This document shows positions 1 to 64,000 of a stretch of DNA of 64,000 nt, piece after piece. This DNA is from Physcia stellaris (Eukaryota; Ascomycota; Lecanoromycetes; Caliciales; Physciaceae), in NCBI GenBank assembly GCA_018902385.1, contig JABSSW010000022.1, forward strand, positions 496,001 to 560,000. Direction: 5' to 3'. Positions within the stretch are counted from its first letter, which is position 1. Each line of letters starts with the position of its first letter. Both the position numbers and the translations under genes were made by a program. Under the pieces are notes generated by a model, which did not search any database, was not told where the DNA came from, and saw only the letters and a program-made list of their open reading frames with translations.

Positions 1-92
1 ACTAGGACAACATGACACACCAGCGAAATAGCTTGATACAACATCCACGAGATCTTCAACCTTTTCCCCTCCCTCCCCCCCTCCCACACCCC

Positions 93-2307
93 TCAAAAAG
101 CCCCATCACAAAGTACGCCAAGCTCACACCCCCACACAAAAACCCACCACAGCCCAACCCAGCTCATCCACGCGTCCCGTTCCTTGGGCCCTTTCCTCGG
201 CCTCTTGACCCCATTCTCATCCTCCTCGAGCAGCTCCTCCCACTCCGGGATGTCGGGGGGCCAGATCATGTATCGTACCGGTGTACTGACCTTGGCCGCA
301 AGCCCGATCAGCTTGACGGCCGCGCCTGGGCACACCGCCAAGATACCGCCGGCGCCAGAGCTTGCGCGATTGGGTAGACCTAAGAGTAGAGGCGACAAAG
401 CGTAGACTACGTAGAGTATGTACAGAGTGATGTCTGGGCTACGTAAACGGGTCAGGAGCGGCTTGCGGTGCTTGGCGGAGCATTCCTTGAGGCTTGACGA
501 TGTAGCGCCGCAAACGACGAATTCGGGGGCGGAGAAGGATCGCGGGAGGAGATCGAGGACGTTTCGATATGCTGAGTCTATGTATCGGTTTGCCATGTCA
601 GTCAAATGACGATGTGGCTCTTGAGCTGGACTTACATGGCGCGGTCCAGACTTCTTGACTGTGGAAATTCGCTACCCGTGCCAGGCCAACGTGTTGGTAG
701 AGGACCCATGTGTTGAGTTTTTGTGCAATCCACACCAGGAGAGCGAGCTTTCTTAGCCAGGACAAAGGGGTTGCATTGTCGTTGATGAATTCTGTAAAGC
801 TGTCCTGCGGGGCGGACAAGACGGCCAACGGTAGCGCAATCATGGCTAATGTGATTCCTAAGGGAGAGAAGTCTCGCAGGACATAAAGCATGTTCACGGC
901 TCTTTGTCCAGGGGTCATTCGTGATGCGATTGCCGAGCGACCTGGGAGGTAGTATCCTAGGCGTTGATGAACTTCAATGCCGGCGTCCGTCTGCAAGATT
1001 TAAGTTTCTTCTTATGGATTAATGCTATGATTACTAACTCACCCATCGCATCCTCTGCTTCACAAGAGTTTTGATATTTGTGGGGGCCAATCCAAATTGG
1101 AGATTCTCCCTGACCTGGAGAAGTTTGTGTCAGATATGTCCTTACCGTTAATCTAGTGAAGATCTTTCTGTTCTGGCCCTGTTCGAATTGAGCATCAAGA
1201 TGATGCTCCAGCTCTTCCAGAGAATAAACAGATATCAAAAGGGTTTGAAAAAAAAACCAAAATCCTACTCACGAAGGCAATACCCCATCCCCGGTCACTA
1301 AGCATAGACGAGCACATATAATCCTCGCCAGAATCCGCCAATGGCCACCCCCCGATACTCTCTATTGCAGATCTACGAGCAATATACCCCGTACCAGTAC
1401 ACATAGCAGCCCCTAGGCGATCATTGAGCGCTTCTTGAATAGTGAAGTAGATGTCAAAATCGGTCAATTGGCCGAGTGTATCAGAAGCAGTCTCCGGGAT
1501 GTTGTAATACTTTTGCGGCTGGCAAACAAGTCCTACGTTATCGTTGAGAAGTAAGTGCGGAACCATCTTCTGCGCCCAGTTCTTATCCGGTATCATGTCA
1601 GCATCTAGGGCAGCAATCAAACATTCCGAGCTTCTGTCATTGCGAATGGTATTGTTCTTGTGTTTGCTAAGGCGGTTATGACTCTCCTCTATACCAAAGC
1701 GGAGGTTCCCAGATTTGAAATTGGAAGGCTCACCAGGCTCGAGCTGCCTCGAAAGATATGCAATCGGCGTAAAGTTTTTGTTTTTACTGGCTAAGACTTG
1801 GTTCATATTCCCAATGACCGACTCAAGCTTTCCGTCATGCCCATCGTCAAGAACATACACCCTGAGTCGGTCGGCCGGATAATCTTGTGTTGCTGCAGCA
1901 GCGGCAGTGTTACTAATGATACTAGCAGCTTCACCGCAGCATGTAACCATCACATCGATGTCCGGTGCAAGATCCCCATTCAAGCGGTATCGAGCTCTCG
2001 CACCTCCCTCTGGCACGTTGAACAGCCCCAGCGCAATACTGAACGCCAAAACAGCGGAAGGAAAGTCGAGTAATACCTCTGAGATGATCGCTGTCCATAA
2101 CTGCCATTGCAAATGTATAGTTTCAGCGTACAGGAGCTTGATTGCTATCAGATACTGCAAAACAATATACAGAGTCCAGAATGTCCATGCTGTAAGGATC
2201 GACAACTTGAATATAAGAGCCTGCGTTTCAAAGCGTGATGGTAAGGCAGGTAACCTCTGTATTGTGTAAGAGCCACAGCTGATCGTAGTCCGCTTTGCAA
2301 GAGCCAT
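93..2307 (-). CDS. GT2 membrane glycosyltransferase, cellulose-synthase/Cps1-like
   Basis: This is a processive-type family 2 glycosyltransferase that would polymerise sugar from a nucleotide sugar at a membrane. Exons 2307-1273, 1114-1043, 990-636 and 577-93 join in frame to 648 aa. The start is the ATG at 2307; the open frame above it has only a TTG. Two N-terminal membrane segments (about residues 30-90) precede the GT2 core. The core has VYVLDDG (about 154), ALDAD (about 234, the DxD-type motif), SGEDY (about 325) and QRMRW (365-369, the QxxRW motif), which is complete only after splicing. About four hydrophobic segments follow, and the tail is acidic and basic. It is divergently placed to the methyltransferase at 2823. 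The product polymer cannot be told from sequence. It may belong to the adjoining accessory cluster or be independent of it. Confidence 0.87.
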
Positions 2308-2822
2308 AGGATTGGACCTCACATCGGCCCGAGCAAGCACTGCGGTGGTATGAGGGTGCAATATGTACAATCAACATTTCCCTTTGCCCATATTGTATGG
2401 TATCACCGCAAAACCCGAGAATGACGACTATTTGGACGTTTGGTAACGTTCCTCTCAAAGCGGCAAGTTACTACTCTCGTAATTCTCGAGCATCTCCGTG
2501 CATGCGCTATGGTCGCAAGCTAACCGACTCACTAAAGACACGTGCATCCTCATGCTGCATGCATCGTTGAGTGGGGGACATGATCCCACCTTCTGACTTT
2601 CAGCTTCTTCCTGAAGGTGAAAACAACCGAGTCATTACTGCGCGAATGGCCAAAGTCTCGCTAGGGTCCGAACAGCGAAGCGCGCATTAATTATCATGCG
2701 ACTCTGCAGATATTCTTGCTTCGCGTGCCGACATCATCTTCGCCGATGTCGTCCATATTCGTGTAGCCTTGGTCACACGTCTTCAACCACCAAGTTTCGT
2801 TCGTTAGACCTCCTACAAAGGG
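2308..2822. promoter_or_regulatory. Shared upstream region of glycosyltransferase and methyltransferase
   Basis: This 515-bp gap separates two divergent start codons and must hold both promoters. I see no convincing TATA box or repeated operator, and only short unsupported open frames. Confidence 0.4.
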
Positions 2823-3581
2823 ATGCGTTCCAATGGCGAGTCCGGCACTCTATCCTCCCCGCCAGTGGTAGAGTCCCAGAGTGAGCAGAATGATCCAAAT
2901 CGTAAGCGGTTCAAATTTCAACACACATGGTTTGACGACTTTGTCCGAGCGGATTGGGAAGCCAATACCTCTCATCTAAGAGACAAGCGACTATCCATAC
3001 TTGAGATTGGATCTTTCGAAGGCGCGTCCACAACGTGGCTGTTGGACAACTTGATGTCCCACCCAGAGTCTAGCATGGTAGCAGTCGACACATTCGAAGG
3101 AGGGATGGAACACCAAGTTCCCGAAGAGGCGAAAAGATATGGACTGGGTACTCTTGAGCATAGGTTCCGCTCAAACATCGCCCAGTGTGTCCACGCCGAC
3201 AAACTTACCATCATGAAAGCACTGAGCGATGAGGCTCTGTTGAAGCTGCGAAGACAACATGCAACGTTTGACTTCATCTATATAGACGCCTCACACATCG
3301 CCATAGATGTTTTGCACGACGCTGTGCTCTCATGGCGTATGCTCTCCCTTGGCGGCACCTTGATCTTTGACGACTCTGCTTGGAAAGGATATATGGAGGA
3401 TTGCTTTAACCCAAGGATCGCCATCCAGTCATTTCTCAGCTGTGCAGTGCCCGAGATCGAGACGCGAGAAACCGAAGGACAGATGTGGGTGACGAAAGTC
3501 CCTAAGAAATTCGAAGCAACACCTAATCCCGACCCTGCTTTGTATTATTGGGAAAAGACTCCCCTGGGAGCAGTACCTTGA
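2823..3581 (+). CDS. Class I SAM-dependent methyltransferase (Methyltransf_24 type)
   Basis: A single exon encodes 252 aa. The Rossmann core is clear: the SAM-binding motif I is LEIGSFEGASTTWLL (about residues 60-75), followed by VAVDTFEGG with the acidic residue that usually binds the ribose, then DFIYIDASH and GGTLIFDDSAW. This DASH/DD pattern is typical of small-molecule methyltransferases of the Methyltransf_24 group, which often act on O atoms. The start ATG at 2823 has no competing in-frame ATG close upstream. It shares an upstream region with the glycosyltransferase and is followed by the PhyH dioxygenase on the same strand, so a tailoring role in a small-molecule pathway is likely but the substrate is unknown. 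Confidence 0.8.
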   Translation: MRSNGESGTLSSPPVVESQSEQNDPNRKRFKFQHTWFDDFVRADWEANTSHLRDKRLSILEIGSFEGASTTWLLDNLMSHPESSMVAVDTFEGGMEHQVPEEAKRYGLGTLEHRFRSNIAQCVHADKLTIMKALSDEALLKLRRQHATFDFIYIDASHIAIDVLHDAVLSWRMLSLGGTLIFDDSAWKGYMEDCFNPRIAIQSFLSCAVPEIETRETEGQMWVTKVPKKFEATPNPDPALYYWEKTPLGAVP

Positions 3582-3946
3582 TGATGGGCAGTTCTGATTG
3601 AACGGAGGTACGGGAAGGCAATGTTCTGTGGAATTCTTTACATAGCCTAGAGTAGACTTCGCCGTAAAGTAATACTTACAAGGACACTGAGAGATTACTA
3701 GATTAATAACCTGAGATCCATTGTGCGTTAATGTTGATGAAAAGGCAACTACTTTCCCCTCTGTATCACTGACATACATAGTGAACGACTAACAGACCGC
3801 AATGTTTAGCCTTCCCGGGATTTCGTGCATTAGCATCTTGCGACTCGTTTTAAAAACTTGAGGGCTCCTGCGGACAGTTTCTAGACTTGGGGTCCAATCT
3901 CGTTCGCACTTCTGTTCGTTTTCTGTCTCGCGGAAAACTCTTCGGT
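3582..3946. other. Intergenic gap, methyltransferase to dioxygenase
   Basis: The 365 bp hold the 3' end of the methyltransferase gene and the promoter of the dioxygenase. No gene or repeat is seen. Confidence 0.4.
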
Positions 3947-5065
3947 ATGGCTCGTCGGGCGTCTCTTCATGACCCAACCACGGTGATCAATTACCTCGAA
4001 GAAGACGGAGGCGTGATATTGACCAATTTCACGACTATCGACGACCTAGAAAAGGTCAGCGCAGATGCGGCCCCATACATTGAATCTATTCTCAAAGATG
4101 TGAGTCCACAATGAGCAGCTTATCCATCAGCTTTCATGTTGAGAAATATGATTCATTACGGTATTCCAGCGAGCAGCACGAGCCCTTCCCAGAGAAACCA
4201 CTAGATGCATGCGCCTCTTCGGACGAAGTACCACCGCCCGGGAGACATGGCTTCAACAACCAGACTTGCTCCAGATAATCAACCATTTCTTACGCACTGT
4301 TTCGATACCATATAATGATGCTGGTAACACTGAATTATCTACGGATGCCATTCTATCCGCGGCTGCGACATTGGACATTGGGCCTGGGGTCAAAGCGCAA
4401 GATTTGCACAGGGACGAGTTCATCTGGCAACATACCCAGATGAACGAAAAAACTAGAGACAAATATGAGATGGGCCAGGATATTAGCATGGGACTACTGA
4501 TTCCTGGAGTTGACACTTACCGAGAGAATGGTGCTACTCTGGTAATAGGCAACGCTCTGCGCTACAACTCCAGCCATTATAAAGCTATAAAGATGCTAAC
4601 AGGTTTAAAAATACTCCAGTTTGTCCCTCGGTCGCACCTTTGGCCCCATTCCCGCCACCCAAGAATCGAGGAAGCAACTGCTGCTGAGATGAAAAGGGAG
4701 AAGCTCTTCTGTTTCTCGGATCAACAGCTCATGCAGGTGGCGCGAATCAGACCACACTTCCAAGGCCTATGCATGGCTTTTTTTTCTGCCGCTCATGGTT
4801 AAGGCCAGAGGTACGTGTGTTGATTGAACATCGGACAATTGCTCGTTCATGTCGAAACTGGTGCATATCTCTGCTCGAGAGCAGGCTGACTCGAGAATAG
4901 GAGAACCAACATGTCTGGTTCACCCGAGAAGAGATCATGAGATGGTCACCTGCAGCACAACGGCAGGCAGGATATCTCATGGATAATCCCTATCTCGGAC
5001 ACTGTAATGAGACTGATCCAGTCAATGTTTTCCGAGCGAGTGATGCTTTGATTGCGGATATCTGA
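3947..5065 (+). CDS. PhyH-family 2-oxoglutarate/Fe(II) dioxygenase, one apparent frameshift
   Basis: The family (phytanoyl-CoA dioxygenase-like) hydroxylates small molecules using Fe(II) and 2-oxoglutarate and is common in fungal metabolite clusters. Exons 3947-4099, 4170-4541, 4620-4810 and 4901-5065 are flanked by GT-AG sites. The iron-binding HxD is seen as LHRDEF in exon 2. The second histidine lies in STAHAGG in exon 3, but that stretch is read in a frame different from the start of the exon. Exon 3 is 191 nt, one base short of a whole number of codons, and the shift falls at a GGG run at 4696-4698. The rest, through the final exon ending ALIADI, looks fully conserved. Either the gene is a very recent pseudogene or one G was lost in assembly. 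Confidence 0.8.
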
Positions 5066-5947
5066 AGAAGTTCCGATCATGCTATGGATTGCAAGAGTCT
5101 CGAGTTTGTATCCTTTGATTTAGAAGTAAGCAGAGCGTGGCGTTTTCAGTAATCGTGGTTGTCTCATGTTCACTTTGAGAGCATTTCCATCCCACGCGGC
5201 AAAAAATGGTCTGACGTCAGACACATTCGATTTGGCTTAGCGTTACTTCTGATGACAAGAGCTAAGCGAGGCTTGGCACATTGCAAGCCCACATGTAATT
5301 TAGCACTTCGATCTCCATCAAAGTGAACCAAGCAAGCAATAAGACAATGATGCAGCCATGATATTCTAACAGCGAGGAGACATCACGAGATGAAGTGGTC
5401 ACTCAAGAAGAGGGAAGGCTGAAGAGTAAGTCCGTCTGTGTTTGATGTGATCTTGAAGAAAGGGAAAGGGATAGAAGTGTGGCTGATTGAGAGAATTGAG
5501 GTTGGAAGAAGCTTTGGGGGTTCTAGCAGTTGCGGAGAAGAGGGATTTGGGGTCAAGAGAGTATAGTGCCTGGCCTGGACCTGATTTTTATCTTAATAGA
5601 AGCTGAGAAGTGTGATTTTCAAACTTCAGACTAGAGTAGGCGTTGATACCTTGAGATCGCAGTAGCTTAATGAGTTCCTTACGAACATATTTTTTGTCGA
5701 TGTTCTTCTATCCAAGATGTTCTGTGATGTATTCGTTGAGAACTTTCATACGTGACAGGAAAGAAGGGATGAAAGACGGACACATTGTTGTGTGGAGTCA
5801 CACAATGGCCATCAATGTAGAAGCAGAACTTGTGATTTTCAACGATCTGCCAGCTCCTAAAGCTTAAAACTGTAGACCTTTCGATAGGCTTGATACGCGA
5901 AAAGGTGACGACGGGGCCCTCATCATCGCATCAGGACCTCACTTAAA
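5066..5947. other. Intergenic gap between convergent genes
   Basis: The 882 bp between the dioxygenase stop and the T-C protein stop hold only a 65-codon open frame (5670-5867) with no recognisable motif. Nothing supportable is seen. Confidence 0.4.
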
Positions 5948-7603
5948 TCACTTTAGCACCATCTCAACTGTATACCTCTTCATCGTAGGGCACTGTTCTC
6001 GACTAACCGCCGTGACATCTTGAAGTATCTTACCGTACATACGTACAAGCTCCCTCATCCTCACTCCCGACATAAGTTTCTTGTCAAACTCGGCCACAAG
6101 CTCTAATCTGCCCTCGCTCCTCGGCCTCAGCTCAACCAAGGTACCCAGAGACATATTTTGCATGGTGGACAACCCTTCGTCAGGCAAGAGCAACGCTCCT
6201 CGTTCCTCCCCGTCTCCAACCCTGCCAATACCGCGCGCAAATATGTCCGTTTCAGGCACTTGAGGAATCAATAGCGACTGACAGTATCGCCCAGGCCCAA
6301 ACCTGCTAAAAAGTGCTTTCCACCCATACGGTTCCCACGGTATAGCTTCCAGCATATCTGCTTGTGTCCTCGTCAAGAGGCTTTGGATCGTTTCGGTCGG
6401 GTATATTTGGATACGACACGGTGTATGGGCAATGAGTGGACCCATTATTGTTTCAATGCCTGGAAATGCGTATTGCCTTCCTGATCGCTTCGAGACAAAG
6501 AAAACATCTGTGAATCCACTGGCTTTGCTAACCGTTAGGGCCCAGGCTACGTGCGCTATAGTTGAATAGGTGATTGATGATGATGCAGAATACGCTGAGC
6601 GGGAAGAGTCCTGGGACGAAATGTGATGAGAGAATGCAACTTCCTCGATGATCCGTGAAGATTCGTCACTAACTGGTTCGTGGTTGATATCAGAGCTGTA
6701 GAAAATGTCTATGTTCTGTAATTCTCTCAACCGATGCTCCCAGAAAGCTGTGGCTGCCGCTTCATCAATGGAGTTAATGTGTTCAATGAAAGACTTGAAC
6801 GGTGGTCTAAGTATAGCTTTGCCCTTAAATCTGTCAATATTGGCGAAGCTCTCGCCCAAGTCCTGAAATATCAGCTTCTTAGTCCAGCCATCAACGACTG
6901 CTTGTAGGTAAGTCCAGACGAGGTACTTTTCTTGTGCCTGAGAGATGATGGCAAAGCGAACCAGAGGTGTACCATAACCCATAATGCGTTTACCATTCAT
7001 CGACTTGTAATCGGCTAGGTTTGATCCCTGATCCCACTCATTGGAACCCTTGATCACGACTTGCCAGATTTTCTCATGGTGCTGGACGAGTCTCGTGCGT
7101 AGAATGGGGTTTCTCTGCTGGACGCAGATCCAACTCTCACGCAAGACAATTTCATCTCCCAAGAAATGAAATACCATTTGGTTGTGATACGTGCCATGTT
7201 TGAGGTAAGACTTCATGACAAAGTCTTGCTGCAAAGTGCAGGTGTCGATATCCTCGATCTGGCCACGACCGATACCGCAGGCACCTTCGCAGGCACAAAT
7301 AAGGTCTTCGTCCCAGCGGTCTTTGGGATTATCACTCCGTGCAGGGCTGTTCTGGAGCTCGGTTTCTCGACAGAGCGAGACCATAGCTTCTAACTCTGGA
7401 TTCTCGAAGACCTTGATGTTGTCCAAGACTAATCCACGGTCACGCGCAGCGCCGACAAGGCGGATGGCGGCAACGGAATCGCCCCCAAGGTCAAAGAAGT
7501 GAGGGTTCTTGTCGATGTCGGACTCTTCTAGGTCGAGGATATCACACCACATATCTATGAATTCAGCTCGCAAAGCCGCCCGTTCGAGAGGACCTGGTCT
7601 CAT
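5948..7603 (-). CDS. Free-standing carrier-condensation (T-C) NRPS-type protein, Fum14-like architecture
   Basis: One exon of 551 aa. The ATG at 7603 is preferred because the upstream extension begins with TTG. Residues about 5-80 form a thiolation (PCP) domain with the phosphopantetheine serine in FFDLGGDSVAAIRL (Ser43). Residues about 115-545 resemble an NRPS condensation domain. At the active site the usual HHxxxDG reads LQAVVDG, so both histidines are replaced while Asp and Gly remain. The same domain order and almost the same length occur in fumonisin Fum14, which esterifies a carrier-bound acyl group. Adjacent dioxygenase, acyl-CoA synthetase remnant and MFS genes fit an acyl-decorating pathway. 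No adenylation domain is present, so the carrier must be loaded in trans. The missing histidines leave catalysis uncertain. Confidence 0.85.
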   Translation of the reverse strand: MRPGPLERAALRAEFIDMWCDILDLEESDIDKNPHFFDLGGDSVAAIRLVGAARDRGLVLDNIKVFENPELEAMVSLCRETELQNSPARSDNPKDRWDEDLICACEGACGIGRGQIEDIDTCTLQQDFVMKSYLKHGTYHNQMVFHFLGDEIVLRESWICVQQRNPILRTRLVQHHEKIWQVVIKGSNEWDQGSNLADYKSMNGKRIMGYGTPLVRFAIISQAQEKYLVWTYLQAVVDGWTKKLIFQDLGESFANIDRFKGKAILRPPFKSFIEHINSIDEAAATAFWEHRLRELQNIDIFYSSDINHEPVSDESSRIIEEVAFSHHISSQDSSRSAYSASSSITYSTIAHVAWALTVSKASGFTDVFFVSKRSGRQYAFPGIETIMGPLIAHTPCRIQIYPTETIQSLLTRTQADMLEAIPWEPYGWKALFSRFGPGRYCQSLLIPQVPETDIFARGIGRVGDGEERGALLLPDEGLSTMQNMSLGTLVELRPRSEGRLELVAEFDKKLMSGVRMRELVRMYGKILQDVTAVSREQCPTMKRYTVEMVLK

Positions 7604-8628
7604 TGTGATCAAAGGATTGATTAAAGACAACAGTACAAGAGTGGAGGATGTGAAACCAGAGCCAAGTCAAATTAATCAGATATCGAAGATAAGCCAGTAG
7701 ATTCCTTCCAAATTTCCGAAGCTTCATAAAGATCGCTTGTGCATCGCGGGTGCGCAAGCTGTTTCGATTTCCAACACCGAGATACGAATATGCCACGCGG
7801 TCGGACATGACGTTCATTACGTCAGGTAGCGGATGGTCGCAGGACATTCGGTCATGCATAAGAAGTGAGGTAACTGAAGCTTTAGTGCAGTAAGTAACAT
7901 ATGCAGTGGCGGCCCATGCGGTGATGATCGGATCGGATGCGGTTGTTCTGCACTCGTATCAGGTGGAAAATCGGTGTCGAGATTCGGATGAGAATCTCAG
8001 GGGATCCTCAAGCATTCGCTAGGAATGCTGAGCATTTGCATCGGGACAAAATGAAAGCTTCTCCTGCTTCCGTTCCTCGACTGCCATCGCTTGGCAAGTT
8101 TTATTGTACTTTCAGCAGTCCTCCACTCCCTATTATTTGTCGGCGCGGAAGTGGGCTTTTTTTGCCACTCAGGGGTGGCCATACAGACCTTTTGACAGTC
8201 TCCTGACACCAGCGGGCCGCAAACAACTGTAGATAGTTTCCTATCGGCAAATCTATCAATGTTTAATAAAACAATATTACACACATAAAAGTTGAGGCTT
8301 GTCCAATCTCAATGTTGATTCGAACAATAGTTCAAGAAATAGATAAATAAGTTCAATGAACGTAGTAAAGACACTACTTGTTCCTAAAGATTCTAAAAGC
8401 ACACTTCCCCCCTCTTCGACTGCTTTTGGCAATCCCTATCACGAGTGAAAGTCTTGGCGGAATCGAGAACGTATTTGGGATGATCAATTCTCGGACTGTA
8501 CTTGTACGAATACCACAAGAGGTTATTTTGCGGCTAAGAAGTACGAGAAGGAAACTGTATGCTTAGTGACGCGGTATTCGGAGAGCGTCGGACACCGCCA
8601 CTAGCAAAGCGTCATCATCGATCTCGCC
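7604..8628. other. Intergenic region upstream of the T-C gene
   Basis: These 1025 bp carry the T-C promoter and the 3' flank of the MFS gene. Short open frames here have no motif or codon signal that I can support. Confidence 0.4.
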
Positions 8629-9972
8629 TCATTTTTTGGCAGCTGACAAAGCACGCCAGACTGGAAGAATACACAATGCACCTAGCAAAAGTGTAGCTCC
8701 TGAAAAGGCCTGTACCCACAAGAAGCTCGACCGCGTTGCATGTCCAGTCAGATCAAGCAGTGTGCCGGCAATGGGGCTTCCAAAGAGGACGGCGGGTGCA
8801 GCGATTCCCTCGACCATGCCGATGCGTGTTCCAAGCATATCGCTTTCGGGGCATAACTCAGAGGTCACCGCGGGTGGTAGAGCGATGTGTGCTCCAGCAA
8901 AGAAACCCCAAATTACACACCAGACGATAAAACCAGAAAGATTGTGAACTCCCATCCAGCAAAATACTAGAATCACGGTGCAAAACGCAAAAAGTGCGTG
9001 TGTACCAGCCGCACCAAGACGATTGGAATGTGATGCCATGTATCCTGGCAACAAACGGCCAAAGAATCCACCCGCATGGGCTATGGCGAGTATGTTGAAG
9101 CCCGTAGCTTGAGAAGCGTTCAAGACGGCCTGCGCATAAGACGGGATGTAGAACCAGGGAATGTAGAAGCCGATGAATATGAAAAAGTTGGCCAGCAGGT
9201 AGAAGATCGACGGTGGTTCTTTCCACACGCGGTTGTCCAGGAATAGGTGATGGCATGATCTTCTTCCTACAGAGTCTACTCGTGTTCTATCATCCCGGCT
9301 TCTTGGCAACAGCATCAGGGGAATGGCGATAATGAATGACCCAAGGGTCATGAAGCCCTGAATCTTGGTGGCCCAAGGGAAGCCAGACGCCGGTTGTAAC
9401 TGCCTGAACTCTAGCGGATAGATGATACCTCCTGCTAGCATTTAACACGAAAGATGATACTTCAGAGTGTAAGACGTACCGATACTGGTTCCCGAGGTGA
9501 CCAAGCCCATAGCCCAAGGGCGCCGCTTGTCATCACAAGCCGAGGCAATGAGTGCAAGACTAGGCACATATATCAAACCGCTCCCAAGGCCGACACAAAG
9601 ACCTTGCGACAGAAAGACCTGATAATATGATCTCGATAGACTTAGCATCATTGTGCCCAGAACCACCAATATAGCGCCCAATATCATCGCTATTGGCAAG
9701 TGACCTCTATCGAAAATCGGTCCAGTCAGGGCACCCACAGCAATGACCGAGCTTGCTTGCAGGGTACCGATCCATGATATTTGGGAAGAGGTGTACTTGC
9801 TCAGGAAGTCGCTTTGGTAGAACGATTGGAAGACCCCAAAGGATTGAACCACACCCCTTGACGCTCAGTCAACTACTAGCTTCCTTTTTCGTAGGATGGC
9901 GTACCAGCTGGCGGTGAATATCAGAAACGCGCCGAAGACTTGAAACCAAACCATTGAGCTGTGTGCTGCCAT
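8629..9972 (-). CDS. MFS transporter, monocarboxylate (MCT/Mch-like) family
   Basis: Exons 9972-9905, 9856-9480 and 9434-8629 give 416 aa in frame. The ATG at 9972 (MAAHSS) follows an in-frame stop. The first helix reaches the MCT hallmark: splicing creates ASWGVVQSFGVFQSFY, matching the G-x-x-x-SFGVF pattern of the family. Later parts include GPIFDRG, LCVGLGSGL and, in the C-terminal half, GRLLPGYMASHS. About twelve hydrophobic segments are expected at the plasma membrane. It lies next to the T-C protein on the same strand and may export or import a carboxylated metabolite; substrate is inferred from family only. Confidence 0.88.
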
Positions 9973-10204
9973 TCTTCCTCAGATTTGCAGATAAATCCTC
10001 AATTTCAGTCTTCATAATTCGAGCCTCGTTTTGTAGGAGATATGACGGCTGAGTCAGAGCCAATTGAATTTTTGAGGAAGACATCTTACGCGTAATCAAG
10101 AGCTCCCAAAATCCGAGATGGAACTAGGCGTAGTGATGACGTCGATGAAACAAACTTTCCATCCAGTATCCTATCACGCAAGATGATGTAACAAAGTCTC
10201 ATAG

Positions 10205-10563
10205 CTATGCAACGGTGATCTCACCAAACGTGCAGTGGAAATCAGGTGGGCGCTGTTGATGTAAGACCGTAGATGTCCGACTGGGCACAGAGCCTCTTGG
10301 CCCTCTTACTCGGATCAGAAAGACGCTAACTGAATTGGGGCTAGCGCCCGCTAGGGTACTCCAAATCGTCCAGAACATAATAATGCTAGACCTACAGCCG
10401 AAAATCTCTCTGCAAAGCGAAGGGACATGAGTGACATAGCCTGCGCAACCATGATCGCCGGCCACTGTTCCAAGCGGGGTGAACGGAGCAACCAAAGAGA
10501 AGTATCGAAAGCGGGAAAACAGTCTGACGAAATCAGACCTGGCTTGAACTGGACTCCCCTCAA
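10205..10563 (-). pseudogene. Fragment of an MFS drug-transporter-like gene
   Basis: The minus strand reads EIFGCRSSIIMFWTIWSTL, followed by AGASPNSVSVFLI. This matches the loop 2-3 region of DHA1-type MFS proteins, where EIFGRR and LAPN-type motifs are expected. The flanking helices are absent or out of frame and no start-to-stop gene can be built. It is best read as a short remnant, distinct from the intact MFS gene beside it. Confidence 0.4.
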
Positions 10564-10645
10564 AACATCAGTTGATCTCCCCGCTTAGATATATGCTCAC
10601 ATGAGCTGCATCTCTTTTGTTAAACTAATATTTGGAAAATACTCC

Positions 10646-10653
10646 TTCTTATA
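10646..10653. repeat. Left 8-bp target-site duplication TTCTTATA
   Basis: TTCTTATA directly abuts the left inverted repeat and recurs exactly at 11154-11161 after the right one. An 8-bp duplication is characteristic of hAT-superfamily insertion. Confidence 0.8.
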
Positions 10654-11153
10654 GGCTACCAGTACGCGCACCCCCCATTCCGGTACGTGCACCTCTCATT
10701 CGGATACGCGCACCTCCCTTCCCTGAAGGAGCATTCGAAGCTGCCGCCGGAAGTTATCAGGAACCCATCTTCCATCTCCGGTCAAAGTGCGATAAACGAA
10801 TCTTATTGTTGAAGATCTGTCTGCCGTCTGTTTGCTCTTTGCATGTTTTCTGGCCCTCAAATCAAATCGGTCAAGTACCAAAATTTCGAAGTATGATATG
10901 ACTGCGATACTGATTCAATTTTTTTCGAATGACGGCGAGACGCTTGATTGTATTGAATGACTCGTTGGTGGCGATGCAAATCTTTATTCAATTTGAAAGT
11001 ATCGCTACAGACGCGGCAAACGTGAAAAAAATCTAAAAGTCTGTCGCAGATTTCACAGATACCTCAACACCATGTATTAAAAAGCTAGTATAGCCGTAGG
11101 ATCAGGGCAGGGGGGTGCGCAAACCGGAATAGGGGGTGCGCGTACTGGTAGCC
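10654..11153. mobile_element. 500-bp hAT-like MITE (non-autonomous DNA transposon)
   Basis: The element is exactly 500 bp. Its ends (10654-10683 and 11124-11153) are 30-bp inverted repeats with one mismatch, beginning GGCTACCAGTACGCGC. It is bounded by perfect 8-bp duplications TTCTTATA. Inside each end a 21-bp unit with the core TACGCGCACC is repeated (three units on the left, two on the right), as in subterminal transposase-binding repeats of hAT elements. No transposase is encoded, so movement needed a helper. The right end lies 35 bp from the ATG of the truncated acyl-CoA synthetase. Intact duplications and near-identical ends suggest a recent insertion. Confidence 0.85.
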
Positions 11154-11161
11154 TTCTTATA
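11154..11161. repeat. Right 8-bp target-site duplication TTCTTATA
   Basis: Exact copy of 10646-10653, flanking the MITE. Confidence 0.8.
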
Positions 11162-11195
11162 CTGCTCGCTTTCTTTGAGCTCCTTGGCAGATTAC

Positions 11196-11700
11196 ATGGC
11201 AACCATATCCCAAGTTTTGAGACACAAAAACAGCCACGAACCAGCTCTGATTGGTTTAGAGTCAAGGTCTTCGACGTTCACCCATGGACAGCTCAATTCG
11301 CAGGTCAATGAGGTTCAAGACCGGCTGACACAATGCGGTGTAGCTCCAGGTACCACTATCACAATAAGCCTGCCTAACTCTGCAGAACTGGCTCTTCTCT
11401 TTCTTTCCATTTGTACGCATAGAGCAATTGCAGCTCCACTAAATCCTGCATACAAACAAGATGAAGTTGAATTTTACGCTGCCGATGTAGGTGCAGTTGC
11501 GATAGTAGTACCCAAGGAAGCATTCGAGAAGGACAGCGCCGCGGTACGTGCAGCGAAGGAACTTGTAATAGCAATCATCGAATGTTATTGGAGTGGAAAG
11601 GCCGTTTCGTTGGACCTCATATACAGGAGTGAGCTGTGTCACCAGGGCAGTGAAGCTAGGGAGGAACCTTGCGACGATGATGTGGCGTTGGTACTTCACA
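11196..11700 (+). pseudogene. Truncated acyl-CoA synthetase (Pcs60/Fat2/Fum10-like)
   Basis: The frame from the ATG at 11196 begins MATISQVLRHK and continues with TFTHGQLNSQV, GVAPGTTITISLPNSAELALLFL and AAPLNPAYKQDEVEFY. These are the N-terminal hallmarks of AMP-forming acyl-CoA synthetases. It can be followed to DDVALVLH, immediately before the expected AMP-binding motif (TSGTTGRPK type), and then similarity stops. Beyond the break the opposite strand carries another remnant. About two thirds of the enzyme is missing, so this cannot be functional. The MITE sits just upstream of the start. In the fumonisin pathway a Fum10 synthetase works with the T-C protein Fum14, which makes this neighbour meaningful as a relic. 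Confidence 0.7.
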
Positions 11701-12075
11701 TTGTCATTTGGGGCTATCGGTCTGGCCGCTGTATCTATCAGTCTTTTACGCATTGCTGCCGCCACCTGGCTCATGGCAGGAGGATTTGGCTCGGCGAAAA
11801 GGTAAGCCGCAAGACCTGCAACCTAGTAAACGCTGAGTCATACGTACAGAAACATATGCCACCGAGAGAGGGAAGATCGGGAGGTCGAGTCATACCATGT
11901 CAGCTGCGAACCCCGTGCTGCGCACCCTTTGGATCATGAATACCCACCTCTCCAGCGCAGATAATGCTCTCTCCTGGCGCCCATGCAATTTCATCAGAGT
12001 TGTCGAAGCCCCCTGAGAACTTCGCAGAATTACCAACTGTGGTAATTGACCCCTCCGATGATAGATAGATGTCGT
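11700..12075 (-). pseudogene. Fragment of a subtilisin-like (S8) serine peptidase
   Basis: Read on the minus strand from 12075, an open stretch contains GNSAKFSGGFDNSDEIAW and APGESIICAGEV. After a short degenerate gap follows VAGLAAYLFAEPNP and later MRKRLIDTAARPI. This is the order seen at the end of S8 peptidases (APGE-type segment, serine motif, VAGLAAYL helix). The position where GTSFA with the catalytic serine is expected reads GGICF, and stops and phase breaks surround it. It is a decayed piece inserted tail to tail against the acyl-CoA synthetase remnant. Assignment rests on motif order only. Confidence 0.45.
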
Positions 12076-12800
12076 TTCGAACCTGGTGACCCTAAATGGC
12101 CCTCAAGACAAGACTGGGACACCTTCGACAAAATTGTTGCTAACATACCAGCACCTAGAAAATTATTACACAGAAGTACGACCTGTCCACTTATAATGCT
12201 GGTTGTGCCGCCGTTCAAAAAGGATTGAATACGGCAGTACTGAATGAGGCTAGCTCGCGGAGTATCATGCAGACGGATTTGGCGAAAACCAGCTGTAACC
12301 CAATCGCGGATCAAAGCAACGGGCAATGTGGCGTCGGGAGCTGTGCCAGTGCTCAATTGATTTTACGGTAGATGCGCACACTGTGGCAGGAATTATCTTT
12401 GTGAAGACAGACAACATCCGTCTACTCATTGAGAATAGTGGGCATGAGTATGTTCTTACATGCATTCGGCTTGTAGGTACAAAGCGCTGACTGATGTTTG
12501 ATTATTTGGGAAAATCTGCTGGTTACGGCTCTTTTGCGCTGAGGACCCATCACCTCAAGCAGATCAGCCAAATCCTGAACATGAAGGGTACGAGGCCGTT
12601 GTTCACCAATCAGTGGCTCGTATTTCCAATGGTAACTCCCACAGAGGTGGATCGTCTTCGAGGAGTCGTCCAGATCGTGATCCTGAGCGAATTTGTCAAG
12701 CCTCTGACGTCAAGTTCTCGCAAGCACTCGGCCGTTACTCACCACAGTGGAAAATATCTGTACACTACTCAGGAACAGTGACGGGGAAACTATGTACGAT
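12070..12800 (+). pseudogene. Decayed FAD-linked oxidoreductase (BBE/PCMH family)
   Basis: Separated frames carry recognisable blocks in the right order: RFEPGDPKWPSRQDWDTF (N-terminal CxPGDPxWPS-type motif), then TVDAHTVAGIIFVKTDNIRL and IENSGH, then DYLGKSAGYGSFALRTHHLK. The middle is interrupted by stops and the intron after SGH ends in TTTG instead of the expected AG. Such enzymes bind FAD covalently and oxidise alcohols or alkaloid-like compounds in fungal clusters. With these breaks it cannot be active. Confidence 0.65.
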
Positions 12801-12943
12801 TGGCTGAAGGACATCTCGGATACTTCTTGAGGGTGTGCACACGGGCTGAATTCAGAATATTCCTCTTCGTGCAAATATACGCTTTATCTTGCCGGATAGC
12901 TCTTTCTCAGGACATGTGTTGTGCACGTCTTCTAGCTGTCAAG

Positions 12944-14391
12944 ATGTATAGCTTTCTCGGGTTTTGCCTCTTGGCGACAGCTGGCAATGCGTTTCCTGAC
13001 CTGTTCAGACGGCAATCCTTTGACCCAGCGTCACAGCACATTGACGTTTCCAATGCTCATGCATATATAGCGCCCGGCCCGACAGACCTGCGTGGGCCAT
13101 GTCCAGCAATGAATGCAGTGGCCAATCACGGCTACATCGCTCGTGATGGGTATACCAACTTCCAAGAGGCCATCACCGCAATCATGAAAGTGTACGGCGT
13201 CGGTCAGTAACTTTTTCACTACAGCATCCACGTCCGGAGCTCAGGTGGTTGACATATTCTGCTTTGCTAGACCTTTCAGTTGCTGGAGGTCTTGCTACAC
13301 TCGGCGCGGTACAGGCTGGAGATGGCTTCCATTTTTCGATTGGCGGTCCACCGCCGGCTACGCTCCCCGTCCTTGGAGGGTTGCTGGGTCGGCCAAGAGG
13401 GATTTCGAATTCCCATAACCGCTTCGAAGGTGATGCAAGTCCCATGCGAGGGGACCTCTATCAATTGTAGGTATCACGCGGCAGCTAGATCCTTGATATT
13501 GAACCGCTGATGCGTAGGTGTAGCGGTGAGGCCTATCTCACCCAGCTGCCTTTCTTCCAAGCGTTGTATGATTTGCCGGGTAGAGCGACAGTCAACCCAA
13601 ATTACGATCTCAACATAATGGGCAACGCCGCAGCGAACCGATGTGAGTCTTTTGCCACCCTTCCCTCGCGACTTCCCCTCTGCTAATAGGCTTCAGACCA
13701 TCAATCAGTCTCGCAGAATCCCTACTTCTTCCGTAACTTCTTCGGCTTCGCCGTCCCGCCTGGCACACATGCTTTTATTTACCGCATGTTCTCCAACAAG
13801 TCTGTGGAGTACCCGGAAGGCTTCCTGGACCGTGACACGCTGAAGTCATTCTATGGCATTACAGGAGAAGAAGATAACTTGAAATACACCCCGGGAACAG
13901 AAAGAATACCCTATAATTGGTATACTCGTGCCATCGATGATCCGTATAGCGGGCTATCTTTGGTTTTGGACCTCAAATACTTTGTTCAACAGCATCCTGA
14001 ATTAATCGCATTTGGCGGGAATACCGGCACGGTTAACTCTTTCACGGGCCTTGACATTGGCAATCTTACCGTCAGTATTTTCGTCCATTATCTTTGACCC
14101 CGATTAACAAATCATCAGGGTGGTCTGTACAATGCCGCAACCCTCCTTCAGGGTAACAATCTCGGCTGCTTTCTCTTTCAGTCTGTGGCGGTGGCCGCTC
14201 CTGATGCGATCCGTAATGCTGGGATTATTGCCGACGTTGCCGGTGCAGTAGCTAAGATAAATGATGCCATGGGACAGATTATGAAGGGGCTTGATTGTCC
14301 TCAGTTGAGTCGGTACGATTATGATGACAGTCAGCTTTCTAAGTATCCGGGCTATACAAAGTTGCGACAAGACGGTACCTACGCCAGGTAG
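12944..14391 (+). CDS. Secreted heme-thiolate chloroperoxidase-family peroxidase
   Basis: Exons 12944-13202, 13271-13466, 13518-13642, 13697-14070 and 14119-14391 give 408 aa in frame. A signal peptide (about residues 1-20, MYSFLGFCLLATAGNAFP) and an RR-type processing site precede the mature protein. The heme-ligand motif GPCPAMNAVANHG (proximal cysteine in PCP) and the distal acid region HNRFEGDAS are present. These mark the peroxidase family 2 (chloroperoxidase/unspecific peroxygenase relatives), which oxidise or halogenate organic substrates with peroxide outside the cell. It is the first intact gene after the remnant zone. Membership of the cluster is possible but unproven. Confidence 0.88.
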
Positions 14392-15794
14392 TAAGTGATC
14401 GTAGTCGGTGCATTAGCCAGACTTTGAAAAGTAGGTCGTTGTATCTCCGGCTCGTGAACTACGAACAAGTGAGAATAATTCTCAGGTCGATTTCGAACGT
14501 TGAATCGCGCGAAGGAATGCTCTTCTTTGGTTAGTAAGACACCTGGGTAACTTACTCAACCTTAATACTGCGTAGACCCCACACTGACCAGCTCTTCCCA
14601 CGGAAATTTTTCAAAGAACCGTGAGAACCCCGAGAATGAAAGATGCTGTGGATTTGTATGTGTGTAGTATAGCAGCAGATATATAGTACCTTGGCCCAGT
14701 AGATCAACGCGAGAAGCGAGGATCGAGAAGCGAGTAGCAACAACACGAGAAACGAGTAAACCGTTGACCCTCCTGTTTGCGGGCCATATTGGTGTTGTAA
14801 GAGGTCCCCAAAAAAGGTCTGACGACCCCTACTGACATGACGGTGATCATGAAAATCTGACAGACGGAATCCATAATCTCTGTGATTCCTCCACGTGATA
14901 GTAGATAAGTATATCATTTCATCCTATTATCTAATCCCTTTGTCATAGTAAGCTTCTACGATATGAGCCAATACTATGATGCATCCCATCTTCTTCCTCT
15001 TCTCTATAAAATAGGTCGCTTTCACCTTCCTCGACACCGCCGTCTTCATCCTTATATTTCCCCATTCTGTTCATCCTCTCCTTCCCCTTCTCCTTCTTCG
15101 TTATTATCCCACCATTCCGCGTTCGACATCAGCGTGGAGCCAGTAACCCAGTGCTGCTGTATGCGCTCACAGCTCTTTTCTTCACAGAATATGAAAGCGT
15201 CGTGAAATATGGCTCGATTATGTCGCCTTCCGTGAATTTCAGTATTGGCCGGTTTGGATTCCGATGATCGAGGGTTTGAGTACGGCCGACGGACTCGGGA
15301 GGAGGTCGCCTGCTTCGTGTGTTGCACGACTACATACGGCGAGATGGGGGAGCACAGTCTCAGTTTCTTGGGAAGCTCACCGAAAAAATTAGTGGAACTC
15401 TACTAGATGAGCCAGTCTGTGGTAGATGAGGATGCTTCCTTGTAGTGGAGCTTGGCTAGCTTGGTGGCTTGGATTGGAGATCTATGACAGCTATCGAGTG
15501 TTGAGTGGTTTGTCTGAACAATTGGGGTGTAAATAATATCCAAAAAGGATACAATCACAAGCTAAAGTGAATGACATCAGCTCTACACCCAAATTCACCG
15601 GTCCTTGATGAAGCTTCAATCAGGCGCTTGGACATCACTGGTCAAGTTCTTGTGATATATCACCAACTCACTAACGCATCTGTCTCAACACCTCTTTACT
15701 GACTGATTTACTTCCTTTTACTTCTTTCCCGGACAACCAATTGCACTTATCAATAACAATAATCTTAGCACTGAAACTATATCAAACCTCAACA
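14392..15794. other. Intergenic region, about 1.4 kb
   Basis: No supportable gene. Near 14709-14757 a GCGAGAAGCGAG-like motif is repeated imperfectly. 15040-15120 is pyrimidine-rich (TTCTCC-type), probably promoter-associated. The SDR promoter lies at the right end. Confidence 0.4.
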
Positions 15795-16777
15795 ATGTCG
15801 TCCCCAGGGAAACAAACCGTCCTAATCACAGGCGCTACTCGAGGTACGCTGCACTCCTTTTCCTTTTCGATTTCCTTTTCGATGCCCGGTATCTTTCTAA
15901 CAACCGCTCAAGGCATCGGCCTCGGCCTAACCACCGCCTACCTCCTCCGACCCTACCACACCGTCATCGCCGCGGTCCGCGACCCCCTCTCATCAAGCGC
16001 CCAATCCCTAGCCTCCCTCTCCAAAGACGAAAGCAGCACCCTCCTCGTCGTGAAAATCGACTCCGCCTCCCTCACCGACGCCTCCCGCGCAGCGCACGAT
16101 CTGGAAACATCGTACCACATCTCCCGCATCGATACCGTGATCGCTAATGCGGGGACCATGGGAGCAACGGACAAGCCGTTGGCAGAGGAGCCGTTGAGAG
16201 AAGTCGATGTGCGGAAAGTGGAGGAGTTTTTTAAAGTGAACGCCTTGGGGGTGTTGGTGCTGTTCCAGGGGATGAGGAAGTTGCTGATGAGGGGTGGTGA
16301 GGGGAAAGGGGGGAAGTTCGTGTCCATGGGCAGCCCGGTTGGTAGTTTGGGGATTATGGATCGCTCGTCGCCGCTGATGGGGGCGTACGGGTGTAGTAAG
16401 GCTGCGGCGCACTATCTGGTGAAGAAGATTGCGATGGAAGAGGGGGAAGGAGAGGACGGGGTGTGCGCTTTCGTTGTTGATCCGGGGTGAGATTGAGTTT
16501 TTTGGGATGTTCTCTGTGGCAAGGGATGCTGATGATGCATAGATTCGTACAGACTGAGTCTGGGAACGCAGCTGCCCGGGTCCTTGACTTTAGTATGGAG
16601 GAAGCGGGAATCCCCGTGAAAGAGAGTGTGCGGTTCTTGATGGATACGGTACGCTTTCCCATTGTTGTGGCCTCCTGGAGACTGACCATGGTGAACTCGC
16701 TCTAGATTGACGCCGCTACGAAGCAAGAAACATCTGGACGATTTCTTTCGTCCATAAGGGAGAACTACCCCTGGTAG
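15795..16777 (+). CDS. Short-chain dehydrogenase/reductase (classical SDR)
   Basis: Exons 15795-15843, 15913-16486, 16543-16648 and 16706-16777 sum to 266 aa. The NAD(P)-binding TGxxxGIG motif (TGATRGIG) is made by the first splice. The NAG motif is in VIANAG, the catalytic Ser in SMGSPVGS, and YxxxK is present as YGCSK. The ATG at 15795 is preferred over an upstream non-ATG extension. The protein is close to fungal carbonyl reductases of the sniffer/YIR type. It would be a cytosolic oxidoreductase of unknown substrate. Confidence 0.9.
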
Positions 16778-18458
16778 TATCATAACCAATGGACGGCTGC
16801 TCTCAAAGAAAAAAAAAAAAAAACAAGTTCATACTTGCCTATAGGGGATACATCAGGCTAGGAGCCGAATGTGTCTCAGTTTTGGCCCACCCACTGGCAT
16901 CGGTTCTTAACGATTGCCAAGTGACTATATCCTAAGCCCAGACAGTAGAAAGGCATTGGTATATGTGGCTACGCATGTATACACCATTTCATCCTGGCAC
17001 TAGGCATACTATCTTGACCATACGATAGTAGTCGTATGGAGATACACCCTCACGAATGTAATTAGCATTTCGGAAAAAGTTTGCCTCCTTAGCTCATTTC
17101 CCGGGAAGTAGCTTGATTGGAAATCTGAAACCATAAATGCGAAAAGTATGGACCTGAGAGCGTAAGCCGGCCTTCGGGCCGAGCATCGACCACCAACTTG
17201 AGGCCACTGGAGGCTGGCCTAGCCACGTCCAAGAGCAAAAGGTAAGTTCAAATCGTAGACATACGTACGTAGCGTCCCTGAAGGGTGATGGCTAGGCGGT
17301 AATCGCGCCCGCAGCCCACGGTAGGTAATAACATTCCGTCACCTTACCTCCAGTAAGTGTATATCGCAACTTCTCCTCTTTAAGCTTAAGGATCCCCTCG
17401 TCTGGATCATTAGCAAGGAATCGTTTGCTATCTTCACCCTCAATATCGCATGTGATGGTAACTAAAGCGCGCGCCTTGGTACCTATCAATAGCGGCATAT
17501 GTACTCGGCGCTACTACTATCATAGTCCACTGGTACCAGAGCAATTATGTCCGCATTCTTTAGAAGGGCAGTTACATCCGACGACCGCAAACGGGAAACA
17601 TTATATGCAGCCATGACCTCCGGATAGTAGTGCAGATAATTGTCGGTGCTGTCCGCGAATAAGTCCGGAGGAAGCAGCTAAATACAGATCCTCCGTTGGC
17701 GCCAGCAACGTAGATATTTCCGTTTTCTGCACTCGCAGAAACTGAATAGGTGCTGCTGAGGCCATTGATTTGTACATAGCGTGAGTCTGGAATGTCGTCA
17801 ACCTGGCTGGTATCGCTACTTGGAAGACAGCTGCGCCAAGATCAAGGGTTAGTATCGGGTTATGAGGGAGTCCTGCCCTTATTTTCACCCGCAGAATAAT
17901 AGAATTTATGGTCTTGTTGTAGGACAAGAATCTCTATATTGCCTGCATCATGGTTCTATGGCATTGCAGGTAGCAACACAGTAAATATGGGCAGACCCCA
18001 AAGTCCGAATCAAACAATAAAACCCAAGGACGAATATGGAAAAGAGCGACATTACGAAAGGAACGGCCAAATGAGATACAGAATACCGTCAAAAAAATGT
18101 CTGGCACGACGATGCCCTGCGCAGTGTCGGAGGAACCAGGATACATGATCACGAAGGCGTACTGCGTAAATGTTCACAAATAAACGTTTCACTCCTCATG
18201 GCAAAGGATGATAACTGTATAAGTAAGGTAATAAGTCGAGCGGCAGCATCAGATGTCAGCGAATCCGAGAAGCCTGGTGTTGTGAATGAGATTCGTCCAC
18301 GCCGCTTTTAGATGTAATCAGCGGAAATGCCCAGGCCTCTGACCCGCGCGACTCGGAACGTCGCTCTCTAGTGCCGATTTCGGCGATTTGGGAGTGCAGT
18401 GAACAATCTTTTCTCCACGCTGCATATCTGAAGAGCGAGATGGAAATTCGAGCTGGAG
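16778..18458. other. Intergenic region, about 1.7 kb
   Basis: A poly-A tract lies at about 16807-16822, just after the SDR stop. A hairpin CGGCC-TTCG-GGCCG is at 17168-17181. Hydrophobic minus-strand open frames (17601-17927, 17934-18152) could be remnants of a membrane protein but have no identifiable family. Confidence 0.35.
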
Positions 18459-20539
18459 ATGCTGAGAACTCCATGCTTGCTGTTCCAAACTTGCACCAAA
18501 TCTCTGGTTGGTCAACATGGATCGACGATCGCACAATCTGCCATAATTCATATTGAGAACGCTACCTTTTACAGACACTATCCCTCGTCGCCTGAAGATA
18601 ACGACCCTGGCAACCCACCAATTTTCCCTCATTTGACCTTCTCGCTGCCTTCGTCTTCAGCTGTCCGGGAACATTGGGCTGTAATTGGACCATCGAACGC
18701 AGGCAAGACAACTTTCCTAGGCATATTGCGTGGACAACATGTATCAGTACCTCCGACCGCACGAACTTACCCCTACCTCTCTTCTCCCAACGCTACACTC
18801 AGGAAACCGGGTCCTCGGTCCATATCCTCCGCCATACAATATGTTGGCTTCAATGGTCAAGGGAGAGGCATGGAGTCAGCGGGATCAAGGGGAGCCTATA
18901 TGAGCGCTAGATACGAGAGTAGGAGAGAAGAGACGGATTTCTCGGTCTTGGACTATCTGACGGGAAACACTGAGCTTAATCCTTATGGGCGACCAGAGGA
19001 GGACGGATCAGGCTCCCGGGAGTTGGCGCGAGTAATTCGCGACCTGAACCTGGCCAACTTGGTGGAAATGCCCGTCGGAAATTTGAGCAATGGGCAGACT
19101 AGACGCGCCAGGATTGCCAAGGCTCTTCTAGGAATGCCTGAAGTGCTTCTACTAGATGAGCCGTTCAGTAAGTGGAATTGCCTACACTCGACATCCAGTG
19201 GCTGATCTCTTTGCAGTGGGGCTTGATCCGCCAACTCAAGCTGCATTGTCTCCACTACTTTTCGACTTAGCACGAGCAAGCTCGCCTCGTCTTCTCTTAG
19301 CGCTGCGCCCTCAAGATCCTGTCCCCGATTGGATCACTCATCTGATATACCTCAATCCATCTTTACACGTTCAGTATCAAGGTATCAAAGAAGAAGTACT
19401 TGGGAAACTAGTTGTTAGGATGGCAGAGTCACTTCCGGCGAAGATATTTCCCCAAACCATAAGCCCTGTCAGTGACCTCATCAAAGGTACTACGGTTTAT
19501 CCGGAACCATACAATGGGCTTGGCGAGCCTATAGTACAAATGAAGGATGTTATCATCAAGTATGGCGACAAGAAGGTCATGGGAGGCTGGAAGCAAGAGA
19601 TCAATGGTGAGATCAGAGCAGGGCTTGACTGGACTGTAAGGAAAGGCGAACGCTGGGGCGTGTTTGGACCAAACGGTGCGTGTAGGCATAGCATTAATTT
19701 TCATTGATCGTTGGACTAATTTGCGGATAGGCTCTGGAAAAACCACATTGATTTCTCTGATCTGCTCTGACCACCCGCAAGCGTACTCTCTTCCGATCAA
19801 AATGTTCGGTCGTGGCCGCCTTCCTCAACCCGGTCAGCCTGGGATCTCCATTTTCGATATTCAAGCACGCATCGGACAGTCATCTCCAGAAATACATGCT
19901 TTCTTCCCTCGCAATCTAACAATACGAAGGACAATCGAGAATGCGTGGGCTGACACTTTTCTGGGGATCCCAAAGTTGACCCCGCAACACGGTGAGATCG
20001 TAGAGAGCGTCTTACGATGGTTTGAGCCAGATTTGAACCCTATGTACGCTACCCCAAACAGAGAGAGAAGGGCCGTTATTGCTCAGCCTTGGAAAAAGAC
20101 TGAATGGGCAGACAAAATCCGCTTCCGTGATATATCCTTCTCCTCGCAACGCTTAGCATTATTCCTACGGGCGATTGTGAAGCGACCTGAATTGATAGTT
20201 CTCGACGAAGCGTTTGGTGGGATGGATGAAGCCGTACGCGACAAATGCATGCTTTTCATGACTTGGGGCACCAGCCGCTCTTGTTACCACGATCAGCGAG
20301 GAGAAGGCCAGCAGCTCTCCACCGGCCAGGCAGATGATTTATCCGCCATCCGAATCCGTGGTCTGGACGAGGATCAAACCCTCATCTGTGTGAGTCACGT
20401 CAAGGAGGAGGTACCAGATGTAGTGAGATCTTGGATGTGCTTGCCTGAAGCCGGTCAGGGCAAACCTGCTCGCTTCGGGCGCCTCCACGCTCCCTTGAAG
20501 AACGATGAAGCCCAATGGAGGGAAATCTGGGGCATGTGA
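18459..20539 (+). CDS. Soluble two-domain ABC ATPase (ModF/photorepair-like), possibly mitochondrial
   Basis: Exons 18459-19167, 19217-19675 and 19731-20539 give 658 aa. There are two nucleotide-binding domains and no membrane domain. Domain 1 has Walker A GPSNAGKTTFL, signature LSNGQ and Walker B VLLLDEPF, with the D-loop MGLD made by splicing. Domain 2 has Walker A GPNGSGKTTL (also made by splicing), a weak signature SFSSQ, Walker B LIVLDEAFGGMD and the H-loop SH. The N-terminus (MLRTPCLLFQTCTKSLVGQ) is basic, Ser/Thr-rich and free of acidic residues, like a mitochondrial presequence. Proteins of this layout are related to bacterial ModF/PhrA; their role in fungi is poorly known. Confidence 0.87.
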
Positions 20540-20670
20540 TTACAGACGGGTTAAGTCATGGTGATGCATTCCTTGTTAGCGAATGTAGCATCACTATGAT
20601 ACTGATCCTAATCTTCCACTGTTGGCTCTCCGTCCTTGTCTATATCTATATTTTCCTTATTCGTAAAACC

Positions 20671-21250
20671 ATGGCCTCACCAAAGAGCCCTGGTCACCCC
20701 TACTCCCAAACATCACACATCTCATTTGACTCTTTCCATCAACCTACATCGACCGCTCCGTTTGGGCACAGGTATGTCGTTTCCCTGCCTCCGGCCTACA
20801 CGTTGGCGCGAGAGAAGTCCTGGCCGTTGATCCTTTTCCTTCATGGCCCCTTTGAGGTCGCAACCCCAACAAAGGCAAAAGCGGCGACGCCGATCTTTCA
20901 AACACGCCGGTCAGCGCGGAGCTCTGCACGTCGGTTTCGTCGCCGTTACTCCGAGTCTGAACATGGGTACCGAGTCACGAGGTTCCTATCGCCTCAGAAC
21001 CCACGTTTTCTGGGTCTAGCATATGGTAAGTCCCAAGGGATCCGTGAACATAGCTTTTGAATCGTCCCTGAACCATACATAACCAGGCTCTTTCCTCGCT
21101 GCTGGACCACACCATCCAAATCGTACACATCACTGGTCTTCAGCATGCCTTAAATCTACCCCGTCATGCCAACAATACTCACGTCCTTCATAGGCGGTTC
21201 TCTCGACCCCTGATCTGTGGCGGCGACCATCAAGCATCAGCGCCTCGAAG
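20671..21250 (+). pseudogene. Decayed alpha/beta-hydrolase (esterase/peptidase-like)
   Basis: The start MASPKSPGHPYSQT and the segment RYVVSLPPAYT with PLILFLHG (oxyanion region of the LHGAGE type) are intact. The following conserved block VGFVAVTPSLNMG appears in another frame, and a later block with ICGGD appears in a third. At least two frameshifts and loss of the nucleophile region show a degraded gene downstream of the ABC ATPase. Confidence 0.6.
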
Positions 21251-21961
21251 GAAATGGTCGAAGGAGGTTAGGTTTTCTAGGTAGCGTGATAGTTGGAGTA
21301 GGGCGTTGGATCGTCGGGAGAGGGGGAGGAAGGGGTTGGGGGAGGGTTGGTTTGGGGGGGAATATGGTGTCTTCTATATGAGTGATCAAGTAGGTATGGT
21401 TACTTGGTGTTCGCATAGAATTCAATGGCTCTTTAAGTCAATACTGCTTCATTATCTATGTTATGTTGGAAAGTCAGTGAAGGACGGGGCGTGATCGCGG
21501 TTTAGGGCTTAATGGGACTGTACGTACTTCTGAGCACAAGGCGAACTATTTATGTCTTTGTCCTGTTCCAAGCTTTCAAACGAGAGTTCGATGAATGTTA
21601 AGGTATAAAGTACATCTAGCCACTTCTCTGACTACCCAAATCATCACTGATAAATTTCCTAACATGTCGGACATCAATCAGGGCGCAGTCCCTAATTCAC
21701 ATATATCATACAACCCCAACACCGACGTCCTAAACCCCCCATTCTCGTATAAAATGCTCCAGAACAACTTCATCCCAATATAGGCTCTTCTCATCACGAC
21801 GTTCAAGCAGATAGAAGCTTGCTCACAGTACCCAAACCGATTGACTGAACAACACAAACCTCGTATACCAAGGACAACAAAGACGCCCGTCCAAAACCCC
21901 TTCTGCCTTCTATGAGAACCCCAGGCCTCCGCAGTCCCATACCCCAACCCCCTTCTGCGTT
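21251..21961. other. Intergenic region with G-rich tract and duplicated 3' gene end
   Basis: About 21317-21361 is a run of G-tracts on the plus strand that could form G-quadruplexes. 21897-21937 is a 41-bp copy, with two mismatches, of 21949-21989, which spans the stop codon of the neighbouring MFS gene. A 39-codon frame starting at 21664 has no known motif. Confidence 0.5.
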
Positions 21962-21989
21962 CTATGAGAACCCCAGGCTTCCGCAGTCC
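21897..21989. repeat. Tandem-type direct repeat of the MFS gene 3' end
   Basis: Two 41-bp copies (21897-21937 and 21949-21989) differ at two bases and are offset by 52 bp. The right copy contains the stop codon and last codons of the MFS gene, so the left copy is a duplication of its 3' end. Confidence 0.75.
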
Positions 21990-23770
21990 ACACCCAACCC
22001 ACCAGCCTCACGCTTCAGCGCCGCGACGCCCACACAATTAACCACAAACAGGCTCGCACAAAGCCAGAACGGGGTCCCCAGGGGGATCCAGTCGCTGCGC
22101 ACCACGTAGCTAAACGCCGCGCTCCAGAAGAGCCCACCCAGCAGCGCGGCAACGGAAGCGGTCATGCCCGTGCGCACGTAGAACTCCGCCACCGACTCGC
22201 CGGCCGGGAGCGTGTACGTGCCGTACGAGGTCAAGCTGTCTAAAACGCCGGTACCGGAGGTATACACGCACATGGCGAGGATGAAGAACGGGACGCCGGC
22301 TGAGAAGCCGAGACCGATGATGCCGACCGTGTTCGCGACGAGGGAAGCCTGCGTTATGAGAAGGTCGATGGCCGATGCGCCCCCTCTGCTCGTGTAGCGT
22401 GGCTCGAGGAAAGTTTCTCGGAGCGTGGGTATGGCGAAGAGGCTGGCGGCTGAGATTAGGGATTTGAGCGCTAGTACGCGGTTGACGGTTGCGAGCGGCC
22501 AGCTGAGTGCGAGGGATGTGTATTGGGGTAGGATCACCTCGATGCGGATTGCCAAGACGTTGATGAAGAGGAGGATGATAACGGTGAACGTAGGGTTGGG
22601 CGCGGAGAAGAGAGTGAGCAGGGATGTGTAAGAGGCGCGGCAAGATCGGAGGACCAGCTGAGACAGAGAGGGTTGCTGTTTGAGGTTTTAGCAGAGTCAT
22701 GGAGAGAGGTAGAGGTTGGGAAGAATGCAGCACCTTTGGAGGAGTTAGGGAAGGGTCTACGGTCCTCATCGGTGATGTGGTGGTTGAATCGTCTTCATAG
22801 CTGGAGCGTAAGAATGGCTGCATAGTGTCTTCGGCAGGATCCTCAATTCCGTAATGCGATGGGATGAAAGTCGCGATACATGCCGTTAATAGAATAAAGC
22901 TTATGCCCAGTCCATTGAGGATGTAGACGTGGTTGCTAAGGAGTAACGACCCTATCGCTGAGCCAAAGACGCCACCGAGGTAGTAGGATGCGCTTATGTA
23001 ATTGTATGCGTTCGTCCTGTGAATGAGAGTCAGGCTTAGAGGCACCACTAGTCTAGTCCGATTGATGTAAGACCTACAGCTTCTCTGCCGGCGATATTTT
23101 TGCAATACAAGTTAAGACAATGGCTTGACGAACCAGGTCACCACCTCCAATAAGGTCGAATAGAAAGGCAAGAAGCACGACTTGTGTAGTCCAAGACTCG
23201 TGTAACCAGACTACATGATAAGAAGATATGAGAAGCAATTTCAAGACAGCCGAGAACCTGATATTTACGATAGAAATACTTACAGAAGAAGATGGAATAC
23301 AATACCTCCAACGCCGTGCAGCAGATACTTAGTATGACAAGACGGCGAAGACCAAATTGTGGGAGAAGTTCCTTGTATATTCCTAGTACAAGCAGAGCTG
23401 TTGTTGAGAGATCAGCATCTGATAGAGCACTATGTTGAAGTTGTCGCTACGAAAAGACGTTTCATCTTCACATCTGGGCGAAACAGATTGACTCACGTGG
23501 CAAGAATTGCAGAAACGAATCAACCCCATCGACCACACTCAGTTTTGACTGTATGATTGGCAATTTGCAGAGAGCTTCTTCAATCTCATAATTCGCACCT
23601 ATTGCCGATATATCATGGATTTGATAGAAGTTGAGACACTGCGCTTGCTGGAAAAGATACACTCGCGAACTTTTATGTAAAACAGATCCAAAGTTGCCCA
23701 ATGTCAGGATGGCTCCTAGTAGTAGAATGGGTCCGCGTGATGGTGATTTGGTTGAAGAAAGCAAATCCAT
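21962..23770 (-). CDS. MFS transporter of a fungal-specific group
   Basis: Exons 23770-23497, 23397-23284, 23210-23078, 23016-22734 and 22657-21962 sum to 499 aa in frame. The ATG at 23770 is used because the longer frame starts with TTG. A luminal/extracellular loop after the first helix has the pattern QAQCLNFYQ...EEALCKLPIIQSKLS, typical of a group of fungal MFS proteins with an extended first loop. Twelve hydrophobic segments follow, with a central hydrophilic loop carrying acidic and Ser/Thr residues. No substrate can be assigned. It adjoins the amino-acid catabolic neighbourhood but faces away from the permease. Confidence 0.85.
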
Positions 23771-24738
23771 CTCGAGGAAGAAGGGGTACGCGCTGAGCTC
23801 CAAAAAGCGAGCGCTACGGGTTCTTATGGGGGCATTACGACAGCCCAACAAGCTTGATCAGAAGCACAGCCTGTCATATGACATGCAGACGGCTGGTGAT
23901 AGATAGAATCATGACCGTTATGCCGGCATTGGGTGCAATGGTGTAGGGAGTAGAGTGGAACAGTGATCATTTACTTTGGATGGTGGTTGGGTGCGCTGGA
24001 AATTGGTTGGGTGCGACTAGTGCGCTGTCAGAAGACCTTCGGAATGAGATAGAATATCGCCTCGGCCCGACCCTCGATCCGACCCTTGCTTATCGCACAT
24101 TCGTCATTCACTCCAAGGTACCGAATGGGGGTAGCTATTTATAACTGCGACCCCGCGAATTTTGGATTTACCTTCCATAAGGTACTCGTACGTCATCATG
24201 AAAGGATTTGACTTTAGTGGGAGCACCCCCCAAATGTAAGATCCTACTAACCATTGATATGGAAAATTGCTGCTCTTGGATCGCACTCAAAATTAGCCAT
24301 CGTGAAATAGAGAGATTTTGCAGAGGACGAAGAATTTTGGTCGAGGCCACAGGAGATTTGGTTGATCGAACTCGGCGACAAGTCTAAATGGCTGGAATGA
24401 TTTGTATCGGAGGTCATGTAGAGCTCGGAGCTTATGGTCGAATTTGATCCATCTGAATACCCCGAGTACTAAGCCAGGTAGTCGCGTTTCTTGATTGACG
24501 CATCAGAAAAATCCGTACGTCATGCAATCCTTCAAGGGAATCTCAATCCATCAGCAGGAGACGTGTCTCCTCCATATACACACGCTAGGAAACAGGAATC
24601 AATCACTTTGGATTAGACGGAGATATTCACGAGTCCTTCGGAGGCGCAGCTCTTGGTGAATCATCACATCCGAACTCTTCTGTTGTTCAAGGTGCAGCAG
24701 TTGATTGTTACTGGTATCGAAATTACGACACCCAAAAA
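23771..24738. other. Intergenic region, about 1 kb
   Basis: Holds the MFS promoter and the 3' flank of the transcription factor. A short direct repeat TGGTTGGGTGCG occurs twice near 23983-24015. No gene is supported. Confidence 0.4.
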
Positions 24739-27342
24739 TCAAGCGAAAAACCCCTCCAATTGTCCCAATGGAGCAGCAGACAACCAATCTGGCGTCATCG
24801 AATCCAAAGAATTCGCAAAGGCAATCATTCGATCCCCCGTCAATCCCTCCTCCGAATTCCAGTCATGCAACGGCTCGAACTGCATTTGTGCATTCGCACT
24901 AGAATCATCGCCAGTCTGGACGCATTCTCCGTCTCCTACACCACCTCTACGGAAATTCTCATGTGTTTCTTGCTCGTGATCATGGGCTCTGGAAGCCACG
25001 ACCGAAGACGAAGAAGGTGCATGTAATCTCGTCAGCGTCTCATCAAGTTGCTGCAACTCGGCTTTTCGAAGTCCCGCGACGAGGTTCCCCCTAGAAACCA
25101 TCTCGTCGAGAATTAAATGAACCCTCGAAAGCCAGGGCTCGTCATCTTCCCGGACAAGGGTGGAGTCTACCATTTGGGTGACCAAGAGAACGACTGCGCA
25201 TGACCAGGTGGACTCGAGGTCGAATGGTATAAAACTTTCTGATGGGAAGAGCTGATCAGACTGGGTCTACGTAGTACTGGAGCAAAGTACGTTACCCAGG
25301 AGACTCTGAGCTTGGAGCGCACAAAGGGTTTTTAAGGTTTCGTTTGCGGATGCTATGCAGACTCGCAGTAAAGACCGTACAGTGCCAGTCAGCCTGACGA
25401 GCCGAGATCTCGTTGTCTCGACCTTCTTTTGCCATACAGCGTATAATAATGGTCGGATGGTTAGGAGGATGCACTGTAGGTTCTGGTTAAGTCTCTATCT
25501 TGATAGAACAAAACAGTGAGCTTTCAAAATCCACAAACCTGATGGTGAAACAGATGAAGGTACGCCGAAAGTCTCGAGATGCTGTTCATAGGGTTCTTCA
25601 AATGGAGAGGAAAATTGTTGTTTCGTTCGTCGTTTACGCTCGCAAGGTACTTGAGCGCATTCTTAACGCTGCCCAGGAACCGCCTGTCCATGCGACCCTC
25701 CTCGCCATATACAGCTTGCGGTGGGTATTGTCAGGACGACAACCTGGAGTGGCATGGGTGCATCACTTACTTTTGAGGATCAAAGTGGTCGCTTTAGCAA
25801 GCCTCACATGGATTGACAGGGCCAGCGACTTTTGTTCGGAGCCGGCAAATGCGGGGAGGTGTGCACTGATGTCTTGCTCCACTAGCTGTAGCGGTATTCC
25901 CATCAACGAGGACAGATGGCAGTCGAGGAGATATACAGTCCACCAGATCTCGCGGCATCTCTCCGTCATAGATATCGAGTGATGGCGGCTCTGGATATCA
26001 GTATGTAGCCCGGCCGACGCGGCTATCCGTAGGGCTTGTCCAACCTCAGGCCAGAGTAAGTGACGAGACACTGCATAAGATATTAAGGCTTACAAGACTG
26101 TACGCGCTAGCTCGCATGTCCAAGCATTGTAGATAAATTGCCGCGCAACACAATATCTCCAAGGACTGGATCGGGTTGTTGCAAAGGTACATGGTGTCTG
26201 GAAGCAGTTTCATTGCTTGCACGTACTCGGTGGCGCCTGGCGGTCGTCGATTTTGACCAACTCGAACGATGAAGGCTTTGCCAAGAGCTAGGATTAGAAG
26301 GTAATGAATATGCCATAGATCTGGGCATTCGCCCCGACGTAAGCGGTCGTGGTAATTAGAAAAATTGTGCATGAAGTCTTGCTCATCAAGTAAGTGGAAT
26401 ATTTGACAGCAATGAAATTTGACGGCGTTAATGAGAAATAGAGCAAAGTCGGGGGTGGGTAGCGTGGTTTCATCAAAGTCGGCCAGTCCACGCCGACCAT
26501 CCCAACCGAGGTCGTAGGTCTGGCCTTCAAAGAGTAGACTGGCTGCAGGAAGTGGAGTGTTGTAGACGCGTTCGTGGGCGTGACTTAGGATCCGCCTCGC
26601 AAAGGACCAGTTCGAGGATGGTGCAAGATAAGCTTGAGCATCCTTCAGAGTCAGTACTTGACTTCGATAATCCTCGTTGCTCTTGATTGGAAACTTACAT
26701 GGCTGGCCAGCCTTGTCGGCTACGTAAACTGAAGCACCGGACACCAAGGGATTTGTGAAATCATGATCTGTGGCGGTACTCTCTCTGCGTGTATCCTGCC
26801 CCGAATCGAGATGGGAATCGTCGATGGAGCGAGACGTCGTTGCAGATGTTGGTAGAGTGTGGGAAGGACCTACACCAACTACTCGTTGATGACCTCTTGA
26901 GTTGGATAGGCACACTCCCAGCGACGCACCTGCTTGCAAGTCTTGATTCTCGTTTTCCTCATGAGTAAGAGTAGGATCTAAGCGGTTCTGCTCAGTCTCA
27001 TGGCTACTGCGATGGTGGAAAAGTCCAGCTTGTCTTTCAAGCGTGGTAAGGAACCTTCAAGGATAAGCTTGGAGTTATTACTTTTCATCCTCCATTACCC
27101 GAGAGTGAAATACGTACTCCCTCGTCACAAAGACTTTTTGGTGTTCACTGTCGTAAACGCAGGAGAGGTTTCGCTTAGTGCATTGACTACAGGGGGTAGT
27201 AGCAGAACATTTGATCTTTTGCTGACGACAGCGGTTACAGCTATGAATACGCTGGCATCAAAAGCTTTATCGTACATGAACCATGATGAACGTACGCATT
27301 AGGTGCTCGCTTTCTCACGCGCTGCTGGCGTTGACTTTCCAT
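24739..27342 (-). CDS. Zn2Cys6 transcription factor with fungal_trans domain
   Basis: About eight exons from the ATG at 27342 (MESQRQQR) to the stop at 24739 can be joined with GT-AG introns into roughly 700 aa. The first splice creates a zinc cluster with spacing CX2CX6CX5CX2CX6C: CNRCRQQKIKC then CSQCTKRNLSC. The middle homology region is clear (NWSFARRIL, VGQALRIAASAGLHTD, ERCREIWWTVYLLDCHLSSLMG). The tail is acidic. It heads the amino-acid catabolic block on the same strand as the flavin oxidase, aldolase, PRODH and P5CDH and is the obvious candidate regulator. Its own upstream region carries three HGATAR motifs, which suggests nitrogen control. Confidence 0.87.
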
Positions 27343-27799
27343 ATCGCGTCTGGCAGGACTTGCCCATGATTTGCAGCTCTACTGCGAGCGAGTGACCGTG
27401 GCCATGAACCTCTGATTGGTATCGAGTATTACGTATGAGCTTCAAATCCAACGCGAGTGGGTGCATACAGCTTGACTCGGATTTGTTGAGATGGTCATCT
27501 CATACTCCGCATTCCGTCATCTGTAACATACCTTACCTTGCAGCTTATCGGACGATAGGAAGTCACGTGCAGATAAGGCACCGGCTTAAAGCTGCTTACC
27601 ACAACAAGAGTAGCAGCTCTTGGTATTCTTGGCATCCGGATCTTGACTTCCCCGCAAGCCCAGCTGTAAACAATACTTGAAGTGGAGAATCCAAAAATGG
27701 AGAAATTGCATTCTGTTGACTGTCTGTCTGATGAGACTTACTCAAACACCTCTTTCCTCAACTGGACCTTCCCTTCTATCCTTAGCCAGTTCCTCCCAG
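27343..27799 (-). promoter_or_regulatory. Transcription-factor promoter with three HGATAR sites
   Basis: HGATAR motifs are found at 27545-27550 (CGATAA on the minus strand), 27553-27558 (CGATAG) and 27571-27576 (AGATAA), about 200-235 bp before the ATG. A CACGTG box lies at 27564-27569 between them. HGATAR is the binding site of AreA-type nitrogen regulators. Confidence 0.5.
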
Positions 27800-29267
27800 T
27801 CACAGCCTGGCCTTAACCATCTTCGATTTCTCGCCGATCAGGTCACGAAGCTCCCGTGATGTCCCGATTCTCCAGCTGACAGATGTACCCCAGTCTTTGC
27901 CCCTCGAGTCTATTTCACGCCATTGCCACCGTGGAAGCTTCTGCTCTTTGTTGTTCAACAAGTCCACCACCCACTTGCCAAAGCTTGGCATCATCTTGAA
28001 TCCGTGGCCAGAATCGCCAGAGAGTACTACAAGTGACTTATTCGTACCCGGGACGAAATCGATACAATATTCCGAGTCTGCTGTGTCGGCGAACCAACAG
28101 AGCTTCTGTTCCACAAACGGCCTATCAGCCATCCATGGGAAAGTCTCCCGCAACAGCTGCCGTAGCTTTTGTTCATCTTCCAGTGGAATATAGTCCTGTG
28201 GAGGCGGCAGCTCATCATCAGGTGGCAAAGAGATACCTTGGTTGGAGATGTTGGTGTATCCGGTACCAAGTGGGCAAAGCTTGAACAGTCGAGTTTTTGG
28301 ATCCGGCTCGAAGAAGAAACCCAAATCTCGCACGTTGGTTGTCGGGATACCGCGAAGATAGTCAGTTTCCGCTGCAGTCAGTTGTACATGTGCGACCGAC
28401 CAGCATCGGGCAACAACAAAATTCCCTAGGCTTGGAATCAATGAAGCCCCATAGGCACCTAAAGCACATATGGTTAGATCAGCCATGTGGTGTTTGCCGT
28501 CCGCTGTCTTGACACCGACGCATCGACTTGTTTTGTCGCCTCCTTGAGGTCCTGTTCCAGTAGAAGCAGAAGCGAACGCAGACTCGTCAGCGTAAAGCAA
28601 CTCCACAGCTTTGCCTGCCGACTCCCCAGGACAAATTTTACACCTCGGTTCGCACAATGCTCCCAGATTCCTCGGATCGCATCTGCGGAGTGAGCGTAGC
28701 CTGCAATCCGGTTGAAGTACCCTTTAAATCCTGTCAATGGTCCTGTGTATTGCCAGGTATGGTCCCTAAAGTCCTTGGGGTCATTCAGCCGTCTTATTTC
28801 AGGAGCGAACGTGGAATGCGACGAAATCGAGGAAAGCGCTTTTTCGAGATGGTCAACGGCTTTCTGGGGAGCTCTTCCAGTTGCAGCAACAACATAACCA
28901 GTCTGATGGTAGTAAGGTCCGAAAGGGGAGTCTTCCAGCCTTCTATAGCGTCCTATTCCTCTCACAGTCCTTATTAGCCATTAATTCGAGCGTGCGCTTG
29001 AATTGATATGATTATTTGATTCGGATGCCCAATGCGGGGAATAGTGAAGAGGAAACCCACAAGAGCCAGATCTGTGTAAAAGGCGTCTTCATACTCAGCG
29101 CGGATGATCTTGTTAAGATCCCAAGCTGCTGAATATCTTGAAGGGATCGTTTCAGCACGGTCGATGACAGTGACGTTAACGTGACCTGAGTTGATCAAGT
29201 GCAATGCTGTGGACAGGCCCCATGCACCGCTTCCAAGGATGATTATATGAGAGTCTTTGCCTGTCAT
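27800..29267 (-). CDS. FAD-dependent amine oxidase, fructosyl-amino-acid/sarcosine oxidase family, one apparent frameshift
   Basis: The ATG at 29267 opens with an FAD-binding fold (IIILGSGAWGLSTALHL). One intron follows at about 29050-28950 with an uncertain junction. Conserved parts are FGPYYHQTGYVVAA, KLCWFADT (the cysteine that binds FAD covalently in this family) and VVLSGDSGHGFKMMPSFG. The protein ends in ARL, a peroxisomal PTS1-like tripeptide. The reading frame breaks once, between GVKFVLG and AGKAVELLYADE, exactly at a four-C run (28624-28627) that reads GGGG in the gene; one extra G would restore continuity. Such enzymes oxidise secondary amines (fructosyl amino acids, sarcosine, pipecolate or saccharopine). 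In this neighbourhood an imino- or N-alkyl-amino acid substrate is plausible. Confidence 0.8.
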
Positions 29268-29684
29268 TGCTAGGAGCAGATCTCTGAAGCTGCCCGAATG
29301 GCGGAATGGTGAAGCGTGCTGAATCGGAGCATGGCCATTATGCGCACAAGATGTGGCAACTTAGGCTTTTACAGACGTACAGCGCTGCCAGAGCTTCGCT
29401 ATGATCTAGGGCCATGTCGCGCACAAGAAATGGCAACAATGTCCTTGAGGAGTAGGTGGCGACCCAGTAAACCCACAGAGATTGGCAGAAAGATCGGTAG
29501 GAGTTCGGCAGAACACCAGTATGCATCGGCTTGTCCTCCGACTCCATTTCTCGGCTCTCCCGACACATCTGCCGTCTTCCCGATGCGGCGACGGCAGCAA
29601 ACCGACAATACCTATGAGACAGTTGTGCTTAGTCCGTCATCTGTGTTCTACTTCATCTTATGTAGTAAGATCTCATCATTGATC
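29268..29684. promoter_or_regulatory. Divergent promoter region, flavin oxidase and membrane-protein gene
   Basis: About 417 bp between two divergent ATGs. Open frames here on both strands lack family motifs. No clear HGATAR cluster is seen. Confidence 0.35.
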
Positions 29685-30671
29685 ATGGCCGCCTTGAACT
29701 CTATTCCCGATCCCAATGTTGCTGTTCAGAACATGAGACTACGAGCAGCGGTCAGGTCCCCTCGATCCTACAAGTCCTTTTCAATAAACTATGCACACGG
29801 AAGAGAAACACCATAGTTGGAACTGGGACAAGATTGGGACAAGATTGACAATCGATACCACCAGTGCAGCCATAGCTGCTGGACTCGTAGCCCCCATCAT
29901 TACAATAATCGACAGGTAGTCTCTGCGCCGGAACTCTTCCACGAACGGACTCAATCGAGATACGCCAACTGTGATCGCTGATTCATATCTAGGGCAGTCA
30001 TTGAGAGAGTCTCAGGCCGCGCATCCTTTATCGGATCATGCCGTACCTCCCTGCGACAGCTAATCCTCCGCCCACATACATTTCTTCTCGCCCGTCCAAC
30101 GAGAATCGTCATGCTGCTATACATCTGTACCTACTCTACTGCGAATCTTGTGGATACACTAAGCTCCACCGTACGCGATCAGCGGGCGAGCGCAACAACA
30201 AGTGGCTTCGCAAAGTTCAGCGCCGTCAGTTTCGTCAATATCAGTCTAGCCCTGTACAAGGACAGTAATTTCACCAAGATGTTCGGAACCATAATGCCCC
30301 GTTCATTGTCACCTGCCAGCTACGTGTTTCTGGCTCTTCGAGACTCGATGACTATCTTTGCGTCGTTCAATGTCCCGCCAAAAATCGCACCGATGCTACC
30401 GGAAACCTTGGAGCGCTCTTTCAGCCGGCTTTCCATAGCACAATTTACTGTTCCTGCTCTTGTCCAGATGTTGAACTCACCGCTGCATCTACTGGGTTTG
30501 GATTTGTATAACAGAAATCATAGAACCCCGATTGGAGACCGCCTGAGGAAGGTGAGGATAGACTGGCCTGCAACAAGTCTTGCGAGGATGTGCAGGGTCG
30601 TTCCTGCTTTTGGGATTGGAGCTACAGTGAACCATCAGACAAGAGCAGTTATGATGAGTCAGATTGATTAG
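29685..30671 (+). CDS. Conserved fungal membrane protein, probably mitochondrial, function unknown
   Basis: The protein core runs from TIDTTSAAIAAGLVAPIITI through an intron (about 29916-29992) into IIDRAVIERVSGR, then TANLVDTLSST and FVNISLALYKDSNFTKMFG. It continues with FLALRDSMTIFASFN and PLHLLGLDLYNR. This is the pattern of a widespread uncharacterised fungal integral membrane family with weak mitochondrial-carrier-like character. The ATG at 29685 fits, but the junction joining it to the core (near 29757-29843) has a poor donor and is uncertain. It lies inside the amino-acid catabolic block, which raises the possibility of a transport role in mitochondria; this is inference. Confidence 0.6.
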
Positions 30672-30906
30672 GAAAGCACAGCGTGCTGGAATGTTAATAT
30701 ATAAGGAATCTACGGCTTAGGCATCTACATTTAAAGCTCTCTCGCGAAGGCACTGAGTAGTGACGTTGTGATCATACTCCAAAATTTGAGGTCCTCTAAG
30801 GACACATCTAACGGAGATTGCGCAGGTCGAAGCAAAGAAGGCTGACCTCAAGCCTCCAACGTTCGTCCCCCCATTTCTGATACTAAAGTCACGGCATCTT
30901 CGCTCC

Positions 30907-31866
30907 TTACTCGTCCTCAAGCCTCCCCAGCGGCCGCATGACCTCCTCAATCCTCTTCCTCACCCCCTCCTCCGGCTCCTCATACGGCCTCCTCGGCCTC
31001 AACAGCCGCACCGCATCCTCAATTCCCGCCCTCGGCCCCGTCATGATCGCCGCAGCATATTTCGTGCACGCAACGCCCGCCTTCGTCGGCGCCTCGGCAA
31101 GAGACAGCGTCTGCTGCAACTTCAACGCCTCGTCCCCCCTACCCTCCTTCCAGAGCTCAAAAACACGAACAATGGCTCTCGGAAACACATTCGCAAACGC
31201 CGCGATGCACCCCGCGCTCCCGACCGCCAGTCCGCCGAGCAAAAAGTCCGCCTGTCCGCCGAAAACCGCAAAGCGCCACGGCGGGAACACGGCCGCGAGG
31301 CGAGCGATCTTGGCCACGGAGCCGCAGGTGAGTTTCACGCCCACGATGTTGGCGTGCCGCCCCGCGATCTCGGCGATGATGTCCGAGTCGAGGTCGAGCC
31401 CGTTGCAGACGGCGGGGAAATTGTAGATCAGGATCGGCAGCGGGCACTGCGCCGCGACCTGGGCGTAGAAGCGCTTTACCACGGCCGGGGTGGTCTGTTT
31501 CCCGAAATAGGCGCACGGCAGCAGCAGCACGTAGTCGGCGCCCGCGGCGGCGGCGTCGGCGACGTAGGAGAGCACTTGCGAGGTCGAGTGCCCGCCCACG
31601 CCGGCTATTAGGGGGTAGTTGGGAGGCACGGATTGCCGGGCGGTGAGCAGGAGCTGTTTTCGTTCCGAGCGCGAGAGCAGGAAGGTTTCGGCGTTTGTGC
31701 CGAGGATGACGAGTCCGGTTAGGGGGGTTTGCGAGAGGTAGGTGTAGTATGCGGATTGGGCGGGGAGGTGCAGGGTGTCGGTGGAGGGGTCGAAGAAAGT
31801 TATCGCGGGGGCGTAGACGCCCGGTTGGGGGACGGGGTGGGTGTGTCTGTGCGGGTTGGAGCCCAT
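30907..31866 (-). CDS. DapA-family aldolase, 4-hydroxy-2-oxoglutarate aldolase-like
   Basis: One exon of 319 aa (ATG at 31866). It is a TIM-barrel lyase of the dihydrodipicolinate synthase/HOGA family. The substrate loop reads VILGTNAETFLLSRSER (GTTGE position), the catalytic tyrosine is in LIYNFPAVCNG, and the Schiff-base lysine is in IVGVKLTCGS. A fungus does not need bacterial DapA, since lysine is made by the aminoadipate route, so a catabolic aldolase is expected. 4-Hydroxy-2-oxoglutarate, cut to pyruvate and glyoxylate at the end of hydroxyproline breakdown, is the best fit given PRODH and P5CDH next door. Other 2-keto-3-deoxy acid substrates are possible. Upstream HGATAR motifs occur at 32149-32154 and 32248-32253. 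Confidence 0.85.
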   Translation of the reverse strand: MGSNPHRHTHPVPQPGVYAPAITFFDPSTDTLHLPAQSAYYTYLSQTPLTGLVILGTNAETFLLSRSERKQLLLTARQSVPPNYPLIAGVGGHSTSQVLSYVADAAAAGADYVLLLPCAYFGKQTTPAVVKRFYAQVAAQCPLPILIYNFPAVCNGLDLDSDIIAEIAGRHANIVGVKLTCGSVAKIARLAAVFPPWRFAVFGGQADFLLGGLAVGSAGCIAAFANVFPRAIVRVFELWKEGRGDEALKLQQTLSLAEAPTKAGVACTKYAAAIMTGPRAGIEDAVRLLRPRRPYEEPEEGVRKRIEEVMRPLGRLEDE

Positions 31867-32274
31867 GGTGAGTATTGGCGCGTTCAGGTCACGTTGGGTG
31901 TGGCATATGTCGGAGCATCATTGTCGCTGTATGTACTTATTCATTTTAGGGTCGATGGAGCTCCAATTGGTCGCAAGATATCGAGACTGCTTCGGTACAT
32001 GCGTCTCGGGGTTCAAGCCGAGAGTATCGGGATATCTTGCCGACAGCTTTCGCCAACGAATCGATCCGGACAACGTGCTCAACTCCGCATGCATGTGGCA
32101 TCAGGGAATCGTAGGCGAGTTGATGAGAGAGACGTGGCAAGCCAATGCTTATCTGCATATCTAGCTGCAGATGCACATGTCAAGTTTGATGGACATCGCG
32201 GGACGACAAAATGACCATTGGAAGTCGCGTGATGTCAGAGTCAACGACTATCACATGAACAGTGGAAGAACGTC
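31867..32274. promoter_or_regulatory. Aldolase promoter region
   Basis: A 408-bp gap. On the minus strand it contains AGATAA (32149-32154) and TGATAG (32248-32253), both HGATAR-type. No gene is seen. Confidence 0.4.
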
Positions 32275-33832
32275 TCAGACTCCGCCCCCTCTCCAGCTCC
32301 TCCTCCCCATCATCACATCACCGATTCTCCTCCTCAGCTCCCCCGCCAGCGCCGGCATCGCGTCCTTCACCGCCCCTGTAGCCCCCTGATTCTCCACTGC
32401 CCTTCGCACAAGATACTGCATACACTCCCTCACGCTGCCCCACGTCAAGCACTTGTACACCCTCGGCACCTCCATCCCCATTCCCGTCCCACCCTCCTTT
32501 ATCTCCCCCTTCCTCTCCCGTACAGCATCCTCCCCATGCTGCACGAGTTGACAGCCCAGTGGATCCGCCATCCCCTGCAACTGTCCGAATTCCGGCATCG
32601 TCCTCAGCCTGCCCTGCCCCTGCAACTCTTGGATCAAGTGACTAGCCCTGGACACCGAGTCCGGATTATGGCCCGCGAGGAAGAGTTGCAAACGCGGGAA
32701 CCGGTCGTTGGCGGGGACGCCGCCGATATCCCCACGCAGCAGATCGCGCACGATGCCGTTGTAGCAGTCGTCCGTCTGGCCTTTGGTGTCCCAGATGCGC
32801 GAGCGGATGTCGTTGGAGATGTAGGCGCCGCGCACGAGTTTGATGGCTAGGGTCCAGCCTTCTTGGTGCGCGAGCTGGAGCTGGTGCGCGAGTTTTTGGC
32901 GAGAGGCTTTCAGGTAGGCTTGGAGGGTGTTGTAGATTACGGCAGTTCCGTCCGGGGCGCGGTTGTGTTTGCGCATGAGGGTGATGGTCCAGCTGTCGAT
33001 TGCTGGCTGGAGCATTTGTTGCTCCGAATCGATCCAGATTCTGCAATTGCGCGTGATGGCTTTTTGGACAATGGTGTCCATGGCAGAAATGAAAGCTGGG
33101 GGAGGGGGGCATTCGTGGAGTAGGGAGGAGGTTATCCTAGTGCCGGCTCCGGACAATCTATGCCGACGAGATCAGCGGAGATATGGGGCAGGCAGGGAAG
33201 AATGGAAACGTTACGTACTTGATGCCTAGGTAGTCTCCGTCACTTAGCATATCCAGCGTCTCCAGATTACCTCGCCTCCACCACTCCAACTCCTCATCTA
33301 CCGGCGCCACCGCGTCTGAAACACAGGCATCCGGCTGACTCCCCTTTGGAATCTCGATCTCTTTCCCATAGCAAAGTACGACTCCTGAAAACCCCAAAGC
33401 TCGGATCTGGGCAACTTTGGCTTGGATTTCCGCTTGATTTGTGCCCGCACAGAACTGGTCGTAAATCAGTGGTTTGACGATAGCTCTCAGAATTGGATTC
33501 TTGTCCGGATCCAATATGCGGGACTGGGAGGTGGAGATTTTATTCAAGAGGGCGAAGCCAGGAGTGAAGAGGACGGGGGAGGAGAAGAAGGCTCCGAGGA
33601 AAAGACTACGCAGGATGCTGGATGTTGGAAGCCGGGCTAATGCTTGTTGAGGTTCTCTTGCCCTTGAGTCTGGGCGTTCGGAGAGGTCTGCGTATCGTCT
33701 GTTTGGCAAGGAAGGGTCTGTAGACGAACTGCGTGCGGCTACCAGAGAGACTATGGGACGAAATTGTATCGTATGAACCGGAAAGCAAACCCTTAGCAGT
33801 TGCGGACCTCTAGTCGGCGTAAGATGAGGCAT
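32275..33832 (-). CDS. Proline dehydrogenase family, mitochondrial
   Basis: Exons 33832-33219 and 33157-32275 sum to 498 aa. The N-terminus is rich in Arg/Ser and lacks acids over about 40 residues (mitochondrial presequence-like). The PRODH barrel has YLGIKLSGAGTR (made by splicing), IWIDSEQQ, LAIKLVRGAYI, EFGQLQGMADPL and VYKCLTWGSV with VRRAVENQG at the end. These are the FAD and substrate-binding blocks of eukaryotic PRODH. Some usually conserved positions differ: GHN rather than SHN, and CLTWG where YLPYG or VPFG is common. A shifted preference toward hydroxyproline is possible but not shown. It would feed electrons to ubiquinone and deliver P5C (or 3-hydroxy-P5C) to the P5CDH at 36111. 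Confidence 0.9.
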
Positions 33833-34627
33833 CGTGGTATTGCAAAGGAACTGAGACGTGCATCGATTGTTATCAATTCAACAGCTTGGAGTCTCCAAAT
33901 CGGAACGACGACCACGACAACAACATCAGATCAAACATTCTTCAATAAGCCGGAAGCATGGACATGGACCGGAACGTAGAACTTTCCACGGCATCCTTTG
34001 GGCCGACGCGTTCAGATAGGTCACCAGCTCTGCTTCCCGCATTACCGCCTTGTATAGGGTTCAGAAGTAGCACGATGTCCAGAAAGGCCAGTTGACATCA
34101 TTAGCTAATGGGCAGTTGGGTATAACTCCGCAGTCTCGAGGCATTGCTTTGCCTCAGTGACACAACAAGTCTTGGAGTTGCAGTGCTGATTGGAGCAAAT
34201 ATAATCGGGATCCTTAATTAGGTCAAGGTTTCCGGCTTCCAGAAGCCGTATAGAAATCGGCAGGTGCAGCATTGCGCTGTTGCTGGTAATGCCCGGGTTT
34301 CATTGTTGTGGGATGGTTGATTAAGCGGTATCAACCGGAATGGAAACCGTAGTTTCTGGTGAACTCTACCGAACATAAAGGCTGCATGTTGATTACCATC
34401 AAAAGGAATCTGATCGGCGATAGGAGATCTTAAAGATCAACAGGTGACAACAGCAGCCTATCAAGTTCCCACATCTCTAGTCATCCGGGAGGATTGAAAG
34501 AGCTGTGGATGGAGGATGTGTCTTGAGATAGCCGTCTGCTCACACCAAACATAGCCGTTATCTGGCAGAAGCTATTTACGTAAATTCAAGATCTCTTCTG
34601 ATAGATTGTGTTCGACAGCGAAGAGTT
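33833..34627 (-). promoter_or_regulatory. PRODH upstream region with six HGATAR motifs
   Basis: Motifs are at 33870-33875 (TGATAA, minus strand), 34418-34423 (CGATAG), 34458-34463 (TGATAG, minus), 34526-34531 (AGATAG), 34558-34563 (AGATAA, minus) and 34599-34604 (TGATAG). Five fall within 190 bp. This density fits nitrogen-catabolite control by an AreA-type factor. The region also includes the 3' flank of the P5C-reductase-like gene. Confidence 0.5.
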
Positions 34628-35551
34628 CTACATATTCCTCGTGTAATGTATGGCATGTCTGACGGTATCAGAAATGGCAGATCGCACATGTCCGCGCTCA
34701 AGCTCCAGGACCGAGTTGATGGTAATACCCTTGGGCACCGACATGGCTTCTTTCAGTGATTCGACTGTCATTCCTCCATTGAGTAATAGCGCGGAAGAGC
34801 TGTGCAAACATGCAGCTGCCAGCTTCAAAGCTTCTGGACGAGGGATGCCTTCAGCAACACTGGCATCAACGATAGCATCGACAGCTACTATGACCAGCGC
34901 GTTACAGGCAGCCCCAGCGGCAGTTGCCTGGTTCATCAGCGACTCTGGGAGCCACTGAATCTGTCCCAGTTCTCCAAATATCCAAGTCGTAACTAGCCGT
35001 TGCTCGTGACCAGCATGAGTATTCTCCGCGATCAGCGTTACCGAATTTTTGATCCTGGCGCCGATACTAGGTATGACGCGCATCGTATGGAAGTCCGGAT
35101 GGGTTGCCGTAGCGTCCTGCAGAACCGTGGATAGTTGGTGGTAGGAGACGCCAGCGAGAAGGCTGATGATCAGCTTACCCCGCAATGCATCGACCAGTCC
35201 TGCATTATTAGCAAAGACGGCCTTGAGCTCGCCTGGGGGAAAGCCGAGGATGACCGTGTCCGCTGGTGCCATGGCTTGGACGACGTCTCCGCCAGCCACA
35301 CAATCTACATGCTGCTGCTCCTCGCCCAACGCCTGTCGGAGACGTTCAAGGGATGTTCGAGACCGGACCCAGGCTGTGTATCTGATTGAAGGCTTTCCAC
35401 CGTGTTTGATCTTGGTCAACAGGCCCTGCAAAATGGCCGTACCCATGAAACCTGAAGCAAACTCAGTATACTCGTGATGTCGATTTGCAAGGCGATGTCG
35501 CTCACCACATCCGAGGACTGCAATGTGAACGCTCTGCCACGGACAATCCAT
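34628..35551 (-). CDS. Pyrroline-5-carboxylate reductase family protein
   Basis: Exons 35551-35506 and 35451-34628 give 289 aa. Splicing forms the dinucleotide-binding motif VLGCGFMGTAIL. ProC-family blocks follow: VILGFPPGELKAVF, KLIISLLAGVSYHQL, MRVIPSIGARI and the C-terminal AAACLHSSSALL segment. P5C reductase normally makes proline, yet here it sits between PRODH and P5CDH, which break proline down. It may be a specialised paralogue acting on a hydroxylated or related pyrroline, or may recycle P5C to proline. The conserved MPNxP-type motif of housekeeping P5CR reads VIPSIG, supporting divergence. One HGATAR motif (35647-35652) lies about 100 bp upstream. Confidence 0.8.
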   Translation of the reverse strand: MDCPWQSVHIAVLGCGERHRLANRHHEYTEFASGFMGTAILQGLLTKIKHGGKPSIRYTAWVRSRTSLERLRQALGEEQQHVDCVAGGDVVQAMAPADTVILGFPPGELKAVFANNAGLVDALRGKLIISLLAGVSYHQLSTVLQDATATHPDFHTMRVIPSIGARIKNSVTLIAENTHAGHEQRLVTTWIFGELGQIQWLPESLMNQATAAGAACNALVIVAVDAIVDASVAEGIPRPEALKLAAACLHSSSALLLNGGMTVESLKEAMSVPKGITINSVLELERGHVRSAISDTVRHAIHYTRNM

Positions 35552-36110
35552 CTTGGCTATTGTTGTTGTTGATGTCTTGTCGGCTGTGGGCCAGTTGGAA
35601 GTGAAAACCTGCCACATACCTTCAGGCGGCGAGTCTCATGTAGATGCTATCGGGGAGCTTGCCGTAGGCCTTGGCAGTACATTAAGCCATTCTTCACTAG
35701 GATATACGAAATCATCGATCACCCTATAATAATAAAATGCCGCATGACACGATGGTCAAAGTGCTCAAACCACTGTCGAAAACATCAGATGTCATGCCGA
35801 AATATGGCATGTAGAAAAGGCTAGAATGCACGCGAAACACCTTACAAAAGGCTAGATGCATGTTCCGGCCTGACTTTGTCACGTCAAGTAGTTGCAACTC
35901 GAATCGCAATGTAAGGCATAGTCGGAAACTGACGCTGATGTCTATTGGATCTGCATGCCATTGCACTCATACACAGTCTTATCGCCAGCCTATGACACTC
36001 TGGTCGCGGACCAGGAACCATGCTTGGATTCAGGAGTGATCCTGTTCAGGAATTCATTATTGAATCTTTCATTAATCTCTAACCTTCCTTTCGACCTATA
36101 CGCCTAATTT
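35552..36110. other. Intergenic gap, P5CR-like promoter and P5CDH 3' flank
   Basis: 559 bp with one HGATAR motif (CGATAG on the minus strand, 35647-35652). No gene is seen. Confidence 0.4.
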
Positions 36111-37925
36111 TTATTGAAGGTTGCTAGGATACAATACTTTATCAAGTTTGTTGTATTCCTCCTTTAGAGTCCTTGGTGCAGTAAATCGCATCAACAAGTT
36201 GGCGCTTCCGGCCTTATCGCAGGTGCCACTGGATCTTGAGCCTCCGAATGATTGCTGTCCGATAACAGCACCTGTCGTCTTGCAGTTGACGTAGAAGTTG
36301 CCCGCAGCCCAGCGGAGTCGATTCTCGGCTTTTCGGATAGCGACTTGATCGTTCGAGAATATTGCTCCCGTGAGTGCAAAATTACCTCCCTGCTTGTCGA
36401 TGACGTCGAGCACATTGTCGAATTCGGCATCTGGATACAGATAGGCGACGAGAACGGGACCAAAGAGCTCGCGGTCAAACAACTCATGCTCTGGTGTTTT
36501 GGAAACGTACAAAGTGGGATCAACGAAAAAGCCTTTGCTTCCATCGTAAGTGCCTCCAATCACCCTCTCGAGCTGACTGTCCTGGTTGGCAGAATCAATG
36601 GCTCTTGTGATTTTATCGAAAGCAGCCTGGTTGATGACCGGCCCAAGAAAATTTTCAAACTCTTCGGGAGGACCGATTTTGACGGAGCTGAGCTCATGCT
36701 TCATTGCGTTGAAGAAAGCTCCGGCCTGACTCTGTGGGAGGTATATTCGTGCGCACGCCGAGCACTTCTGACCGGAATACTCGTAAGAAGCGCGAATGGT
36801 GTGCCTCGCAGCGTTTTCAATGTCTGCCGACGGATGAATCAGGTGGAAGTTCTTCCCCGACGTCTCACCCATCATTCTAGGGAAATCTCGATACTTCTTT
36901 CCGACGACACCCTCAGCTGCCTTTCCGTAGAGCGATCGGAACACGTCAGACGATCCAATGAAGTTGAGGGCCGAGAATTCTCGGTGCTCCAAGACTTTCC
37001 TTGTAATCATCTCCGCGTCGCCATTGACGAGCTGGACGACGCCTAGTGGAAGTCCAGCCTCGAGCAATATTTTATGTACCAGGTAGCTGGGGTAAACAGA
37101 CATAGGTGATGGTTTCCATACAACGACATTGCCCATTAGGGCAGGGGCGGATACGAGGTTGCCACCAATCGCCGTAAAGTTGAAAGGAGAGACCGCGTAG
37201 ACGAATCCTTCGAGCGGCCGCCAATCAGTCCGTCCATGATGGCCCGGGGAATTGACTGTAGGCTGTTTGTCGTAGATCTCTTGGGCGAAGCCGACATTGT
37301 AGCGGAAGAAGTCGGCCAACTCAGCGGCCGCGTCGATCTCTGCCTGCCATACATTCTTGCCCTGACCAAGCATTGTGGCAGCCATCAGTTCGTAACGATA
37401 CTTGCCGGAGACTAGATCTGCGGCCCGGAGAAAGATGGCAGCGCGGTCGGTGAAGGGCATGTCTTGCCAGCTTGACTTGGCGCTCAGTGCTGTCTTGATC
37501 GCAGCTTTCACATCGTCTTCCGAGGCGTCTCCATATTGAGCAAAGACGCTGCCATGTTCCGACGGCATCGGCATAGAAATCTTCTCCGAGTTGCCATTGG
37601 ATTTGGATGTAGCGAACCCCCCTCTTGCCGGAACCTGAAGAGGTAACCTTGATCTCAGATCATTTATGGCAGTCAGAAGCTTTTCTCGCTCCGGCGAACC
37701 TTTCGCGTAGTCAGGCTGGATCCGGTATTAGTGCTCATCTTTATTCTGGTGCTTGGGATACTGAGGACAAACATTTGGCTCGTTAAAGGGTTTGGGGACA
37801 GCGTAATGGCCACCAGTCGCAATTCCTCGTCTCGCCCCGTTGCTCAGTCTCCAGCCACGTGCTGCTGACGGATTTTGTACTTTTTGTAGAAGATTGTAGG
37901 CGCGTCGAGTGGTGAGCGGGATCAT
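36111..37925 (-). CDS. Delta-1-pyrroline-5-carboxylate dehydrogenase (ALDH4 family), mitochondrial
   Basis: Exons 37925-37773 and 37715-36111 give 585 aa. A presequence-like N-terminus with many Arg and no acids ends near ARRGIATGG, followed by the P5CDH signature NEPNPDYAKGSPERE made by splicing. The ALDH core has VSPFNFTAIGGN, the general-base Glu in MMGETSGKNF and the catalytic Cys in EYSGQKCSACARIY, with ELFGPVLVAY near the C-terminus. It oxidises P5C semialdehyde to glutamate; the mammalian enzyme also accepts the 3-hydroxy analogue from hydroxyproline. It is divergent from the permease at 38579. Confidence 0.94.
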
Positions 37926-38578
37926 TGTCTCTTGTAGCTCGACAGTAAGCTAGCGAGGGTCGCAATTGGATGAAATTAGTTGGAAACAATGAGTAAACCA
38001 TAGCAGCTTCCATGGCGACAGAGTGCTTTCTTACATTGTCCATAGACTCATGCCTGAGCGATATGGCTCGGGAACTTTTGGCAAGCCCCGGGAGGGAAGC
38101 CGATGCAGAGGCAAAGGGGCTAACAAGCCTGCCGGGAAAGACATCCGTGTGTGCGGGGCAAGGAGCTGGTGTTGCTTGCAGTAAGGGACTTCCTCTACCT
38201 AAGCACCTACTGTATTGTCCGTCCGAACGGTGGAGTGGTCTCGACTTTGATTTGTGGCTCATCTGGTCGGCTTCGGCCAAGACTTGGAGGTCGCCGGCGA
38301 TAGATCTTCGATAGTATCTGCATTCATATCGATAGATATAGGGCCTGGACCATCTAGATGTCGACCAGAAGAGATCGACGGATGGCCGACCAAACCTATG
38401 TAAGACATCACCGTCCTCCGGCTCTCAGTCAGAATCCTGTATCATCTCAACAACTTCGCATACATTCATCTATCAGCTCACTTTCTTACACTGCCGTGTT
38501 GCTCAGAGACCTCGAGATTACGTCTCGCGCACTCCCTCAAATCACTAGACGTGTACCAGTCTGCTTGAAGTATTTATA
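37926..38578. promoter_or_regulatory. Shared P5CDH/permease promoter with three CGATAG motifs
   Basis: The 653-bp gap separates two divergent ATGs. CGATAG (HGATAR type) occurs at 38298-38303, 38309-38314 and 38330-38335, within 38 bp of each other and about 250-280 bp before the permease start. Tight clustering suggests a nitrogen-control element serving both genes. Open frames here look spurious. Confidence 0.5.
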
Positions 38579-40802
38579 ATGACCGAAAAATCTCCCTCTG
38601 GCTCGGGGGCCAGCTTCTCCAAAGATGATGAGAAAAAAGACGTCGGGCTTGACATCCAACAAATGCGAAGCGCAAGCATTGGAGATATGGTAGAGATGAT
38701 CGACACTACTCATGGTAAATTGTACGTATATCTTGGAGCCTTTTCTTCCATTGCGGTGCTGTCGCTTGTCTTTTGAGCCGTGCTCTTGACGCAAACGACA
38801 CATTTGGTTCCAGGAACATGTTGCATCCCCCGCAAACACAGCTTAGATTGGCAATACTGACTCCGACATCTGATAGCCATCGATCCTTTACGCCACATCA
38901 AGTCCACGTAAGCGTCCACTCGCCTCTGAAAGCGTGTGTTTGTAGATTCTGAATGCAGTCCTTAGGTCATATCTCTTGGTTCAAATATCGGCTCTGGACT
39001 GTTCATTGGTACGGGCGCCGCCCTCGCCGCTGCTGGCCCTGGGAACATGGTTGTCGCTTACCTCCTGGTCTGCTCGTGCGTCTGGGCTGTCCTTCAAACT
39101 CTGTCCGAAATGACTATTGCATTTCCAACCTCTGGTAACTACATCGATTATGCGGACCGCTGGGTAGATCCAGCGCTGGCTTTCGGTGCTGGTCTCGCAG
39201 AATGGCTGGGTAAGAGCATTCGTCGAAGCCTTCTTTGTGGCTCTGGTTGACATCCAGTCAGGATGGACCTCTATTGTTGCAGCTGAAGCTTCGTTCTTCA
39301 ATATTCTCATCCAATTCTGGGCCAATGGAGAATTTCCCAAAGGAGCCTCACGTAAGTAGGAAACTGTCTCCATTTCTCACCAGATGACCCTCGCTATACC
39401 GATTTGGCATTCATTCTTTGAAAACTGTGTAGGCTACGTGAACTTGCTGACAACGTGGATAGTCACGATCTTTGTGGTAATTACCTGTGCCATATTCGTC
39501 ATGCCAAATGTATTCTTCGCCTGGTTCGAATATTTCACCTCTCTGATCAAGATCGGTCTCTTCATGCTTATCATTGCGCTCTCGCTCGCAATTGTGTGTG
39601 GAGCAGGACCACAGGGTTACGTGCATCATGGAGCGACATGGACCGATCTTCCAGCATTCAAAAATGGATTTTCGGTACGTCACAAGTCTCCCTTGAACTG
39701 CTCGGGCTGACCAATAGCAAAGGGATTCGGGCGCGCAGCGTTGCTCGCGACATGGGCTGTCGGAGATCAGATTTTTATTGGTATCATGGGCGGAGAAGCT
39801 CAGAATCCGCGCTTCTCCATGGGCCATGCCACCAAACTCGTTCCATACCGAGTGATATTCGTATACATGGTATGTGTCATCTTCATCACTGTGCTAGTTC
39901 CTTCAGACAACGACCAGCTGTTGGGCGGTTCCGGAGTAACGGCATCTCCATTCGTCTTGGCTATCCAGTCGGTCGGTATTCCGTACGTGTCAAGCATCTT
40001 GAATGCTGGCATCATGTGTGGGATTCTCGCTATCTCTGCCGAGTCGATCTATCTATCCTCGAGGATCCTGAGGACCATGGGCGTCCAGAGGCTCATTCCG
40101 ATTTGGATCGCGCAAGTTGATCGTAAAGGACGACCGATGCGATCCCTCATTATAACCTGCCTTACAGCGGTGGTGCTGACATACATCAACATGTCTGGTG
40201 AGTATCTCAATCCAGTCTTTAGAGGCATATTTTCGTCATATATAAGGATACTAATGCTTGTGATTTAGCTGGCGGCGTTGTGGCTCTCAATTGGTTCGTT
40301 TCCATCACCAGCGCCTCATTCTTTATCAACTGGATGATCGTTGCATTCACTTCCTGGCGCTTCCATAAAGTTATCGCTGCTCAGGATGATCAGTTGTTCT
40401 CGGGATTGTACGCCTGGAAGTCCACAATGTGGCCTTTAGCGCCAGTGTGGCTTATGACCGTTTGCACACTCCTCTTGATCTGCTGCGTCTATGTGGGCGC
40501 CAAGCCTCCGGTGCGTCAGAGTCTTCGTCCGATGGAAGCCTCGCTTTTCACTGACATTTTGTTAACAGGGCGAATCGGGCACGACCGCCAATAACTTCTT
40601 CCAATATACGATTGGTATCATCCTGATCTTTTCGATGACAGCTGGGTACAAGCTCATCTTCCGGACACCGTGGCGCGATCCAAAGACGGCAGATCTTTTG
40701 ACGGGACGTCGCAAATTGACCACAGAAGACATAGAGCAATTGGATGCGTACTATCGTCTTCGAGGCTGGCGAAGATTCTTGACTTACGTAAAGTTATGGT
40801 AG
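38579..40802 (+). CDS. Amino-acid permease (APC superfamily, yeast AAP type)
   Basis: Eight exons (38579-38721, 38877-38907, 38966-39209, 39262-39351, 39433-39674, 39723-40197, 40269-40510, 40569-40802) sum to 566 aa in frame. After a hydrophilic N-terminus, the first helix carries the family motif HVISLGSNIGSGLFIGTG. It is followed by SEMTIAFPTSGNYIDYADRW, ATWAVGDQIFIGIMGGEA and NAGIMCGILAISAESIYLSSRIL. The C-terminal tail is cytosolic. It should import an amino acid at the plasma membrane. Its position divergent to P5CDH suggests proline or hydroxyproline, as with permease genes in fungal proline clusters. Its first intron is an introner-like element. Confidence 0.9.
38722..38876 (+). repeat. 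Introner-like element copy A (intron 1 of permease)
   Basis: This 155-nt intron starts GTACGTATATCTTGGAGCC and ends CTCCGACATCTGATAG. It aligns over its whole length with the 156-nt intron at 55872-56027, sharing blocks such as GACACATTTGG, ACATGTTGCA and CGCAAAC.CAGCTTAGATT. The host genes are unrelated, so the similarity is in the intron itself. Removing it joins AAATT to CCATCG in frame. Confidence 0.85.
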
Positions 40803-41682
40803 ACTGTTGTATACATAGCCCGTAAAAGCTCGGGTTAGGGCGCGAGGTAAGCGTAGAGGAACAGGCGACTCTGGGATATACGATTTGAGCCACGAATTCT
40901 GCTTATAGCTCTGAATCCAACCTTTTTTGCCCGATACGAGTGACGAGTTTCGTTGTTTGATAGCGGACGTCTCTTGCAACGATCTCCACAGGTGAAGAAA
41001 GTGAAGCTATGGTTCCAGATTGTTGTAATCTGGGAAGCGAATCAAAGGACTGATAGTCTGGGTAGCTCGGTTCCCACTAACGACAACCTTTTGAGATCAA
41101 GACATTCACTGAGATCTAGATCTCTCCTGGACTCGCAAAGATGTTGGAGTTTCCATCCTCGGATTTGCCCACACAGCCCTTTTGCGGAGTACTGGGTCTG
41201 GTACCTACAATGGATTGGACCTTGAAGACTGGAGCCTGATGCGGATCCGCGACAAGGGCAGAAAGGGGAGGTAAGGTAGATTAGCCCCGCACGTACTGCG
41301 GTTGAACGCCGATGATCTTGTGCTGTTTCTCGGCGACTAATAAGGTAGCAACGTCTTGCGTCGTGGTGAGGGAGGGAGGGAGGGGGCTAAACAGCACTAC
41401 CTCAAGCGATAATTCTCATGTGTCAAATATTCATCAGTGTATTGAAAAGAAAGCAATTAGAGAACCTACGCGTCCACATCAAGGTCCGTAGCCTTGGGAA
41501 GTGACATCGCCGTCATTGAGTCTGTGTGTCTGCGGTCATTGCCAGTGCGAGGCTTCAATAATGATAGCAACTTCCAACAAACAGTATTCATATGTGTTAC
41601 CATCCCATAAAAGGAAGTAGATCTTCAAGGGTCAAAAAATGATGTTGCCCATGTGAGGGTAACAAAACAAATAAAGTATCGT
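40803..41682. other. Intergenic region with G-quadruplex-like tract
   Basis: No gene is supported. 41370-41386 contains four G-runs separated by single A residues (GGGAGGGAGGGAGGGGG), a classic quadruplex motif on the plus strand. Confidence 0.45.
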
Positions 41683-41778
41683 TGACGAAGATGGGATTCG
41701 AACCCACGCTCTTTCGAACCACGGGCTTCAATGAAGAAAGACCTAAACGTGGCGCCATAACCACTCGGCCACTTCCTA
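41683..41778 (-). tRNA. tRNA-Leu (anticodon TAG) with a 17-nt intron; acceptor stem imperfect
   Basis: Read on the minus strand, a D-arm GCC-GAGTGGTTAT-GGC, an anticodon stem CCACG/CGTGG, a long variable arm and a T-arm GTGGG-TTCGAAT-CCCAT fold as a class II tRNA. The anticodon loop TTTAGG...C is interrupted after position 37 by about 17 nt, the usual site of nuclear tRNA introns. The anticodon TAG with G37 gives leucine. The acceptor strands TAGGAAG and CTTCGTC pair at only five of seven positions (1 and 3 mismatched), so the gene may be a diverged or pseudo-tRNA. The neighbouring gene encodes Sen54, a subunit of the enzyme that removes such introns. Confidence 0.75.
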
Positions 41779-42047
41779 TGAGGGGTTAGTTACATAGTTT
41801 GGCGATTATCACGATTCGATGCTCGGATTAACTCACGCCTGATGTATTATTCGAAATATACTCCTTATTAACGTATATGATCAAAAATGAAATTAGCACT
41901 CACGAGTTTTTCATTTTCTGCTGCCAAGATCGCCATAGTATCGGTTCTACCAAAAACCCGCTCAGCCAAATACTCACGCGTTACAATCCGTATTGACGCT
42001 TCCCACCACCCCCAAATCCAAACCCACCACTCCTCCCCACCGCAACA
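41779..42047. other. Gap between tRNA and SEN54
   Basis: 269 bp, becoming very C-rich toward the SEN54 start. Nothing else is seen. Confidence 0.35.
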
Positions 42048-43298
42048 ATGACCTCCCAACCTCCCTCCCCCTCCCTCCCACCATCCCACCCCCACAACCC
42101 CCTCCCCAGACCCAACAGACGAAACCCAAGACTTCCTCCTCCTCACCACCCTCTCCCCCTCCCCCACCACGCCGCAAACCCTGCCCCGCCGCGGCGAAAA
42201 AGACTTCGAGCCGCACGGTACAGCCTCGCAATCCACCACCCTCGCAGCCTCCCGCAACGCAATGCACATCGCGCTCTCGCACACGCGCTCGCAGCCGCCG
42301 AAGTATGCGTTGGTGGGGGTATTGGATACCGAGAGCGGGATGACGACCGTGACGCAGGAGAAGGGCAGGGGAGGGGGCGTGAGGACGATGGGGAGGGTGG
42401 GGAAGGGGGGGTGGGAACTGTTGCCTGAGGAGGCGCTGTATTTGGTTGAGAGGGGGGGGTTGGATTTGAGATGGAGGGGGGATGAGGGGACAGGGGAGGA
42501 TGAGAGGGAGGGAAATGAGGTGGGGCTACCCATGAGCTTACAGGCTGCGTATGCGTTTCTCGTCGGCGAGTCGGGCTTGACGGTCGAGCGATTTCTCGTG
42601 TATGCAGGGTTGAAGAGGAGCGGGTATGTGGTGCTGAGGGGACCGGCGTGGTATGAGGGGGATGAAGAGAGAAAGAACACCCCGCGCCTCCGGGAACAGT
42701 GATAGGAAAAGCTGGATGGGGAAGATGGTGGAGCATGTTATTTGAGGGGAAGCGGCCGAAACAATTGCCAATGGGACCGCTAGTCGGAGCGGGCTTCTAT
42801 CGGAGCTATGCTGATATCTACCGACTGCTATCGGTCGTTCCTTTCCACGATCCTACGGTTCCTAGCAAGCGTGAAGCTGCCGCATATGAGTCTACTGAAG
42901 GACCAAGAGATCCTCCCATCCGGCCCTGCTTTTACGTCTGGAAACCTAGCACCGCGTTCAAGAAATCCGCTCCTCCTCCACCGGACTTTCGCGTCGCTGT
43001 CCTGGACGCCCGCGAAACTTCTTTTCCGACGCTCGACCAACTTGACGACCTCCTGCACCATGTCCCATACGATCCTCCTCCCGCTAGTATGGAGCGGCAG
43101 CCTATGCAACGATTGAAGCATGGTTACCGGAACGTTATTCTTGCTATCGTGGACCAGGGCGTGGTTAGCTATATGAGAGTCGCGGACGCAGGCTTCTGCA
43201 AAGAAAGGATGTACGAAAGACCAAGCAGAGCGGCAGGAGGAAAACGAGGTGGAGGGCAAGGCAGAGGGAGAGGAAGGGGAAGAGGGCGTGGTAGATAG
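42048..43298 (+). CDS. SEN54: tRNA-splicing endonuclease subunit Sen54, two apparent frameshifts
   Basis: Three blocks in the right order identify the gene: DETQDFLLLTTL with EKDFEPHGT near the N-terminus, PMSLQAAYAFLVGESGLTVERFLVYAGLKRSGYVV in the middle (the Sen54 winged-helix region; shown in parts), and MGPLVGAGFYRSYADIYRLL then GYRNVILAIVDQGVVSYMRVAD at the end, followed by a GRGRG tail. The only plausible start, ATG at 42048, is one frame off the first block, with the shift in a C-rich stretch before 42110. A second, opposite shift lies at the CCCC run near 42680. No GT-AG intron explains either. An essential gene with two compensating indels in homopolymers suggests sequence error. The protein is part of the nuclear/mitochondrial tRNA intron endonuclease. 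Confidence 0.85.
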
Positions 43299-44160
43299 AA
43301 GCAGCTGTTTCGCTCCAAACCAAGTCGAGCACTTCGTGGGGAGTTGATAGAAGAGCGGACTAAAGTGAAGCGGAGTGCTTTGATATACCATCATCTTTAG
43401 ACGTTCAACTCATGGAGAAGAAGATAAGGAACGCATATGCTCAGATGGTTTCTCGTGGGCGGAAGGCCTTTCTAGACAAGTGGATGACTCCGAAGCGAGA
43501 CTTAGGAGAAGCATGCGTTATTAGGAATGTGCAATCTAGAACAAGGTCAATGAATAGATTTCCTTCAGTACACATACCACAATGACTTCGGTAGGACTTT
43601 TCCCGTTACAACAGAGCAAACAAAATTCAGTGGAACGATCTCGGCCCGTTGCTCTCATGCATCAATCTTTTTATTTGGATAGCGATCGTCGTTGTTGGGT
43701 CAGACCATGGACTTCTCATGAGCCGGAGTAGCTGATACCATCTTTAGATAATATGCACCAAATCACCCGTAATCATGAGCAGTTCCTGATTCTGCAAAAT
43801 GTAATGATCCATTTGAGCGAGAAATCGAAAAGTGCATGTATTCGCATGCGGGATGCTCGCAACCCATGTGTCCATTGTTATCTTTTCTGCGATCGTAAAT
43901 AGGTACCAATCGGCAGGTGTGGGTGTGGCAGCGAGTGTGTAGCTAGCTACACCTTTCGTAGATATGAGTGTTTAGTTGACCGCATTGATAGTTGTTATCC
44001 GTTCAATCGGGTATTTCATCCTGTGCCATGCTTGACGGCGTCCATTCTCCGACGAGATTGAGACTGGTATCCCTCTGAGACTCTGGACAGTAGACGTATA
44101 TTTCACACTGTATGAGTCCATTTTGCGTCAGCCATAAAGTTCTGGACTACGCTGAGCTCT
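43299..44160. other. Gap between convergent SEN54 and Elongin C genes
   Basis: 862 bp of 3' flanks. No gene, repeat or structured element can be supported. Confidence 0.4.
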
Positions 44161-44588
44161 TCAGATGCACTGACCGTTAAGGTAATCTGCGGCCATTAAT
44201 AACTCCAAGCAGAGCTCGGATGGTATTTCCATATCCGGCACATCCTTCGCATCTTTGTTTTTCAAATTATAGTAGAGGTACTCGCAGACCTTCTCTAGGA
44301 CAACACCGCTATCCCCATGTCAGTCAATCGATGACTTAGCAGATGTGCCCGAAATCTCACTTGATGCTCCCTAGTGTACATCGGCCAGTAACAGCCTCGG
44401 CGAAGGCACCTAGTCACCAACATCCGTCAGCTTCTTTCTTGCTACAGTGATCAGGGCAGCAGACTGGTAGGATCAAGCATTTTCTTGATGGTGCCGGCAA
44501 CGTAAGCTGCTTCGCGAAGCACAATGAACTCGAATCCATCACTGGAGATGAGAGTAACATATGTGGAAAGTTGCGAGTCCGAAGACAT
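44161..44588 (-). CDS. Elongin C (Skp1/BTB-fold adaptor)
   Basis: Exons 44588-44465, 44409-44361 and 44308-44161 give 106 aa, the normal size. The protein begins MSSDSQLSTYVTLISSDGFE and contains REAAYVAGTIKKML, AFAEAVTGRCTLGSI, VLEKVCEYLYYNLKNK and the C-terminal SELCLELLMAADYL. All are elongin C signatures. It links elongin A or SOCS/VHL-type receptors to a cullin ubiquitin ligase. The last residues (NGQCI) differ from the usual short end; an alternative splice at GTCAGT after ADYLN cannot be excluded. Confidence 0.9.
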
Positions 44589-45011
44589 GATGAGCGATAG
44601 GCGTGCAAAGACGAACCTCAGCAAACAGAGTCCCGAAGGAAACTTTGTCTCAGGCACTCGTACGAGTACATAATCTCGATAATGTACTAGTCATACCTCC
44701 GAATGTCGGATTTAAGGTTTTAGCGTGATCCAAGCGGAAAATATTCCGACACCAAGGCCAGGCCTGAGCGCGTGTTGCACGTGCTTCCGCGTTCTTTCGC
44801 ATCTCGACTGGGCTGGCGAGGCTGGTTGATTGCCCAAATGCAAATGTGCTTGCCAATCTACACATCCCATCCACGGCGTTGCTATACTGCTCTTCTTTGC
44901 GACCATGACTATTGCTGATCTTGCCGTATTGTACAAGCGCTTGATACTCAGTTCAGAATCTCGACTTGCTCCGGAGCTTTCAGCACTCAAACAGATACGA
45001 AGAAAGAACAG
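44589..45011. promoter_or_regulatory. Divergent promoter, Elongin C and EME1-like genes
   Basis: 423 bp between two divergent start codons. No clear motif is seen. Confidence 0.4.
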
Positions 45012-46931
45012 ATGATAATGGCCCCCGAAGCAATCATTGACCTTCTCAGCACGGATGACGAGTCTCCTGCGCAATCAACTTCTCTCAAGAAGAATACAGC
45101 CACAACAGACTTTCGGCTTAAGTCTGAATCCCTCTTTCTGTCGGATCCCCCGACCGGCGAAGACTTCGCATCTAACCAATGGAGCGAGAGCGCTCCAAAG
45201 CGGCGAAAGTTTACTAAGTCTCCTCCACTTCAGCATAAAACGTGCTCCTCGACATCGGCATCTCTTGCGCTGTTAATGCCCAAAAACAATCGCAAAGCAT
45301 CAGAACTCTCAGACGATATCATTTTCACCTCTTCTGCCGGCATAGCTAAGGCGCACTCTCGCTCTATCGAACAGGAGGCCAATCTTGCTTTGACGGACGA
45401 GTCTGAGGATGAGCTTCCCGATGACATCTTCTCCATTGAAAAAGATACTGTGGCTCCTCAAATTTCAGGAAAGGCGGCAAGTTTCCTAGCAAAGGTCAAA
45501 GGGAAACATGCATCAGTGTCCAGAAAAACTCTTACTGACGGCAAAACTACTGCCAAAAGGAAACCCCCCAGAATCTCCTCCCTATCGCCCAGACCCACTC
45601 ATGACAATAACCATAGTGCTGAAAATACACAACCTCGAGCTAAGCCGGCTAGAAAGCTCAAGCTTACAGACGAGGAGAAGGCATCGAAAGCAGAGGAAAG
45701 GGAAGCTTTGAAGAAAGCAAGAGCCATACAGAAAGCCAAAGACAAAGAGGCGGAGAAAGAAAAAAGGCGACTTGAGCGTGAAGAGAAGGCTCGGGAGAAG
45801 CAACGTGCTGCAGATCTTGCAGAAGTCAATAAGGCGAAAAAGGATCGTAAAGAAACATGCAAGGAAATGATTGTGGACCTACCTATATCGATCGAAGGCT
45901 CAAGGGTAGACGACCAGATTCGAGAGTTTTTGAAGAACCAGCAAATCACAGCTGCTTCCTACCAAAGCCCCATTCCCCACGTTATCCGCTGGAAGCGCAA
46001 GATTGATTCCTGCTTTGACGAGGAGCAAGGTCACAGAGTTGCAATACCCAAGGAGATACGAGATGAGAAGCATGCCTTGTGTCTCATGTCAGCTAAGGAG
46101 TTCGTAGAGCTAGCCACTGCGGATACGAGCGATGTTGATATTGATACGCTGGAAAACCACATCCAGAAGATGAAGACCAGGTATACAGGATATTCCATCA
46201 TTTATATTGTGGAGGGGCTCGATGCATGGATGCGCAAGAACAAAAACGCACGCAACAGAGCTTACCAGGCTGCTGTCTTAGGGCAAACCGAAAGCACTGA
46301 CGGCACTGCCCCTGCATCTAGCCATCAAGCTTCTCGACGGAAGAAGCAACCCGAGGTTCCGATAGACGAAGATATGATCGAGGACGCTCTTCTCCGGCTG
46401 CAGATTATGGAACAGTGCCTGGTCCATCATACAGCGACTTCTTTCGAGTCGGCGGAATGGGTAGCTAATTTTACGCAACATATCTCACAGATACCTTATA
46501 AGTGAGGACTGTTCGAACTTCTCATTGTCATGGGCTGACGGTCATGCAGGCAAGATCGGATGCGTCTCGTCACGTCATTCTGCATGGACAGTGGCCAGGT
46601 CAAGACAGGAGAAGACAATGACGATACCTACATCAAGATGCTACAGGAGGTCAAGATGATAACTGTTTCAATGGCCCATGGTATCGCGGTGAAATATCCA
46701 ACTGTCAGTCGGCTTTTATCCGGCTTCAAAGAGTTAGGTCCTCTTGCCTTGGAGGATGTCAGAGTAGGTCAACTGCTTGGCTTTATCTTTCATTGGCTAT
46801 GCTGACGTAAAATCGTCTAGAAATCTGCAAACAAGGATGGTGCTATCTCTGACAGGAGGATCGGCCCAGCGGCTAGCAGAAGGCTGCATACTATCTTCAT
46901 GGGGACTGATCCTTCCTCCACTGATGTTTGA
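45012..46931 (+). CDS. EME1/Mms4-like structure-specific nuclease subunit (ERCC4 domain)
   Basis: Exons 45012-46501, 46550-46763 and 46821-46931 give 604 aa. The N-terminal third is acidic and Ser-rich (IDLLSTDDESPAQ), with nuclear-type basic stretches such as PKRRKF. A long charged coiled coil lies at about 220-290 (KASKAEEREALKKARAIQKAK). The ERCC4-like region follows (VIRWKRKIDSCFDEEQG, SIIYIVEGLDAWMRK), and the end has a helix-hairpin-helix-like segment (AHGIAVKYPTVSRLLSGFKELGP). The catalytic ERKxxxD motif of Mus81 is absent, as expected for the partner subunit. With Mus81 it would cleave branched DNA in the nucleus. The ATG at 45018 is an alternative start. Confidence 0.85.
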
Positions 46932-48024
46932 GAGATATCGCTGATCTTCCACTGGAAGATGTAGAGTCAGCATTTTTGGTTATCGGCTTTCCAGCAGTAG
47001 TAGTAGTAAGTTCTCCATTCTGGATAGGATCGTCTTCGACCTCGACCTTAGTATAGTAGAAGTCGGGCGTCAGACCTTGGTATGGAAAGAAGTATTCGTA
47101 TCTACGAAATTAACACGGAGAGAATCAAAACCACGCCTGCCAGAGAAGGCCACAAGATCGTACCGATGCTAGGCAGTTCAACAAGCCCCTTGACAACAAC
47201 CCTTTCTCATCCCGCTATTTGAGATTTTACTCTAGTCGCTCTAAATTCCCACATTTTTCATTATATTCCTGTTTTCAAATGTACTACTTTCAGCGTCACA
47301 GATCACGACGGGGTTCCTTGAGCGCCTAATGAGGACTACACTTCAGACTCGATCCTCGCATCTTAACACAAAGACGCAATGTTTCAAAAATCCGAGCCAC
47401 GCTCAGCAATGACACTGATTCCTGAATATGGTGAGTTCCGGTGGACGACAATGGATAGTCAATTGAGTAAGCCACGAGGTACTGATTAGTTCCATGTTGT
47501 GGAAGATCTGCGCCCAAGAAACTTCGGGGATGTTCTCTTCCGGGTCTCAACCGGTTCCATTACCGACCTCAATCGGTTCTGAGAACTTTCGAGATCATGT
47601 CTGTTCCTTCTCGCTCGATTTGACGAGACGAGTATGTAGATAGTTTCTTTGCACTATCATGCATACTCTATCCTAATCACCGGCACCTCGCCCTAGCTAA
47701 GTCGACAATTTGGCTGGCTTGAAAGGGTGTGGTGACTGGACCCTTTCAGCAATTTTCGGCTCTCCGATGATGATGAAGTGGCGGTCCTGATCTTGGTAAA
47801 TACTCATAAGCTCGGAGACATTCTATGGAAAAAGGTATTTTTTTTGTTTTTTTTTTATACGAGAGTATGCGTCGCCCAGCGCATATTACCGGATCTGTCG
47901 CCAAATATGGATTTTCCGTCGAGCGCATATCAATATCGCATGAGCAACGCCCACGAAGATCAGAAGAGGTATGCACTCACGATGGATCTGCAGCCATCTT
48001 CCTTGAACCTGCATTGTCTTCCCA
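46932..48024. other. Intergenic region, about 1.1 kb
   Basis: No gene is supported. A T-rich run is at about 47836-47857, and a CAGTAGTAGTAGTAA microsatellite lies near 46995-47010. The promoter of the secreted-protein gene is at the right end. Confidence 0.4.
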
Positions 48025-49273
48025 ATGATGTCTCCAAAAGCGGTGTGTGTACTCATACTACTCACGACCGTTTCCCGAGCCCTTACGCTACCGTCCAACG
48101 ATAGGTTTCTGAATACGTCACCAAGTATCGGCAATTCTTCACATTCCTTCCTCAAAGACATCTCCATCCAATGCAACGGACGTCAATTTGGAAGCAACCT
48201 CAATTATGAAAGCTGCCTTGACGCCTTCCGCACCTTCCATAAAGGGGACTCGTCTGCTCCTTATGAAATCCATCGCGGCCGCACTGGTCTCTTCCAACAC
48301 GCGTTGCCGTGGAAATGGGTTAGCGGTACGTCAGCGTTCAGCCGCTCAGCGCTCAGTCTCGCTATGTTTGGAGCTACCCGTTGATGACGCGAGAAACAGA
48401 AGATGGCCGTTGTGTTTTTGACATTGTCATGAGAGGGACTGCACCGTTGGAGACGACAACAGGGCGTGATATCGCAAGAGCGGCATGGATATTACTCAAT
48501 GAATGTGTTCGCGACCACGGGAATCAGGGCGGTGTGGTCTCAAATATCGGTAAGGATATCCTGACGAAGGCCAAAGAATTGACTTATCAGACGACTTTTT
48601 TTCTTATAATTCTGATACCTTTTTATCGTCACTAGGGCAAAGAGGAACATTAGGAATCATACTTCGCTCCTACGACCCTGTTTCCATCCGATGTAGTGAT
48701 GATGCCACCGAAGAATTCAGCGATGACAAGTGTGAAATCGTGCTGCAAGCGATGCCGGCCGAGATATCACCTGCCCTGACATGGGGACCGATTGATGGAC
48801 CCGGAGTGGACCACGATTTGCCATGGTCTCTTTATCTGACTTGTAAGTCCTACATCAATCTTTGGCGAAATTGGGTATTGCACCATGCAATATATGTTTC
48901 AATCATTGAGCGCTTACCCACTGATGATGAGCTAGCTCATAGATGCCGTTTCCGGGTCTGGGGCAGGGACGGTAACATGAATCTTAGAGATACGATGACC
49001 TTCTATCAGTTATGGACGGCTGGCGTTATGTTGGCTGCTATGTGTGCACGGTCTGGCAAACACGGGGTATTTGAGCACATGGGTGAGTACCATGACTCGA
49101 TCTGGAAGACTCAGAAGATCTGGGAATGCCACGACTGACCATTCACAGGAGCCAACGGACGGCTTTGGGTGCTGATTGATGATGGTACTGAGCGCCCGAA
49201 TCTGCTGAGTAGAAAACTGGGTTTGGGAAATGAGAGCCTCCTAGACTCCGCTGTTAGTAGGCGTACAGGTTGA
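48025..49273 (+). CDS. Secreted cysteine-containing protein, fungal family of unknown function
   Basis: Exons 48025-48325, 48400-48549, 48636-48842, 48936-49082 and 49149-49273 give 309 aa. A signal peptide (MMSPKAVCVLILLTTVSRAL) is followed by IQCNGRQFGSNLNYESCLDA, then DGRCVFDIV and NQGGVVSNIG. This CNGxxxGxNLNxxSCxDA / DGxCxxDI / GGxxxxIG pattern is shared by a family of secreted fungal proteins found in many Dothideomycetes and Eurotiomycetes. A second half (RCRFRVWGRDGNMN, TFYQLWTAGVMLAAMC) adds more length than is usual. It acts outside the cell or at the wall; function is unknown. Confidence 0.75.
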
Positions 49274-51425
49274 CGTCAAATGGGAGAATCTAGATGATCA
49301 CTGGCTTTGCACATGATGTACTTGGTGCCTCATTTCCCGCTGTCTGAGGTACGCACATCTGCATCCCTTGTGCAAATCCTGAAAAATAAAATGGGGGTCA
49401 GTACACGTCCGCTTCTTCGCATGCCTATTTTAATAAGACTCCTTATTACGCAAACCATAGCAGTGGAGTTATGCCAGAGAATACCCAGATATGTCTTACA
49501 TGGTCTACAGATGATGACGATTCCAAGTGACTCAAGATCCCTTTGTTCGCAAGCCAAATCCACCTGAGCGACATGATAGACCCATGTTCGACCGCATCAT
49601 CAGAAGTAATCGGTAAGGTAGAGGTTTACACCCTTGCTTCTTCATGTGGCTAAGGTTTTAATCTTGTAAGAGTCCTTACCTTGAACTTCAGAAGTATGAC
49701 ACTAAGGGAGTAGATCCTTCGAGACCTTTGGGAATAGGCAGCCATTCATGGATCTGCACTATGCTTCTTCACGGACTTTGGATGATTTACACAATGCTTT
49801 GAAAAGCTACTTGTGTATTCTAACCTCTGTACCAGGTGACACGGCCATGATGAGTCTTTTGGAGAGGTTATCCGAGAAAATTAGTTTCAAACATGGTCGT
49901 AAGCAAGAAGGGTCAGGATTGCTGGATTTGAGGTGTCTAACCCATTTTTACGACTTCGAGGAGATACAAAGAGCAAGTTGCCATTCATAGGGTTTCTAAT
50001 ATATATGTACATTTTCAACTCAAGACTTGAAGAGACAATCAAGGAGCACTATACAATATCTCTTGATATTTCATCATGACATGCATTCTTTCCCTGAATC
50101 AACAGGGAGCTTTTTTTTCAAAAGCATCGAAGCAAGTAGATGATCCCCTGTATGGGCATTGCCTACGCAGTTAAGAGATTTCTAGTTAAATGCTTACAGT
50201 TGCTCTGCTTGTTCCGTAATTCATCAACAGGAAGCATGCCTCAGGCTTAACATCCTCTGCTCTTGCCTTGCATCACTCAGACAGGAGGCCAATCGTCATG
50301 CTCAAGCTGATCCGAATTCTCTAGCCAAACTGTGAGTTGCATGAAAAGCCGAGGAAGCGAAAAGCATAAGATTAGCCGCAATACCCACAACTCCTTTTCC
50401 AACACAGAGATCGAGATTGCGGACAGCTGCTCATTCTTCCCATCTCTTTACATGGCTTTCTGAACCATTGATCAATATCATACTCGAACTCCTTGGCCTC
50501 CGCTGAGAGCTACAAAGATCTGCACCCATCTGTGGAAAATTGCTCAGGCTCGTGACTAGGTGCCGGATCGCGGGATGTGTCTACCGAAAAGAAATCAGCA
50601 GAGAAGAAGCTTCTATCCTGGACTATAGAGCTGATTGGTCGTCTTGAGATAAGGTCATCGGTTTCCTCCTCTTTTCCGTTTACCTTCGATCAGGCCGGTC
50701 ATCCTAATATATTGCATGGTATTGGTGGTACAAATCACGGATATACCCTGATAGACATGCGATGACCCGACTTGGAACGGAAACAGAAGATGATATCTTC
50801 AACATGTTAAATCCATATGCCCAGTGCTAGGGATAGGTCCGCCTCCTGCCAAAATGAGAACCTTGTACGATCGTGTTAGTGGAGATATATGGAAGATAAA
50901 AAAATTTCACACCAGACCATGACATTACTTTCTCGATCCAGTCAACATGTTCTTGAAGTCAAATTTGTAAATACATGCAGAGCCGTGAAATGTCTTATCG
51001 GGACAGAGACAGACCAAAGTCTAGATCCTAGATTATATCCAGAACAGCTTGTCCGACGTGAGAGTTGGCAATAGCTCGCTCGCCATTCTTCAAAACTGAG
51101 TACCCGTTTCAACACGAAGAGATGGTAGCTTGAGTTGGGTTCAAAATCATTTCCAAACACTCCTTCTCATCGCATACACAATGGATTTTTCAAACACGGG
51201 TGGTACTGAGAAACGGTACTGTTTGATGTCAAGGACGAGTGGCATTCAAGTCTCCCGTTTTTCTTATTGTTTTTTGGCATGCGAAGGCATATTCACGCTG
51301 ATTTATCATTTTGCTTCTGGGGTGACACATTGCAATTTCCTAACGACATCCCCCAATTTATCTTCTCTGCGGTGAGCTCACAACTTCTCCCTCTCACCCA
51401 CTTCTGCACTACTGATTCCACAACG
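49274..51425. other. Intergenic region, about 2.2 kb, AT-rich
   Basis: Only short frames are present (for example 49748-49990 and 50577-50765), none with a recognisable motif or splice pattern. The stretch looks like decayed non-coding DNA. The promoter of the large fusion gene is at the right end. Confidence 0.4.
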
Positions 51426-54400
51426 ATGTACATCAACGCGACGGTCGTCTCAACCGCCCTCGCGGCGTTGAGTTCGATTTTCAGCAAACGTACCGTTGTC
51501 GCTCCGGGTACACAGCTGCGTATTCTGCCTCTGGGGGCGTCTATCACTGTCGGATATAAATCCAAGGACTACAATGGATATAGACAGTATCTTCTGGATC
51601 GTCTTTCTGGCAGCAATGTTCAATTCGTCGGCACCGTTCGATCTGGGACCATGAAAGACAATTGGAATGAAGGACATTCCGGTTACACTATTGCAACAGT
51701 CCAAGGTTCCAACTCCGAAGCTCTCTCCGAGCGGCCCAATGTAATCCTGCTCCACGTGGGGACCAATGATCTCGATTATGACTCCAGTAAGTATCTCTCA
51801 GCATGAGAAATATGTCCTGACAAGCCTACTATGAGTTGAAATAAGCACTTTTCCGGAGTGAAGGTGCTGATTTTTCTACTTGTTGAGCATACTGCTAACC
51901 CGCATTTGTAGCCGGATCCTGGACTGATGATAGAGGCGCCGCTGATCGTCTGGGACCCCTCATTGACGAGATTATGGGAGTGTGTCCAGATGCTACGCTT
52001 ATCGTCGCGCAAATTGTCGGTTCTCTGATTCCTACGGTCCAAAAGCGCTACGATTCATACAACGCAAAGATACCTGGTGTCGTTCAGAAGCGCGTGGATG
52101 CTGGAAAGCATGTCTTGGTCGTTGATGCAACAGTGATCAAAGGATCGCTTATTAACTCAGGTATGACCTTCATCAGGCCTCTTGTAACTCGCAAGCTTCT
52201 CGTCAACGGCCCTGCGTCCTTGCAGGCCTAGGTTAAGGGATGATTGGTTACTGATCTATTGTCCCCAGATGATAAAATTCATCCCACTGATGAAGGCTAC
52301 TCGAAGTTAGCCGACGTTTGGTTCGGGGGTATACAGTTGGCCGACTCAAAGGGCTGGATTAAGCCTCCAGTGAGTGTACCACGCATTCATCCAGCAAATC
52401 CTCTATGCATCACAAAGCGAGACAACAAACCTGTCATCACTGGAGAGAAGTCTGGGCACTTTTGTCACGAACCACCAAAATGGATGAAGACCGGTTCCGA
52501 CGGTCGAATCTCTCATGGTGTGGGTACGAATGGTCGTGCGGTATTTGAAAAGAATTGGGAGAAGAGAATAAGAGCTGGCCCTGGTATTGATAGGAAGGGT
52601 CAAGGACATGTAAAGTGAGTCTCGGAACTTCGTATTTCTAGCCCTTGTGCTTGTTGCTTGACAGTATGGCAACTTCTGACAGCCATATTTCAAGCGCGTA
52701 AGGATTGCTTTTTCTGAAACGCGTGCTAATCTCCGTTCTCTAGGTTTGCAGACATCACTGGCAATGGTAAGCGGAGACAGCCCTGTCAGCCTCAAAATGT
52801 AATCGGTGTGGCAAGGAATGGCATCGTCGCAATCTCCACGCTTACCCAACTTATGAGATTCAAGCGGCTTGCTATTTGCAACAGCTACCTTCGCGGAGCA
52901 TTGATTTTACGTCTTGGCCCGTCAAGTGGCTAACACTTCTTCAATCTGCAGGTCGAAACGACTTCATATGGGTCGACGAAGCCACCGGCTCTCTCCTTGT
53001 CTACGGCAACTCTGGTACTGGTTCAGCCATCTCTTGGGTTCCAATCAACGACAAAAAGGTTATCAGCTCTGGACATTGTGCGCTTCAACGCCTTAAATTT
53101 GCGAAGCTCACTACGAGCGGAAAGCCAGATTATATCTGTATCGACGATTCAACGGGACAAGTAGATGCATGGCTCAATGGTGGTCCGGATGCTTCGGCGC
53201 CAGATGGCTGGAAGTGGACTGGTCCAATACATATATCTGAGAAGCTCCCAGGCGGTACCCGAGATTCGATCCTATTTGCAGACATTAATGTATGTTGCTC
53301 CCTTTTCGCGATACATTTTATTACTAAACATCGTAGGGCGATGGGCTTGATGACTTACTCGTGAGGGGTAGCAAAGGAGAATTGGACCTCTGGCTCAATG
53401 TTTGGAAAGCGAGCTCGGCGGAAACCTATTTCCAGTCTATTGGCCGGATTGCATCGGGCACTGGTACAGCTAATAGTATGTCCTGCCTCACCGTCGCTCC
53501 TAAAGTTGGCACCTTGCCAAAAAAGACGCATGAGTATCCAGAAAGCACGATGCCTTTATTTTGGATGACTAACTTGAATTTCAGAGACTCTAGCAGATTT
53601 GAACAATGACGGTAAGCCATTTCAAGTGTACTTTATTCATACCCGACTGACACTCTTAGGCCGAGCGGACATCATCATCTTCAACGGCGAAGGCGCTGCC
53701 CATGGCTTTCTCAACGTACGAGGCCAAAAAGAAGGGTTCCCGGTCTGGAAAGAACAGCCCGTCATCGCTGGAGAAATTGGCGAGGATTGGCGTTCGCTGC
53801 GAATGACTGACCTCACTGTAAGCTACTATCCTTTGCGTCTAGGAAAATTGCTTATTGTGCACATCAGGGGGATGGCAAAGCTGAGCTCGTCTATGTCCGA
53901 GATTCCGACGACTCCCTCGACATCTATGTCAACAACGCAAAGACTGCAGATACCAGCGTCGTAGGCGACGGAACGTTTTTCGCTGACCTGGATGGTAATA
54001 TAGTCTTCAGCTACTCACCGTAGCTTCACTGACGCTTGCACAGGGGATGGCCTCGACGACAAATTTCTTATGGATAAGAATGGCCAAATTATTGCTTACA
54101 TAAACGGCGGACTCAATGCGAAGGCTTCATACGGCTGGCTCTGGCAATTACAGAACAACGGCGATCCAATAGCACTTGGCGTTGGAGCGAAGCGAGAGGA
54201 TTACCGTTGGGCAGATGTCAACGTGAGAGAAATGCTTAGCATCGTGGGTGTTGGAGTATTGCTAACCGCGTTGCAGGGTGATGGCCGAGCAGACATGTTG
54301 GTCGTCGATCCGGATACCGGTATAATTAGGTGCTGGCTGAACCTTGGGCCTAACAAAGCAGCCAAGCCTCGAGGCTGGGTGTGGGACCCTCAAGGCCAGA

Positions 54401-57400
54401 TCTCTCCAAGCCGAGGGGCGGCTGCAGGTGTCTTCTTCGGAGACATTGATGGGTATGTTCAGAGTCAAGCCCGTCGACTCCAAGGTGAACTGAGAGTGTG
54501 ATGGCTGACGATCTGCTACAGAGATGGACGCGCAGATCTGCTATGGATCAGCGAAAAATCAGAGATAACAGTATTCATCAACACCAATAGCGGTGGCCCA
54601 AGGTGAGTTTTCCAAGCAACTCCTGTCCATACATATCCGTGCCCGCCACTATCGTCGTTGATGATATGAGAATCATGGCGCCTATTGCACAAGCGGCGGC
54701 TGTTTCAAGTACCCCGACTAATCCTGGCTAGTGGCTGGACTTGGTCTCAAGTACCAGGCGTCTTGAATTTCAACGCTGGCTATCGCAAAGATATTCGGGT
54801 TGCCGACTTCAATGGCGATGGATATGCAGACATTGCTTGGGTCCATCCAATCGATGGGTCAACGGTCGTCTGGATCAATGGCGACTATCGCAAAGGACAA
54901 GCAGGATGGGCCCGCCAAGTCCCATTCCCCAAGGACGTCGCTCCTGGATTCGGTTTTAGTGGCGCAAATGTTCACTTCGCAAGGATCCATCTGGCTCACG
55001 GAAGGGCTGACTACGTGGCTGTCGCGCCAGGGAGTGGTGCTGCTTATGTCTGGAAGAATTATTGTGACCATGTGGAGCCTGCAGATGGAACCAGCCTAGC
55101 AGACCAGGAAACCAACGGTGTGCCGAGCGGTTGCAACGTTCCCGACGACGAACCTGCTTCTGGAGGCAGCAGTGATGGAAATTCTGGCACTGGATCGGAC
55201 AGCGGCTCCGGTGGAGATTCTGGCGGGGGTTCTGGGGGCGATGATAATGACAATGGTACTTATAATGCACTCGTTGCGGTGACATCCAAGCTGACTTTCA
55301 CTAGGCAATTCAAACACTCCACTAATCCCATTCATCACAATTGGGGATTCTACCTTCACTGAGAATTCAGCAACGCAAATAGTGATCAGTGGTCAAACTC
55401 TGACTCCCGGTGGCCAGATAACTGTGGGTGGTACAACGGTATCACTGGACTCTGATGGGGATGCAGCTGTTGTTGGTGGCACCACACAAACGGCAGGTCA
55501 CATTGCACCGAGTGATGTGCCTATCACTGGGGCTCCAACATTGACACTCGGAGGTAACATGAGTTTCACCTTACCTGGCAACCCGAAGCTAATGACTTAA
55601 CTTGCGGCAGGTGCAACATTTACCGCTGACTCGTCAAGTCAGTTTGTCATCGACGGTCAAACGCTGACTCCAAATGGCGTTATAACGGTCTCTGGAACGC
55701 CCATCAGCCTCGGCTCTGACGGTTCCACAGTCGTCATTGCAGGTAGCACGGAAGCTCTGGGCAGTCCCAGTATCACGAGCGGGCCCCAGCTTGTCCTGAC
55801 CCTCGGTGACTCTAGCATTACTGCCAACTCCAATTCTCAATTTGTTATCGGAGGTCAGACACTCACACCTGGTACGTGTATCTCGGGGCTTTTTCTTTCA
55901 TTCTCGTGATGTCGCTTGTGTTTTGAACCATGTTCTTGAAACAAATGACACATTTGGCTTCAGAAACATGTTGCACCTCCCGCAAACGCAGCTTAGATTA
56001 GCAATGCTGACTCCGACATCTCCATAGGTGGAACAATCACTGTATCCGGCACTCCAATACAGCTAGGATCCGACGCTTCTTCCGCTGTCGTTGGTACAAG
56101 CACTGAAGCAATTGTCTTTCTACCCCCCACTGTAGGACCACCTTCCGCATCCGCTTCGCCTCCCCTCGTCGGACCAACTTCCTCTTCAACTTCGCCTCCC
56201 TTCGTCGGACCAACTTCCTCTTCAGCTTCGGGTCCCTTCGTCGGACCTTCCACCACTGTAGTCTACCCCTGCGGCACCCGTTGCACCACCACCATGACAT
56301 TGGCCAACAACGAAGGGCTTACTATTGACGGATACACCACAATACCCAGTCCAACGAGGCATGCCGGATCCCGACCTACCTCTGGATTTGAGGCATTTCA
56401 TGCTTTACGACCTTTCGCAAGTCATGCCTTGGACTCGCTTCATGCTGCAATACATCTTATCGGAGGTTTTGGTCACGGTTCAAGCGCCCAAGACTTTGCT
56501 TCAGCCACCGATACTCTCGCCGGGGCTTTCGCTGGTAAGTCCTTCGGTGTTGTTTTGTTTTCTTTGTCCCTCAAGATGGTGTTCCCATATCTGTTATTAT
56601 CTATGAGTTGGATTCACTGACTATCAACGCCCCTTTTGACTGGCTACGACATCTCAACTTTCCGACAGAGATCGGCATGAGCTAATCGTCATATAGACTT
56701 GTCTAGCCTGGGTGCCGATCTGGGATCTCTTCTCGCGCCCGGTGGATCCAACACCCTCACTGCGACGGAGAATGCCGGGGTCGAGTTGAGCTTCATAGTG
56801 ACTGCTGTGGACACTCCTACGTACGAAGGTGCACTGCTTGAGACTGAACCGCTCACTGGTGCCCCTGAGGTGGCCAGTGTTGGCGACACTCTCACTCAGA
56901 CGACGCCGGAGATTGAGGGAGCTATCAATGAATTGACTCAACAGACAGGACGAGGCTTGTCGCTGCTTCAGAAATGTATCGCTAATCCAGGAGGTCCAGA
57001 CTGCTTAAAAGTAGCTGGTGGCGGAATTACTAGCATCACCGCTGCATTTGGCGGTGCCTATAATCTCATTCACGGGGTTCAGAGCTTAAGCAATCTCGCC
57101 AAGGGCTCTCCTAAGGGTACACCAACACCAACAGCTAGCGCCAGCGCAAGTTCCAGCTCAAACGCGGCTGAACCAACAAAGTGGATACTCAACACTGTAC
57201 CTGGTACCTCTGTGGAAGCATTCGACAAATTTATCAAGACATTGCCAGACCGCGGAGAGGGTCATCGCATTGTTTTCCCCAGTTTACCTGATCAAGTTTA
57301 CGTGGGTTTGATGACTAGAGCAGAAGCTGAAGAGGTCAATAAGAATCCCATCGTAGATCAGCTCTCCCAAGATCCTGGCCGTAGTGCTGGACAATACGGC

Positions 57401-59611
57401 GACGTCGGATTCGGGCTTACAGATCCTTACGATGATCGATACACCAATTGGAATGGGGAACTAGTGCATGGCAAGGTATCTCCAAGGGCCCCAACTTACA
57501 GTTTTACATCAGAAAACTTTGCAGTTGCGCACCTTAGATTGCTGTCGTATCCGAGAAATCAAAATTGGTTCGCCCAACCACTCTCTGCCACTGCTAAATA
57601 TACACGAGAAGCTTCCGATGGAGAGGGTACTTTTGTGTATGTCATCGACTCAGGTTGCGATTTCTCTCATCCAGTAAGTTATTCTTAGGCTTCTTCGCTA
57701 TTTTCTCTCCTTCGATATGCTATGTTGTGTAGCAATAGTGCTGATTATCCCACTTAGGAGTTCGCAAGTATCGTGAAACCGGAAAAGTACGCCGTATCGA
57801 CACTGAAAACCCCGGACGGAGATCAAATGGGGCACGGAACGCACGTCGCAGCGATGATAGTAGGCCAGTACAATGGGTGAGTCATCTGGGTGATGCTTTT
57901 CCTCGTTGAAGACTTGACCAAGTTTATTTTCCACATCTTTGACGTTCACTATATGCTCTCACTCAACGCTTGGCCGAGACCGTAACCGCAATGCTGACGC
58001 TATGTATCAATAGCGCTGCTAAACGAGCTAAGATCATTGATGTTAAGATGGGTGATGAGGACCTTCCAAGAATGGAGGAAATCTCCGAAGCCTGGAGATG
58101 GGCTGTAGATGATATCATGATGAAAAACCGTCGGGGCAAGGCAACCATAAATTTCAGCTTCGGTAAGTCTTCAAATATACCTTCGGTACTCTGTTCTTAC
58201 AAATGTCAGCCCAGGGGTACCCAGATGCAGTAGATCCCAATGGTCATTATCAATTCAACATCCCTGGGCTTCAACCGCCTAAAGTGGCTGACCACTGGAT
58301 AACTCTGCTCAGATTGGCATGGGAGAATGACATCGTTACCGTTACCAGCTGCCTGAACAATGGAGAAGCCCTTGGCAACTTCAACCCCAATCGATTTGGA
58401 AGTGCCAACAACGCTCTAATCACGGTCTGCCGCTTAACAGCGACTGGAAAGAAATCCGATAAGAACGCAGTCAAGAAGGCAGCAACATTCGGATCAGACA
58501 AGGGAAATCTTCGTCTTGTCGGGAATGACGACATCTACGCCATCGGTGAGGCCCTTCAGCTCCCCGTTTCCAATTCTCAAACCGTCTTTAACCCCGCAAC
58601 CGGCAAGCCTCCCCGCGACATGTATGAGAAAGGTGTTGAAGGCTCTTCATTCTCTGCCCCTCAGGTTGCAGCACTGTCCAGCTACATTGCAGGCTCGACT
58701 ACGCAATTCCCGCCCTTGCCAGCCGGTTCTGTCTCCATGGGGCGGAAGAAGCAACTTGTGGACCTCATGCGGAGTGATAGTAATTATGACACGCCAGGGG
58801 CAGCCTACAATGGCGTCCGCGAAATTTGTACAAATCCTCCCACAGGACCCCCGAGGACTATTCGGTAAGTTATCACAGAATCCGTAGCGGAGACACTACT
58901 TAACGTGGTGGCTTTTAGGAGAGATGCCGACAATAACTCAACGTCAATGCTGCTTTCTCGTCAACATAGCTCCGACTATCTGGATCCCGTAAGAGTCTCC
59001 TTGAGGTCTCAGTGTTTTGTCCCTTGGCGCTAACTAATGATTTTAGTTTATCTGCGGGACCGAACGTGGTGTCAATGGATTCAGAATTTCCGGCTTTCAG
59101 CGAGAGCCAGTCGATCAGCCACTCCTTGGTACCCACATCACGTATAGTGCCAACTATCTAGGAGCATGCCGGGCGAGAGATTATAAATTCTCGATCAACC
59201 CTGAAGGATGGCTCAAGGGTGCGTTTCCCGAGGACCTCACGGTCGCGGACAGCTATGACCTGAGCGCATGGGCCGCCGGCCCTCGATTCTGCGGTGCTCT
59301 CGGGCTGTCATTTACTAAGAATGACCCGATCGGACAATTCCCAGCAGTTACTTACAGTAAGTCACTACTGTCTATCTCTAGGGTAAATACCACTCCAGTA
59401 GACCTCGCTAATGCTTTTCTTTTCAGCGTACGTTGACACTGATGGCAAAACTGGAATCTGTATTTCCAGCGATAATAATGGGGCGTTTCCGGCATATGAG
59501 TGCGACTTCGGCCCCGCGTTCGACGGCAAATGGCAGGAAACCGTCTATCTCACCTGCAGTCCGCCAACGGATGACCCTGGATACTGCTCTGGCAGCGGCA
59601 CTAGTCAATAG
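51426..59611 (+). CDS. Giant secreted fusion: SGNH esterase + FG-GAP propeller + repeats + S8 subtilisin
   Basis: Twenty-three exons with GT-AG introns sum to exactly 2070 codons (2069 aa), every phase matching. After a signal-like N-terminus and KR site, the SGNH esterase (about 28-225) has Ser39 in LPLGASITVG, GTNDL and the D-x-x-H pair in DDKIHP (205/208). FG-GAP/VCBS repeats (about 320-860) carry calcium-loop motifs such as DINGDGLDD, DLNNDGRAD and DVNGDGRAD. A Gly/Ser/Asp linker (to about 909) leads to at least three GQTLTPG..ITV repeats (about 910-1110), a Pro/Ser tandem of 13 aa, then an S8 peptidase with Asp in VIDSG (about 1562), His in GHGTH (about 1600), Asn in CLNNG (about 1710) and Ser in GSSFSAP (about 1807). 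A Cys-containing tail ends at 59611. Two genes misjoined is the alternative, but no stop or start lies at the junction. Confidence 0.85.
55872..56027 (+). repeat. Introner-like element copy B (intron 15 of fusion gene)
   Basis: This 156-nt intron starts GTACGTGTATCTCGGGGC and ends CTCCGACATCTCCATAG. It is homologous along its length to intron 1 of the permease at 38722-38876. It splits a GQTLTPG repeat unit between the last two bases of one glycine codon, and its removal restores GQTLTPGGTITV. The branch-like motif GCTGAC lies near the 3' end, as in copy A (ACTGAC). Confidence 0.85.
56140..56257 (+). repeat. Coding tandem repeat, 39-bp unit
   Basis: Three imperfect 39-bp units encode a 13-residue Pro/Ser/Thr-rich segment ending PP(L/F)VGPTSSS. 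They form a likely O-glycosylated spacer before the peptidase half of the fusion protein. Confidence 0.7.
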
Positions 59612-61365
59612 TATGGTACCCTTTCTTTGATGGTTGATCTCACGGTTTGATACTACTGGCTTCAACATCTGGAAAGGGCGACAGATCTCTAATTCGATGG
59701 GATGGATATCAAAAGTTTTCATCTTCATGGAGGGGTAGATTAGATGATGCGGAGCAATCCTTGCCTCAAGCAGCGATTACATAGCAGACTTAGCTTGCGT
59801 ATCACCAAAGTAGCAGCATTGCACTTATTGCAAATTGGGGACTCTCACTTGACTGCATCCTTCCGTGACTTGGAGAGAATTGATTGCTCGTGATATACTT
59901 TGATTAGTTCCCAGCAAATCTGGGGCGTGGGGTTGCTGCCTGCCCGCCTTTTGGGGTATCTACTGACTTAACATAGATAGCAGGATATAGAAATCACCCT
60001 GTGTTCCCCCGGACTTGGCTAATTATCCTCGATGGGGAATTACCTACCTATATTTCTCACATGGATACCTAGGTGACAAACCTGAATTGCGCAGGACATT
60101 GGCCGTTTTCGTCTCACTCGTGGATTCGGGGACTGGTAGTTACGGGTTTGTCTCTCTTTCTAGTTATCTATCGGATCTTGGGAATGGCTATTGGGATCCA
60201 GATGGGGACTTTGTTTGGGGGAGGGGGGTGAAATTAGGGCTTGCGGATTAAGGTCTGTTGCTACGTTGAGGTAGATAAGGAGCGAGAGATGAGTTTAGTA
60301 TGGCTCTTGGAGGGGAGATGGGATATGCCTTTTCGCCTACAGCAGCGAGCAGTCCGAGACCAGTGGTGATGGGGGTCTCAATCACGATGTTCTGGCTGCG
60401 ATGAATCAGCCGGACACGGCCCTTGCAATAGCGTAGTAAGTGCAGTCTGATACTCTTATTCCCAGACTAGCATATGTGGACCCCAGAAGTATCATCGCCA
60501 TGCTCAACACTCATGGCTGTTCTCTATATATGGCTAAAAGGGAGGCAATCCATTCCGAAGCCCGTTGACCAGGCTGGCTCGAAAAGTTGCCCCACAGCAC
60601 ACAGTCACCGTAAGGCTCTTCAAAATAGATCCGTCAATGCTCGTAATGAGAGTGCATACTCTAGAGCCAAAATCTTTTCTAGAGATGATTGGCTCGCCGT
60701 ATTACGGACCCCGTATGGGGTCCGTTCGAGTGCTTGATGAATCAATCAATCTATCTATATCTATTATTTGGAGACCCACTCGCTCCTTTCTGCCCATAAT
60801 ACCTACATCTAGTGGCGATGTTGCTCATCCGTGCACTTGTTCATGGGACAAGTCTTTCTCGAAAGCTGGAACGCCACAGCACTACGATTGAGCGAATCCG
60901 TCGATGCATTGCGTGAGCTCAGGATCACTATCCGGCACAGCGACTGTAAGTCGTGAACCCGAATTCCTGTGGATTGTAAGATCTTACCATTGCAACAAAA
61001 AGTCAACTTGTCGTTCCGGATCTCGAGTAGACTTTGCTTCTACTGTTACTTTTTCAATGTATGGAAGACGATAGAGAAAGCTGGGCGAAACAGATTGGGT
61101 TTCACTGTTCTCGAGGCCTACAAGGCTCAGTTTCACACAAGTTGAGCGAAAAATTAGATACAGAATGAGAGCATATGAGGCGACCGGGGTAGCAAGTGGG
61201 CAAGGAATGTTGAGTTCATTTTGAAATAATACAGTTGATTAGAATAAAACAAGAATTGAAAGTTTGAGAGGAGCAGTAGCTAGGCCGATAAACCGGGGAA
61301 CAAATGGCTCGCTTGGTCTCTTCCCTCGAGAAAAGCTCCAATGGCGAAAGGACCCCGAAAATGTT
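59612..61365. other. Intergenic region, about 1.75 kb
   Basis: No gene is supported; frames such as 60015-60251 have no motif. A perfect 22-nt inverted repeat (9-bp arms ACGGACCCC, loop GTAT) is at 60704-60725. ATCT-type microsatellite sequence is near 60740-60770. Confidence 0.4.
60704..60725. repeat. Perfect hairpin, 9-bp arms with 4-nt loop
   Basis: ACGGACCCC-GTAT-GGGGTCCGT is a perfect inverted repeat in non-coding DNA. It could be a terminator-like or regulatory stem; function is unknown. Confidence 0.6.
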
Positions 61366-61768
61366 TCAAAGCCCAGCAGCCAGAATCGGTGCCGGCGCAT
61401 TAGAACATCCAGTAGCCGTGTCAGAGCCCATCTATGGTGTGATCAGAGTGTGCCGACACGAAAGACTTTACTACGCTGAGACGACTTACAATTTTTCTAC
61501 AACACCTTACAAAGGATGGGCCTAACATACAGGCTTGGTACTGTCCAGCTGTTGCAGCGGTGGTACCTATAGGCACGGAATTGTCAATCAATGGATGGAA
61601 CAATCGAGCAGTATACTTACATCGTACGTAGGTGCCAGCAGTGTTGGTGTTTCCGGCGCAGCATACAAGACCGGTGTTCGTAGGACATTGGGGCACCCCA
61701 AGCTGTGCAACCCCATATGATAGGTTGCTTGCGACGAGAGTTAGGAGGAAGAGCTTTGCTGAATGCAT
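61366..61768 (-). CDS. Small secreted hydrophobin-like protein (8 Cys), atypical class II-like
   Basis: Exons 61768-61621, 61566-61490 and 61431-61366 give 96 aa. A signal peptide (MHSAKLFLLTLVASNLSYGVA) precedes a mature part with exactly eight cysteines in the order C, CC, C, C, CC, C. Spacings are 7, 12, 11, 8 and 11 residues with 12 after the last, which satisfies the general hydrophobin pattern. Landmarks are QCPTNTGLVCC and FVRCC. The first intervals resemble class II, but C4-C5 is shorter than usual. The ordered cysteines appear only after correct splicing, which supports the model. A TATA box (TATAAA, 61888-61893) lies 120 bp upstream. It would coat the outer surface of hyphae or spores; alternatively it is a cysteine-rich effector-like protein. 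Confidence 0.72.
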
Positions 61769-62973
61769 CTTGAAGTCTCAGGTGCGACTCGCTCGATTCC
61801 AGAATAAATTGATTTTGGTGTAGGTGAGGGCGAAGAATGGTTGAGAATCGAATAAGTCCCCACTGCGAGAGTGGGTTCGCTGCTCTCTTTATAGACGCTG
61901 GAAGCCTGATGCGGAAGTGAATCAGCCCCAGAATGCTTCGTACTTGCTCGGACGAAAAACCCATCATCATCAGGCCTCGTAGCAATGACCATTTATACTG
62001 GAATCTCCCAGTCATCGGAGGCGCTCCCTGATCATGGCCGAGCTTCTCCGCCGATCTTCATCTACTAGCTTGACTAGATGAAGCATAGCCCGTACAGTGT
62101 GGTCGAGCACTAGAAACGCCATCCATACATCCTGCGTTGAGCTGCACCTCTTTTCCTCACAAGCGAATCCCAAAGCAGCCACTCGTATTCGCTGCCATAG
62201 GATTATATCATCGGTGATATCCGTAGAAGCGGTTTCCTAAGATCTCCATCACGAGGGATATGCATTCGAAAGAAGCTACCTCTGTCAGCGATTCGGTTGA
62301 ACATGGTGCTTGTTAGAGACTGCACAGAGAACGGCCTTACCCCACTGCAGCGCCTTTGCATATACCACAGATCGATGAATCACCAATGCCAGTCTTTCCA
62401 AGATTTCTTCCCGACAGCTTTACGAGTTCTGCGAACAGCGATGCGCAGGTGATCGTGCTTCTTGTGCAGCATCCATTCTGCGTAAGGCACGTGACTATTC
62501 TCTCCTTTTCTTGACCTGGAGAAGGGTACCAAGTGTTGCGAATATTCCTCTATCGAAAGCTAATCGAAGGGGCGAACCGCTCCGAGGATATAGAGTTAGG
62601 TTGGGGCCCAGATGCGTGAGGCAGGAACTTGGCGAGAACTCCCCTGAGAAGGACTCCTCGGAGGAGGGCATTGCGGATGAGTATTCGGGCAGCGACTAGC
62701 GGCGAGAGATATAGAGATCGTGATGTCCTGAAGTTCTTTTTTAGCGTATCAGATGTTCAAATGTGAAAAGTGAAAGGATCATGGAGAAAGCCCGAGCGAG
62801 GCCCCCTCAAACTCTCGGCGTCGAGACCCTCCAAAATAGTATTGACAGGGTGTTTTCATAATTTCGAATCCTTGTAGGGCTTGCTGGAGCAAACCACCTC
62901 GTGCTATGTAACCAGCCAGTATCGGTTAGTTAGATAGTTTACAAAACAAACACTACCAACGCCAAATCGAAAG
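61769..62973. other. Intergenic region, about 1.2 kb
   Basis: Contains the TATA-bearing promoter of the hydrophobin-like gene. A minus-strand open stretch near 62380-62560 (reading EWMLHKKHDHLRIAV) lacks a start and a family. The 14-mer CGAAAGCTAATCGA occurs at about 62557 and again at about 62967. Confidence 0.35.
61888..61893 (-). promoter_or_regulatory. TATA box of the hydrophobin-like gene
   Basis: TATAAA on the minus strand, 120 bp before the ATG, in a GC-moderate context (CTATAAAGAG). Confidence 0.5.
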
Positions 62974-63630
62974 CTAATCGAGGACCCCTTTGGCAACAAT
63001 CCGCGCGTTGTCTTGGCTGGATCCTTCCGGCCAGGATTTAAATACCATATCAACCTCCTGGACGTCCTGTTCATAATCCAACTGTCAGCGATTCCCTTAC
63101 ACAGCACGCAGATCATCAAGAAGCAGATCCCGCACCAGCTCATTTTCCCAATTTCACCTCACAGCTCAGATCCAATAACGAGAAGGAAGGTACAACTTAC
63201 GTAGTCGCTGGCCCATTCCGCGATCATGACCAAAAACAAAGCCAGCTCCGAATTTCGCAAATGTGGCCCAGGCCATATCGTGATTCTTGATGGGCTGACA
63301 TACCACTCCTTAGGTCTCCGGCCTACAAACCAATGCGGCCAATTCGCATCACGATCACGGAATTCTTGGCATTGGTCCTAGTTACATTTCGGAGTCAGCA
63401 TTACAGTATCTGGAGAACACTTGTAAGACATGTCAAAAAACTTAGAGGCTGTCTATGATGTGGTTTGTGGACTTGAGAAGGAATGGAATTCTCCGAAAGA
63501 TACCTACATTTGAAAACTCAATAACGGGCCACGCGAAACGATGAGATATTCTACCGCCATAGTTGGTGAAGGTTATAGCATAGGACTCGTGTCCTGCCCG
63601 GAGGATATAGGTGAACGGAGGAGGAGGCAT
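62974..63630 (-). CDS. Small hypothetical protein, 130 aa
   Basis: Exons 63630-63508, 63377-63201 and 63066-62974 join in frame with good GT-AG sites. The protein starts MPPPPFTYILRAGHE and contains the Trp-rich stretches PHWFVGRRPKEWYVSPSRI and IWPGPHLRNSELALFLVMI, ending IVAKGVLD. There is no signal peptide or membrane segment and I recognise no family. The consistent phases and amphipathic composition support a real gene; an additional upstream exon is possible. Confidence 0.55.
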
Positions 63631-64000
63631 TTCATATTTACTGGTTCACGGTCGTTAGGAATTATTGGCCGAAGTGACGAGATATAGAACGGAACTTGCT
63701 CATAAGTAGTGACGCTGTTGGTCATTTTGTTTGATGGGACTTGTACCGAACACCTTTGGCCTCTAATTGAAGAGGTTTCCTTCGTCTTGCATAGCTGAAA
63801 GGCACCTACGAGTGCTGTAGCAAAGGTGCCAATATGGAGAAAATGGATAATGTTTACCGCAAGGGAGGACGAAGGGGCGAACATTTTTTCCCAAAACACT
63901 GAATCATACAGGGAGAAGATAAGAACATGACTGACCTAGAAACAAAACAAACGCGATTTATATTCCGAGTGGAGTCTGAGTAGAGGCAAGGCCGCTGAGG
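63631..64000. other. Upstream flank of the 130-aa gene and window edge
   Basis: A minus-strand frame (63573-63899) overlaps it but has no motif. The window ends here. Confidence 0.3.

Follow-up and report, generated by a model that had tools for sequence, protein, structure and literature searches.

Proteinase K-like enzymes are known to be activated by self-cleavage from the sequence that precedes them. According to passages of one fungal survey, such enzymes normally have an inhibitor I9 propeptide, and the domains associated there with S8 are I9, Fn3-like, P-protein, galactose-binding-like and ankyrin domains (PMC5371821). Passages of a second survey describe most serine protease families as single-domain (PMC5567314). 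Neither survey names an esterase head with a propeller as a partner of S8 proteases. In Streptomyces avermitilis an FG-GAP region is joined to a secreted serine protease; this enzyme belongs to the trypsin family, not to S8, and no esterase is mentioned in the passages that describe it (PMC2605481). A fusion of SGNH, FG-GAP and S8 domains was not found among the matches listed for titles and beginnings of abstracts in the open-access literature.

The window analyzed here, a stretch of 64,000 nucleotides of Physcia stellaris (contig JABSSW010000022.1, positions 496,001 to 560,000), holds a locus in which these three domains follow one another. With a probability of roughly 0.8 we read it as one gene for a soluble secreted protein with a CE3-like esterase on a propeller, a mucin-like stalk and an exchanged tail of the proteinase K-like type (Table 1).

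Gene model and domain order

The gene model was produced by a dynamic-programming fit between a given start and stop, followed by three local corrections by hand. Its coding sequence amounts to 6210 bases with the stop codon, or 2069 residues, and 22 of the 22 fitted introns are of the GT-AG type, which reproduces the proposal of the initial annotation that the exons of this interval can be joined in phase. A 48-base intron at 52370 (AAG acceptor) and a small exon at 52665 were dropped in favor of the exon structure of that annotation.

Table 1. Features of the gene, in positions of the window
Feature	Position	Strand	Basis
Whole gene, 23 exons, 2069 aa	51426..59611	+	Fitted gene model
Signal-peptide-like start, dibasic KR at residues 21-22	51426..51500	+	Hydropathy only
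SGNH/GDSL esterase domain, residues 26-237	51501..52369	+	Pfam PF13472, PDB 2VPT, alignment
FG-GAP propeller, residues about 316-846	52604..55065	+	Pfam PF13517/PF01839
Gly/Ser/Asp-rich linker, residues 847-909	55066..55255	+	Sequence
Intron 13, critical propeller-to-repeat join	55256..55304	+	Weak donor GTACTT; better phase-compatible donor GTGTGC at 55118
Three mucin-like repeats, ~55 residues each (919-1106)	55331..56107	+	C24 repeat alignment, genome matches
Ser/Thr/Pro stretch and region of no known family, residues 1107-1406	56108..57169	+	
Propeptide candidate, residues 1407-1480	57170..57391	+	Position only; low-confidence fold
S8 subtilase domain, residues 1557-1855	57620..58784	+	Pfam PF00082, PDB alkaline protease 1
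C-terminal region, residues 1856-2069, and stop	58785..59611	+	

The three domains named in the initial annotation all scored above their Pfam cut-offs. The query was the first version of the model (2047 residues), cut in two; with it, Lipase_GDSL_2 (PF13472) reached 56.5 bits against a cut-off of 32.9 (E-value 6.4e-15) and Peptidase_S8 (PF00082) an E-value of 5.3e-17. The S8 score is 67.6 bits against 21.8, over model positions 1-250 of 288. FG-GAP_3 (PF13517) matched in four stretches with 124.8 bits (2e-36). TcdB_toxin_midN (45.9 bits) and PliI (30.2 bits) also passed in the propeller; in neither case does an individual stretch pass by itself, and we read both as cross-matches of the propeller repeats. 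The region of residues 1107-1406 spans intron 16. A 266-aa piece that includes the greater part of this region gave no Pfam family, and no relative was found in the genome.

The esterase head and its relatives

In SGNH enzymes the Ser, Gly, Asn and His belong to blocks I, II, III and V, respectively. Here Ser39, Gly86, Asn114 and Asp205/His208 align with 2VPT and with the heads of two paralogues in the same genome (C24 and C32); Ser39, D205 and H208 stand where the initial annotation had placed them. Block I reads GAS, whereas 2VPT and both paralogues have GDS. In the PDB the SGNH domain matched three entries at E<=0.001 and no others: 2VPT (2.6e-22) and 5B5S/5B5L (9.3e-5 and 9.9e-5), all of which we take to be acetyl esterases of the CE3 type. 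Those chains consist of the esterase domain only, whereas the present protein has further domains. The NCBIfam model of acetylxylan esterase AxeA1 gave 27.8 bits with the head, far below its cut-off of 700. Another CE-3 structure, 2C71, is listed as a metalloenzyme in passages of PMC6282417, which thus leave the mechanism of the CE3 family unsettled.

A scan of the genome-contig collection with the single head sequence yielded 0 relatives among 12 candidate stretches, and one with the alignment of three heads yielded 3 among 110. In viral contigs there were seven relatives in 105 stretches, all within query residues 1-205, the SGNH part. One of the three genomic relatives (L060, from Kitasatospora aureofaciens) has an SGNH domain followed by FG-GAP-like repeats, these judged by eye, in a 530-aa open frame with a TTG start; query residues 29-350 align to it with 31% identity in 341 columns. 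Its frame stops after the propeller, without mucin-like repeats or protease, whereas the P. stellaris protein has both. We regard the P. stellaris gene as a genuine and unusual version of an already known modular type.

The protease tail

The Asp, His, Asn and Ser motifs that the initial annotation had seen in the subtilisin are present as D1566, H1600, N1713 and S1810; N1713 was placed by eye, the oxyanion Asn having been misaligned by MAFFT in the S8 alignment. The triad motifs IDSG, HGTHVAA and GSS fit, by eye, the proteinase K-like clade as described in passages of PMC5371821. While the D, H and S motifs are common to those subtilases and this protein, the latter differs in the approximately 1500 residues that precede its S8 domain, in extra loops and in the surroundings of the oxyanion Asn (SCLNNG versus AAGN). 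The best PDB match, alkaline protease 1 (8GKO, 2.5e-17), covers only residues 1-115 of the 299-residue query, and the part around the Ser aligns to it at a score that is meaningless by itself. The best NCBIfam model for S8 was that of T7SS mycosin, with 47 bits far below its cut-off of 278.75. Residues 1856-2069 contain no hydrophobic C-terminal anchor, and the protein is presumably secreted.

Pfam detected no I9 propeptide at E<=1 or E<=10. A PDB search with the propeptide candidate returned one unrelated match (E 1.6), and Foldseek, run on a poor model of it, returned 299 matches at E<=10 and 0 at E<=0.001, with no subtilisin propeptide named among the best 50 of the 299. The mean pLDDT was 52.4 for this candidate and 34.1 for exon 17, which makes the predictions unusable. 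The protein may have a very divergent propeptide.

In the mechanism that we propose, the head would bind or deacetylate a wall polysaccharide or glycoprotein and the protease would cut protein at the site where the head acts. The protease may cleave itself free near the start of the mature domain, at about residue 1480-1536, and the synthesis of one chain would then deliver two enzymes in equal amounts. Such self-processing is plausible because proteinase K-type subtilases mature in this manner; granted a single gene, we give it an even chance. Whether it stays attached to a head that binds sugar esters or is set free from it, such a protease would give the fungus a direct means of bringing both activities to the same place on acylated glycoprotein or wall material. 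The fuller picture of a secreted polyprotein, in which a wall-binding CE3-like esterase carries a self-freeing protease and a common SGNH-FG-GAP head receives tails of either chitinase type or protease type, is tentative, with the odds against it. If true, the esterase head would be an oversized prodomain that silences and targets the protease until cleavage.

The long stalk rich in Ser, Thr, Gly and Pro between the two enzymes, together with the undetected inhibitor propeptide, would suit enzymes that remain linked in one chain and work jointly on a single substrate, as first proposed for this locus; this is quite possible, at somewhat below even odds. The activation of known proteinase K-like enzymes by self-cleavage, with the I9 propeptide noted in passages of PMC5371821, argues against it.

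One or both enzymes could also be inactive, leaving the protein as a binding scaffold. The GAS of block I and the departed oxyanion Asn region point that way, as do the block III of the C24 relative, which departs too (GTNN instead of GTND), the modest S8 Pfam score compared with the 139.2 bits of a paralogue on C2, and the PDB matching confined to the first part of the S8 domain. However, the nucleophile, His and Asp positions are kept in both enzymes and the reading frame is unbroken over 6.2 kb of coding sequence, and we consider such a loss of activity unlikely.

Paralogues and exchange of tails

Three copies of the head occur in the genome, and the protease was seen only in the one described here. 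The C24 paralogue (~1550 aa) has the same head, linker and repeats; it aligns colinearly along residues 11-1214, a range that takes in the mucin-like repeats, at 39% identity (1245 columns, 768 bits). The C32 paralogue has the same head, and a single exon of it holds the last blade, the glycine linker and the beginning of the tail; its start is unsettled, models having been obtained from three of the four starts tried. The fits for all three genes were made between given ends, and the joining is therefore built into them. The tails of C24 and C32 differ from that of the present gene, and parts of them have matches in the neighbourhood of a GH18 chitinase on C1, so the family shows exchange of tails; no Pfam family was found in either tail at E<=1. 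Judged from these sequences, the arrangement is a common head with swapped tails. Because such heads carry differing tails, a comparison of the tails would allow the modular build of secreted enzymes in fungi to be tested.

Elsewhere in the genome the only relative of the S8 tail is the distant S8 gene on C2 (35%, 1.8e-5), and the 309 residues preceding this tail have no relative there; thus the genome offers no second example of the join between repeats and protease. Two candidate homologies with C24 were rejected. The score of the C-terminal tails was reached by 64 of 200 shuffles. That of the pre-protease region with the middle of C24 was reached by 0 of 200, and the alignment is a 16-residue low-complexity match of Ser, Thr and Pro. 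One intron of the C24 tail model scores -2.2, and the frame it lies in is open along its whole length; this intron may be wrong.

One gene or two

The mucin-like repeats are split by introns 14 and 15 and align with one another and with the C24 repeats across both, so these two splices are supported by homology. When the codon table is built from the remaining exons of the gene, each of exons 14-17 (4/4) has a positive score in the frame used and a negative one in the other five frames. Intron 16 (56535-56696), with the donor GTAAGT, joins the last repeat exon to the protease exon. The single gene of the initial annotation stands on the order of propeller and repeats in the paralogue, on this consensus donor and on the lack of a usable separate start; a single transcript is presumed. 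Very probably, then, one gene encodes everything from the esterase head through the protease tail.

The locus might instead hold two adjacent genes. An SGNH-FG-GAP gene would then run only to a stop at 55362 or 55600, within the linker or the repeats, and the S8 protease would belong to a second gene whose first exon was missed. Several features would agree with this: the donors of introns 13 and 14 are weak (the latter GTAACA at 55554), the frame stays open to either stop if these introns are unspliced, and intron 13 is coding-like in one frame, with a codon score of +0.11 that is not below those of exons 14-17. In C24, however, the repeats follow the propeller immediately; the donor at the corresponding linker is a consensus one (GTAAGT), and the repeat exon has no Met ahead of the first repeat. 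A short hydrophobic leader, MVFPYLLLSM, does occur at 56576 inside intron 16, but it needs the donor GTTGGA, which scores 0. Among the ATGs between 54900 and 56689, combined with four acceptors, none would serve as a separate protease start that has a signal peptide as well as a usable donor: only the own donor of exon 16 exceeded 0 (5.2) in the 35 in-phase combinations, and it is reached from M1169, a start without signal peptide. Some out-of-frame starts at 56400-56442 match the native start in hydrophobicity (2.19 versus 2.21), and their donors score -1.2 or worse. Two adjacent genes are accordingly quite improbable. With a codon table derived from this same gene model, the one-gene fit, in a variant of 2063 residues, scored 399.6. 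The best pair of genes without overlap reached 380.9, with a first exon of 2 bases in its second gene.

Gene model and catalytic domains

The window belongs to a genome of 44 Mb in 147 contigs and its genes carry many short introns, which suggests a filamentous fungus. Based on a dynamic-programming fit between a given ATG and a given stop, a single frame spans positions 51426 to 59611. This fit was corrected by hand at three places with the frame kept (a 48-base intron and a small exon were removed, and the nearer acceptor at 58918 was taken). The corrected model has 23 exons, 6210 bases including the stop and 2069 residues, shows GT-AG ends at all 22 introns, and reproduces the 2069-residue protein, with all exons in phase, of the initial annotation. 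A Pfam search of a 2047-residue version of the protein, split in two, placed GDSL_2 and FG-GAP_3 in the first part and Peptidase_S8 in the second; the esterase-propeller-protease frame first observed holds. TcdB_toxin_midN and PliI also passed in the propeller region and were taken as cross-matches of its repeats.

The only PDB matches of the SGNH domain at E values up to 0.001 were 2VPT (2.6e-22) and 5B5S and 5B5L (about 1e-4). For the protease, matches to alkaline protease 1 and proteinase K were confined to the first 115 residues, the alignment score of its Ser region against these enzymes being uninformative by itself, and the Peptidase_S8 match covers positions 1 to 250 of the 288 in the Pfam model. 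The protease motifs agree with those of the proteinase K-like clade in PMC5371821, and the residues flanking the oxyanion Asn are atypical. Neither Pfam nor PDB sequence searches detected an I9 propeptide, nor was one matched by a fold search whose models were too poor to decide.

One gene or two

Fusion of the head (SGNH domain plus propeller) and the protease in one gene is likely. Intron 13 (55256 to 55304), at the propeller-to-repeat join, has a weak donor (GTACTT) and a codon-use score of +0.11 in one frame. This join does not depend on that donor alone, because a better phase-compatible one lies at 55118. With a codon table from the other exons, exons 14 to 17, which carry the head-to-protease join, have positive codon-use scores in the model's frame and negative ones in each of the remaining five. 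At the repeat-to-protease join the donor (position 56535) is GTAAGT, and exon 17 is uninterrupted from the pre-protease region into the catalytic Asp motif. Among 35 combinations of an ATG (54900 to 56689) and a donor that might begin a separate protease gene, with four available acceptors, the only donor to score above zero was the one that ends exon 16 in the one-gene model, reached from M1169, a start that gives no signal peptide; starts at 56400 to 56442 equal the native start in hydrophobicity but have bad donors. The one-gene fit scored 399.6 against 380.9 for the best non-overlapping pair of genes, with a codon table from the one-gene model.

Searched against the genome, the head turned up at three loci: in the window and on contigs C24 and C32. 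The C24 model is colinear with residues 11 to 1214 of the present protein, repeats included (39% identity, 1245 columns, 768 bits); its linker exon terminates in a GTAAGT donor and its repeat frame has no Met ahead of the first repeat. In C32 a single exon encodes the last propeller blade, the glycine linker and the first part of the tail, the C-terminal region behind the head. The join is built into both models because they were fitted between chosen ends; order, strand, donor and absence of a start are independent of those ends. The three structures therefore place a long C-terminal extension behind every head. Block I of the esterase reads GAS in the present protein and GDS in C24 and C32, and block III reads GTNN in C24 and GTND in the other two copies, so two of the three heads are off consensus, at different catalytic blocks.

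Tails, repeats and known systems

The three heads seem to carry swapped tails. The C24 and C32 tails match in part C1:994524-997234 (four matches, 49 to 55% identity), on the same strand as, and directly behind, GH18 matches at C1:997822-999002. The cysteine pattern of the open frame between them looks like that of a putative chitin-binding module, and the region was taken as one putative chitinase gene. The protease tail has no relative elsewhere in the genome besides a distant one on C2, and none at all turned up there for the 309 residues ahead of the protease.

At least eight further contigs, including C24, carry the repeat module. In all nine stretches examined by eye (longer frames in part), Ser/Thr-rich sequence is followed by a hydrophobic C-terminus resembling the ends of GPI-anchored wall proteins. 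The present protein has no such C-terminus. The window repeats match Pfam below the cut-off only, so the repeat seems to have no family of its own. A family of mucin-like wall proteins in which a unit of about 55 residues is repeated was seen on C5, C36, C9, C67 and C47, and at C32:19484 and C2:938834.

No SGNH-FG-GAP-S8 fusion was found among the papers listed in searches of the open-access literature. In bacteria, a Kitasatospora aureofaciens protein of 530 residues from a TTG start has the SGNH-FG-GAP order without a tail (31% identity over 341 columns), and FG-GAP on a trypsin-type protease appears for Streptomyces avermitilis in PMC2605481.

Other features in the window

Further features of the window and their sources
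Feature	Window positions	Strand	Source
Methyltransferase frame	2808-3578	+	Pfam
PhyH dioxygenase frame	4152-4799	+	Pfam
Condensation and carrier domain frame	5951-7666	-	Pfam
MFS transporter frame	8632-9441	-	Pfam
AMP-binding enzyme frame	11133-11936	+	Pfam
Aldehyde dehydrogenase	36114-37727	-	Pfam
tRNA, 96 bases	41683-41778	-	Rfam, 37.3 bits
ERCC4-type nuclease domain	44919-46502	+	Pfam

The tRNA was absent from the ARAGORN output (bacterial mode) and is perhaps an intron-bearing fungal tRNA. The closely spaced Condensation/carrier, MFS, AMP-binding, methyltransferase and PhyH frames likely form a secondary metabolite cluster of the nonribosomal-peptide type.
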